NCBI GenBank assembly: GCA_003223245.1
Contig: QHYI01000132.1
Location: forward strand, 25,221-67,435
From: Acidobacteriota bacterium
Lineage (GTDB): Bacteria; Acidobacteriota; Terriglobia; Acidiferrales; UBA7541
Direction: 5' to 3'
Length of the DNA: 42,215 nt
Positions 1 through 42,215 of the stretch are shown here, piece after piece. A model generated the notes under the pieces. It made no database searches. It saw only the letters and a program-made list of their open reading frames with translations, and was not told the DNA's origin. The translations under genes and the position numbers were made by a program. Within the stretch, counting starts at the first letter, position 1, and each line of letters begins with the position of its first letter.

Positions 1-300
1 CGAAACAAAGGTGAGCCGGCCGTTCGAAAGCTCCGCCTTCGGAAGCGGCCGCGCATTTCCCCAGCGGCCCACGAATTCCGCGCTCAGCCGGCCATTTTCT
101 TCGCGAAGCTCGAGCCACGAAGGATAGTCCCGTCCCGGAGATTTCAACGTCAGGTCCCATGGCCCCAGATAGGCCTTGTCCGAAGCGCCAGCCGGCCCCG
201 CAGAAGGCACTTTGTTGACTTCCAGCTTCCGAGCGTATGCCCCCGCGCAGACGGAGACCGTGATCAGGACAGAAATGAGAGCAGCGAGGCGCAATTTCAT
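1..300 (-). CDS. Exported protein, N-terminal part only (possible DUF1080/GH16-like protein)
   Basis: Reading frame starting at the ATG at 300 and open to the left window edge (100 codons seen, no stop). It begins MKLRLAALISVLITVSVC and continues to an AYA cleavage-like end, a clear Sec signal peptide. The mature part has a WDL-T motif (YLGPWDLTLKSPG) followed by alternating residues (LELREENGRLSAEFVGRWG) typical of a beta-sandwich. The start is supported by AAAGGAG about 9 nt upstream. Similar N-termini occur in acidobacterial exported proteins carrying a DUF1080 (3-keto-disaccharide hydrolase-like) domain, but that domain would lie outside the window, so the function is only a guess. It is transcribed away from the PqqD-like gene at 821. 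Confidence 0.75.
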   Translation of the reverse strand, partial: MKLRLAALISVLITVSVCAGAYARKLEVNKVPSAGPAGASDKAYLGPWDLTLKSPGRDYPSWLELREENGRLSAEFVGRWGNARPLPKAELSNGRLTFVS

Positions 301-820
301 TGCCGAAGGCTCCTTTCTTTTTGGACATTTCCTTTGGGTCCTTTGGGCTCACAAATACTAGCGCGGACTTGCCCGCTGACCAAGACCAGCCTAAAGAAAT
401 GTTGGCAAAATCCGCTGGACAGGTCGGTTTCCGGTCCCTAAAATTTTAGGGTGGTTTGTCGCGCAAAGCTTCGAGAACAGGTGGAAGCGCGACTTCCGTT
501 GCAGCGGAATTCCATCGTGTAGCAGGTGAAGGAACAGGAAACCAAAGGTCTTCGCAGTTAAGCCCCGCTGGCCCTCAGTTTTTTTAATGCAGTTTTACGA
601 AGTCTCTGCCCGGCCGACTCTCGTTTGCACGGATAAGGAAATGAGAAAGCCAAGAAGAATCCAATCGAGTTTGTGCTTTTTGCCTTCGCTTTTCAAAAGG
701 AATTCAGGGCCTCCTTCCACTCCTAGCTGAAATCTCGCTGCGAACCGTCAGCTGCTCTCTTTGTGCCCAAAGACATAGCAGTAACTTCATTTCAAAAATA
801 CATAATCCACGAGGGACACC
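301..820. other. Intergenic region between divergent genes
   Basis: 520 bp without a convincing gene; reading frames here look like chance. It holds the ribosome binding site of the leftward gene, a perfect 9-bp tandem duplication (TCCTTTGGG at 330-338 and 339-347), a perfect 16-bp palindrome at 436-451, and a T7 run near 580 with no good GC-rich stem before it. Promoters for both flanking genes should lie here, but I could not pick convincing -35/-10 pairs. Confidence 0.5.
436..451. repeat. Perfect 16-bp palindrome CCCTAAAATTTTAGGG
   Basis: CCCTAAAA and TTTTAGGG are exact reverse complements with no spacer. The site lies between the divergent genes starting at 300 (minus) and 821 (plus). 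There is no T-run on either side, so a terminator is unlikely, and a dimeric regulator operator is the simplest reading. Which regulator binds is unknown. Confidence 0.45.
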
Positions 821-1120
821 ATGAAAACTCATCCGAACTCTGTTTGGAACGCCTCTGCTTCGGTGCGCTCCACTTATACGCAAGACGGCGGGGTGCTTCT
901 CGACGTTGAAAAAGGGATGTGCTACAGCCTCAACGCCGTGGCCTCGAAATTGTGGAATCACCTCGAGAAAAACCAGAATGGCGTCAGCTTCGAGGACCTT
1001 GTCAACGTAATCCGAACCAATTTCGAGGTTACCGATGGCCAACTGGAAAGTGACATTGCCGCGCACTTGGAAAAGCTCGAAAAGATGGGCTTGGTGAAGC
1101 GCAGCTCCCGGGTCTCCTAG
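821..1120 (+). CDS. PqqD-like peptide-binding (RRE) protein
   Basis: 99-residue protein with the PqqD pattern: an early beta segment (GGVLLDVEKGMCYSLNAVASKLW), then helices and a C-terminal winged-helix-like end (LEKLEKMGLVKR). The family binds leader peptides of ribosomally made peptides and presents them to radical-SAM or other maturases. About 90-100 residues is the normal length of a free-standing PqqD. The start is supported by GAGGG a few bases upstream. No precursor peptide, radical-SAM enzyme, PqqA/C/E or lasso cyclase lies within the window, so this is an orphan copy. The next gene downstream (araD) is 320 bp away behind its own operator and promoter, so the two are probably not one operon. 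The family call is good; the biological role is open. Confidence 0.8.
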   Translation: MKTHPNSVWNASASVRSTYTQDGGVLLDVEKGMCYSLNAVASKLWNHLEKNQNGVSFEDLVNVIRTNFEVTDGQLESDIAAHLEKLEKMGLVKRSSRVS

Positions 1121-1218
1121 AAATCCTTCTACCCGCGAGCCTACAGATTTTGCGGAAGGGATGCGGGCAAGGCCAGCCGCGTGTGGGGCGGCTGGTGAGC
1201 CCCTGACCGATGGTTGTT

Positions 1219-1232
1219 TGCAAGCGTTTGCA
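1219..1232. promoter_or_regulatory. LacI-family-type operator upstream of the araD operon
   Basis: TGCAAGCGTTTGCA, a near-perfect CG-centred palindrome of the shape bound by LacI/GalR-family repressors. The identical 14-mer is found at 20776-20789 in the promoter of the isomerase gene next to the LacI regulator. It lies just before a candidate promoter (TTGGCA 1234-1239, 18 nt, TATTGT 1258-1263). Assignment to the regulator at 19528-20553 is inference. Confidence 0.7.
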
Positions 1233-1233
1233 G

Positions 1234-1263
1234 TTGGCAGGGGCCCCTGGCCCATGATATTGT
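1234..1263 (+). promoter_or_regulatory. Candidate sigma-70 promoter of the araD operon
   Basis: TTGGCA (1234-1239), an 18-nt spacer and TATTGT (1258-1263), directly after the LacI-type operator. The -35 matches 5 of 6 and the -10 4 of 6 consensus bases. If used, the transcript would have a leader of about 170 nt before araD. Confidence 0.4.
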
Positions 1264-1404
1264 CACGCCCAGAATGGCTCCTGTCGTTTGGGGGGACATC
1301 AGCGGCCACCATGGACCCTCGGCAAATCGCGCGGCCTGTCACAAGCCCGTCCCACCGCGGCATTTGCTTTGCAAATTCGATTTTTGCCGTGAATTTCCAC
1401 CCAT

Positions 1405-1429
1405 GCAGGCTGAGCTCACGGCAGCCTGC
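1405..1429 (+). other. Leader hairpin next to the araD start
   Basis: GCAGGCTG (1405-1412) and CAGCCTGC (1422-1429) form a perfect 8-bp GC-rich stem with a 9-nt loop. It ends 11 nt before the araD ATG, so it adjoins the weak ribosome binding site. There is no T-run, so this is not a normal terminator. A role in translation initiation or mRNA stability is possible. Confidence 0.45.
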
Positions 1430-1440
1430 CCGCGGAAGCA

Positions 1441-2145
1441 ATGCTGCTGCCTGATCTTCGACGCGAAGTCCTGGAAGCTAACCTTGAGCTGGTGCGCAAG
1501 GGACTCGTCCTTTTCACTTTCGGAAACGCCAGCGGCATTTCCCGCAAAGACTCGCTTGTGGTCATCAAGCCGAGCGGCGTTGCTTATGAAAAGATGAAGC
1601 CCGCGGACCTGGTTGTTACCGACCTGGACGGCAAAATCGTAGAGGGCAAACTTCGGCCCTCTTCTGATCTGCCGACACATCTGGTTCTCTATAAAGCTTT
1701 CCCTGGGATCGGCGGCGTCAGTCATACTCATTCCGAGTATGCGACTGCCTGGGCCCAGGCGCGGCGGCCGATTCCTTGCCTCGGCACCACGCACGCGGAT
1801 TCTTTCCATGGACCGGTGCCGGTCACGGCAGAACTGCATGACTCCGAGATTTCGGAAAATTACGAGGAGAACACAGGCCACGCCATTGTCCGCACGTTTC
1901 GCGACATCGACTACTCCGTGATTCCGGCGGTTTTGGTGGCCAATCATGCCCCGTTTGCGTGGGGCCCGGATCCGCAGGCCTCTGCGCACAACGCCGTGAT
2001 CCTGGAATTCGTCGCGCGCATGGCTTACTTTACTTTAGGCATCAATTCGCAAGCGGGGTCCATCGGACGCTCGCTGCACGACAAACACTTTCTGCGAAAG
2101 CACGGCAAGGACGCCTACTACGGGCAGCCTAAGGAGAAAAAATGA
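1441..2145 (+). CDS. araD: L-ribulose-5-phosphate 4-epimerase
   Basis: 234 residues, the normal AraD length, co-linear with E. coli AraD from the N-terminal LRREVLEANL to the C-terminal KHFLRKHGKDAYYGQ. It belongs to the class II aldolase fold and interconverts L-ribulose-5-P and D-xylulose-5-P in the cytoplasm using a metal. Visible key residues are the phosphate-binding GNASG (28-32) and SS-D (S74, S75, D76), metal ligands H95 and H97 in SHTHSEY and H169 in ANHAPFAWG, and the C-terminal YY (226-227). The start is an ATG with only a weak ribosome binding site and a stable hairpin just before it. The stop overlaps the next start (ATGA), so translation is probably coupled to the symporter. It is the first gene of the arabinose operon, behind a LacI-type operator at 1219. 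Confidence 0.95.
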   Translation: MLLPDLRREVLEANLELVRKGLVLFTFGNASGISRKDSLVVIKPSGVAYEKMKPADLVVTDLDGKIVEGKLRPSSDLPTHLVLYKAFPGIGGVSHTHSEYATAWAQARRPIPCLGTTHADSFHGPVPVTAELHDSEISENYEENTGHAIVRTFRDIDYSVIPAVLVANHAPFAWGPDPQASAHNAVILEFVARMAYFTLGINSQAGSIGRSLHDKHFLRKHGKDAYYGQPKEKK

Positions 2146-3839
2146 TCGCGATGATGGCGGCGGCTCCCACCCTGGTACATCTGTCGGCGGTGGATCTGGT
2201 CATCATTGCTTTCTATTTTCTGCTGGTATTGGCCATCGGCTTTTACCTCAAGCGGTTCGCGAATACGGGCGAAGATTTTTTCTTAGCCGGTCGCGAAATG
2301 ACCGCCTGGGTCGCGGGACTGGCTTTTGTTTCAGCGAACCTGGGTTCGTTGGAATTGCTGGGTTGGGCGGGCTCGGCGTATCAATACGGCATTCTTGCGG
2401 CGCACTGGTATTGGATTGGCGCGATTCCTGCCATGGTCTTCCTGGGCCTCCTGATGATGCCCTTTTACTACATTTGTAAAACGCATTCCGTTCCCGGCTA
2501 CTTGCAACTGCGCTACGGCCCCGAAGCCAGCGGGCTAAGCGCCATTACCTTCGCGATCATGACCATCCTGATGTCCGGCGTGAACATGTACGCCATGGCC
2601 GTGGTAATGAAAGTGGTGCTCGGTTGGGACATCAACTTCAGCATTTGGATCTCTTCGCTTACGGTCGGTATTTACGTTGCGGCGGGCGGATTGTTTTCCG
2701 CGATTTTCAATGAAGTCTTGCAATTTTTCCTCATTTGGTTTGGCGCGTTGCTCATTCCAATTCTCGGCATGATCGAAACGGGCGGATGGCACGGAATGGT
2801 CGCGCGCATCCATGAGAATTTCCCGGGCCAGGACTTCACGCACATGTGGGCCCCGATGCGGTCTTTTGGGGACAATCCCATGGGCATTCACTGGACGGGC
2901 ATCGTCTTCGGTCTTGGCGCAGTGCAAGCGATGGGTTATTGGACGACGGACTTTCTTGTGGTGCAGCGCGTCCTTTCGGCCAAGGACATTCGCTCGGCAA
3001 AAATGGCGCCGATCATCGGATCCTTCTTCAAAATGGCCGTGCCGCTGATTGTCATTATTCCTGGGTTGCTGGCGCGTGCGGTGCTGCCGATCCACTTGGT
3101 TCCCGCGAGTGGCTTGCAACCCGGGCAACACAGCTTCAACGAAGTGCTTCCTTTGATGCTCGCGCGCTACTGCGGGCCCGGTTTGCTGGGCCTGGGAATC
3201 ACCGCGCTCGTCGCGGGATTCATGGCCGGCATGGCGGGCAACGTAAGCGCCTTTGCAACCGTGTGGACCTACGACATCTATCGCCCTTTCCTGGTCAAGA
3301 CAGCGCCCGACCAACATTATGTTTCAATGGGGCGCTGGTGCACGCTGATCGGCCTGGTTATCAGCATCGCTACGGCCTATCTGGTGATGAACTTCGCCAG
3401 CATCATGGACTACGTGCAGGCGCTCTTTGGATTCTTCATCGCGCCGCTTTTCGGCACGGTTTTGCTCGGAATGCTGTGGAAACGCGTGACGCGCGCCGCG
3501 GGATTCTGGGGCCTGCTGGCGGGAACGGTATCTTCAGTCGGAATGTTCACGCTCATGAAGCTGAATCACTACTGGGTGAGCGTGTTTGCGCTTTCCCCCA
3601 AAGCCCAGGCACTTGCGCAAGACATGTACCAGGCCCTGTGGTCGTGCGTGACCTGCACGGTGGTTACCGTGCTCGTAACCCTGGTGACCAAGCCCAGGCC
3701 CGATCACGAACTGAAGGGTCTGGTTTATGCGCTCACGGAAGTGCCGCGCGAAGAGCACACGAGCTGGCTGCATCGGCCGGTCGTGTGGGGCGTAGCCGCG
3801 CTCGCGATCCTGGTGGTTTTGCAAATTATTTTCTGGTGA
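2142..3839 (+). CDS. Sodium:solute symporter (SSS family), probable sugar importer
   Basis: 565 residues with about 14 hydrophobic segments, the layout of SSS/SGLT-type transporters. Family features are the N-terminal DLVIIAFYFLLVLAIGFYLKR helix, the FFLAGREMTAWVAGLAFVSANLGSLELLGW region near residues 46-75, and the signature around residues 364-384 (MAGNVSAFATVWTYDIYRPF). It sits in the cytoplasmic membrane and should take up a sugar driven by sodium. Because it is flanked by AraD and AraB, L-arabinose (or a short arabinoside) is the most likely substrate, but the family also moves galactose, glucose and others, so substrate is inference. Its start overlaps the araD stop by 4 bp. A small two-helix membrane protein follows after 6 bp, a possible accessory subunit. 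Confidence 0.9.
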   Translation: MIAMMAAAPTLVHLSAVDLVIIAFYFLLVLAIGFYLKRFANTGEDFFLAGREMTAWVAGLAFVSANLGSLELLGWAGSAYQYGILAAHWYWIGAIPAMVFLGLLMMPFYYICKTHSVPGYLQLRYGPEASGLSAITFAIMTILMSGVNMYAMAVVMKVVLGWDINFSIWISSLTVGIYVAAGGLFSAIFNEVLQFFLIWFGALLIPILGMIETGGWHGMVARIHENFPGQDFTHMWAPMRSFGDNPMGIHWTGIVFGLGAVQAMGYWTTDFLVVQRVLSAKDIRSAKMAPIIGSFFKMAVPLIVIIPGLLARAVLPIHLVPASGLQPGQHSFNEVLPLMLARYCGPGLLGLGITALVAGFMAGMAGNVSAFATVWTYDIYRPFLVKTAPDQHYVSMGRWCTLIGLVISIATAYLVMNFASIMDYVQALFGFFIAPLFGTVLLGMLWKRVTRAAGFWGLLAGTVSSVGMFTLMKLNHYWVSVFALSPKAQALAQDMYQALWSCVTCTVVTVLVTLVTKPRPDHELKGLVYALTEVPREEHTSWLHRPVVWGVAALAILVVLQIIFW

Positions 3840-3845
3840 GACGCC

Positions 3846-4061
3846 ATGACCGAAAAGCATCACATCATTCCGATCTGGTTTTTCGTAGGCTTTTTGTTGT
3901 TGGTTTACGGCTTGCTGATCCTGATCAGCGGGCTGGCGGAATGGTCGCATCCGCCCAACACGGTTTTGGCGAACCTGCACGCTCCTGTGTGGTGGGGCGG
4001 GCTTCTGGTCGTTCTGGGCCTGATTTATTGTGCCAAGTACTATCCAAGGGGCCAGAACTGA
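3846..4061 (+). CDS. Small two-helix membrane protein following the SSS transporter
   Basis: 71 residues: a short polar N-terminus (MTEKHHIIP), a first hydrophobic helix (about 10-28), a linker with HPPNTVLANLHAPVWWGG, a second helix (about 48-63) and a polar tail. It starts 6 bp after the symporter stop, with GGTGAG as ribosome binding site in the symporter's last codons, so it is almost certainly cotranscribed and translationally linked. I do not recognise a named family. The size and position suggest a small accessory subunit of the symporter, as small membrane proteins accompany some SSS transporters, but nothing in the sequence proves this. Coding is supported by the tight spacing and the clean transmembrane pattern. 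Confidence 0.75.
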   Translation: MTEKHHIIPIWFFVGFLLLVYGLLILISGLAEWSHPPNTVLANLHAPVWWGGLLVVLGLIYCAKYYPRGQN

Positions 4062-4136
4062 TCAGTTTTTCTGAGGTCTTTTGACAAACTCTGACGCACG
4101 GCTGCAGGGGCGCATTTTAGTTTAACTTGAGGAACG

Positions 4137-4154
4137 GTCCCCATGGTGGGGGAC
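4137..4154 (+). other. Hairpin in the araB leader
   Basis: GTCCCC (4137-4142) pairs with GGGGAC (4149-4154) around the 6-nt loop ATGGTG. It lies 16 nt before the araB ATG at 4171, just ahead of the GGAG ribosome binding site (4161-4164). No T-run follows. It may be an intercistronic processing or stability element. Confidence 0.35.
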
Positions 4155-4170
4155 TCTCGCGGAGACTGAA

Positions 4171-5691
4171 ATGGCGGTTGTTGCTGGCGTTGATTTCGGA
4201 ACTTTGAACGTGCGCGTTTCGCTGGTGGATAGCGAACGCGGTTTGCTCCATTCTGCGATCGAGGAATATCCTCTGCGTCGCAAACGAGAAGATCCGGAAT
4301 TTGCCACGCAGTCGCACACCGACCACATGCACGCTCTGGCCGGTGCCACCCGCGAAGCTCTACAAAAATCTGGGGTAAAGAGCGATCAGGTTCTGGCCAT
4401 TGCTCTGGACACAACGGGTTCTTCGGTAATTCCAGTTGGGAAGAATCTTCAGCCGCTCGACGACTACTATCTCTGGTGCGACCATCGCGCCAAAGCCGAA
4501 GCCGCCGAAATCACCGAAGCCGCGCACCGCGAAAAGCTCGAAGCCATCGAATGGTGCGGAGGCGTGTATTCCTCAGAATGGGGTTTCTCCAAACTGCTCC
4601 ACTGGCTGCGCCATAATCCGGGCAAGCGAGGAGAATTTGTGTCCGCGTTCGAGCATTGCGACATGGTGGCGGCAACGCTTTGCGGCGTCACGGACGCGAA
4701 AAAGGTCAAGCGCAGCGTTTGTGCCATGGGCCACAAATGGATGTGGAATGCCTCGCTTGGCGGACTCCCTCCAGAGAAATTCCTGGTCAAGGTGGACCCG
4801 CTCCTGGCTGGCGTACGCGAAAAGCTTGAGGGCGAATGCGCCACTTCCGATCACTTAGCCGGCCACCTCTCGCCGCACTGGGCAGAAAAACTCGGCTTGA
4901 AATCAGGTATCCCGATTCCCGTCGGCGCTTTTGACGCGCATTGGGACGCCATCGGCGCAGGCTGCCGCAACGAAGACATTGTCAACGTTGTCGGTACCTC
5001 TACTTGCATCATCGGCATCACCCCGTCCGTACGTCTGGTCCCGGGCGTTTGCGGAGTGGTGCAGGGAAGCGTGCACCCCAAGGGCACGGGCATCGAAGCC
5101 GGGCTTTCCGCCGTCGGCGATATTTTTCAAGCTATTGCCACGCGCGCCGGAACCGATGTGAAAACCCTTAGCCAAGGTCTGGAAAAATATCGCGCTGGGC
5201 AAACCGGCTTGCTTCGCATGACCTGGGACAACGGCGATCGCACGGTGCTCGTTAATCCAAACTTGCGCGGCATCACCTTCGGCTGGAATCTCCAAACCAC
5301 CGCACAGGATGAACTGTTTGCCGCCATTGAAGGCACCGCGCTGCACACGCGCGTCATTCTCGATCGTGATGTCCTCAACCAGGTGTACGCCAACGTGCTT
5401 GGCCGGCCTGTTCTTGTTCCTGCGGGAAGTGTCGTTAGCTTGGGATCCGCGATTTTCGCCTTTCTCGCGGCGGGAACGTTTAAGACGGTTGAAGAAGCGC
5501 AAGATGCGTTGTGTCCGCAGTACAAGATATTTCAACCGCAAGTTTCGGAGAGACGTGTCTACGACGAACTATATTCCCTGTTCAGCAAAATCTACTTTGC
5601 TTTTGGCCAGCCTCAGAATTCTGACTATGGCCAACTCCTACCGGCGCTGATGCGGTTGTCCGAATCAAAACAGGCTGGCGCGGCACGCTGA
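4171..5691 (+). CDS. araB: Ribulokinase, with an apparent internal deletion
   Basis: 506 residues, FGGY kinase family, ATP-dependent phosphorylation of L-ribulose to L-ribulose-5-P. Seen: N-terminal VDFGTLNVRVSLVD (7-20), DYYLWCDHRA (98-107), the SSEWGFSKLLHWL region (134-146), FDAHWDAIGAG (254-264), VVGTSTCIIGI (273-283) and SVHPKGTGIEAGLSA (300-314), all typical of AraB. The usual family length is about 550-565. At residues about 396-401 the sequence jumps from HTRVILDR directly to DVLNQVYANVLGRP. By my recollection of the family, about 20 residues with the conserved GG-P-KN motif normally separate these. That motif corresponds to the ATP-contacting GG/N segment of FGGY kinases. The frame stays open, so this is an in-frame loss. 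The enzyme may be inactive, altered, or the gap may be an assembly error. Ribosome binding site GGAG lies 6 nt before the ATG. Confidence 0.88.
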   Translation: MAVVAGVDFGTLNVRVSLVDSERGLLHSAIEEYPLRRKREDPEFATQSHTDHMHALAGATREALQKSGVKSDQVLAIALDTTGSSVIPVGKNLQPLDDYYLWCDHRAKAEAAEITEAAHREKLEAIEWCGGVYSSEWGFSKLLHWLRHNPGKRGEFVSAFEHCDMVAATLCGVTDAKKVKRSVCAMGHKWMWNASLGGLPPEKFLVKVDPLLAGVREKLEGECATSDHLAGHLSPHWAEKLGLKSGIPIPVGAFDAHWDAIGAGCRNEDIVNVVGTSTCIIGITPSVRLVPGVCGVVQGSVHPKGTGIEAGLSAVGDIFQAIATRAGTDVKTLSQGLEKYRAGQTGLLRMTWDNGDRTVLVNPNLRGITFGWNLQTTAQDELFAAIEGTALHTRVILDRDVLNQVYANVLGRPVLVPAGSVVSLGSAIFAFLAAGTFKTVEEAQDALCPQYKIFQPQVSERRVYDELYSLFSKIYFAFGQPQNSDYGQLLPALMRLSESKQAGAAR

Positions 5692-5754
5692 CTAAGCTAA
5701 CTGCAGCTTCCCCAAGACATAGTTGTCAACGGGACAAACCTGTTCTGGAGTTGG

Positions 5755-6885
5755 TCAGCGACGCTCATCTAAAAGCGCGCGCCGCTTCTGCGCCTTCTCC
5801 TCATTTAACTTGACGACCAGGGCCACCATGGCTTGCGCTTCGTCGATCCGGCCGCGTTTCCGGTAGGCTGTTGCAAGCAGCAAGCAGGGAGCGGGATTCT
5901 GCGGAACAAGCCGGTGGCCCAGTTCCAGATGCTCAATCGCAGCGTCCAGCTTTCCTTCTTGGAGCAAAAGACGGCCAAGTGCGATTTGCGAGCTTGCAAA
6001 GTTCGCGTGCGCAGCGACGGATTTCTGCAGAGCATCTTGCGCCTCGGAAAATTCCGGCTGGCCGGGACTTGCGCCCGCCTGGATCAATGCGTCTCCGAGG
6101 AGCGCAAGCAACTGATAATCCGCAACCCCTTCATGAATTGCGGCACGCGCAATTTGCGCGGCCTGGGAAATGTTCCCGAGCAGGAAGCTCTCCTGAGCAG
6201 CCGCGAGATAACCGATTCCCGAACGAGGCGCAAGAGCAGCGGCACGCTCCAGTTCCGGTTTGGCCAAGCTTGGTTCCTCAAGTTGCCAGAGCGCGTAGCC
6301 GAGTTCATAGTGCAGTTTTGCGGAGCCTGGAAGATTCTGGAGGCCGGCGTCCACGACTTTCAAGCCCTCGGAATACTCTTCCTTCTCCAGAAAGGCAGCG
6401 GCAACCAGAAGATAGAGTTTTTCATCCTTGGGCGTGAATGCCGCCGCCTTTTGAAACGCTTCAAAGGCTTCAATTGGCTCACCGCTCCCCTCGTAAGCTT
6501 GAGAGAGCAAGTTCTCGACGCTGGCATTTTCATGGCCGCCGTTCCGTAATCCGATTAGAATCGGGACCGCTTTTTGGGGTTCGCCTCCCCCGACATAACA
6601 AAGTGCCAGATTGAAATCGGCGGCATATTCCTCGGAGACACGCCCTCGCGCGACGAGAAAATGAGGGATCGCTTCGGCAAAGCGGCCGCTGCGCGTTAAG
6701 GCAATTCCCGTCTGTAACTCACCTTCGGCTTGCGAAGGCGCCTGCTGTGGGGACTGTTCCGCTGCGGAAGGATCTAGAGTTTGCCGCTTTTGTGCGAATG
6801 TGACATGACACAAGCTGCCCGCCAATACCAGTGACGCGATCAGCGCCCCCCGCCAAGCCTCGAGAGTAATCTCTGTGCGATTCAC
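5755..6885 (-). CDS. Exported TPR-repeat protein
   Basis: 376 residues, last gene of the TonB receptor cassette. It starts with GTG behind TAAGGA, only 6 bp after the CRTAC1 gene. The N-terminus (about 1-31) is a Sec signal peptide ending in TFA. The rest is a helical array with the TPR pattern: examples are GIALTRSGRFAEAIPHF near 60-76, LGYALWQLEEPSLAKPELERA near 195-215 and the last repeats IALGRLLLQEGKLDAAIEHLELGHRLVP and LLATAYRKRGRIDEAQAM near 300-355. At least six repeats can be drawn. TPR arrays bind other proteins, so a periplasmic scaffold or partner of the CRTAC1 protein is plausible. No enzyme motif is seen. Ends convergently with araB, 63 bp apart. Confidence 0.88.
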   Translation of the reverse strand: MNRTEITLEAWRGALIASLVLAGSLCHVTFAQKRQTLDPSAAEQSPQQAPSQAEGELQTGIALTRSGRFAEAIPHFLVARGRVSEEYAADFNLALCYVGGGEPQKAVPILIGLRNGGHENASVENLLSQAYEGSGEPIEAFEAFQKAAAFTPKDEKLYLLVAAAFLEKEEYSEGLKVVDAGLQNLPGSAKLHYELGYALWQLEEPSLAKPELERAAALAPRSGIGYLAAAQESFLLGNISQAAQIARAAIHEGVADYQLLALLGDALIQAGASPGQPEFSEAQDALQKSVAAHANFASSQIALGRLLLQEGKLDAAIEHLELGHRLVPQNPAPCLLLATAYRKRGRIDEAQAMVALVVKLNEEKAQKRRALLDERR

Positions 6886-6891
6886 GATTCC

Positions 6892-8616
6892 TTACTTCCA
6901 ACCACCCTCGCCTTCCACAATCGTAATGTAGCGGTCCACAGGCAGGTTGGTGAAACGTTCCGTCTTTCCGCAGGGGTTCGGCCACTTCACTTCGAGCCAG
7001 TCAATCTTTTGTCGCTGGCCCACGCCCAGCACCATGCGCGGATCGTGCGACGATAGATAGCTTCCTCCGCCCACTTTCCATTGGTGCCGCAGCAAATCTC
7101 CCGCCTGATAAGCGACTCTTGCTCCGATCGCCTCGATGTTTGCCTTTCGTCCCACGAGTTTCAACCCAAGCCAGTGATTCTCGCGTCCTGCGTTGTTCCT
7201 CAAAAGCACAGGTGCGCCGTCATTTTGCGTCAGCAGCACGTCCAACGAACCATCGTTGTCAAAATCTCCCACCGCCATTCCTCGCCCCGCAAGTTCCTGT
7301 GAGAAAATCGGCCCGCTCTCCGCGCTCACATTCTTCCACCCTTTCCCGGTGTTTTGAAACAGCAGCAGCTTCTCGCGATACGCGACATTTTGTAACCGCT
7401 GCTCGACCATTAGATCCGGATGTCCGTTGCAGAGCAGCAGATCCACATTGCCGTCATTGTCGTAATCAAACAATTTTACTCCCCAGCCGCTCATCATTTT
7501 CGTTGTAGCCGCAATCCCCGAGCCGGGCGCGGCGTCGCTGAAGGTTTCATCCTTGCTGTTGTGATATAGCGAATACGTTTCGTGGTCCACATTCGTAACA
7601 AAAAGATCGATCCAACCATCTTGATCGTAATCCGCGGCATCCACGCCCATGCCGGAGCGCGCCAGCCCAAACGGACTCAGTCCCACTCCTGCAAGCAAAC
7701 CAATCTCCTCGAAGCGCCCCTTGCGGTTTGCGAAAAGAAAATTCGGCACCGTGTCGTTGCCCACGAACAGATCCATCCACCCGTCATTATTAATGTCCGC
7801 CGCAACCACGCCCCACGCTTTTGCTAGCGATTTTGCAATTCCCGTTTCTTTGCTCACGTCGGTGAATGTTCCATTGCCGTTGTTGCGAAACAGCCAGCAG
7901 GGCATCGGCGTGTACACGTTCGGCTTGCAGTACCAGCGCTTGTTTTCTGCTCCATAGCCGCAGTAGATGTTTTTTGCTTTGTTAAAATCTACGAACCGGC
8001 AAACAAACAAATCCAGCAAGCCATCGTTATCGTAATCGAACCACACTGCGCTCGTCGCCCATCCTGGCGCTGCCACACGCGCTTTCGCCGTGACGTCGGT
8101 AAAGGTTCCGTCCCCGTTGTTGTGGTAGAGAATGCTGTGCGGATATTGCGTCAAATAGATGTCAGGAAGGCCGTCCCCATCGTAATCGCCCACGGCCACG
8201 CCCATTCCATAGGCGTTTCCCGCAACGCCAGCCTTCTCTGTGACGTCAGCGAACGTGCCGTCGCGATTATTGCGATAAAGCGCGTTGCGCAGCGGATGCG
8301 GCGGTGTGTAGAAGTCGCACGGGCCGCTGTTGACCAAGTAAATGTCCATCCAGCCATCGTTGTCGTAATCCAGGAACGCGCAGCCTGGTCCGACGGTTTC
8401 CGGCATGTACATTTCGGGCGAGATGCCGGCGACGTGGGTCCAAGAAATGCCGCTCTTGGCGCTTGGGATTCCTTCGAAAGCGGGGAGGGAATTGGCGTGG
8501 ATGCGCGCGGCGCGAGCGCTAGATTTTGGCCCTGCGTGCCAGGCGCCAGACGGACCAAGCGCGCTTCCGAGTCCCGACGAGCTCAGGAGTTGCAACCAGC
8601 GCCGCCGTGAAATCAT
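6892..8616 (-). CDS. CRTAC1-family FG-GAP/VCBS repeat protein with ASPIC/UnbV domain
   Basis: 574 residues. The N-terminus [10 protein letters not shown] followed by a hydrophobic stretch is a Tat-type signal peptide. At least seven FG-GAP/VCBS calcium-binding repeats with the DxDxDGxxD pattern follow (for example [89 protein letters not shown]), a beta-propeller. The C-terminal 90 residues match the ASPIC/UnbV domain ([33 protein letters not shown]-like WPNPCGKTE). It is exported and probably periplasmic or surface attached. Molecular function is not established for this family. It overlaps the upstream TPR gene by 4 bp (ATGA) and is followed by a second TPR gene, so the three are co-translated and probably act together behind the TonB receptor. 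Confidence 0.92.
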
Positions 8617-9608
8617 TGTGGCGTTGCGGAAGTGGCGCTTGGAGGCGCTTTCGCGGCAGCTTCACGCTGCAGTTGCATTTCCTTCGCGGCGCTTTCCTTG
8701 CGCCCGGTGCGATCGTAAGCGATCGCCAGTTGGTAGTGGCCTGCGGGATCGTCGGGCACGATTTTCACGTATTTTTCGAGCGGCGCTACGGCTTCAGCAA
8801 ATTTTTGCGCCGAGGCCAGCGACATCCCGAGCGCGAGGTAGGCTTCCGCGAAACCCGAATCAAGGCGTGCAGCCGTTGAAAAACGCGCAATCGCTTCGTC
8901 CCACTTTCCGGCGCGGCGCGCAATTTCGCCCAGCGAGAATTCCGCCGCGGCGTTGCTCGGATCAGTCTTCAGCTCTTCCTCAAATTCCTTTTTCGCTTCT
9001 TCCGTGTTCGCCTCAGACGCCCCTTTCGAGAGCGCCACACGTCCCAGCCGAAAATGAATTCCTGGCACATTGGCGTTCTGATTCAGAATTTTCTGATACT
9101 CCGCCGCGGCTTCCGCCCATCGGCCTTGCGACTCGAACGACTCGGCCTGCAGTTCTTGAGCTTGGTAGGAGTCCGGCGCTGTGTGCGCAAGTTCCTGGGA
9201 CGCCCGCGTGGCCAGCTCTGAAAGATAGTGCGTGGTGATGTAGAGCACTTCGGGGTCGTGCGGGAAGTCGCGCTTCAAGAGGAAGAGCGCGTTCACTGCC
9301 GTTTGTGCTTGGTCGAGGCTCATGGCGCATTTCGCGGCAGCCATCGCCGCGCGGTACTCCAGCTGTTTGCCGCTTGTTTGTTCATTGCCCGCCCCCCTAC
9401 CAGGCGGGCGCGATAGGGTCTGCTTAAGCGCGGGAAGGGCTTCCTCGCAGCGCCCTTTCGTCGCCAAATCAATCGCACGCTCCACGTTCGAATTCGCCGC
9501 GGCCGATGAGGCCGGAGGGGCTTGCCCTGCGACAGATGCCGTCGCGAGCAAGATTCCGAAAACAGGCAAAGGCCATCGAAGGAGAAAATTGGACATAATT
9601 CCGCGCAT
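8613..9608 (-). CDS. Exported TPR-repeat protein
   Basis: 331 residues, second gene of the cassette behind the TonB receptor. A signal peptide is visible at the N-terminus ([24 protein letters not shown]). Two in-frame ATGs are possible, 9608 and 9596; the second has a slightly better ribosome binding site (GCGGAATT). TPR repeats run through the protein: [19 protein letters not shown] near 45-63, [29 protein letters not shown] near 168-196, [44 protein letters not shown] near 222-265, and [22 protein letters not shown] near 290-311. It has no catalytic motif. The stop overlaps the CRTAC1 start by 4 bp. A role as periplasmic adaptor for the receptor or the propeller protein is inference. Confidence 0.88.
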
Positions 9609-9774
9609 TCAGTATATCGCGAGTGGAATCAGGCAACTCCTGCTTCGCCACATTCGGTCCTGCCAAAATGAGATCAGAACAGGGCAGGCCGACTCTCACA
9701 GAAAGCAAGGAGGCATGCACTTTGCCGCCCAGGGGTGTAGGGGCGCAGCTTGCCGCAGTGAATGCCTCGCGCAG

Positions 9775-9790
9775 GGCGGCTTACGCCGCC
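9775..9790 (-). other. Hairpin just downstream of the TonB receptor
   Basis: GGCGGC (9775-9780) and GCCGCC (9785-9790) form a 6-bp GC stem with a 4-nt loop. It starts 9 bp after the receptor stop on the minus strand. No T-run follows, so it is more likely an mRNA end-protecting or processing hairpin that lets the abundant receptor message outlast the downstream TPR/CRTAC1 part. Confidence 0.35.
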
Positions 9791-9799
9791 TTGTTTGGG

Positions 9800-12700
9800 T
9801 CAAAACGTAATGTTGGCGCGCAGTTCGATCACGCGTGCGCTGGTGTTGTTGTTCGTCGCGACGTTTGTGAAGTTCAGCGAACTCGCCTGGCCGAACCCAC
9901 CCGAAGTAAGGTTCGTACTTCCGTAGTAGTATGGCGGCTGGCCGGGCGTCGTAAAGTTCGGGTGGTTGAATAGGTTCAAAAATTCCGCCTGGAGGGTGAA
10001 GCGAACCTTTTCGTTGATCGGGACTGCCTTAGTCAAAGAGGTGTCGTCGTTCCAAACGTGCACGCCATAGAGCCACGGATTGATCCCAAAAACTCCGGGG
10101 GTCGTGTTTTGGCACACACCGGTGAGGACGCTGTTGCAGTTGGGCGAGGAGTTGCCTTGCAGCAGCTTTGGATTGATGACGTCGATATATGGACCCGAGG
10201 TATGGTAGACGCCGACGGCGTTCTGCAGTTGAGCCTTGGTGATGCCATTCAGCACAAACCCTCCGTCGCCGTAGTCGTTAAATGTCCCATAGCCGCCGAA
10301 TAGCTGGAAAGGTAGTCCCGTCTGCCAAGTAACAATCGTGCCGAGCGACCACCCACCAACAAGCTTGTCGACCGCGCCAGGGCGGTTGGCCAGCGCCTTG
10401 CCTTTTCCAAAAGGAAGATCAAACGTCCCACTGGCATGGACAACGTGGCGCAAATCAAAGGACGTGGGGCCGTAGCTCTGTCTCAAGTCACGAAGGGTGA
10501 ACTCCGTCACCGTACCTAACCATTGATTGTCCGGCTGCAAGCCAAGAGTGTGGCTGTAGGTATAGTTCACGTCGAACTGCATCCCATGCCATTGCTTCTG
10601 CCGGAAATCGACCTGAAGTGCGTGATAAGTGCCATACCCCGCCGCCGATGTATAGCTCTGCATCACGCCAGGGAATGAAGCGCCCAGCGGATTAACTTGA
10701 AAGAAGTTGAGAGGGTAGGTTCCAGGCGAAGTATATCCGTAGCCTTCGCACGGGCTAAGTGACGACCCGACTAGATTGCAAATGTAGGGCACAGTTCCGA
10801 ACGGATATGCCAGTTGCGATGCCAATGCACCTGCGGCCCCCTGATTCAAATCAATAATGAAGCCGCTGTTAGTAAAGTCCTGACCCGCCGTAATATTAGA
10901 CGGACAACCACCCGGCGGGCAGGCAAATGCCGCAGTAAAAATGGGCAGAGGCACCTGTCCAGGTAATCCTTGGTTGGCGAAGCTGAGATTCGAGGCGCAG
11001 CTCGCGTTAGCCATGCAAATAGCCAGGTTGGATTGCGCATTCTTGAATTCTTTCAGGAAACCGTTTTCGAAGACGTTAACTTCGTTGGGGTCAGTCTGAA
11101 TCCACTGGTGAAGGCTTCTATGTCCTAGATACCGCACCTCTAGCACGTTGTTCTGGCCCAACTGCCGCTGGATGCCAAGGTTCCACTCCTGAACATAGGG
11201 CTGATGAATGTGAGGATCGAAACCGGAAGCTCCCCAGTAGTAGCTCCATGTATAGTCGGTTTCCGGAAGGCTGGCGGCGTAAGCGGGAGGCGAATAAGTG
11301 AATTTCGTCGGATCGATGGTATCCCCAAGCGACAGTGTACCCGGAGAGAAAGTGCCGGGCGCTCCCCCATTGGCCGCGTTATACGAAAAGTTCTGGAAGA
11401 ACGCCAAGCCGTGATTGGATGCGTTGTTCCAGAAATATTGGTACGGCTCCGTGAACCGCTTGATGTCAAACCCGGTGCGTATCACCGTACTGCTTCCACC
11501 AAGCAATTTCCCCAAGATCCCTTCTGAATGGCTCGGGTTCCATGCCAGTCCAAGCGTCGGTTGGGGGCTCACGTTCCAAGGTGCATATTGGTGGCTGCTG
11601 GCAACATAGGCCGGATTCATGTCGCCAGTGAGCGTTCCGGGCCTGAATAGATTGCCGACGCCAGACGGGCCGTACATGGCGGATATCGAAGCGCCATGGT
11701 AGGCGCTGGTCAAATCGTGGTCGTCACCCGTGAAATCCCAGCGCAGCCCGTAATTAAATGTGAGATGGGGGGTGAAGCGGAAGGAATCCTGTGCGTAAAG
11801 TCCCCACATTTTTTGCAGTTCGTCGAGGTTGTACGAAGACCCAGGCGTCGTTGCGTATTTGCCGGTCTTTGGATCGTAAGGAAAGCCGCTGCCAGTGGGA
11901 CCGATACCTGAAATCCTGCCAACCAGGAGCGAATAAATATTTTCGGCTTCACCTCGATCTGCTGCTGAAGCGTTGGCGAAATAGCTGTTGAAGTCGTTTA
12001 AAGCTGGGTCGCCGGCCGCAAGGGGGCCCAGAGACATGTTTTGCATGCCATCTGGCGCGTTCCAGTAGTGGTCCTGCTCCCGATGGAAGTCAAAACCAAG
12101 CGTGACCGTGTGGCGTCCACGAATCAATGCTGCGTTATCAATGACATCGACAATGGGATAGAACGTCGAAACGGGTAAGTTGAAGGCGTTTCCGGAACAG
12201 TTACCATAGTGAGGATACCCGGTGCATATCGGCCAGCTTATAGCCGGCCGCGTAAGCCAAATGGGTTTCGCTCCGGTGCCGTAGACATACCAATTGTAGT
12301 AATACCCGCCGCGGAATTGGTTAATCAAGTTGGGCGTCACCGTCCAGTTCAAACCGATGGACGTGATGTAGTTGTTCGACTTGTTGGAGGCTACCTGATT
12401 GGCGAAAACTGAGCCTGGGAAGATCGGCGGGCTCGCATTGGGCTGGTTAATCTTGGTCTCTTGAAGCGAAAAGTCCAGGCGGAGCTTTTGTGTGAGGTTG
12501 TAGTCCACGCGTATAGCAGGGTAATAGCGCGTTGTCGGGGAAGGGTTCAGCCAGTTGACCGTCAGCAAGTTCGTGTCCGCGGACCCGTTCGGCCCCGCCG
12601 AGCCGGTCGCGCCTGCAATGGACTGATTAATTAGGGCTTGCTCGGCTGCGATTTGCGAGTTCACCGTTGCCGGGAGGCCGTTCGGCTGCGCAACCTGTGT

Positions 12701-13783
12701 GAAGAGATTTACCGTCTGTCCCGCCTGCGGTCCCCCGGTTACGCTTTGATAGTACGTATAGATGCCTTGTTGCGCTGCGGGCGACAGAACCACGTTGCTG
12801 GCAATGAAGCCACCTGGTTGTTTGGCCATTGCGAACGAGCCAAAAAAGAAAAGTTTGTCCTTTAGGATGGGTCCCCCGACGCTGCCGCCAAAATCGTTCA
12901 GGATAATGGGATTCCGACGCACAGGATTTCCAGGAGTGCTGACCGCGTTGTTAAACCAACTGTTGGCATTTAGCGCTGTATTGCGAAAATCCTCGAACAC
13001 CCTGCCGTGAAGGTCATTGCTGCCGCGGCGCGTCACAAAGTTTACTTGCATCGAGGCCTGTCCAAGACCCTGACTCAAGTCCGTTTGTTCGGTCTGTACG
13101 GTCATCTCCTGAAGATCTTCAAGCCGTGCTTCCAATCCTGGCTGTGTGTTTCCTGAAAATTTCATGCGGCTCGTCGAAGCTGATATTCCGTCGATGTTGT
13201 TTCCCTGGGCAATCACGGGAAGGCCATTCCAGGTGCCGTTGCCGGGCGTGCCGGCGAATCCAGGGGTCAGGAAGGCCAGCGAACTGATGTCCCGGCCTTG
13301 TAGGGGCAGGTCTTCAATTTGCTTCATGTCAATGGTTTGCGCGATGGCGCTCGAAGTGGTCTCGACCAGTGGCGCCGAGCTTTCGGCGACTACCACCTTC
13401 TCAACGGCCGCTCCCACTTTGAGAGTGACCTTTACGTCGGTGACGCGATTGGATTGCACAATCACGGAATCCAGCACTTCGGTTTGAAACCCGCTTTTGG
13501 AGACGGTCAGTCTATAAGTTCCCGCTGGCAAGGCGACAAAGTTGTAGCTGCCGACTTGCTGGGTTTCCGACTCCCGGATTCCGTTGGTGGCTAACTCCTG
13601 GAGTTGCAATTTGGCGCCTTGCACGGCTCCGCCGGTCGGGTCTACCACGGTGACGGTCACCGTTCCTTGCGAAGCCATCTGCGCCCAAGAGGGTGAACAG
13701 CAGGCAAGAACAAGAAGGGGAAGTGCGAGCAAGGGAAGAGAATGGCCCGGTCGGCTCAACGGGAAGAAGAACCTCTGCAACAT
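9800..13783 (-). CDS. Oar-like TonB-dependent receptor with carboxypeptidase-regulatory domain
   Basis: 1327 residues from the ATG at 13783, which has GGAGGTGA 6 nt upstream (the GTG at 13786 is a poorer choice). Signal peptide in the first 35 residues. Residues about 40-120 form a carboxypeptidase-regulatory-like beta sandwich (GTVTVTVVDPTGGAVQGAKLQL ... LPAGTYRLTVSKSGFQTE). A plug domain follows, with the ASSAIAQTIDMKQIEDLPLQGRDISSLAFLTPG region near 145-175 and VNFVTRRGSNDLHGRVFEDFRNTALNANSWFNN near 248-280. The remainder is a long beta-barrel ending in an aromatic residue (ELRANITF), the outer-membrane targeting signal. Such receptors import large substrates, often oligosaccharides, using TonB. 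No SusD lipoprotein is present; TPR and CRTAC1 genes follow instead. The promoter carries both a LacI-type and a GntR-type site, so expression is likely substrate-controlled. Confidence 0.93.
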   Translation of the reverse strand: MLQRFFFPLSRPGHSLPLLALPLLVLACCSPSWAQMASQGTVTVTVVDPTGGAVQGAKLQLQELATNGIRESETQQVGSYNFVALPAGTYRLTVSKSGFQTEVLDSVIVQSNRVTDVKVTLKVGAAVEKVVVAESSAPLVETTSSAIAQTIDMKQIEDLPLQGRDISSLAFLTPGFAGTPGNGTWNGLPVIAQGNNIDGISASTSRMKFSGNTQPGLEARLEDLQEMTVQTEQTDLSQGLGQASMQVNFVTRRGSNDLHGRVFEDFRNTALNANSWFNNAVSTPGNPVRRNPIILNDFGGSVGGPILKDKLFFFGSFAMAKQPGGFIASNVVLSPAAQQGIYTYYQSVTGGPQAGQTVNLFTQVAQPNGLPATVNSQIAAEQALINQSIAGATGSAGPNGSADTNLLTVNWLNPSPTTRYYPAIRVDYNLTQKLRLDFSLQETKINQPNASPPIFPGSVFANQVASNKSNNYITSIGLNWTVTPNLINQFRGGYYYNWYVYGTGAKPIWLTRPAISWPICTGYPHYGNCSGNAFNLPVSTFYPIVDVIDNAALIRGRHTVTLGFDFHREQDHYWNAPDGMQNMSLGPLAAGDPALNDFNSYFANASAADRGEAENIYSLLVGRISGIGPTGSGFPYDPKTGKYATTPGSSYNLDELQKMWGLYAQDSFRFTPHLTFNYGLRWDFTGDDHDLTSAYHGASISAMYGPSGVGNLFRPGTLTGDMNPAYVASSHQYAPWNVSPQPTLGLAWNPSHSEGILGKLLGGSSTVIRTGFDIKRFTEPYQYFWNNASNHGLAFFQNFSYNAANGGAPGTFSPGTLSLGDTIDPTKFTYSPPAYAASLPETDYTWSYYWGASGFDPHIHQPYVQEWNLGIQRQLGQNNVLEVRYLGHRSLHQWIQTDPNEVNVFENGFLKEFKNAQSNLAICMANASCASNLSFANQGLPGQVPLPIFTAAFACPPGGCPSNITAGQDFTNSGFIIDLNQGAAGALASQLAYPFGTVPYICNLVGSSLSPCEGYGYTSPGTYPLNFFQVNPLGASFPGVMQSYTSAAGYGTYHALQVDFRQKQWHGMQFDVNYTYSHTLGLQPDNQWLGTVTEFTLRDLRQSYGPTSFDLRHVVHASGTFDLPFGKGKALANRPGAVDKLVGGWSLGTIVTWQTGLPFQLFGGYGTFNDYGDGGFVLNGITKAQLQNAVGVYHTSGPYIDVINPKLLQGNSSPNCNSVLTGVCQNTTPGVFGINPWLYGVHVWNDDTSLTKAVPINEKVRFTLQAEFLNLFNHPNFTTPGQPPYYYGSTNLTSGGFGQASSLNFTNVATNNNTSARVIELRANITF

Positions 13784-13953
13784 CACTCACCTCCAATAAA
13801 ACACCCCAAACTTTGCGATCGGCTCAGAAATTCACCCGCTGAGATTTGCGGATCCCAGCGCAAACGAAAGAATCCCACCTGAGGTTGGCGTGGAGTTTTT
13901 CGTAGCGAACGAGAAAAACCCAGCCTCGCCGAGGGGCGAAACGATGGCGATTT

Positions 13954-13968
13954 TGTATAAGATATGCA
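13954..13968. promoter_or_regulatory. GntR-type operator on the -10 box of the TonB receptor promoter
   Basis: TGTATA-AGA-TATGCA, imperfect inverted repeat (extended form TTGTATAAGATATGCAA at 13953-13969). The same arms with a different 3-nt centre occur at 14144-14158 in front of the divergent GntR gene. Its left arm is the -10 box (TATACA on the minus strand), so binding would block the receptor promoter. Confidence 0.6.
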
Positions 13969-13981
13969 ATCCGCTTGTCAA
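13954..13981 (-). promoter_or_regulatory. Sigma-70 promoter of the TonB receptor
   Basis: On the minus strand TTGACA (13981-13976), a 16-nt spacer and TATACA (13959-13954). The -35 box is a perfect consensus match. A leader of about 165 nt precedes the ATG at 13783. It is overlapped by the GntR-type site, and a LacI-type site lies 9 bp upstream of the -35. Confidence 0.6.
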
Positions 13982-13989
13982 GTCTTTTC

Positions 13990-14003
13990 TGCAAACGCTT
14001 TCA
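13990..14003. promoter_or_regulatory. LacI-type operator variant upstream of the TonB receptor promoter
   Basis: TGCAAACGCTTTCA, CG-centred imperfect palindrome resembling the TGCAAGCGTTTGCA sites at 1219 and 20776 and the GCAAGCGCTTGC site at 15126. It lies directly upstream of the TonB receptor -35 box, so it could act by activation or by DNA looping rather than simple blocking. Confidence 0.5.
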
Positions 14004-14123
14004 TTCCTCAATTCCTTTGCAATTCGCGGCAAATGCGTATATTTTTCAGCTTTCGCGTGAAAACGCTCGCAGGAGCGGTGTAAGTGGCCTGCGGCAGTTT
14101 GCGCTGCAAAGCGCCGGGATTTG

Positions 14124-14151
14124 TTGCGAAGTGGCGAGCGTGATGTATATT
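14124..14151 (+). promoter_or_regulatory. Candidate promoter of the GntR regulator gene
   Basis: TTGCGA (14124-14129), 16-nt spacer, TATATT (14146-14151). The -10 box lies inside the GntR-type operator at 14144-14158, the arrangement expected for autorepression. The leader to the ATG at 14275 would be about 117 nt. Confidence 0.4.
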
Positions 14152-14158
14152 GTATGCA
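14144..14158. promoter_or_regulatory. GntR-type operator in front of the GntR gene
   Basis: TGTATA-TTG-TATGCA. Both arms are identical to those of the site at 13954-13968, in the same divergent intergenic region. The match of 12 fixed bases with only the 3-nt centre differing makes chance unlikely. Proposed to bind the GntR/FCD regulator encoded at 14275 (inference). Confidence 0.6.
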
Positions 14159-14274
14159 GGGGGGCTACACATTTGGCACCGGACAATCCATGTACCCAAG
14201 TCTGGTGTTAGTAGGCAGCTATCGCGTTTCAGCGCGTCCTTGTTCCGATTAAAGAGGATAGGTTTCTAACGACT

Positions 14275-15036
14275 ATGGCAACGGCCGCCCCAACCAAGTC
14301 TTCCCCCATTCCGAGGCAATCTCTGTCCGCCGCCGTTGTGGAGCGGCTCCGCGAGAAAATCTTGACAGGAGAACTGCACGAGGGGGAACAACTTCGGCAG
14401 GACGCGATTGCCAATGAATTCCAGATCAGCCGGATCCCGGTGCGCGAGGCGCTCAGCCATTTGGCGGCAGAGGGACTGATCACCATCTATGCGAACCGGG
14501 GCGCCGTGGTTTCCGCGCTTTCGCCGGATGAAATCATGCAGCTCTTCGAAACGCGCGCAGTGCTGGAATGCTACATGCTGCGGTGCGCGATCCCCAACAT
14601 GAAAGAGGATGATTTTCAGCGCGCGGACGACATTCTTAAGCTCTACGAAGAGTCTTTGGAAAAAGACTCCGAGGTGAAATCCTGGGGACGCTGGAATTGG
14701 AGTTTTCATTCCGCGCTTTATGCGCCGGCGAACCGCCCGGTGATGCTGTCCTTTTTGAAGACGGTGAACATCAATTGCGACCGTTATACTCGTCTGCATC
14801 TGGTCTTTACCCGGGAATTGCACCGCGCGGGGCAAGCGCATCGCGAACTTCTGGAGGTCTGTAGGACCAGAGACCCTGAGCTGGCGTCGGCAGCCTTATG
14901 GAAACACATCACGGAGGCCGGCGAGTACCTGAGAGAATTTATCAAGAGCCGACGCGAGCGTCACCCCACCGGGAGCGAGCCCGCCGAAAACGACCGCGGG
15001 AAGGACGGCGCGAGTTCTCGCGGCGACGCCAAATGA
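14275..15036 (+). CDS. GntR-family transcriptional regulator with FCD domain
   Basis: 253 residues. N-terminal winged helix at about 18-80 with the typical GntR string (VVERLREKILTGELHEGEQLRQDAIANEF, then SRIPVREALSHLAAEGLITIYANRGAVVS). The C-terminal FCD ligand-binding helical domain follows (about 90-230), with the ALECYMLRCAIPN helix, FHSALYAPANRP near 145-157 and the histidines H181, H191 and H211-like positions that form the metal site in this subfamily. FCD regulators usually sense organic acids or sugar acids and release DNA on binding. The C-terminal 25 residues are charged and disordered. Two matching operators (13954 and 14144) sit on the receptor and own promoters. It is divergent from the TonB receptor cassette and is probably its main repressor. 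Confidence 0.92.
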   Translation: MATAAPTKSSPIPRQSLSAAVVERLREKILTGELHEGEQLRQDAIANEFQISRIPVREALSHLAAEGLITIYANRGAVVSALSPDEIMQLFETRAVLECYMLRCAIPNMKEDDFQRADDILKLYEESLEKDSEVKSWGRWNWSFHSALYAPANRPVMLSFLKTVNINCDRYTRLHLVFTRELHRAGQAHRELLEVCRTRDPELASAALWKHITEAGEYLREFIKSRRERHPTGSEPAENDRGKDGASSRGDAK

Positions 15037-15124
15037 GAGGTCATTCCCGGGACCTTTCGTGATTCCCGCCGTGAAAGGGAGTTGGCGCAGCAGCAGTTTT
15101 AGGAGCAAGAACTGCTGTTGCAGG

Positions 15125-15138
15125 TGCAAGCGCTTGCG
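15125..15138. promoter_or_regulatory. LacI-type operator upstream of the exported hydrolase operon
   Basis: TGCAAGCGCTTGCG, whose inner 12 bases GCAAGCGCTTGC (15126-15137) are a perfect palindrome. A TTGACA -35 box follows at 15147-15152, though the -10 is not clear. It fits the same motif family as the sites at 1219, 13990 and 20776. Confidence 0.6.
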
Positions 15139-15207
15139 GTTATTTCTTGACACGCTGCTCCATCCTGCGTTTCACTCTCCTTCGCCTCTTTTTTCAGGGG
15201 AGCGGGC

Positions 15208-17025
15208 ATGGACGACACGCTATCTCGCCGCGAATGGCTCAAGAAAACCGTTGCCCGCGTCTCGAGCGCTGCTTTTCTTCCTTCAACTCTTTGGCATGAG
15301 CCCCTTGGCGCTCCTGCTGAATTCGCCGCGTCTCCGGCGAGCCCTCCCGCAGAGTCCTCGACGATCATTCCGCTCACGAGTACCAGCGATGTGTACATTC
15401 CGCCGCGGGGAAACAGCTTCTTCAAATTCAGCTTCGATTTTCCCGAACCGTCGGTAAGTTTTGGGGATTTTCAAATTTCATTTCGTGTCTACACTTTTGA
15501 GAATACGTACGCAGCTGACGCGAGCTTGATGACGGCGGAAACGGGTTCGGATAGCGCGCATATTCACTGCAAAGGTTTTGTGTGGGCCGGCGACCAGCAG
15601 AAAGCCCCGGGAACGCTGGAAGCGCACATCACGCGAAACGGCTCGTTTGTGGAGTGCCGGGCCACGGCGGAAATGGGCCAGTCGATCAAATCCATCGCCG
15701 CGATTGTTCGCGGCGTGCCTCGGGGAAAGGTTTCTGTAGCGGGCGGAAACTTCTTCGATCCGAAGGACAATGAACTGCTGTTCGGTTACCCGTTCGGCGG
15801 AGGCTCGCTGTTTGTTGCCGGTGGAATGGATTCTCCGGTTCTCGTCATTCAGAGTGGAGAAAAGGAGTATTTCTTTCTATCGGCGCTTGTGAAGGAAGTG
15901 CGCGCCAGCCGTTTTTATTTGCAGCCTGGAGAAAAAGGATACCGCGTCGAGCTGGTTCACGAGCGCGAAGGTTGGGCAAGAAGCAATCGCATCGAGAGCG
16001 CGGTCTGGCGCGTGGGCCGAGCGGAAAACATGGAAGGGGCGTACCGGCCGCACTTCGAGCACGTGGAGAAAGCGTTTGCCATTCCGGACTGGGAGAGCCG
16101 AACGGATGTGCCAGCGTGGTTCCGCGAGATTGCTTTAGTCGTCTCGCTGCACGGGATGCACTGGACCGGATACATTTTCAACGATTTCGTGGAGTGCTTG
16201 AAGATTTTGAAATGGGTGGCAACGCAAATTTCCGGGAAGCACGTTCTCGTCTTTTTGCCGGCGTGGGACGGTCGCTATTACTGGAACTACCCGATTTACA
16301 AGCCAGACCCGCGGCTCGGCGGAGAGGAAGGCTTTCGCATACTGATCGACAAGGGGCACGGCATGGGGTTTCATTTCATGCCTATGTTCGGCATGAACGC
16401 GGCGAACAAGCTGCTCCCTGAGTTTAAGAACTTCGCCGACGCCACGACAGAGCAAATCGACGGCGATGCTTTCAACTTGAATTGGGTGGACTGGGACAAC
16501 GACCGCCACAATGAAGGCTGGGGCGGCTACATGAACCTCGGCGTGCCTTCGTGGCGCAACTGGCTTTCGGCGCGAATTGCCGACACCCTTTCGACTTATC
16601 ACGCGGATGCGTATTTCCTCGACATCGCCGGCGGCTGGGAGAACAATAGCAAAGCGGACATGCATGAGGGAACGCGGCTGCTCGTCGAGGATCTGCGCAA
16701 GAAATTCCCCGATGTGCTGGTTTGCGGGGAAATGCCGTACGACGCGCTGATGAGCTTCATACCCCTGTTTCAGGTTTTTTCTAGTGGAGGATATCCTCCG
16801 GGCATGAAAAAATATGTGCGCGCGTTTCAGCATCTCAGCCTGCCCGCGCCAGGGCGCGGGAGCAGCGGCGTGCACGAATCCGGCTTCGGGCACTTCAACC
16901 CGAAGACGCTCAATCTGGGCAAGGAACAGATTCCCACCATTACGGTTGTGGACGATACGTTTGAAAGATACCGCGACGTGATGGCGGAAATCATCCAGAA
17001 GGCGAAAGAGCGTGTGGGACAATGA
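15208..17025 (+). CDS. Tat-exported putative glycoside hydrolase (TIM barrel, unassigned family)
   Basis: 605 residues. The N-terminus (LSRREWLKKTVARVSSAAFLP) is a Tat signal. Residues about 55-290 are beta-rich, like the N-terminal sandwich of GH31/GH36-type enzymes. Residues about 300-540 look like a TIM barrel: HVLVFLPAWDGRYYWNYP (345-362), a GMGFHFMPMFGMNAANK strand-loop (385-401), YHADAYFLDIAGG with D472 at a strand end, and DVLVCGEMPYD with E508 at the next. D472 and E508 are the best nucleophile and acid/base candidates by position. I could not place it in a numbered GH family. It has GGGGAG before the ATG, a LacI-type site upstream, and aldose epimerase and GH27 downstream, so a galactoside- or arabinoside-hydrolase role is likely. 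The substrate is inference. Confidence 0.75.
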   Translation: MDDTLSRREWLKKTVARVSSAAFLPSTLWHEPLGAPAEFAASPASPPAESSTIIPLTSTSDVYIPPRGNSFFKFSFDFPEPSVSFGDFQISFRVYTFENTYAADASLMTAETGSDSAHIHCKGFVWAGDQQKAPGTLEAHITRNGSFVECRATAEMGQSIKSIAAIVRGVPRGKVSVAGGNFFDPKDNELLFGYPFGGGSLFVAGGMDSPVLVIQSGEKEYFFLSALVKEVRASRFYLQPGEKGYRVELVHEREGWARSNRIESAVWRVGRAENMEGAYRPHFEHVEKAFAIPDWESRTDVPAWFREIALVVSLHGMHWTGYIFNDFVECLKILKWVATQISGKHVLVFLPAWDGRYYWNYPIYKPDPRLGGEEGFRILIDKGHGMGFHFMPMFGMNAANKLLPEFKNFADATTEQIDGDAFNLNWVDWDNDRHNEGWGGYMNLGVPSWRNWLSARIADTLSTYHADAYFLDIAGGWENNSKADMHEGTRLLVEDLRKKFPDVLVCGEMPYDALMSFIPLFQVFSSGGYPPGMKKYVRAFQHLSLPAPGRGSSGVHESGFGHFNPKTLNLGKEQIPTITVVDDTFERYRDVMAEIIQKAKERVGQ

Positions 17026-17074
17026 AGGAGGGCGGCTAAATGCCGTGGCTGCGCTCTACGAGCGGGGGATTCGA

Positions 17075-18226
17075 ATGAAACGAATTTTATGGAATACCAT
17101 TACGGGGGCCATTCTCATGAGCACGCTGTCAGCGAGCGGTGCAACAGCAAAGCCCGCCACGACCAAAATATCCTGGGGGAAAACGCCTGACGGGGAGCAA
17201 GTGTATTTGTACACGCTGACCAACAAAAACGGCTTGGAGGCGGCGATCAGCACGTACGGCGGCGCGGTGGTTTCGCTGAAAGTGCCGGACCGCGACGGCA
17301 AGCTGGGCGACATAGTGGACGTGGTGCTGGGTTACGATTCACTGGACGGCTACGTGAATGACAAGAGCTATTTTGGCGCGATCATCGGGCGCTACGCGAA
17401 CCGCATCGGACACGCGGAATTCACTCTCGACGGCAAGACGTACAAGCTGGCTAAAAATAATGGCGAGAACACGCTGCACGGAGGAATCAAGGGCTTCAAC
17501 AAAGCCGTGTGGACGGCGAAAGAAATTCGCGCGAAGGATGGCCAGGCGCTGGAGCTGACCTACCTCAGTAAAGACGGCGAAGAGGGCTTCCCGGGAAATC
17601 TGCACGTACGGGTGATTTACACGCTCAACGATGCGAACGAGCTGAAGATCGATTACTCCGCAACTACGGACAAGAACACCGTTGTCAACCTGACGAACCA
17701 TTCTTACTTCAACCTCTCGGGTGCGGGCTCGGGCGACATTCTCGGCGACATTTTGATGATCGAGGCCGACAAATTCACCCCTGTGGATTCCGGGCTGATT
17801 CCTACTGGGGAGCTTCGCGACGTGGCGGGCACGCCGTTTGATTTTCGCAAGCCGACGGCGATTGGTGCGCGCATCAATGAAGATAATGAACAGCTGAAGC
17901 TGGCCGGCGGCTACGACCACAACTTTGTGCTGCGGCGGAAGCCGGGCGCTCCAATTTCGCTGGCGGCGCGGGTGCTGGATCCGAAAACAGGGCGCGTTCT
18001 GGAAGTTTGGACCGACCAGCCGGGTATGCAGTTTTACACCGGGAATTTCCTGGACGGTTCTGCGCATGGCAAAGGCGGCATCGCGTACACCAAGCGCTCG
18101 GCATTTTGCCTGGAGACGCAGCATTTTCCCGACTCACCGAACAAGCCCAGTTTCCCGTCCACGGAGCTGAAGCCAGGAGAGCGGTATCACACGACGACAA
18201 TCTACAAGTTTTCCACGGAGAAATAG
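17075..18226 (+). CDS. galM: Exported aldose 1-epimerase (galactose mutarotase)
   Basis: 383 residues from the ATG at 17075, which has GGGGGAT upstream and begins a Sec signal peptide (MKRILWNTITGAILMSTLSA). The frame is open further up but overlaps the previous gene, so the longer form is rejected. Family features are the NGLEAAISTYGGAVVSLKVPDR start, GYDSLDGYVND, FGAIIGRYANRI (substrate-binding Arg), NGENTLHGGIKGFNKAVW (His), NLTNHSYFNLSG (second His, catalytic acid), FTPVDSGLIPTGE and GGYDHNFVL, and a Glu near the C-terminus (FCLETQHFPDSPN) that is the usual catalytic base. It interconverts alpha and beta anomers of galactose or similar sugars, here apparently in the periplasm, which would feed released sugars to transporters in the right anomer. 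It lies between the unassigned hydrolase and GH27. Confidence 0.93.
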   Translation: MKRILWNTITGAILMSTLSASGATAKPATTKISWGKTPDGEQVYLYTLTNKNGLEAAISTYGGAVVSLKVPDRDGKLGDIVDVVLGYDSLDGYVNDKSYFGAIIGRYANRIGHAEFTLDGKTYKLAKNNGENTLHGGIKGFNKAVWTAKEIRAKDGQALELTYLSKDGEEGFPGNLHVRVIYTLNDANELKIDYSATTDKNTVVNLTNHSYFNLSGAGSGDILGDILMIEADKFTPVDSGLIPTGELRDVAGTPFDFRKPTAIGARINEDNEQLKLAGGYDHNFVLRRKPGAPISLAARVLDPKTGRVLEVWTDQPGMQFYTGNFLDGSAHGKGGIAYTKRSAFCLETQHFPDSPNKPSFPSTELKPGERYHTTTIYKFSTEK

Positions 18227-18289
18227 GCGTTTGCCCGAGTAGAGATTTCAAGCTGCCGGGTATTTCCTCAAGTCCAAGGAGCATTGTCC

Positions 18290-19444
18290 ATGCGCATGCG
18301 AACCCTCACCAGCTCTTTCGTGCTGTTGTCTTCGTCGTTGGTCACAGCTTCCTCCCTACAGGCTCAAACCACGCTTGCGCCCACGCCACCCATGGGCTGG
18401 AACAGTTGGAATCACTTCGCTTGCCGAGTTACGGCTGCGGATGTGCGCGGGGCGGCTGACGCCATCGTGCGCAACGGAATGAAAGAGGCGGGCTATATTT
18501 ACGTGAACGTCGATGATTGCTGGCAAGGCGGGCGCGACGACCAAGGGCGCATTGTGCCGAACAAGAATTTTGGCGACATGAAGGAGCTGGCGGAGTATGT
18601 GCATAGCAAAGGCTTGAAGTTTGGGATTTATTCGTCGCCGGGGCCGGAAACGTGCGCCGGCTTTACCGGCAGCTATCAACATGAACAGCAGGATGCCGGG
18701 TCTTACGCGGAATGGGGCGTGGATTATCTGAAATATGACTGGTGCAGCGCTTCGCAGGTGTATCCCGTCAGCCAGATCAAAGAAGTTTACAAAAAAATGC
18801 ATGACGCCCTGCAAAAGACGGGGCGGCCGATTGTATTGAGCTTGTGTGAATACGGCTGGGAGCTGGTTTGGCGATGGGGCAGAGACGTTGGCGGAAACTT
18901 GTGGCGGACGACGGGCGACATTCAGGATCGATACGAATCGATGAGCAATATCGGTTTCGGGCAAGCAGGATTGGAGGCGTTCGCGGGGCCGGGTCACTGG
19001 AACGATCCCGACATGCTGGAAGTCGGCAATGGTGGAATGCGGCACGATGAGTATGTCACGCACATGACGTTGTGGTGCTTACTGGCCGCGCCCCTGCTGG
19101 CCGGAAATGATTTGACGAGAGTGACGCCAGAAGACTTGGCCATCCTGCTGAACAAAGAGGCGATTGCGGTGGACCAGGACCCGAAAGGCGTGCAAGGTCA
19201 TCGCGTTTCGACGGAGGGTCCGTTGGAAGTCTGGGCCAAGCCGCTAGCGGACGGCAGCGTGGCGGTCGGCTTATTCAGCCGTGCGGGGAACTTTCCCGTG
19301 ACCGCGAAGTTCAAAGATATCGGGTTCACCGGAAGCGTGCATGTGCGGGACCTTTGGGCGCACAAGGACCTGGGATCATTCGAGAATGAGTTTACGGCGC
19401 AGGTCCCGCGCCACGGTGCGGTTATGTTGCGCGTCTGGAAGTAA
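18290..19444 (+). CDS. GH27 glycoside hydrolase, probable alpha-galactosidase
   Basis: 384 residues from the ATG at 18290, which has AAGGAG 8 nt upstream. Sec signal peptide ending SLQAQ. The GH27 barrel is clear: PPMGWNSWNHFAC, YVNVDDCWQ (D75, D76 bind the sugar), GIYSSPGPETCAG, YLKYDWC with nucleophile D150, WRTTGDI with acid/base D210, and GHWNDPDMLEVGNGG. A C-terminal beta-sandwich ends in AVMLRVWK. GH27 members are mostly alpha-galactosidases, but some are beta-L-arabinopyranosidases. One described arabinopyranosidase has Glu in place of one Asp of the WxDDCW-type motif. Here both Asp are present, so alpha-galactosidase is favoured. It is the last gene of the 15208 cluster and converges with the LacI gene. 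Confidence 0.92.
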   Translation: MRMRTLTSSFVLLSSSLVTASSLQAQTTLAPTPPMGWNSWNHFACRVTAADVRGAADAIVRNGMKEAGYIYVNVDDCWQGGRDDQGRIVPNKNFGDMKELAEYVHSKGLKFGIYSSPGPETCAGFTGSYQHEQQDAGSYAEWGVDYLKYDWCSASQVYPVSQIKEVYKKMHDALQKTGRPIVLSLCEYGWELVWRWGRDVGGNLWRTTGDIQDRYESMSNIGFGQAGLEAFAGPGHWNDPDMLEVGNGGMRHDEYVTHMTLWCLLAAPLLAGNDLTRVTPEDLAILLNKEAIAVDQDPKGVQGHRVSTEGPLEVWAKPLADGSVAVGLFSRAGNFPVTAKFKDIGFTGSVHVRDLWAHKDLGSFENEFTAQVPRHGAVMLRVWK

Positions 19445-19527
19445 GTCAATCCGCAGCGGTTTCTGCGCTTGCCGATTCGGAAACTGTATGTCGGTTATCC
19501 CGTGCAGTCGGAAAGAATTCAACATTT

Positions 19528-20553
19528 TCAACTTTTGGGAGCGACGCCGGTGGAATCGCGGACGACCAGTTCGGGGTCGATGACGATTTCGCGGCCGGTG
19601 TCATACTCTTCGCGGCCATTGCCAACCACGTGGTCAAAAATTACGTGGCCGATTTGCTCGCGAGGAATGTGGTTGGTGGTGAGCGAGGGGGAGCAGAATT
19701 CGGCGAGCTTGATGTTGTCAAAGCCGGTCACCGAAACATCGCGCGGGATCTGAAGTCCTTCTTCGCGCAACTCGCGCATCACGCCGACAGCCATAAAATC
19801 GTTGACGCAGAGAATGGCCGTGGGACGGAAGCCGGATTCAAGAAGTTCGCGCGCTGCCTGGCGCCCGCCATCCAGCCCATCGGGCCCAGCGAAGATCTTG
19901 GCTTCCGCGCTGGGAGAACAGCGGTGTACGGATTCCAGAAAGGTCTTGCGGCGCTCGCTGATCGGCGCAAGGGTGGAATGATGTCCCACGAAGGCCATGC
20001 GGCGATGACCCAAAGCGCTGAGGTAGCTGACGGTTTTCTTGATACCCTTGCGGTAATCCACGCGGATGTTAGTAATGTTTTTTTGCGGCGTTCCCACGTC
20101 ATAAAAGGCCGCGGGGATGCGGCTGCCCGCCACCGTCTGAATCAGATGCTCCTCCATCTCCGAAACGATGACCGCCAGGCCCGCGACGCGAAGACCGATC
20201 ATAAGTTGCACACTCGCAAGGAGCTGTTCGGAGCGATAATCGGTATTGGCGACCACAACTTCGAGGCCTTGCGCATGAGCGTCGGATTCGAGCGTGCGAT
20301 AGATGTCCAGGAAGAAAGGATTCTCCATATTCGAAACAATGATGCCGAGGATGCGGCTCTTGCCGCGCGCGAGAGAGCGGGCATGAAGATTAGGATGGTA
20401 GTTGAGTTCTTCGGCGGCCTTCAGCACGCGGGAACGCGTAGAGGTTTTGACGATTTCGAGATTATTGAGGACGCGCGAAACCGTGGACGTGGAGACGCCC
20501 GCCTTTTGGGCGACGGCATCAAGATTCATGGCCAGGGTGCGCCGTTTGCGCAT
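19528..20553 (-). CDS. LacI-family transcriptional regulator
   Basis: 341 residues from the ATG at 20553 (GAGGTG 6 nt upstream). An upstream extension is open but has no ribosome binding site. The HTH is typical (MNLDAVAQKAGVSTSTVSRVLNN, about 9-31), with the hinge HARSLARGKSRILGIIVSNMENPFF near 55-80. The periplasmic-binding-like sensor has IVSEMEEHL, HRRMAFVGHHS, AILCVNDFMAVGVMRELREEGLQIPRDVSVTGFDN (the conserved GFDN) and LTTNHIPREQIG. The ligand is unknown but is likely arabinose or a galactoside, given the neighbours. It lies divergent from the isomerase gene, whose promoter holds TGCAAGCGTTTGCA at 20776. The same or related sites occur before the araD operon, the exported hydrolase operon and the TonB receptor, so it probably acts as the local repressor. 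Confidence 0.93.
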   Translation of the reverse strand: MRKRRTLAMNLDAVAQKAGVSTSTVSRVLNNLEIVKTSTRSRVLKAAEELNYHPNLHARSLARGKSRILGIIVSNMENPFFLDIYRTLESDAHAQGLEVVVANTDYRSEQLLASVQLMIGLRVAGLAVIVSEMEEHLIQTVAGSRIPAAFYDVGTPQKNITNIRVDYRKGIKKTVSYLSALGHRRMAFVGHHSTLAPISERRKTFLESVHRCSPSAEAKIFAGPDGLDGGRQAARELLESGFRPTAILCVNDFMAVGVMRELREEGLQIPRDVSVTGFDNIKLAEFCSPSLTTNHIPREQIGHVIFDHVVGNGREEYDTGREIVIDPELVVRDSTGVAPKS

Positions 20554-20739
20554 CGAATGCACCTCAATCTGCGGCAGGCACATTCTATCGAAAATTGAGC
20601 TTCTGGCGTGCGTGCAACTGCGACTTGCCAATGACGAAGCCTTGAGAAGACACGAGATTTTTGGACCAGACGCCCGGTTCCATTCGAACGGGGCAGAAAG
20701 TAAGGCATTTGCCGGAAAGGAGAAGGGGCGGGAGCGCGC

Positions 20740-20769
20740 TTGACAAGCTTGCGGAAAGCGCAGTAATGT
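20740..20769 (+). promoter_or_regulatory. Sigma-70 promoter of the isomerase gene
   Basis: TTGACA (20740-20745), 18-nt spacer, TAATGT (20764-20769). The LacI-type operator 20776-20789 falls at the expected transcription start, the classic position for repression. This promoter overlaps the possible upstream ATG at 20766, which argues for the ATG at 20811 as the true start. Confidence 0.6.
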
Positions 20770-20775
20770 CTGCGA

Positions 20776-20789
20776 TGCAAGCGTTTGCA
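20776..20789. promoter_or_regulatory. LacI-family-type operator at the isomerase transcription start
   Basis: TGCAAGCGTTTGCA, identical to the site at 1219-1232 and centred on CG, as expected for LacI/GalR-family proteins. It sits between the divergent LacI gene and the isomerase gene, just downstream of a strong -35/-10 pair. Confidence 0.7.
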
Positions 20790-20810
20790 GAATTCGCCCC
20801 TGGCAGAGCC

Positions 20811-22250
20811 ATGACGCAACCTTCCAAGACACCGATGGTGCTCGGTGTCATCGTTGGTAACCGCGGTTTTTTCCCGGACCATTTGGCCCGCTCGGGCCGG
20901 CAGGAGATCATCTCCGCGCTGACGGCGCAGGGCATCAAGCCGATCGTTCTCGGGGAGAGCGATTCTAAGTACGGCGCCGTGGAAACGCGGCAGGAAGCGG
21001 CGCGCTGCGCGGACCTGTTCAGGAAGCATCGCGAGGAGATTGACGGGGTCGTGGTCACGTTGCCGAATTTTGGCGACGAGCGCGCGATCGCGGAAACACT
21101 GAGGATGGCGGACTTGCATGTGCCGATATTCATGCAAGCTACGCCTGATACGCCATCGAAAATGACGATCCGCGACAGGCGCGACAGCTTTTGCGGAAAG
21201 ATGTCCGCGTGCAACAACCTCGCACAGTACGGAATTCCCTATTCGCTCACGACGCTGCACACCGAAGCGCCCACTTCCCAGCAATTTCGTGACGATCTGG
21301 ACTGGTTTCAGGCGGTCTGCCGGGTGGTGAAGGGGCTGAAGAAGCTGCGAATCGGCGCGATCGGAGCGCGCCCCGCGGCGTTTAACACCGTGCGCTACAG
21401 CGAAAAGATTCTGGAGTCGACAGGCATCTCCGTAGAGACCTGGGATCTTTCGGAAGTGATGGGGCGAATTGAGCGGCTTAAGGACAATGACCCGGCAGTC
21501 GTGGAAATGCTCAAGGCCATTCGCTCCTATGTTTCGACGAACAGCATTCCGGAAGCGGCGCTGGTGAAAATGGCCAAGCTGGGAGTGGTCATCCACGGGT
21601 GGATGAAGGAGACAGAAGTAACCATCAGCGCTGTTCAATGCTGGACGGCGCTCGAGGAGTATTTCGGCGTGGTGCCCTGCACGGTGATGAGCATGATGAG
21701 CAACTCCGGACTATCGAGCGCCTGCGAAACGGACGTGGCGGGCGTGATCGGGATGCATGCGCTGCAATTGGCTTCGCAAACGCCGAGCGCGCTGCTCGAT
21801 TGGAACAACAATTACGCGGATGATCCGGACAAGGCCGTGTGCTTCCACTGCAGCAACCTGCCAAAACACTTTTTCAAAGACGTGCGCATGGACTTCCAGG
21901 AAATTATTGCCGGCACGGTTGGCAAGGAAAATACCTTCGGGACGTGCGTGGGCCGTGTGAAAAGCGGCCCCATGAGTTTCGCGCGCTTCTCGACCGACGA
22001 CCGCCAAGGGAAAATGCGCGGTTATGTAGGCGAGGGCGAGTTTACAGATGATCCTCTGGAAACGTTTGGGGGAGCAGGTGTGGTGCGCATCCCAGGCTTG
22101 CAAAAATTGCTAAGGTTCATTTGCGAGCGCGGCTTCGAGCATCACGTGGCGGCCAATTTCTCGACCGTCGCGTCCGCCGTGCATGAGGCCACAACGCGCT
22201 ATCTGGGCTGGGAAGTGCACTGGCACAAAGCAGACGCGCAGGGTTGTTGA
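20811..22250 (+). CDS. L-fucose/L-arabinose isomerase-type sugar isomerase
   Basis: 479 residues from the ATG at 20811 (GGCAGAG weak ribosome binding site; an upstream ATG at 20766 lies in the promoter). It shows the pattern of the FucI/AraA fold group: MVLGVIVGNRGFFPDHLARSGRQEI, GVVVTLPNFGDERAIAETLR, GIPYSLTT, SACETDVAGVIGMHAL, DWNNNYADDPDKAVCFHCSNLPKHFF, and GTVGKENTFGTCVGRVKSGP. These enzymes convert an aldose to a ketose with a divalent metal. No classical araA is in the window, and the neighbours AraB, AraD and two arabinofuranosidases imply L-arabinose to L-ribulose as the role. Fucose remains possible. GH127 and GH51 follow directly, with GH127 close enough to be cotranscribed. Confidence 0.85.
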   Translation: MTQPSKTPMVLGVIVGNRGFFPDHLARSGRQEIISALTAQGIKPIVLGESDSKYGAVETRQEAARCADLFRKHREEIDGVVVTLPNFGDERAIAETLRMADLHVPIFMQATPDTPSKMTIRDRRDSFCGKMSACNNLAQYGIPYSLTTLHTEAPTSQQFRDDLDWFQAVCRVVKGLKKLRIGAIGARPAAFNTVRYSEKILESTGISVETWDLSEVMGRIERLKDNDPAVVEMLKAIRSYVSTNSIPEAALVKMAKLGVVIHGWMKETEVTISAVQCWTALEEYFGVVPCTVMSMMSNSGLSSACETDVAGVIGMHALQLASQTPSALLDWNNNYADDPDKAVCFHCSNLPKHFFKDVRMDFQEIIAGTVGKENTFGTCVGRVKSGPMSFARFSTDDRQGKMRGYVGEGEFTDDPLETFGGAGVVRIPGLQKLLRFICERGFEHHVAANFSTVASAVHEATTRYLGWEVHWHKADAQGC

Positions 22251-22273
22251 AAAATAATTTCACGGGGGCCGTC

Positions 22274-24211
22274 GTGGGAAGAACGCACGGTTGGAACCGC
22301 AGGCAGTGGATTTCGTCTGCAGCCACGGTAGCGGGAGCTGCGGCGGTCCTTCCCAGAGAGAGCTTCGCATCGCTGGAGCGCGTGTTTGGTCCTCCGGCGG
22401 CCGGGGCCGTGCGTGATGCAGTCGACAGCAAACTCAAGGCGTTCCCGCTTTCCCAAGTGCGGTTGCGGCCTGGAATTTTTCTCGACCAACTGGAAAGCAA
22501 TCAAAGCTTCATCGAATCGTTGCCGAACGACCGTTTGCTGCACACGTTTCGCCTGACGGCGGGAATTCCTTCCACGGCGGATCCGCTGGGCGGCTGGGAG
22601 CATCCTCGGGGCGAATTGCGCGGGCACTTTGCGGGAGGGCACGTGCTCTCCGCGTGCGCGCTGCTGCATGTGGCAACGGGCGACGACGCCATCAAGCAAA
22701 AAGGGAATGTGCTGGTCGCGGAGCTGGCGAAGTGCCAGGACAAACTGAATCAAGATGGATACCTCAGCGCCTATCCCACCAGCTTCTACGACCGATTGAA
22801 AGAAGGGAAGCGCGTTTGGGCGCCCTTTTACACCTATCACAAGATTCTTGCCGGTCACCTGGACATGCACAAGCTTTGCGGAAACGAGCAGGCGCTGTCC
22901 ACGGCAGAAAAGATGGCTGGATGGGTGGACAAATATTTGAAACCGATTGGCGACGAGCAATGGGCCAAGATGCAGATGGTCGAGTTCGGGGGGATGGAGG
23001 AGGCTCTCTTCAATCTCTACGCCATCACTGGAAAAGAGCAGCACCTGGCGCTGGCGAGGCGCTTTGATCACAAGACATTTTTTGATCCGCTAGCGGAAGG
23101 CAAAGATGAATTGAAGGGACTGCACGCGAACACGAACATCCCGAAAGTGATCGGTGCGGCGCGCGGTTATGAACTGACCGGCGAACAGCGCTACCACGAC
23201 ATTGCAAATTATTTCTGGCACGAGGTTGTCTCGCACCGCACCTATTGCACGGGCGGAACGAGCAACGATGAAGGCTGGCGGACTGACCCCGGCGTATTTG
23301 GCGATCAGTTGGGGCCGGCAGCAGAAGAGTGCTGCTGCGGCTACAACATGCTGAAGCTGACGCGGCACCTCTTCAGTTGGACCGGCGAACCCGCGGCGAT
23401 GGACTACTATGAGCGCACGCTCTTCAACAGCCGTTTGGGCACCCAAGATACCGATGGCATGAAGATGTATTACGTTTCGCTGATGCCGGGATTGTGGCGA
23501 ACGTTTGGGACGCGCTTCGACTCTTTCTGGTGCTGCACGGGAACCGGCGCGGAAGAGTTCTCCAAGTTCGCAGACACCATCTATTTCCACGATGCTCAGG
23601 GCTTGTACGTGAACCTGTTCATCGCTTCGGAGCTGAGCTGGCCGGAGAAGAATGTCACCGTGGCGCAGGAAACGAGCTTCCCTGAGGAGGAAGGCACTAC
23701 GATCACGATCAAGACCGCCGCGCCGGTGAAGATGCCCGTGCACGTGCGCGTGCCGTATTGGGCCACGCGCGGCGTGACGGTTTCAATCAGCGGAAAGAGG
23801 CAGGACGTGACGGCCACACCGAGCTCGTACTTCACACTGGACCGCACCTGGAATGACGGCGACAAAATCCAAGTGGCAATGCCCATGAGTTTGCACCTCG
23901 CGCGGCTTCCCGACGATCCTACGACGCAAGCCGCGATGTATGGCCCCCTGGTCCTTGCGGGCCGTCTGGGGACGAAGGGGCTGGAGCACGACTACATTTA
24001 CGGGCCGCTCGGGCCGGATGAGGCTAGAGCCGTTCCAGTGCAACCGCTTACCGGCTCTGTCGACGCTCCCGATTGGCTGGAGCAGGTGAAAGGGCAAACG
24101 CTCTCTTTCCAAACTGTGGGACAAAAGAGCACGACGGATATTTCGCCCTTCTATCAAGTGAACGACGAGCGCTACACGGTGTATTGGAAAGTGAATCAGA
24201 AGAGTGCTTAG
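22274..24211 (+). CDS. GH127 beta-L-arabinofuranosidase (DUF1680)
   Basis: 645 residues from a GTG at 22274; a TTG at 22244 that overlaps the isomerase stop is the alternative. The N-terminus (GWNRRQWISSAATVAGAAAV) is a Tat signal. The alpha/alpha barrel starts with FPLSQVRLRPG and LESNQSFI. In the GH127 enzyme HypBA1 the catalytic site is a zinc with one Glu and three Cys. The matching residues here are E352 and C354 in EECCCGYNML and C420, C421 in FWCCTGTG, with C420 as the nucleophile equivalent. It should remove terminal beta-L-arabinofuranose, as found in hydroxyproline-linked arabinosides of extensin and in some pectins. Beta-sheet C-terminal domains follow. It starts 23 bp after the isomerase, so the two are likely one operon with GH51 after it. 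Confidence 0.93.
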   Translation: MGRTHGWNRRQWISSAATVAGAAAVLPRESFASLERVFGPPAAGAVRDAVDSKLKAFPLSQVRLRPGIFLDQLESNQSFIESLPNDRLLHTFRLTAGIPSTADPLGGWEHPRGELRGHFAGGHVLSACALLHVATGDDAIKQKGNVLVAELAKCQDKLNQDGYLSAYPTSFYDRLKEGKRVWAPFYTYHKILAGHLDMHKLCGNEQALSTAEKMAGWVDKYLKPIGDEQWAKMQMVEFGGMEEALFNLYAITGKEQHLALARRFDHKTFFDPLAEGKDELKGLHANTNIPKVIGAARGYELTGEQRYHDIANYFWHEVVSHRTYCTGGTSNDEGWRTDPGVFGDQLGPAAEECCCGYNMLKLTRHLFSWTGEPAAMDYYERTLFNSRLGTQDTDGMKMYYVSLMPGLWRTFGTRFDSFWCCTGTGAEEFSKFADTIYFHDAQGLYVNLFIASELSWPEKNVTVAQETSFPEEEGTTITIKTAAPVKMPVHVRVPYWATRGVTVSISGKRQDVTATPSSYFTLDRTWNDGDKIQVAMPMSLHLARLPDDPTTQAAMYGPLVLAGRLGTKGLEHDYIYGPLGPDEARAVPVQPLTGSVDAPDWLEQVKGQTLSFQTVGQKSTTDISPFYQVNDERYTVYWKVNQKSA

Positions 24212-24241
24212 CTCGCTAGGTACCTGCGCCGCGGGTTCGTA

Positions 24242-24253
24242 GTCAGGACTGAC
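24242..24253. repeat. Small inverted repeat related to the site at 24272
   Basis: GTCAG-GA-CTGAC, 5-bp arms and a 2-nt centre. The arms are the inner five bases of the 24272-24292 palindrome. It is spaced about 35 bp from it, centre to centre. Both lie upstream of the GH51 gene. Confidence 0.3.
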
Positions 24254-24271
24254 CTAGTCGAGCTTCAATTA

Positions 24272-24292
24272 GAATAGTCAGCCTGACTATTC
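24272..24292. repeat. Perfect 21-bp inverted repeat upstream of GH51
   Basis: GAATAGTCAG (24272-24281), one C, then CTGACTATTC (24283-24292), perfect 10-bp arms. It lies between GH127 and GH51 and has no T-run, so it looks like an operator. Its sequence differs from both the LacI-type and the GntR-type motifs, so a third regulator may act here. Confidence 0.5.
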
Positions 24293-24347
24293 ACAAGCAA
24301 AGTAATAGGCAAGTCGGGCCAACTAGCTCCACCAGCAAGGAGATGCC

Positions 24348-25931
24348 ATGCTCTCGAGAATTTCCCGCCGCAGATTTGTCGGGAACGCCGCCGTCGTGTC
24401 TCTCGCTTCGCTGATTCCGCGCTTTGTCGGGGCCGCCGCGAGCGCGACCCGCAAAATCACGGTGCTGACAGACCAGGAAATTGGCACGGTGCGCCCGGAA
24501 TTTCACGGCCAGTTTGCGGAGCATCTCGGTTCGTGCGTGTACGGCGGTTTGTGGGTTGGAAAAAATTCAGCCATCTCCAACATTAACGGGTACCGGCGTC
24601 AGGCCGTCGAGTACTTGAAAGAACTGGGAATCCCGGTGTTGCGCTGGCCGGGCGGCTGTTACGCCGACGATTACCATTGGCGGGACGGCATCGGACCCGC
24701 GGAGGGTCGGCCGAAGCGCGTCAATATTCATTGGGGCGGTTACGTGGAGGACGGCAGCTTCGGGACGCACGAATTTATCGGGCTGTGCCGGTTGATTGAG
24801 TCAGACCCGTACCTAGCGGGCAATGTGGGAAGCGGCTCGCCGCGCGAGATGCGCGATTGGATCGAGTACTGCAATATGCCATCGGGCAGCACGCTTGCGG
24901 AGGAGCGCATCAAGAATGGCGCGCGCGAGCCATTTCGCGTGCGTTACTGGGGCGTTGGCAACGAAGCGTGGGGTTGCGGCGGATGGATGCGCCCGGAAGT
25001 TTATGCCGACCATTATCGGCAGTTCTCCGTTTACTTGCGAAAGTATGGGGACACGGAGCCATTCCTGATAGCCAGCGGCCCGAACGGAAATGACACGCGC
25101 TGGTCCCACAAATTTATGGACACCCTCGAAGGCGGCAGGCCGGAGGGGGTCTCCATGCACTACTACGAGGGTGGAGAAGATCCTCCGCTGCATTTCACCG
25201 AGGAGCATGTGAAAAAGCAGCTGGCCATTTTTTCGCGCGTGGAAGACGCCATCGTCCAGCAGCGCTCGCTTTTTGACAGCTATCGCGATGGGCGCAAGAT
25301 CGCGCTGGTGCTGGACGAATGGGGAGTGTGGGACCGTATTCCCGAAGAAGATGAAAAGAAATATGGGAAACTCTGGCAACAGAGCACCATGCGCAGCGCG
25401 GCGGCTGCAGGATTAGGACTGAACATTTTCAACCGGCAGGCGGACAAGCTGTTCATGTGCAACATCGCGCAGATCGTGAATGTGCTGCAGTCACTTCTTC
25501 TGACGGATGGGCCGGAAGGGACGCAGTGCATCCGCACGACGACGTATCACGCATTTGCTTTGTTCAAAGGGCATCGTGGGAACACGGCCGTGAAGGTCGA
25601 GAGCGATGCGGCAACTTCCGAAAAAGAAAAGCTTCCGCTCGATTTGTCGGTCTCCGCTTCGGTGAAAAATGGAAGGGTCATAGTCAGTCTGGTCAATCCC
25701 TTTCCGGATCAAGACCTGGAAATCCAATGCGGGCTGCGCGGCGCGACCGCGAAAAGCGCAACGGCGCTCCTGCTCCACGGCGACGATTGGAACGCTTGCA
25801 ACAGTTTTGACGCGCCAGACCGGGTCGTGCCCAAACCGCATCCCGCAAAAATCGAAGGCTCAACCTTGCGCCTGGACTTGCCGCGGATGTCTGTCGCTAC
25901 GGTAACCTTGACGCCTTCAGCGAGTGCCTAA
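24348..25931 (+). CDS. GH51 alpha-L-arabinofuranosidase
   Basis: 527 residues, ATG with AAGGAG 5 nt upstream. Tat signal (ISRRRFVGNAAVVSLASLIP). The GH51 barrel is clear: the FHGQFAEHLGSCVYGGLWVG start, LRWPGGCYADDYHWRDGIGP, WGVGNEAWGCGG with acid/base E206, a VSMHYYEGG segment, and LVLDEWGVWDR with nucleophile E324. A C-terminal beta-sandwich holds the last ~110 residues. It removes alpha-L-arabinofuranosyl groups from arabinan, arabinoxylan or arabinogalactan side chains. Most GH51 enzymes are intracellular, so the Tat signal is notable, and it matches the exported GH127. The palindrome at 24272 lies in its upstream region. It is the likely end of the isomerase operon or an own unit. Confidence 0.94.
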   Translation: MLSRISRRRFVGNAAVVSLASLIPRFVGAAASATRKITVLTDQEIGTVRPEFHGQFAEHLGSCVYGGLWVGKNSAISNINGYRRQAVEYLKELGIPVLRWPGGCYADDYHWRDGIGPAEGRPKRVNIHWGGYVEDGSFGTHEFIGLCRLIESDPYLAGNVGSGSPREMRDWIEYCNMPSGSTLAEERIKNGAREPFRVRYWGVGNEAWGCGGWMRPEVYADHYRQFSVYLRKYGDTEPFLIASGPNGNDTRWSHKFMDTLEGGRPEGVSMHYYEGGEDPPLHFTEEHVKKQLAIFSRVEDAIVQQRSLFDSYRDGRKIALVLDEWGVWDRIPEEDEKKYGKLWQQSTMRSAAAAGLGLNIFNRQADKLFMCNIAQIVNVLQSLLLTDGPEGTQCIRTTTYHAFALFKGHRGNTAVKVESDAATSEKEKLPLDLSVSASVKNGRVIVSLVNPFPDQDLEIQCGLRGATAKSATALLLHGDDWNACNSFDAPDRVVPKPHPAKIEGSTLRLDLPRMSVATVTLTPSASA

Positions 25932-26050
25932 CGGGGAGAGGCGGCCACCTCTGGGCGCAGAATTCGATTTGCTTGTTTCCATCTCGACCTTAAGTGCGTA
26001 GCATGCCAGCGGCACAACTCTTCGTTGCGACACGAAAGGGGATAGGGCGT

Positions 26051-29000
26051 ATGCGCGTTGCTTTGAATCTTCGTCTTCTTGTCCAAACAGGACTGCTACT
26101 CGGGGCATTGGTGAGTTGGGCTAACTTGGTCGACGCGCAAAGGCCGCCGAGTCCTCCGAGCGACGAAGAAACTTTTCGCTTTCGCTTTGTCGGGCCGCGC
26201 ACGGGGAATCGCGTGGCTTCGATTGCCGGCGTGCCCGGTGACCCTAGCACGTATTATGCAGGCGCAGCGTCCGGCGGCGTTTGGAAAACCACCGATGGCG
26301 GCAACCGCTGGGAACCGATTTTTGACAAGGAGCCGGTAGCGGCGATTGGCGCGATTGCTGTGGCGCCATCGGATCCGAGCGTGATCTGGGTGGGCACGGG
26401 CGAAGCTTGGGCGATTCGCGACAGCGATGTTATGGGCAATGGCGTTTACGTCTCCACGGATTATGGCAAGAACTGGACGCACGTGGGGGGGCTGGAGGAC
26501 ACCGGACGCATTGGCAGAATCGTGGTTCATCCCACGAATCCAGATATCGCGTTTGTATGCGCGCTAGGCCGCACGACGGGCCCACAACAGGACCGCGGGG
26601 TGTTTCGCACCACGGATCGTGGACAACATTGGGAGCGCGTGCTTTTTGCCGATGCAAATACCGGTTGCTCAGGACTCGCCATGGATCCGCATGATCCGCG
26701 AATTCTTCTTGCGGGCATGTGGCAAGTGGAAATGCATACGTGGGGGGAACTCAGCGGCGGGCCCGGCAGCGCCGTTTACATCTCGAAGGACGGCGGAACG
26801 AAGTGGACGAAGCTCGAAGGCCATGGCTTGCCGAAATCGCCGCTGGGTAAGATTGATGTGGCCATCGCGCCGACAAATTCCCAGCGCTATTTCGCCTTGA
26901 TTCAAACGAAAGATCAAGGGGCTTTGTGGCGCTCCGACAATAGCGGCGACACCTGGCAAGTGGTGAATTACCAGCGCCAACTGATTGGGCGCGCGGGATA
27001 TTACATTCGCATAGCCGTTTCTACCGGCAACGACAACGAAGTCTATGTGGCCAACAGCAGCTTTCTCGAATCGCTCGATGGCGGCGAAATCTTCAAAGAA
27101 GTTCCCTGGGGCGGTGACAATCACGACATCTGGATCGATCCCGAGAATCCCGACCGCTTTGTCATCACCGATGACGGTGGATTAAACATCACGACCGTGC
27201 ACGGCCGCGGCTTCCATCGCGTACAGCTTCCCATTGGGCAGATGTATCACGTCGCGGTTGACAACCAGGTTCCGTACTACGTCTACACCAACATGCAGGA
27301 TGGGCCGAACATGCGCGGCCCGAGCATCGCCCCGCCGCTTGAATACGGCCGCGTTGTGGACACTGGCTGGGAACGCCGCATGGGCGGATGCGAGTCCGGG
27401 TTCACGCTGCCGGATCCCACGGATCCGAACATCGTGTGGGCGAGTTGCTACGGGGACGAAGTGACGCGTTGGGACGCGAAAACCAAGCGCGCGCGGTCGG
27501 TGAGTCCCTGGATGCATTCGCTGGATTCGCCGCCGAGCGACCTGAAGTATCGCTGCCACTGGACGCCGCCGCTGGCCATCGATCCGTTTGACCACAACAC
27601 GGTGTACTACGGCTGCCAGGTCATTTTCAAAACAACGAACGGCGGGCAAAGCTGGTCGGTGATCAGCCCGGATCTTTCTACGCAAGACCAAAAGTACCTT
27701 GCTTCCTCAGGCGGGATTATCGGCGACAATCTTGGCCAGTTTTTTGGCGAAGTGGTATTTGCCATCGCTCCGTCAGAAGTGCAACAGGGGCTCATCTGGG
27801 CGGGCACCAATGATGGCTTGATCTGGTACACCAAGGATGGCGGTGCAAACTGGACCAACGTCACGAAAAACATCCAGGATTTGCCGCCCTGGGGTACGGT
27901 CACGCGCATCGAGCCTTCACACTTCGACGCCGGAACGGCGTATGTCTCGGTCGACTATCATTTGATGGACAATCGTGATCCCTATATTTTCAAGACCACG
28001 GATTTCGGGAAGACCTGGACAAGAATCTCAGAGGGGCTGCCCAAACATCAATTGAGTTACGTCCGCAGCATAGCGGAAGATCCTAACCAGAAAGGTTTGC
28101 TCTTCGCAGGAACGGGCAGCGGTCTTTTCTATTCGCTCGACGACGGTGCGCACTGGACAGCTTTCACCGCGGGCCTGCCCCACGCGCCCGTCACCTGGGA
28201 CGTGGTTCAAAAACAGTTTCACGATCTCGTGGTCTCGACCTATGGCCGCGGAATCTACATCCTGGATGACATCACGCCACTCGAGCAGATGGCGCAAAAA
28301 GCCGAAGACCTCCCCGTGCGGCTGTTTGCGCCGCGCGACACGTTTCGTCTTTTCCCCAATAGTGGCGCGGCAATCACCTATTCGCTGAAAGCTGCGCCCA
28401 AAGCTCCGGTCAAAATTGAAATCCTCGATTCGAATGGAGCTGTTGTTCGAAAGCTGGATGGGCCGGGGCGAGTTGGCATGAATCGGGCGATCTGGAATTT
28501 TCTTTATGATCCGCCGAAGCTGGTCGCGCTGCGCACCACGCCGCCGGAGAATCCGCACATTTGGGAAGAGCGCCGTTTCCGTGGCAGCGATTCTCGGCAA
28601 GTTCTGCATTGGGGAATCAAGGAAGCCGAAGTTGGTCCGCTGGCCTTGCCCGGAAAATATACGGTTCGCCTTACTGTGGATGGCCAAACCTTCACGCAGC
28701 CGCTGACTATCGTCAAAAACCCGAACGTTCATACGAGTGAAGGGGAACTAGCCGCGGGGTTCAAGCTGCAACTGCGCATCCGGGATGACATCACGAAAGT
28801 CTCCGAAGTCACTAACAAATTGGAATGGATGCGGGTGCAACTCGATGTGATCGCGAGAATGCTGGGGCAAAAGAACCTGCCTCCCGGCGAAGAAAAGAAA
28901 GAGGAAGCGAAGGGCGCGACGAAGGAAGCGAAGCAGGAGAAAAGCGAGGCCATTCCCGATCCGGAATTACTGAAGGCCGTTGAGGATATGGATCAAAAGA

Positions 29001-29344
29001 TGCAGGGCGTCGAATACAAATTCATCTCCCGCGCTGACGCGCTAAGCGACGACAAATACTATTCCATCCCGGAGAAAATCTATCTTCACCTGATCTGGCT
29101 GAACGGCGAAGTGGGCACCGGCGCAGGCGACGTGGCCGGCGACGTCGACAATCCGCCCACTGACACGGCTGGGGCCATTCTGCAAACCATAGAGAAAGAC
29201 CTTGCTGACGCGCAGAGCAGCTATCAAAACCTCATTGAAAAAGAGCTTCCTGCGTTCAATCGCGCCTTGCTCGACAAAGGCATCACTCCCATAGCCTTTG
29301 TTCGCCCTCCGGACAGTGGCGGCGAGGATGAAGATGGCGGATAA
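26051..29344 (+). CDS. VPS10/sortilin-like BNR-repeat beta-propeller protein, exported
   Basis: 1097 residues from the ATG at 26051, with GGGGAT upstream; an extension to 25994 is open but lacks a signal peptide. Sec signal ends near LVDA|QRPP. Residues about 50-750 are a double propeller with many Asp-box/BNR repeats: KTTDGGNRWEP, STDYGKNWTHV, RTTDRGQHWERV, SKDGGTKWTKL, RSDNSGDTWQV, KTTNGGQSWSV, YTKDGGANWTNV, KTTDFGKTWTRI, YSLDDGAHWTAF. A FlgD-like Ig segment follows (KIEILDSNGAVVRKLDGPG), then a charged coiled-coil region (KEEAKGATKEAKQEKSEA). Similar acidobacterial proteins are often named glycosyl hydrolase, from GH74-like propellers, but no GH74 catalytic Asp pair was identified, so the activity is not established. 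A DPP-IV-like peptidase follows 44 bp later. Confidence 0.85.
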   Translation: MRVALNLRLLVQTGLLLGALVSWANLVDAQRPPSPPSDEETFRFRFVGPRTGNRVASIAGVPGDPSTYYAGAASGGVWKTTDGGNRWEPIFDKEPVAAIGAIAVAPSDPSVIWVGTGEAWAIRDSDVMGNGVYVSTDYGKNWTHVGGLEDTGRIGRIVVHPTNPDIAFVCALGRTTGPQQDRGVFRTTDRGQHWERVLFADANTGCSGLAMDPHDPRILLAGMWQVEMHTWGELSGGPGSAVYISKDGGTKWTKLEGHGLPKSPLGKIDVAIAPTNSQRYFALIQTKDQGALWRSDNSGDTWQVVNYQRQLIGRAGYYIRIAVSTGNDNEVYVANSSFLESLDGGEIFKEVPWGGDNHDIWIDPENPDRFVITDDGGLNITTVHGRGFHRVQLPIGQMYHVAVDNQVPYYVYTNMQDGPNMRGPSIAPPLEYGRVVDTGWERRMGGCESGFTLPDPTDPNIVWASCYGDEVTRWDAKTKRARSVSPWMHSLDSPPSDLKYRCHWTPPLAIDPFDHNTVYYGCQVIFKTTNGGQSWSVISPDLSTQDQKYLASSGGIIGDNLGQFFGEVVFAIAPSEVQQGLIWAGTNDGLIWYTKDGGANWTNVTKNIQDLPPWGTVTRIEPSHFDAGTAYVSVDYHLMDNRDPYIFKTTDFGKTWTRISEGLPKHQLSYVRSIAEDPNQKGLLFAGTGSGLFYSLDDGAHWTAFTAGLPHAPVTWDVVQKQFHDLVVSTYGRGIYILDDITPLEQMAQKAEDLPVRLFAPRDTFRLFPNSGAAITYSLKAAPKAPVKIEILDSNGAVVRKLDGPGRVGMNRAIWNFLYDPPKLVALRTTPPENPHIWEERRFRGSDSRQVLHWGIKEAEVGPLALPGKYTVRLTVDGQTFTQPLTIVKNPNVHTSEGELAAGFKLQLRIRDDITKVSEVTNKLEWMRVQLDVIARMLGQKNLPPGEEKKEEAKGATKEAKQEKSEAIPDPELLKAVEDMDQKMQGVEYKFISRADALSDDKYYSIPEKIYLHLIWLNGEVGTGAGDVAGDVDNPPTDTAGAILQTIEKDLADAQSSYQNLIEKELPAFNRALLDKGITPIAFVRPPDSGGEDEDGG

Positions 29345-29388
29345 CCAAACAGGAAGGGCGAACAGTTTCCTAAGGAGGAGAATTCCCT

Positions 29389-31695
29389 ATGAAGACCCAT
29401 CCTCGCTGTTGGTTTTGCCTTGTTGCCCTGGTCATTCCTCCGTCCTGGAGTTGGGCGCAAGGCACACGCGAGGACTACCAGCGCGCCGAACAATTTCTCC
29501 CGGGAAATCTTCGTCATCGCATTTATGTTGCCGATGTGGCGCCACATTGGATCGCCAAGAAAAATCGCTTCTGGTATCACCAGGTAGGAACAAAAAGCGC
29601 GGAGTTCCTTGTCGTTGACGCAGACCAAAACAGCGCGGGCCCGGCTTTCGACCACACACGCCTAGCCGCTTCCCTTTCGAAAGCGCTGAAGCGAGAAGTT
29701 CAGGCCACAGAACTGCCCTTCGACTCTTTTGATTTTTCAGACGATGGAAAATCCGTTTCCTTTCAGATTGACGATGTGCCGTGGTTGTGCGGCCTTGGAA
29801 ATTACGAATGCAAAAAGGGGCCCGAACCTGTGGCAGGGCAGTATGAAGAAGCTTCGCCGAATAAAGAATGGGTCGTTTACGTCCAGGACCACGACCTATA
29901 CGCGCGTTACGTTGCGACGGGCCAAGTCGTGCGCCTGACACGCGACGGCGAAGCTTCCTACGACTACGCCACTCCCATTCCCTCGCTTCGGCCGATGGTC
30001 GCGCAGGGAACGAAAGACATCCGGCAGCGTCCCGCGGTGTTTTGGTCGCCCGATTCGTCCAAACTCGTGACTTACCGCATGGACACCCGCAATGCGGGAC
30101 GCTTCAGCTATCTGCAATTCGTTCCTCCAGACCAACTTCGCCCGAAGGAGTACACCGTGGTGTATCCATTGCCCGGAGAAGTTTTGCCCAAGGCCGAGCC
30201 CATTATTTTCGAAGTGCAAAGCGGCAAGCGCATCGAAGTAAAAACCGCGCCTATCGAAATGCAATTTCAAGGCGGACCAGGATTTGACTGGTACGAGGAT
30301 GGCAAGGCGTTTTCCTACGAAGCGTGGGGGCGCGGAGAAAAATCCATCGAGCTACGCGAAGTGGATGCGAGCACCGGCGAACAGCGGGTGGTGCTTCGCG
30401 AGAAGTCCGACCGCTACGTTGATCCGGGAGAAACGCATTTCCGCATTTTGCACGAAACGGGGGACGTGCTTTGGACTTCCGAGCGGGATGGCTGGAACCA
30501 TCTTTATCTGTCGAACCTCAAGACCGGCGAATTGCGCGGCCAATTGACGCAGGGGCCTTGGGCGGTACGGCAGATTGTCGAGGTGGATGAGAAGGCGCGC
30601 CGCGTCTATTTTCTGGCAAACGGCCGGGAGAAAGACGAAGATCCCTACCAGACGCACCTCTATGTGGTCGGCTTTGGTGGCCAAGGTCTTGCGCTGCTCA
30701 CGCCGGAAAACGCCAATCACAACGTAAGCCTTTCTCCAGATCGCGCTTATTTCGTGGACAATTTCTCGCGACCCGACCTTCCCGCCGTCTCCGTGCTCAA
30801 GCGCGCGAAGGATGGCTCGCAGGTCCGCACCTTGGAGCAAACCGATACCAAAGAGTTGGTGCAAGCTGGTTGGAAACCGCCACAGCCGTTTCGCGGCAAA
30901 GCGAAGGATGGAACTACGGATTTGTACGGGCTGATCTGGAAGCCTTCGAACTTCGATGCCTCGAAGAAATATCCCATCGTCGAGATGGTCTACACCGGCC
31001 CGCAGGCTTTCTTTGTGCCAAAGACTTTTAGCGCTGCTTTGCGCAATCCCGAGCAGCAAATCGCAGAACTCGGATTCATCGGCGTCATGGTCGACGGCCG
31101 CGGTACGACCGGCCGATCGCGGGCGTTCCGCGAATTCTCCTATCACAATTTAGGCGGCGCGTTTGAGGATCACGTCGAGATGATCAAGCAGATGGCTGCG
31201 AAGTTCTCCTACATGGACGTGGACCGCGTCGGCATCTATGGCACATCGGCCGGCGGCTACGGCTCGACGCACGCCATCCTGCAATTTGCGGATTTCTACA
31301 AGGTTTGCGTGTCTATTTCTGGCGACCATGACGCGCGGCTCGACAAAGCCTGGTGGAATGAGCTTTACCAAGGTTATCCGGTAGGGCCGGACTACGCCGA
31401 ACAATCCAACATTACGATGGCGGATCACCTAAAAGGCCACCTGCTCATCGAGCATGGCGACATCGATGACAACGTGCACGTTGTTGAAACCATGCGTTTG
31501 ACGGACGCGTTGATCAAAGCGAACAAGAATTTCGATCAACTCATCGTTCCGAACATGTATCACGGCGAAGGCGGTAATCCCTACCTGATCCGTCGCCGCT
31601 GGGATTATTTCGTTCAGTATCTTTTAGGTGTGAATCCGCCGGCGGACTTCGCCATCCATGAGGAGCGGGAAAATGCTCCTCCGCGAGCCCGCTGA
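29389..31695 (+). CDS. S9B-family dipeptidyl peptidase IV-like serine peptidase
   Basis: 768 residues. The start is supported by a strong TAAGGAGGAG about 9 nt before the ATG. Sec signal peptide in the first 24 residues (CLVALVIPPSWSWAQ). The N-terminal propeller runs to about 500. The alpha/beta hydrolase domain follows with the triad S620 in YGTSAGGYGS, D693 in HGDIDDNVH and H725 in MYHGEGG. In human DPP-IV the Asp and His occupy the same motif positions. These exopeptidases trim dipeptides or short peptides outside the cytoplasm. Its place between two BNR propeller proteins and downstream of arabinofuranosidases would fit breakdown of hydroxyproline-rich glycoproteins (extensin, AGP), but that link is inference. 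A hairpin lies directly after the stop. Confidence 0.92.
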   Translation: MKTHPRCWFCLVALVIPPSWSWAQGTREDYQRAEQFLPGNLRHRIYVADVAPHWIAKKNRFWYHQVGTKSAEFLVVDADQNSAGPAFDHTRLAASLSKALKREVQATELPFDSFDFSDDGKSVSFQIDDVPWLCGLGNYECKKGPEPVAGQYEEASPNKEWVVYVQDHDLYARYVATGQVVRLTRDGEASYDYATPIPSLRPMVAQGTKDIRQRPAVFWSPDSSKLVTYRMDTRNAGRFSYLQFVPPDQLRPKEYTVVYPLPGEVLPKAEPIIFEVQSGKRIEVKTAPIEMQFQGGPGFDWYEDGKAFSYEAWGRGEKSIELREVDASTGEQRVVLREKSDRYVDPGETHFRILHETGDVLWTSERDGWNHLYLSNLKTGELRGQLTQGPWAVRQIVEVDEKARRVYFLANGREKDEDPYQTHLYVVGFGGQGLALLTPENANHNVSLSPDRAYFVDNFSRPDLPAVSVLKRAKDGSQVRTLEQTDTKELVQAGWKPPQPFRGKAKDGTTDLYGLIWKPSNFDASKKYPIVEMVYTGPQAFFVPKTFSAALRNPEQQIAELGFIGVMVDGRGTTGRSRAFREFSYHNLGGAFEDHVEMIKQMAAKFSYMDVDRVGIYGTSAGGYGSTHAILQFADFYKVCVSISGDHDARLDKAWWNELYQGYPVGPDYAEQSNITMADHLKGHLLIEHGDIDDNVHVVETMRLTDALIKANKNFDQLIVPNMYHGEGGNPYLIRRRWDYFVQYLLGVNPPADFAIHEERENAPPRAR

Positions 31696-31703
31696 AAACG
31701 GAG

Positions 31704-31729
31704 AATATTCTCGCCCAAGCGGGAATATT
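31704..31729 (+). other. Intercistronic hairpin after the S9 peptidase gene
   Basis: AATATTCTCGC (31704-31714) and GCGGGAATATT (31719-31729) form an 11-bp stem with one T-G pair and a CCAA tetraloop. No T-run follows; the ribosome binding site of the next gene is 7 nt later. More likely an mRNA stability or attenuation element than a terminator. Confidence 0.45.
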
Positions 31730-31747
31730 AGTCAGTGAGGTGTATTC

Positions 31748-33157
31748 GTGAGTTTAACAAATCGAACGGTATTTCGCTTCCTGGTTCGCACCGCCATGCT
31801 TGCAGCGATCGCAGGAAGCGCTCTCGCGCAGCTACCGCCGAAAGCTCCAAACTCCAGCGTCATCACTCTGACTCCTCAGCCGGGATACTTCACCGAACCC
31901 GCTATCGCCATCAATCCCAACAATCCGCAGCAAGTCGTCGCCGTGTATCAGGACAATGCTCATGCCGCGTATTCCTTCGATGCCGGCGCTCACTGGCAGA
32001 TTGCCACCGGCGTCGGGTCGACGAAGTACCGCGTTTCTGGAGACGTTTCGGCGACCTACGACAATCAGGGCCACGCCTTCATCTGTTACATCGCGTTCGA
32101 CAAGCTCGGCACGTTCGGTTATTGGGGACACAATTCCTCGCGAAATGGCATTTATGTGCGCCGCTCACTCGACGGCGGCAAGACCTGGGAGCCCAATGAC
32201 ATCGCTGCCACCGAGCAGCCCGACAAAACACCCGACGGAAAGGATGTTCCCTGGGAAGACAAACCCTACCTTGTCGCCGACAACAGTCACGGCCCGTACA
32301 CAGGCAACCTCTATATTGGCTGGACGCGTTGGACGATTGCCGATTCGCGAATTCAGTTTGTCCGCTCGACCGACGACGGCAAAACCTGGTCGAAGCCCAT
32401 CGAAATCGACAATGTGCGCGGCCTCCCGCGCGACGACAACGGCGCCAACGAGGGCTTTGCTGGCGCGGTTGGCCCCGACAGCGCACTCTACACCGTCTGG
32501 GGCGATGGCAGTCATCTTGTTTTCACTGTTTCTTCGGACGGGGGCCTCACCTTTGCCCCCACCCGCAACATCATTGATACGGCTCCCACCATGTTTGCCA
32601 TCGACGCCGTGGCTCGCGCCAATGGATTCCCGCAAATTGCCATCGATCCGCGCGGCGGGCGGAAGGGCGGACGCCTCTACGTCACCTGGGCCGATTATCG
32701 CAACGGCGAAATCGATGTTTTCTGTTCCTCGTCCAAGGATTTTGGCGCCTCCTGGTCTCCTGCAACAAAGGTGAATACCGACCCCGTCCACGACGGTGCG
32801 GAACATTTCTTTCAATGGATGGCCGTGGATCGATCAGACGGTTCCATTTATGTGGTCTTCTACGACCGCCGCGGCGATCCGCGGAACCGCGCGCAAACGG
32901 TCATGCTCGCGCGTTCCACGGATGGCGGCCAGTCCTTCCAGAACTATTCCTGGACCGATCAGCCGTTCAATGCCAGGGGCGGCTTCATCGGCGATTACAA
33001 CGGCCTGGCGGCCATGAACGGTCGGGTCTACGGCATCTGGACGGAAAAGCCGCAAAACATTGCAACGCGAGACACCGTTATTCGCATTGGTATTGCTGAC
33101 TTCCGCACTTCGGTGACCACAAATTTTTCAGCCTCAACCAAAGCGAATCTGAAATAA
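31748..33157 (+). CDS. Sialidase-like BNR/Asp-box beta-propeller protein
   Basis: 469 residues with a GTG start (31748) backed by GAGGTG 5 nt upstream. A Sec signal peptide (VRTAMLAAIAGSALAQ) is cleaved before LPPKAP. Five clear Asp boxes are seen: SLDGGKTWEP, STDDGKTWSK, SSDGGLTFAP, SKDFGASWSP, STDGGQSFQN. This is the six-bladed sialidase fold. The catalytic Arg triad, Tyr and Glu of true sialidases could not be mapped with confidence, so exo-alpha-sialidase activity is not shown. GH93 exo-arabinanases use the same fold, which is tempting given the locus, but I could not confirm its catalytic residues. galK starts 10 bp after its stop, so the two are probably cotranscribed. Confidence 0.82.
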   Translation: MSLTNRTVFRFLVRTAMLAAIAGSALAQLPPKAPNSSVITLTPQPGYFTEPAIAINPNNPQQVVAVYQDNAHAAYSFDAGAHWQIATGVGSTKYRVSGDVSATYDNQGHAFICYIAFDKLGTFGYWGHNSSRNGIYVRRSLDGGKTWEPNDIAATEQPDKTPDGKDVPWEDKPYLVADNSHGPYTGNLYIGWTRWTIADSRIQFVRSTDDGKTWSKPIEIDNVRGLPRDDNGANEGFAGAVGPDSALYTVWGDGSHLVFTVSSDGGLTFAPTRNIIDTAPTMFAIDAVARANGFPQIAIDPRGGRKGGRLYVTWADYRNGEIDVFCSSSKDFGASWSPATKVNTDPVHDGAEHFFQWMAVDRSDGSIYVVFYDRRGDPRNRAQTVMLARSTDGGQSFQNYSWTDQPFNARGGFIGDYNGLAAMNGRVYGIWTEKPQNIATRDTVIRIGIADFRTSVTTNFSASTKANLK

Positions 33158-33167
33158 TTACCGAGCA

Positions 33168-34346
33168 TTGAAAGACTTTCTTCAGCTTTTGAACGAATTT
33201 CGCGCGCGCTTTGGCGCAGATGCCAAGATCTATCGTGCGCCGGGACGCGTCAATCTTATTGGCGAGCACACCGACTACAACGATGGTTTTGTGCTGCCAG
33301 CGGCCATCGAATTCTACTGCTGGGTCGCCGCCGCACCGCGCGCCGATCGAAAGCTTGTCCTCCATTCCGAGAATTTCAACGAGACCATCGAGGCCAACCT
33401 CGATGCCATTTCTGCTGCGCGCAAAAATCACTGGTCCGGCTATCCCATGGGCGTTGCTTGGGCGCTCGAAGCGGCGGGGAAACACTTAAAAGGAGCAAAT
33501 CTTCTCATCAGCGGCGATGTTCCCCTCGGCGCGGGGCTCAGTTCCTCGGCCGCTATCGAGGTCGCCGTCGGCTTCGCGCTCCTCGACCAAAGTGGACTCT
33601 CCATCAATCTTACGGAGCTAGCGCAGCTGTGCCAGAAGGCGGAAAACGAATTCGTCGGTGCGCATGTCGGCATCATGGATCAGTTTATCTCATGCTATGG
33701 GCGCACTTCGCATGCGCTGTTGCTCGATTGCCGGTCTCTCGAACATCGGCTGGTGAAGCTTCCGCCCGGAATCCAACTCGTGATTTGCAATAGCATGGTG
33801 AAGCACGAAATTGGCTCTAGCCAATACAATGCGCGCCGCGCGGCGTGCGAGGAAGGCGTAAGTACCTTACGCACGGTCCTGCCAGAAATCCGTGCGCTTC
33901 GTGATGTCACGCTCGCTCAGTTGGAGCGGCACCGCGCGCTTCTGAGCCCGAAGGTGTATTCGCGTTGTCATCACGTGGTCACTGAAAATGATCGCGTGCA
34001 AAGCGCAGTGCGCGCTTTGGAATCCGCCAATCTGCGCGCTCTTGGACAGTTGATGCCTGATTCGCATCGCAGCCTTCGCGACGATTACGAAGTAAGCTGC
34101 ACGGAGCTTGACCTGTTGGTCGAGATTGCTGCTGCACAACCCGGCGTCATCGGCGCGCGCATGACCGGAGGCGGATTCGGCGGCTGCACCATCAATCTTG
34201 TCGAATCTAGCGCCGTCGAAGCTTTCAAACCAAATGTTGCCGCAGCCTATTTCGCAAAAACGGCGTTGCAACCGGAAATTTATGTCTCCCCAGCTGCGGA
34301 CGGCGTTTGTCGGGTGGAAGTCAGTTCAAGTAAAGCTGGTACCTAA
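33168..34346 (+). CDS. galK: Galactokinase
   Basis: 392 residues, GHMP kinase family; normal GalK length is about 380-390. It starts with TTG (33168) 10 bp after the propeller gene; no ATG lies nearby and the conserved N-terminus begins here. Seen: APGRVNLIGEHTDYNDG (24-40, with catalytic Arg27), PLGAGLSSSAAIEVAVG (119-135, the ATP-binding loop), HVGIMDQFISCYG with catalytic D171, and GARMTGGGFGGCTINL near the C-terminus. It phosphorylates galactose with ATP to galactose-1-P, the first Leloir step, in the cytoplasm. galT follows 114 bp later. A small frame between them ends on the galT start codon. Confidence 0.95.
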   Translation: MKDFLQLLNEFRARFGADAKIYRAPGRVNLIGEHTDYNDGFVLPAAIEFYCWVAAAPRADRKLVLHSENFNETIEANLDAISAARKNHWSGYPMGVAWALEAAGKHLKGANLLISGDVPLGAGLSSSAAIEVAVGFALLDQSGLSINLTELAQLCQKAENEFVGAHVGIMDQFISCYGRTSHALLLDCRSLEHRLVKLPPGIQLVICNSMVKHEIGSSQYNARRAACEEGVSTLRTVLPEIRALRDVTLAQLERHRALLSPKVYSRCHHVVTENDRVQSAVRALESANLRALGQLMPDSHRSLRDDYEVSCTELDLLVEIAAAQPGVIGARMTGGGFGGCTINLVESSAVEAFKPNVAAAYFAKTALQPEIYVSPAADGVCRVEVSSSKAGT

Positions 34347-34353
34347 GAGGAGA

Positions 34354-34464
34354 ATGGTACCGATCGATGCCATTCCGAGTAGAGCGAGAAATCTGCTATT
34401 CGAGTTTCGCGAGGGCTGGTTCCCAGAGGCTGCTAACATCCTTGTGTATCGTTCGTCATCATGA
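34354..34464 (+). CDS. Small ORF in the galK-galT gap, possible coupling leader
   Basis: 36 residues (MVPIDAIPSRARNLLFEF...). It has AAGAGGAG before its ATG, but too close for an ideal ribosome binding site. Its TGA stop overlaps the galT ATG (ATGA), and galT has no visible ribosome binding site of its own. So translation of galT may depend on ribosomes finishing this small frame. Conserved similarity was not recognised, so the peptide itself may have no function. Confidence is low. Confidence 0.3.
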   Translation: MVPIDAIPSRARNLLFEFREGWFPEAANILVYRSSS

Positions 34465-35528
34465 ATTTTGAACAGCTGCTTTCCACTCCTCATAAACGCT
34501 TCAATCCGCTGCTGCGGGAATGGGTGCTGGTCTCACCCCAGCGCACCGAGCGCCCGTGGCAAGGAAAAGTGGAAAAATCTTCGCCAGCGTCTTCGGTGGC
34601 CTACGATCCCGACTGTTATCTGTGTCCCGGAAACAAGCGCGCTGGCGGCAAGCAGACGCCGCAATACAGGGAAACGCACGCCTTCGATAACGACTTTCCT
34701 GCGCTCCTTCCAGACAGCAGGTCGCTACACTATGAGGAAAACAGTTTGCTCGTGGCGCAAACCGACCGCGGCATCTGCCGCGTACTATGTTTTTCTCCGC
34801 GGCACGATCTCACGATTCCGCGGATGAGCCCTCACGAATTGCGCGGCGTAATCGACGCGTGGGCCGAGCAATATTCGTCTCTCGCGCAAATCCCGTGGGT
34901 TCGCCACGTCCAGATTTTCGAGAATCGCGGCGAACTGATGGGCGCCAGCAACCCTCACCCGCATTGTCAGATTTGGGCGAATGCGACGCTCCCGAATCTT
35001 CCCGCCCGGGAAGATGAATCTCTTCGCGCGTATCGCGGGGCAAAGCATTCCTGCCTGCTATGTGATTATCTGCAATTGGAGCTGCAACGAAACGAGCGGA
35101 TCGTCTGCCAGAATGATGCGTTTCTCGTGCTCGTACCCTTTTGGGCGGTGTGGCCGTTCGAAACGCAGGTTTTGAGCAAGCGGCATGTTGCTTCACTGGA
35201 TCAACTGAATGAGGACGAGCGCAATTTGCTCGGAGACATCCTTCGCCGCATCACCGTTCGCTACGACAATGTCTTCGAAACGGCGTTTCCATACTCCATG
35301 GGCTTCCATCAGAGGCCCACCGACGGTCAGCCGCACGAAGCCTGGCATTTTCACGCACATTATTTCCCCCCGCTGCTCCGTTCTGCTACCGTAAGAAAGT
35401 TCATGGTTGGCTATGAACTCCTTTCTTCGCCGCAACGCGACCTCACTCCCGAATCTGCGGCCGTGCGGCTCGTTGAGGCTGGTGAGATTCATTACCTCGA
35501 TCGAGCGCAAAACAAGAACCAACCCTAA
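34461..35528 (+). CDS. galT: Galactose-1-phosphate uridylyltransferase
   Basis: 355 residues; E. coli GalT is 348. It is the HIT-superfamily enzyme that exchanges UMP between UDP-glucose and galactose-1-P. Seen: HKRFNPLLREWVLVSPQRTERPWQG (11-35), the zinc cysteines C52 and C55 in CYLCPGN, FDNDFPAL (75-82), the active-site SNPHPHCQIWA with H166 and nucleophile H168, and WHFHAHYFPPLLRS near residue 300, which supplies the second metal site in this family. The start has no ribosome binding site and overlaps the stop of a small upstream frame. With galK it gives UDP-galactose; no galE is in the window, so UDP-galactose must be recycled by an epimerase elsewhere. Confidence 0.95.
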   Translation: MNFEQLLSTPHKRFNPLLREWVLVSPQRTERPWQGKVEKSSPASSVAYDPDCYLCPGNKRAGGKQTPQYRETHAFDNDFPALLPDSRSLHYEENSLLVAQTDRGICRVLCFSPRHDLTIPRMSPHELRGVIDAWAEQYSSLAQIPWVRHVQIFENRGELMGASNPHPHCQIWANATLPNLPAREDESLRAYRGAKHSCLLCDYLQLELQRNERIVCQNDAFLVLVPFWAVWPFETQVLSKRHVASLDQLNEDERNLLGDILRRITVRYDNVFETAFPYSMGFHQRPTDGQPHEAWHFHAHYFPPLLRSATVRKFMVGYELLSSPQRDLTPESAAVRLVEAGEIHYLDRAQNKNQP

Positions 35529-35635
35529 GCACGCTGGAGATCATTCGTTTGGTTGATGGCGCGCATCGTGAATTTGCCGTCCTCGCCCCCATTTCCTGCT
35601 GGCGCTTCTGGAGCCGGCTGGTTAACAATGCACGC

Positions 35636-36493
35636 ATGAGCGGACTTAAAGGATTACGAGTACTCGCCCTCGAAAGCCGTCGGAGTGCCGAACTCGCCAA
35701 ACTTATCTCCACCTACGGCGGAGAACCGATCATCGCGCCGGCCATGCGGGAAGTCCCTCTCGATTCCAACAGGGAAGCGCTTGCCTTCGTGGAAGGTCTG
35801 CTGGCAGGGCAATTTGATATGGTTATCTTTCTGACCGGCGTAGGCACGCGTGCTGTGCTCAACGTTGCCGCCACAAAATATTCTGGAGATGCCCTCATTG
35901 CTGCGTTCGAACGAGTGAAAGTGGTGGCGCGCGGGCCAAAGCCCACCGCCGTTTTGCGCGAGCTTGGCATAACTCCGGCTGTCACCGTTCCCGAACCCAA
36001 CACCTGGCGCGAACTCCTCCAGGCACTCGACGAAACTGCGGAAGCCGCACCGCAGTTTCGGCTTCGTGGTGCGCGCGTTGCACTTCAGGAGTATGGTGTT
36101 TCGAATGCTGAATTAATCGCCGCACTCAGAGAACGCGGCGCCATCGTCACGCGCGTGCCCGTTTACAGGTGGGCTTTGCCTGAGGATGTCGAGCCGCTCC
36201 GGTCTGCAATCAACGAACTGGCTGCCGGGAAAATCGATGCGGTTCTCTTCACCACCGGTGTTCAAGTGGCACATCTGTTTCAGGTTGCTGCAGAGATGAA
36301 GTTCGAGGAGGCCATGCTTCAAGGATTGCGTGGGGCCATTGTGGCTTCCATTGGTCCAAGCACATCGGAACAATTATTGGAGAAAGGAATAAGGCCGGAT
36401 CTCGAGCCTTCTCATCCCAAGATGGGTTTTCTCGTCAAGGAAACCTCTGAGCGTGCTGCCACTGTTCTCGCTCGGAAGCGCGAGAAAAGTTGA
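35636..36493 (+). CDS. hemD: Uroporphyrinogen-III synthase
   Basis: 285 residues from the ATG at 35636. An upstream TTG at 35549 is in frame but adds a non-conserved leader. Two alternating domains of the HemD fold are visible: LKGLRVLALESRRSAELAKLISTYGGEPIIAPAMREVPL, then DMVIFLTGVGTRAVL, VVARGPKPTAVLRELGI, RVALQEYGVSNAELIAALRERGA, DAVLFTTGVQVAHLFQVA, and VASIGPSTSEQLLEKGIRPDLEPSHPKMG. It closes hydroxymethylbilane to uroporphyrinogen III, the branch point of heme, siroheme and cobalamin synthesis. It is convergent with the SUMT gene (16 bp apart) and lies near the precorrin-2 dehydrogenase gene, so this end of the window is a siroheme branch. Confidence 0.88.
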   Translation: MSGLKGLRVLALESRRSAELAKLISTYGGEPIIAPAMREVPLDSNREALAFVEGLLAGQFDMVIFLTGVGTRAVLNVAATKYSGDALIAAFERVKVVARGPKPTAVLRELGITPAVTVPEPNTWRELLQALDETAEAAPQFRLRGARVALQEYGVSNAELIAALRERGAIVTRVPVYRWALPEDVEPLRSAINELAAGKIDAVLFTTGVQVAHLFQVAAEMKFEEAMLQGLRGAIVASIGPSTSEQLLEKGIRPDLEPSHPKMGFLVKETSERAATVLARKREKS

Positions 36494-36509
36494 ACTTCTC
36501 GAGGAAGAC

Positions 36510-37334
36510 TCAGGAGATAATCTCTTCTTCCGTCCTCTTTTCGCCTAGGTCCAAAATCACTTCTTTAGGCTCGGCGGTTTCCCATCCCGAAGCGTCTTTT
36601 TCTTTTGCGACGGGCGGCAGTGGCTTCGCAACTTCGCCAATGATGAGCACCGAAGGAGCCGGCAGCCGCTCCTCGAGCGCAAGCTCTTGTAGCGTCGTGC
36701 GGTGAATCTGCTGCCCTGCCTGCGTAGCGTTCGCCACGATCACACACGGCGTCGCCCCTTCCAGTCCCCCTTCCATCAATTTAGAGGCGATCGCGCCGTA
36801 ATTTGTGCCAGGCATGTACACCGCGTAGGTCGCGTCCTTCCACACCACATCATCCCATTCGGGTGACACATTTCCTGCGGTGTGATGGCTCAAGAAGACC
36901 AGCTTGGATGCATACCTTCTGTCGGTTAGGGGAAGCTTGGCTGCAGCCGCGGCGCCCATCGCCGAAGTTACGCCGGGAATCACTTCAAAATCGACTCCCG
37001 CGCGTGCCAGCGCCTCCATTTCTTCGCCTACTCGCCCGAACAGCAGGGGGTCACCGCCCTTCAGCCGCACGACTTGCTTGCCTTCCCGCGCAGCGGCGAT
37101 CAGGAGCGCGTGAATCTGGTCCTGCGAAAGCCCTGGCTGACCGCAGCGCCTGCCGACGTTGCGCACTTGCGTCCACGCGGGGATCAGGTCAAGGATCTCT
37201 TGCGCCACGAGGTGGTCGTGCAGCACTACTTCAGCGCTCTTCAAAATGCGCGCCGCCTGCACTGTCAGCAGTTCCGGATTCCCTGGACCCGCTCCTATCA
37301 GGTAAACTTTTCCTTTTCGAATTGGTGTGTTCAT
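36510..37334 (-). CDS. cobA: Uroporphyrinogen-III C-methyltransferase (SUMT)
   Basis: 274 residues from the ATG at 37334. A GTG at 37376 has an AAGGA about 9 nt upstream and would add 14 residues, so the start is uncertain. The tetrapyrrole methylase fold is clear: GKVYLIGAGPGNPELLTVQA (N-terminal SAM site), VVRLKGGDPLLFGRVGEEMEALARAGVDFEVIPGVTSAMG, LTDRRYASKLVFLS, YAVYMPGTN and PCVIVANATQAGQQIHRTTL. It methylates uroporphyrinogen III twice with SAM to precorrin-2. The last 25 residues are charged and variable. Together with the precorrin-2 dehydrogenase at 37699 it supplies siroheme. The region upstream holds a palindrome and a possible promoter (see 37535-37566). Confidence 0.92.
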   Translation of the reverse strand: MNTPIRKGKVYLIGAGPGNPELLTVQAARILKSAEVVLHDHLVAQEILDLIPAWTQVRNVGRRCGQPGLSQDQIHALLIAAAREGKQVVRLKGGDPLLFGRVGEEMEALARAGVDFEVIPGVTSAMGAAAAAKLPLTDRRYASKLVFLSHHTAGNVSPEWDDVVWKDATYAVYMPGTNYGAIASKLMEGGLEGATPCVIVANATQAGQQIHRTTLQELALEERLPAPSVLIIGEVAKPLPPVAKEKDASGWETAEPKEVILDLGEKRTEEEIIS

Positions 37335-37698
37335 GGCCTGGTTCCCGCCGCCACTCATTCCGATTCCCAGCGGCACTTGTAGTGTTCCTTAACCTCGGTA
37401 ACTTCGGTCAGACGTGCAACCTTTGCCCAAGGTTCTCAAAGTGAGCCTACCACCCGATGGGACGCTCCAGCCCGGCGAACATTTCATTTGATGAATCGAA
37501 AATTTCGATAACGTCTTGCGTTTCAGGCGACGGCGTAGGCTAGGGAATTCCCATTCGATGTCAAGATTCTGCAAGACCTAAAGCTTTAACGCCTGAAAAA
37601 ACAATCAGGTATCGACCCCTAATCGGAAAAGCGAACCACCCAACCGCCGTACCGGATCCTCCAAGACTGTCTTACGAGCCGGCAATTACCGTCGCGTG
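37335..37698. other. Intergenic region upstream of cobA
   Basis: About 360 bp between two siroheme genes on the minus strand, with no gene seen. On the minus strand it holds TTGACA (37564-37559) followed by a perfect 10-bp palindrome (37543-37552) and a weak -10-like TAGCCT. A short CCTGA/TCAGG hairpin lies at 37592-37609. A cobalamin or SAM riboswitch was looked for, but no conserved box was recognised. Confidence 0.4.
37543..37552. promoter_or_regulatory. Palindrome GGGAATTCCC in the cobA upstream region
   Basis: A perfect 10-bp palindrome just downstream of a TTGACA-like -35 (37564-37559, minus strand), where a repressor would block a promoter. The -10 is weak, so both the promoter and the regulator are tentative. 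A sulfur- or iron-responsive factor would suit a siroheme gene. Confidence 0.3.
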
Positions 37699-38337
37699 TC
37701 AATTTTTTGCGCGCTTGGGCTTATGCTTGCGGAGGAAAGACTTGAAGGCGTCCGCGCTGGCCAGATCATGGAGCAGCCGTTTGCGCTCCTCTGGATCCAT
37801 CGTAGCCGCGAAGAGCTTTTCCCGTTCTTCACCGAGTTTCTGAAGCCACGCTTCATATTCGGGGCCGAACTGCTCTTCGAGTTCTTTGCGGAGCCTCTGC
37901 GCAAGGGCTGGGCTCTGACCCGAGGTGGACACGGCGATTTGCAGCGCGCCACGCTGTACCACCGCTGGGTAATAAAAGTCGCAAAGCTCGGGGACGTCCA
38001 CGACGTTGCAGAGCACGCCGCGCGCCCGCGCTTCGGTCGAGATATTCTGCTGCAATTCAGGGTCGGAGGTGGCAGCCACGACTAGAAACATTCCATCGAG
38101 ATCATTGGGCTCGCACGACCGAGCGAGCCATTCGATTTGACCTGCGGCGGCCCAGGATTGCACTTGCGGCGTAGCTTCGGGCGCGACGACGCGCACTTTT
38201 GCGGCAGCGGCGAGCAACCCGGCGATTTTTAGCTCGGCGACGTCGCCCGCCCCGAGGACCAGGCAGCGCTGTCCTTCGAGCTTCAAGAACATGGGGAAAA
38301 GGCTCGGGACCGGTGCCTTTTGGAGCGCAGGTTTCAC
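37699..38337 (-). CDS. Precorrin-2 dehydrogenase/sirohydrochlorin ferrochelatase domain (CysG-N/Met8-like)
   Basis: 212 residues. The N-terminus has the Rossmann motif (QRCLVLGAGDVAELKIAGLLAAAAKVRVVAPEATP), which in the family is usually G-G-x-x-V-A-x-x-K. Then FLVVAATSDPELQQNISTEARARGVLCNVVDVPELCDFYYPAVVQRGALQIAVSTSGQSPALAQRLRKELE matches the CysG N-terminal half. The Asp in CNVVD aligns with the catalytic Asp of Met8p/CysG. It oxidises precorrin-2 with NAD and may insert iron to make siroheme. It is the stand-alone N-terminal half; SUMT is a separate gene here, unlike the fused CysG of enterics. Upstream is a low-complexity purine-rich gap before the NagB gene. Confidence 0.9.
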   Translation of the reverse strand: MKPALQKAPVPSLFPMFLKLEGQRCLVLGAGDVAELKIAGLLAAAAKVRVVAPEATPQVQSWAAAGQIEWLARSCEPNDLDGMFLVVAATSDPELQQNISTEARARGVLCNVVDVPELCDFYYPAVVQRGALQIAVSTSGQSPALAQRLRKELEEQFGPEYEAWLQKLGEEREKLFAATMDPEERKRLLHDLASADAFKSFLRKHKPKRAKN

Positions 38338-38426
38338 GTTCCTATTTTAACGGAAAATGGAAACGGGAAAATTGAAAATGGAAATTCGCGGGCGAAAGGG
38401 GATAGCGAAACTGGGAATGCGAAGCT

Positions 38427-38485
38427 CGAAAAACGAAATTCGGAGAGCGTAGAGCCTTCGAGCGAGTTTCGAATTTCGCGTTTCG
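38427..38485. repeat. Imperfect inverted repeat in a purine-rich gap
   Basis: CGAAAAACGAAATTCG (38427-38442) and CGAATTTCGCGTTTCG (38470-38485) pair at 14 of 16 positions with a 27-nt loop. The surrounding gap 38338-38489 is rich in GAAAATGGAAA-like repeats and unlike coding DNA. It may be a dispersed intergenic repeat or a transcript-end structure behind nagB. Confidence 0.4.
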
Positions 38486-38489
38486 ATTC

Positions 38490-39284
38490 TTAAGAAAGGC
38501 GGTCGGGAGTCAGGAGGGCGGTCATCTCAAGGACCCGTTGGTAATACTCTCGTTGCGTGAGCTGCGCGGCGGCCGGCTCATCAAGGAGAAAAGTCACGTC
38601 GGGATGGAGTTGCAGGGCAGAAGCAGAGACCGCGCAGGTAATGGGGCCTTCGATTGATTTGGCGACGGCGGCTGCTTTGGGCGGCCCGGTGGCAAGTAAG
38701 AGAATTTTGCGCGCCTCGAGTATGGTGCCAATTCCCATGGTAATGGCGCAGCGCGGGCTTTCTTCGCGGGGCCCAAAGAATTTGGCGTTATCATCGATTG
38801 TTTCGCGGCTTAGAACTTTCAGGCGTGTGCGCGAAGCCAAGCTGGAAGTGGGCTCGTTAAAGCCGATGTGCCCGTTACGCCCGATACCCAGAATCTGGAG
38901 ATCAATTCCGCCGGCGGCTCGAATCGACTGTTCGTAGGACGCGCAGTAGGCATCGTAATCTCGGCGGACGCTGCCGTCAGGGATGTGGATGTTGCGCGGC
39001 TGGATATTAATGTGACGAAAGAAATTCTCGTGCATGAAATGATTGAAACTTTGCGGATGGGAAGCGGGGAGGCCGAGGTATTCATCGAGATTGAAGGTCG
39101 CGGCTTGGGAGAAATCGAGCGAGCCTGCCTGGTGCAAGCGCACGAGGTGTCTGTAGAGGCCAACCATAGTGCTGCCTGTGGCTAAGCCAAGGGTCAATGA
39201 TGGGTTCTTCCGGATGGCGCCGGCGATAAGCTGCGCGGCCTGCTCGTTCACTTCTTGATTGTCGCGCTTCAGAATCACCAGCAT
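38490..39284 (-). CDS. nagB: Glucosamine-6-phosphate deaminase
   Basis: 264 residues from the ATG at 39284, which has GGGAGG 7 nt upstream; the longer frame to 39311 is not needed. Seen: LGLATGSTMVGLYRHL (32-47), NLDEYLGLP (65-73, D67 the catalytic base), and LGIGRNGHIGFNEP (132-145, with H139 and E144). Asn137 stands where E. coli NagB has Asp, as in Bacillus-type enzymes. It converts glucosamine-6-P to fructose-6-P and ammonia. No nagA or transporter accompanies it in the window, so it may serve general amino-sugar recycling. The gene is single on the minus strand behind the enol-lactonase gene. Confidence 0.95.
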   Translation of the reverse strand: MLVILKRDNQEVNEQAAQLIAGAIRKNPSLTLGLATGSTMVGLYRHLVRLHQAGSLDFSQAATFNLDEYLGLPASHPQSFNHFMHENFFRHINIQPRNIHIPDGSVRRDYDAYCASYEQSIRAAGGIDLQILGIGRNGHIGFNEPTSSLASRTRLKVLSRETIDDNAKFFGPREESPRCAITMGIGTILEARKILLLATGPPKAAAVAKSIEGPITCAVSASALQLHPDVTFLLDEPAAAQLTQREYYQRVLEMTALLTPDRLS

Positions 39285-39347
39285 GCGGCGGCCTCCCGAG
39301 TTCGGTAACATTCATGTTTCAGCGACAGTAGCCTTTAACAGAATCAT

Positions 39348-40127
39348 TTAGGAATTCAGAAAGCTACTCACTTCCTTTGTAAAGTGATCGGCATCTTCGA
39401 TATTGCAAAGGTGAGCGCCGTCAAGTTCGACATAGCGCGCCCGAGGAATGTGGTCGGCGAGGGAATGACCGTCCGCGGGTGTGGTAGAAGGGTCGTGCAT
39501 CCCGGAGATCACAAGCGTCGGGGTGTTGACCCCGCCAAGTTGTTCCCGAAAATCGAAGGCTCGCACGGCCGCGCAGCAAGAAACGTAACCTTCCGGATGG
39601 ATTGATTCCACCATCCGCTGAATGCTTGCGACTATCGACGGATTCTTGGCGCGAAAAGCTGGGGTGAACCAGCGTTCCATCGTAGCGGCAGCGATGGGCT
39701 TCATGCCTTGTTTACGCACTGTTTCGATGCGGGCGTTCCAAGTTTCGGCGTTGCCAATTTTGGCAGCGGTGCTGGCCAAGACGAGTTTTCCCAGGCGCTG
39801 CGGAGCATTTGCGGCAAGCCACATGCCGATCATGCCGCCCATGGAGAGTCCACAGAAGTGGAATCGCTCTAATTTTAGGGAATCAGCGAGAGCGAGCACG
39901 TCCTTGGCAAGGTTCTCGATGGAATACGGGCCCGGCGCGACGGAAGATTTTCCATGGCCGCGGGTGTCGCTCCGAACGATGCGCAGAGTTTTCGCGAATT
40001 CACCCATTTGCTGGTCCCACATGGAGAAGTCGGTGCCAAGCGAATTTGAAAGTATCAGGGCGGGCTTTCCAGGCAGACCTGCCAGAGCATAGTGTATTTG
40101 CGCGTGGTTTGAATCGACGAAGGGCAT
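39348..40127 (-). CDS. pcaD: 3-Oxoadipate enol-lactonase-like alpha/beta hydrolase
   Basis: 259 residues from the ATG at 40127 (a GTG at 40154 is possible but would overlap the upstream gene). The alpha/beta hydrolase fold has HG-type ILSNSLGTDFSMWDQQM, VRSDTRGHGKS, nucleophile S95 in FCGLSMGG, D212 in SGMHDPSTTPADG and H239 in DGAHLCNIE. The PcaD family motifs (SLGTDFSMWD, LSMGGMIGMWLA) fit closely. It opens 3-oxoadipate enol-lactone to 3-oxoadipate in aromatic catabolism. A 3-oxoadipyl-CoA thiolase lies two genes upstream, which supports the pathway call, but the other pca genes are not in the window, and many homologues have other ester substrates. Confidence 0.8.
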   Translation of the reverse strand: MPFVDSNHAQIHYALAGLPGKPALILSNSLGTDFSMWDQQMGEFAKTLRIVRSDTRGHGKSSVAPGPYSIENLAKDVLALADSLKLERFHFCGLSMGGMIGMWLAANAPQRLGKLVLASTAAKIGNAETWNARIETVRKQGMKPIAAATMERWFTPAFRAKNPSIVASIQRMVESIHPEGYVSCCAAVRAFDFREQLGGVNTPTLVISGMHDPSTTPADGHSLADHIPRARYVELDGAHLCNIEDADHFTKEVSSFLNS

Positions 40128-40131
40128 GAAG

Positions 40132-40641
40132 TCAGCGGCCAGCTTGTGGCTCACGTTGATGAGTCACTTGCATTCGCGCTTCCTCCTCCAGGTATTTTAC
40201 GGCCAGCTGCGTTTCGCGAACCATCAATACGCATCCAGCGCACAATCCCAATACCGCGGATGCGCCAGTGAGGATTGCCAGACCAGCGGAGGCATAGAAA
40301 AGAGCGCCCTCCTCGTAGTAAGCCGCAATTGAGCCACCCACGGAAACCAGAGCAGAGGCCGCGAATAATCCGAGTCCAGCGTAGAAGAAGCGTAGCGCCT
40401 TGACGAGAAGTTGGCCGCGGACATGCAAAGGCGCCAACTGCGCGGACCACTTTTGGTGATGGGCGGTGCTCGGTTCAAAAGAGGCCAATTGCGCCGCAAC
40501 TATGCGCGTGCGGTCCACGACGCGCGCGAGCCGATTGCTTGTGCCCAGCGCCAAGACGGAAGAGGCGTTCGTGAGAATGGCGGGAGCAACAACGGCGGTC
40601 AGAACCGCGAACGGATTGCTAGCCACCGAGGAATATTGCAC
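40132..40641 (-). CDS. DUF2721 membrane protein
   Basis: 169 residues, GTG start with AAAGG 7 nt upstream. The N-terminal NPFAVLTAVVAPAILTNASSVLALGTSNRLARVVDRTR is the DUF2721 signature, and three hydrophobic helices follow (about 14-33, 86-110, 113-140), with a charged tail. It sits in the cytoplasmic membrane. The function of the family is unknown. It stops 4 bp before the enol-lactonase start and starts 127 bp after the thiolase, so it could be part of the same operon. Its relation to the beta-ketoadipate genes is unclear. Confidence 0.85.
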   Translation of the reverse strand: MQYSSVASNPFAVLTAVVAPAILTNASSVLALGTSNRLARVVDRTRIVAAQLASFEPSTAHHQKWSAQLAPLHVRGQLLVKALRFFYAGLGLFAASALVSVGGSIAAYYEEGALFYASAGLAILTGASAVLGLCAGCVLMVRETQLAVKYLEEEARMQVTHQREPQAGR

Positions 40642-40768
40642 GGCTCAACCTTTCCTTGCCTCTTTCGGCCTTATGGAATTCATGCGCCATGAGTTTCTGA
40701 TCCAAGCCGCAGGGCGCGCGGGAGCAGATTAGGCCGTCCTAAGCGTTCAGGCAAGTTCTTATCGCGGA

Positions 40769-41974
40769 CTACACGCGTTCGAGGATGACGGCGATGCCTT
40801 GGCCCACGCCGATGCACATAGTGCAAAGGGCGTAACGGCCTTTGGTGCGGAGGAGCTGATAGAGCGCGGTGGTGACGAGGCGGGCGCCACTAGCACCGAG
40901 CGGGTGGCCGATGGCGATGGCGCCTCCGTTGGGATTGACGTGGGGCGCGTCGTCGGGAATACCCAGGTCGCGGAGAACCGCGAGAGCTTGCGACGCGAAT
41001 GCCTCGTTGAGCTCGATAACGTCCATCTGAGAGAGCGACAAACCTGCTTTGGCTAGGACCTTTCGGGTTGCAGGTGCAGGGCCCATGCCCATGATGCGGG
41101 GAGCCACGCCCGCGACTGCGGCGGCGACGAGGCGGGCCTTCGGCGTAAGTCCGTGACGCTTCGCCCCATCCGCCGATGCCAAAAGCAACGCGCATGCGCC
41201 ATCATTCACGCCCGAGGCGTTTCCTGCGGTGATGCTTCCGTCGGGCTTGACGATGGGCTTCAGCTTCGAAAGAGCTTCTAGCGTGGTGTCGGGACGTGGA
41301 TGTTCGTCCTGAGAAAAAAGCGTGGCGTCACCTTTTTTCTGCGGAATGGGCACGGGAACAATTTCCTGGCTCATGCGGCAGGAGCGGATGGCATCGGCGG
41401 TGCGTTGCTGGCTGCGCAGGGCAAATAGATCCTGATCCTTGCGCGAGATATGAAATTCTTCAGCGACGATTTCGCCAGTCTCGGGCATGGAGTCGGTGCC
41501 GTATTTCGCTTTCATGAGCGGGTTGACGAAGCGCCAGCCGATCGTAGTGTCTTCGAGTTTAACCGAACGCGAGAAAGCGCTGTCCGCCTTGCCCAGGACA
41601 AATGGAGCGCGAGACATGCTTTCGACGCCACCGGCAATCACGAGGTCCGCTTCGCCCGACTTGATAGAGCGCGACGCGATCGCGACAGCATCCATGCTCG
41701 AACCGCAGAGCCGGTTTATGGTCGCACCGGGGACCTCCTTGGGAAGACCGGCAAGCAATAGCGCCATACGGCCAACGTTGCGATTGTCTTCGCCGGCTTG
41801 ATTGGCGCATCCATAAATGACGTCGTCGAGGGCGTTCCAGTCGACTTTTGGGTTGCGCTCAACGAGAGCTTTGATGGGGACGGCCGCGAGATCGTCAGCG
41901 CGAACCGCGGCGAGCGTCCCGCCGTAGCGCCCGAAAGGGGTTCGAATGGCGTCGCAAATGTAGGCTGATTCCAC
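40769..41974 (-). CDS. pcaF: 3-Oxoadipyl-CoA thiolase / acetyl-CoA acyltransferase
   Basis: 401 residues, GTG start with GAGGA 6 nt upstream. Thiolase fold with catalytic C90 in [15 protein letters not shown]357 in [16 protein letters not shown], and C387 in [10 protein letters not shown]. The N-terminal [15 protein letters not shown] and the [29 protein letters not shown] segment are typical of PcaF/PaaJ-type 3-oxoadipyl-CoA thiolases, and 401 residues is the normal length. It cleaves 3-oxoadipyl-CoA to succinyl-CoA and acetyl-CoA, the last step of the beta-ketoadipate pathway. General beta-oxidation thiolase activity is the alternative. The nearby enol-lactonase favours the first. Confidence 0.88.
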
Positions 41975-42093
41975 GGGAGTCCTCGAAGATTTCTGCTGGT
42001 TTCTATCTTATATGGAATAGCCTTTGCGCGCGAATGGAGGCCTGTTGCAAATAGCTCTATAGATCTGTGCATAAATAATGCAATGAAGTAGCA

Positions 42094-42213
42094 CAAAAAA
42101 GAAGGCAGTTCCGACTGCAGGATGCAGCGGCGTAGTTTCTCGGGTGAGACTTTGATCCGTTTGATCGAACGGAGGATGTCTTTCATCAGCTCATCGACAT
42201 TCTTAGGGCAGCT
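42094..42213 (-). pseudogene. Possible C-terminal remnant of a transposase-like ORF at the right edge
   Basis: Minus-strand frame entering from the right edge: CPKNVDELMKDILRSIKRI, then SPEKLRRCILQSELPSFL. This helix-rich pattern resembles the C-terminus of some IS630-type transposases, which often end in a C-x-x-x-S/D-L-P-like string. No stop follows where expected; the frame runs on into the thiolase region as antisense. So it may be decayed or chance. Recognition is by memory only, and the terminal inverted repeat was not identified. Confidence 0.25.
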
Positions 42214-42215
42214 GT

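Follow-up and report, generated by a model that had tools for sequence, protein, structure and literature searches.

HypR, a regulator of the GntR family, governs hydroxyproline use in S. meliloti, other Proteobacteria and Streptomyces (PMC5343134, PMC6608401). In the portions of these papers cited here, HypR regulons also include proline oxidation and collagenases and, in several Alteromonadales, a putative TonB-dependent transporter (PMC5343134), HypR motifs are taxon-specific (PMC5343134), and the HypR site of S. coelicolor covers its own -10 (PMC6608401). The cited part of PMC4494728 gives TKGT-N2-ACMA as the operator form for HypR.

The window studied here, the whole 42-kb stretch of DNA that we analyzed, belongs to a genome of 6,311,796 bases (about 6.3 Mb; G000) from what looks like a soil acidobacterium. 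It contains the following genes.

9800-13786, minus strand: Oar/TonB-receptor-like outer-membrane gene, from matches to PF25183 and PF13620
14275-15036, plus strand: GntR-family FCD regulator gene, read as HypR-like from PF00392, PF07729 and the neighbourhoods of its homologues
15208-17025, plus strand: gene for a 605-aa protein with, judged by eye, a twin-arginine-like N terminus
19528-20550, minus strand: LacI-family regulator gene; the open reading frame extends to 20832, and homologues align over about the last 340 aa
22244-24211, plus strand: GH127-family gene, beta-L-arabinofuranosidase-like; the nearest solved structures include beta-L-arabinofuranosidases
29389-31695, plus strand: gene like prolyl dipeptidyl peptidase IV (DPP IV); its homologues in two related genomes (G031, G034) are preceded by a GntR-type site

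The product of the first gene, presumably an Oar-like TonB receptor, combines a CarboxypepD_reg domain with an outer-membrane barrel, and its start is read as ATG at 13783, with GGAGG just upstream, or as GTG at 13786. Matches of 61.9 bits to PF00392 and 83.3 bits to PF07729, both over their cut-offs, place the divergent regulator in the FCD (FadR) subfamily of the GntR family; three histidines, in the stretches FH[SA], H[RQ] and HI, putative metal ligands, are invariant across 12 aligned homologues. The 605-aa protein that follows has no sequence match in Pfam, NCBIfam or PDB, and its AlphaFold model, built from two sequences, is unusable (pLDDT 33). With a ribulokinase, an isomerase with a fucose-isomerase C-terminal domain, GH27, GH127, GH51, GalK, GalT and DPP IV, the gene content of the locus points to the release and use of arabinose and galactose, plus a prolyl dipeptidyl peptidase. 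A search of Rfam returned nothing at gathering thresholds. We also observed TGCATAAATAATGCA near the ends of three contigs (window positions 42068-42082, G000:C91:104-118 and G000:C136:107-121), possibly an assembly-breaking repeat.

The intergenic region between receptor and regulator genes, together with three further positions in the locus, holds these DNA elements.

13954-13968, no strand assigned: candidate GntR/FCD operator 1 (site 1), TGTATAAGATATGCA; its minus-strand TATACA (13954-13959) is the receptor -10
13976-13981, minus strand: receptor -35, TTGACA, 16 bp from TATACA; TTGACA is found in all nine receptor promoters compared
13990-14003, no strand assigned: LacI-type site A, TGAAAGCGTTTGCA when read in the receptor direction; 8 bp separate it from the receptor -35 downstream
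14016-14043, plus strand: promoter-like TTTGCA-16-TATATT that points to the regulator and is flanked by LacI sites A and B, from a consensus scan
14058-14071, plus strand: LacI-type site B, TGAAAACGCTCGCA, just downstream of the 14016-14043 element
14124-14151, plus strand: weak promoter-like TTGCGA-16-TATATT towards the regulator, from the consensus scan, with its -10 inside operator 2
14144-14158, no strand assigned: candidate GntR/FCD operator 2 (site 2), TGTATATTGTATGCA, with the core GTATATTGTATGC
15125-15138, no strand assigned: LacI-type near-palindrome TGCAAGCGCTTGCG, before the next gene; TGCAAGCGCTTGCA in L042, L043 and L046
20776-20789, no strand assigned: perfect LacI-type palindrome TGCAAACGCTTGCA between the LacI and sugar isomerase genes, its position kept in relatives
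1219-1232, no strand assigned: perfect LacI-type palindrome upstream of aldolase II, symporter and ribulokinase genes; also in L033

A first-pass annotation had noted TGTATA-N3-TATGCA twice between the divergent genes, and both 15-mers are exact at 13954-13968 and 14144-14158. Across the 6,311,796 bases of the genome, the palindrome TGYATANNNTATRCA occurs at these two places only (backwards control 0), as does its relaxed form TGNATANNNTATNCA, that is TGNATA-N3-TATNCA (backwards control 1). Loose matches to the 15-mers, with up to three mismatches, number 12 within the 42-kb window, a chance level given a shuffle mean of 9.15, so the evidence rests on the exact palindromes and their conservation. 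As the two sites differ in their centres, AGA in the class of site 1 and TTG in that of site 2, we infer rather than observe that one protein would serve both. A direct repeat of the NanR-like kind (TGTATAT TGTATGC) was rejected as the operator form; it suits site 2 and fails site 1.

The receptor promoter, TTGACA-16-TATACA, was read by eye on the minus strand (-35 at 13976-13981, -10 at 13954-13959) and bears out the earlier placement of site 1 on the receptor -10. With TATACA inside site 1, the sequence has the makings of a sigma-70 promoter with an operator over its -10; this promoter is absent from our consensus scan because the scan requires T as the last -10 base. The companion placement of site 2 on the regulator's -10 held in part: a TATATT does overlap site 2, but the promoter is weakly defined, one of two 9/12 scan matches. 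The plus-strand element at 14016-14043, which the first-pass annotation had overlooked together with LacI site B, keeps TTTGCA in four of five aligned loci and TATATT in four of five, with varying spacings. Among the 36 operator-like sites gathered from this and related loci, 17 have TTGAC[AG] 15-17 bp before a TATACA or TACAAT inside the operator, and 19 lack TTGAC at that distance; TTGAC stood at such a distance for 3.6% of random positions in the same loci, coding sequence included. Given this difference, placement on the -10 is frequent in the regulon and not peculiar to the window. A terminator-like hairpin lies on the minus strand at 13942-13919, directly after the expected receptor start; attenuation in the receptor leader was rejected, as the hairpin's T-run, judged by eye, is missing from the other four loci.

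Operators of the LacI/CcpA type follow the consensus TGNAANCGNTNNCA. Seven strand matches to it fall at four places in the window (1219, 13990, 14058 and 20776), where 0.50 would be expected, and with a LacI gene nearby these palindromes would qualify as candidate LacI-family operators. Site A matches on both strands and site B on one. A LacI-type site near the receptor -35 had been proposed before; it is present at 13990-14003, but the gap is 8 bases, not 9. Genome-wide, eight of 11 matches to the consensus lie outside this locus, and the genome holds nine LacI-family matches; the LacI partner named here is assigned by proximity. Elsewhere in the same genome, the homologue of proline dehydrogenase (G000:C232, L160 7717-8694; 75% identical to that of G028, on a contig other than the window's) has a perfect LacI-type palindrome, TGCAAGCGCTTGCA, at 7722-7735, between a TAGAAT box and the likely ATG, and no GntR-type site was found in the stretch scanned there. 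Judged from its sequence, this palindrome is a further link between sugar and imino acid. Upstream LacI-type sites also accompany other receptor genes and a GH127-like gene (L159 in G000:C196, L161 in G000:C45), suggesting a wider LacI-type regulon or several paralogues.

Close homologues of the regulator occur in 13 further genomes of the genus, with 75-92% identity over the matched part; the G018 copy is a C-terminal piece at a contig edge and the G030 copy is in two pieces. The related loci come mostly from metagenome-assembled genomes (MAGs) of close relatives, which are not independent, and some carry truncations or frameshifts (G024, G030). Conservation in orthologous regions, proposed as a check by the first-pass annotation, extends to both sites in all four further loci with the divergent receptor/GntR arrangement (G024, whose receptor is an N-terminal remnant only, G030 and two in G032). 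There, site 1 is kept as TGTATAAGATAT[GC]CA and site 2 in its core GTATATTGTATGC (4/4 each), the order site 1, LacI A, LacI B, site 2 is unchanged, and LacI A carries a single mismatch in G030. Site B reads TGAAA[AT]CGCT in five of five loci, and A and B lie 68-69 bp apart in the four where both fit the consensus. The alignment is good over 13950-14071 and poor between LacI B and site 2, so that site 2 stands out as a footprint. Its core lies upstream of the GntR gene in 10 loci from nine genomes, the window counted, including five genomes (G028, G017, G015, G027, G011) in which the GntR gene is divergent from a Vps10-like gene instead; a -10 of that gene (TTGACG-17-TATACA) sits inside site 2.

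The presence of the motif tracks the regulator across the genus. GYATATTGTATRC was found in 12 of the 14 genus genomes with a GntR orthologue, the misses being G012 and G018 (counted among the 14 although its gene is cut at a contig edge), and in none of the 22 without (Fisher p 7e-8); in the rest of the order it occurs in five of 59 genomes, a background rate. G029 has two 13-mers that are not upstream of its GntR gene, one being at a neighbouring receptor gene and one inside an open reading frame. The relaxed TGNATANNNTATNCA is less specific, with 38 places in the 14 orthologue genomes (control 8) and 15 in the 22 without (control 3); our inspection covered 30 of the 38 places in orthologue genomes, three of which (G017:C259 and two in G034) had no assigned target. 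Some individual loci deserve mention. In L033 (G024) the receptor match covers about 152 aa, GH127 and GH51 are present only in pieces, the 605-aa gene was not found in this MAG, and the four-site promoter region is intact; the losses may be real deletions or assembly collapse. L164 (G008) is a sugar locus with the LacI gene and its site, in which the ribulokinase is followed directly by the 605-aa gene and the GntR gene, receptor and GntR-type sites are absent, making it a natural comparison genome. In the Vps10-type loci the GntR gene is followed directly by a gene for a conserved protein, about 740-820 aa long and unmatched in Pfam (L088 4545-6758, L091 8577-11030, L084 7748-10129); it is unrelated to the 605-aa orphan that takes this place in the window.

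A palindromic expectation-maximization (EM) model recovered the motif from regions chosen by gene. With 18 regions taken upstream of a GntR or racemase-like gene, it returned TGtATA-tna-TATaCA at a log-likelihood ratio (LLR) of 118.8, where the highest of 15 Markov controls reached 36.3; a site of at least 15 bits is present in 15 of the 18, and none was found in G012, G029 or the second GntR copy of G031. A larger set of 24 regions gave TGtATA-taa-TATaCA with matches in 23. As eight of these 24 had been chosen for holding the motif, and the L044 region, also among the 18, was cut by hand around its site, the run on 18 regions is the fairer test, though not a perfect one. Nine regions, one per context, reached 46.0 against 31.5, with a site in six. 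Comparing palindrome widths, a 10-bp FadR-type core (TTGtATaCAA, LLR 38.9) and a 20-bp palindrome (112.8) were rejected in favour of the 15-bp (118.8) and 17-bp (128.0) forms with their higher LLR; for sites of the TTG class the motif register is ambiguous.

The gene company of the regulator's relatives makes it look HypR-like, as far as sequence can tell. In G031, a copy of the motif stands at the head of an operon whose products are, in order, a protein with 4-hydroxyproline epimerase as its top NCBIfam model (425.8 bits, slightly short of the 442 cut-off), an FAD oxidoreductase, a pyridine nucleotide oxidoreductase, a DapA-like enzyme, an aldehyde dehydrogenase and the GntR regulator; the company is similar in G034 and, in part, in L044. 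G049 and G059 have a 55% identical GntR homologue beside a racemase-family gene (75-79% identical to that of the window genome) with the motif upstream, and in G028, G017 and G027 the motif precedes a proline dehydrogenase gene. Overall, motif sites in relatives lie at the promoters of FCD regulator, hydroxyproline epimerase, proline dehydrogenase, DPP IV, Vps10-like and receptor genes. We extended the comparison to 12 homologues from a plasmid collection, drawn from 25 listed of 2244 records in favour of different genera (41-48% identity, one 36%). Racemase/epimerase genes, by annotation or tblastn, accompany six of them (two in Ruegeria and one each in Thalassospira, R. leguminosarum, Vibrio and Gemmatirosa), and eight of the 12 loci carry the motif, with 19 matches at up to one mismatch, five of them exact, where Markov controls gave about 1.3. 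An exact site in Vibrio and one of the Gemmatirosa sites may be coding, since each falls within the tblastn match of a DapA-like gene, near its start. At the same threshold no motif was found in the plasmid loci of Ensifer, R. rhizogenes, R. leguminosarum and Azospirillum.

In the window locus itself, hydroxyproline and proline catabolism is limited to the DPP IV gene. The genome has no clear 4-hydroxyproline epimerase; its one strong PF05544 gene, racemase-like, scores best as trans-3-hydroxyproline dehydratase, under that model's cut-off, and has no GntR-type site near it. Neither window site matches TKGT-N2-ACMA in the form given in the cited part of PMC4494728, so we describe the regulator as working like HypR and not as being HypR. 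Some relatives' sites (G034, Thalassospira) contain TTGTATACAA.

The first-pass annotation had further suggested that repressors of two families jointly gate the receptor promoter. Comparison supports joint gating in that, among the nine receptor promoters encountered, eight have a LacI-type site 8 bp upstream of TTGACA, that of G030 with one consensus mismatch, and all nine have a GntR-type site, at one of two positions. Both site types are thus conserved, but a LacI site upstream of the -35 fits activation too. Receptor homologues of G028, G017 and G027 (49-53% identity) lie away from the GntR gene, followed in G028 and G017 by TPR/ASPIC genes, as in the window, while the G027 contig ends; in all three, exactly 8 bp separate the LacI palindrome from TTGACA downstream, and between promoter and start codon stands a GntR-type site, TGTATAATTTATACA. 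The exception for LacI is G034, where TTGACA-15-TATACA has a GntR-type site on its -10 and, by eye, a LacI-like palindrome downstream only. On this comparison, dual control of the receptor promoter looks conserved. A second kind of receptor gene (L041, L087, L196, L197) has its site inside the longest open reading frame, with provisional start codons. A second recurrent promoter with sites for two regulators pairs GntR-type sites with LacI-type TTGCAAGCGCTTRC (L088 3292, L091 6882, L085 16247); these lie in the DUF5695/proline dehydrogenase gap of G028, in the ASPIC/proline dehydrogenase gap of G017 and before DUF5695 in G031.

The sites, their positions, their conservation and the gene neighbourhoods are there to be read in the DNA. 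On this basis we consider it likely that the 15-mers of the form TGNATA-N3-TATNCA are operators of the adjacent FCD-type GntR regulator, which most likely works in a HypR-like manner, that a LacI-family regulator acts with it at the receptor promoter, and that the locus serves uptake of plant hydroxyproline-rich glycoproteins. Occupation of site 1 by the regulator would mask the divergent receptor promoter's -10 and keep RNA polymerase off, and occupation of site 2 would hold down the regulator's own gene. The LacI-family regulator, most likely the product of 19528-20550, would act on the receptor promoter from 8 bp upstream of the -35, and sites A and B would bracket the divergent promoter towards the regulator operon. 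The receptor gene would then read a sugar signal, in keeping with the arabinose and galactose genes of the locus, and an imino-acid or peptide signal, which together would fit uptake of extensins and arabinogalactan proteins. Binding, repression, effectors and substrate are all what we infer in this model. More tentatively, the promoter might work as a lock with two keys, in which both regulators must change state and the importer is made only on sensing both an imino-acid backbone and its arabinose/galactose decoration, a logic that would be kept in other species while the GntR site moved from the -10 to a downstream position.

Other readings of the sites were weighed against operators shared by one GntR regulator. 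That both sequences are AT-rich -10 promoter elements and no operators seems very improbable. They do contain TATACA, TATATT or TACAAT, 17 of the 36 gathered sites stand at -10 spacing from TTGAC[AG], and conservation is expected of a promoter element; but the 15-bp dyad symmetry, the absence from the rest of the genome, the 12/14 versus 0/22 association with the GntR gene, the 19 sites without TTGAC at that distance and the same motif near regulator homologues in Proteobacteria and Gemmatimonadota all argue for an operator. We also think it unlikely, though less so, that only site 2 belongs to the neighbouring regulator, while site 1 binds a different protein or owes its conservation mainly to its place at the receptor -10. 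Such a division would account for the differing centres (AGA and TTG), for the TATCCA of site 1 in three of four related loci, for class-1-like sites beside LacI-type sites near DUF5695, ASPIC and proline dehydrogenase genes (G028, G017, G031), and for the one GTATAAGATATGC in G008, which lacks a close GntR orthologue. It fits poorly with class-1 sites GTATAAAATATCC and GCATAATATATCC upstream of the racemase-like gene next to the 55% GntR homologue (G059, G049), with GTATATTGTATCC in L044, which combines both classes, and with a single palindromic model that fits both.

The part of the LacI regulator is more evenly poised, and it may well be, at somewhat less than even likelihood, that it does not repress the receptor gene, and instead activates it from upstream or chiefly controls the 14016-14043 promoter through A and B. 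Activation by a LacI-family protein from upstream sites is known for CcpA, and here no part of site A reaches the -35, from which it is set off upstream by a constant 8 bp, while A and B flank TTTGCA-16-TATATT with B just past its expected start. Weighing against this, the 8-bp spacing persists at the receptor genes of G028, G017 and G027, which are not beside the GntR gene; site A therefore seems to serve the receptor promoter, and this spacing would suit action of either sign. As to the signal, many FCD proteins sense sugar acids or other carboxylates. We regard it as rather improbable that this holds for the GntR regulator here, with the hydroxyproline link a family relic and pectin a candidate substrate. 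The window genome's want of a clear 4-hydroxyproline epimerase, the regulator's place in a sugar locus and the pectin-type model, below its cut-off, that best matches GH127 would suit such a reading, but the same DNA motif stays with hydroxyproline and proline genes in relatives, the window locus retains its DPP IV gene, and the genome retains a proline dehydrogenase with a LacI-type site.

Hydroxyproline abounds in extensins and arabinogalactan proteins, which bear arabinose and galactose. The enzyme, sugar and peptidase content of the locus and its two regulators would fit plant hydroxyproline-rich glycoproteins as substrate. Enzymes of the GH127 family also act on pectin, and pectin is a possible substrate here because the best NCBIfam model for the window protein is aceric acid hydrolase, far under its cut-off (85 bits against 950). 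Acidobacteria probably have numerous Oar-like receptors whose substrates are unknown; a conserved operator pair that would tie one of them to hydroxyproline-type and sugar regulators gives a concrete guess, plant extensins or arabinogalactan proteins. If our reading is correct, HypR-like regulons would reach beyond Proteobacteria and Streptomyces into Acidobacteria and probably also Gemmatimonadota, and the receptor promoter would offer a natural example in which regulators of two families combine, at a single promoter, the signals from both chemical halves of a nutrient. Import of plant cell-wall glycoproteins may thus wait until the cell has sensed both of their halves.

HypR regulons are already known, and it is the coupling to a sugar regulator that looks new; the same two-regulator arrangement was not found among the matches listed in open-licence papers. 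Operators of the LacI/CcpA type resemble sites A and B and the perfect palindromes elsewhere in the locus, but site A leaves the promoter core free, being placed upstream of the -35. FadR-subfamily operators, in the cited part of PMC4494728, are likewise A/T-rich palindromes bound by dimers in divergent operons, but are built from TKGT and ACMA boxes with 2-3 nt between GT and AC (2 for HypR), unlike the window sites. The Proteobacterial HypR regulons, exemplified by S. meliloti, are mostly autoregulated by a GntR-family protein and comprise hypE/O/D/H genes with, in some lineages, putA, collagenases and a putative TonB-dependent transporter, as the cited part of PMC5343134 describes them. Relatives of the window regulator keep similar gene company, whereas the window regulator itself lies in a sugar locus without hyp genes, has an operator best written TGNATA-N3-TATNCA, and would share its receptor promoter with a LacI-type site. 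HypR of S. coelicolor (PMC6608401) is also an FCD-type GntR repressor, with a regulon that joins hydroxyproline use to a protein-degrading enzyme; it differs in its own motif, CTNTGC(A/C)ATGTCAC, in collagen as substrate, and in that the cited part notes no LacI partner. Finally, the beta-L-arabinofuranosidase systems of Bifidobacterium, as covered by the cited parts of PMC10850190 and PMC7263609, share an enzyme of the beta-L-arabinofuranosidase family and a presumed substrate in plant hydroxyproline-rich glycoproteins, but use an ABC transporter where the window has an outer-membrane receptor, a prolyl peptidase and a HypR-like regulator.
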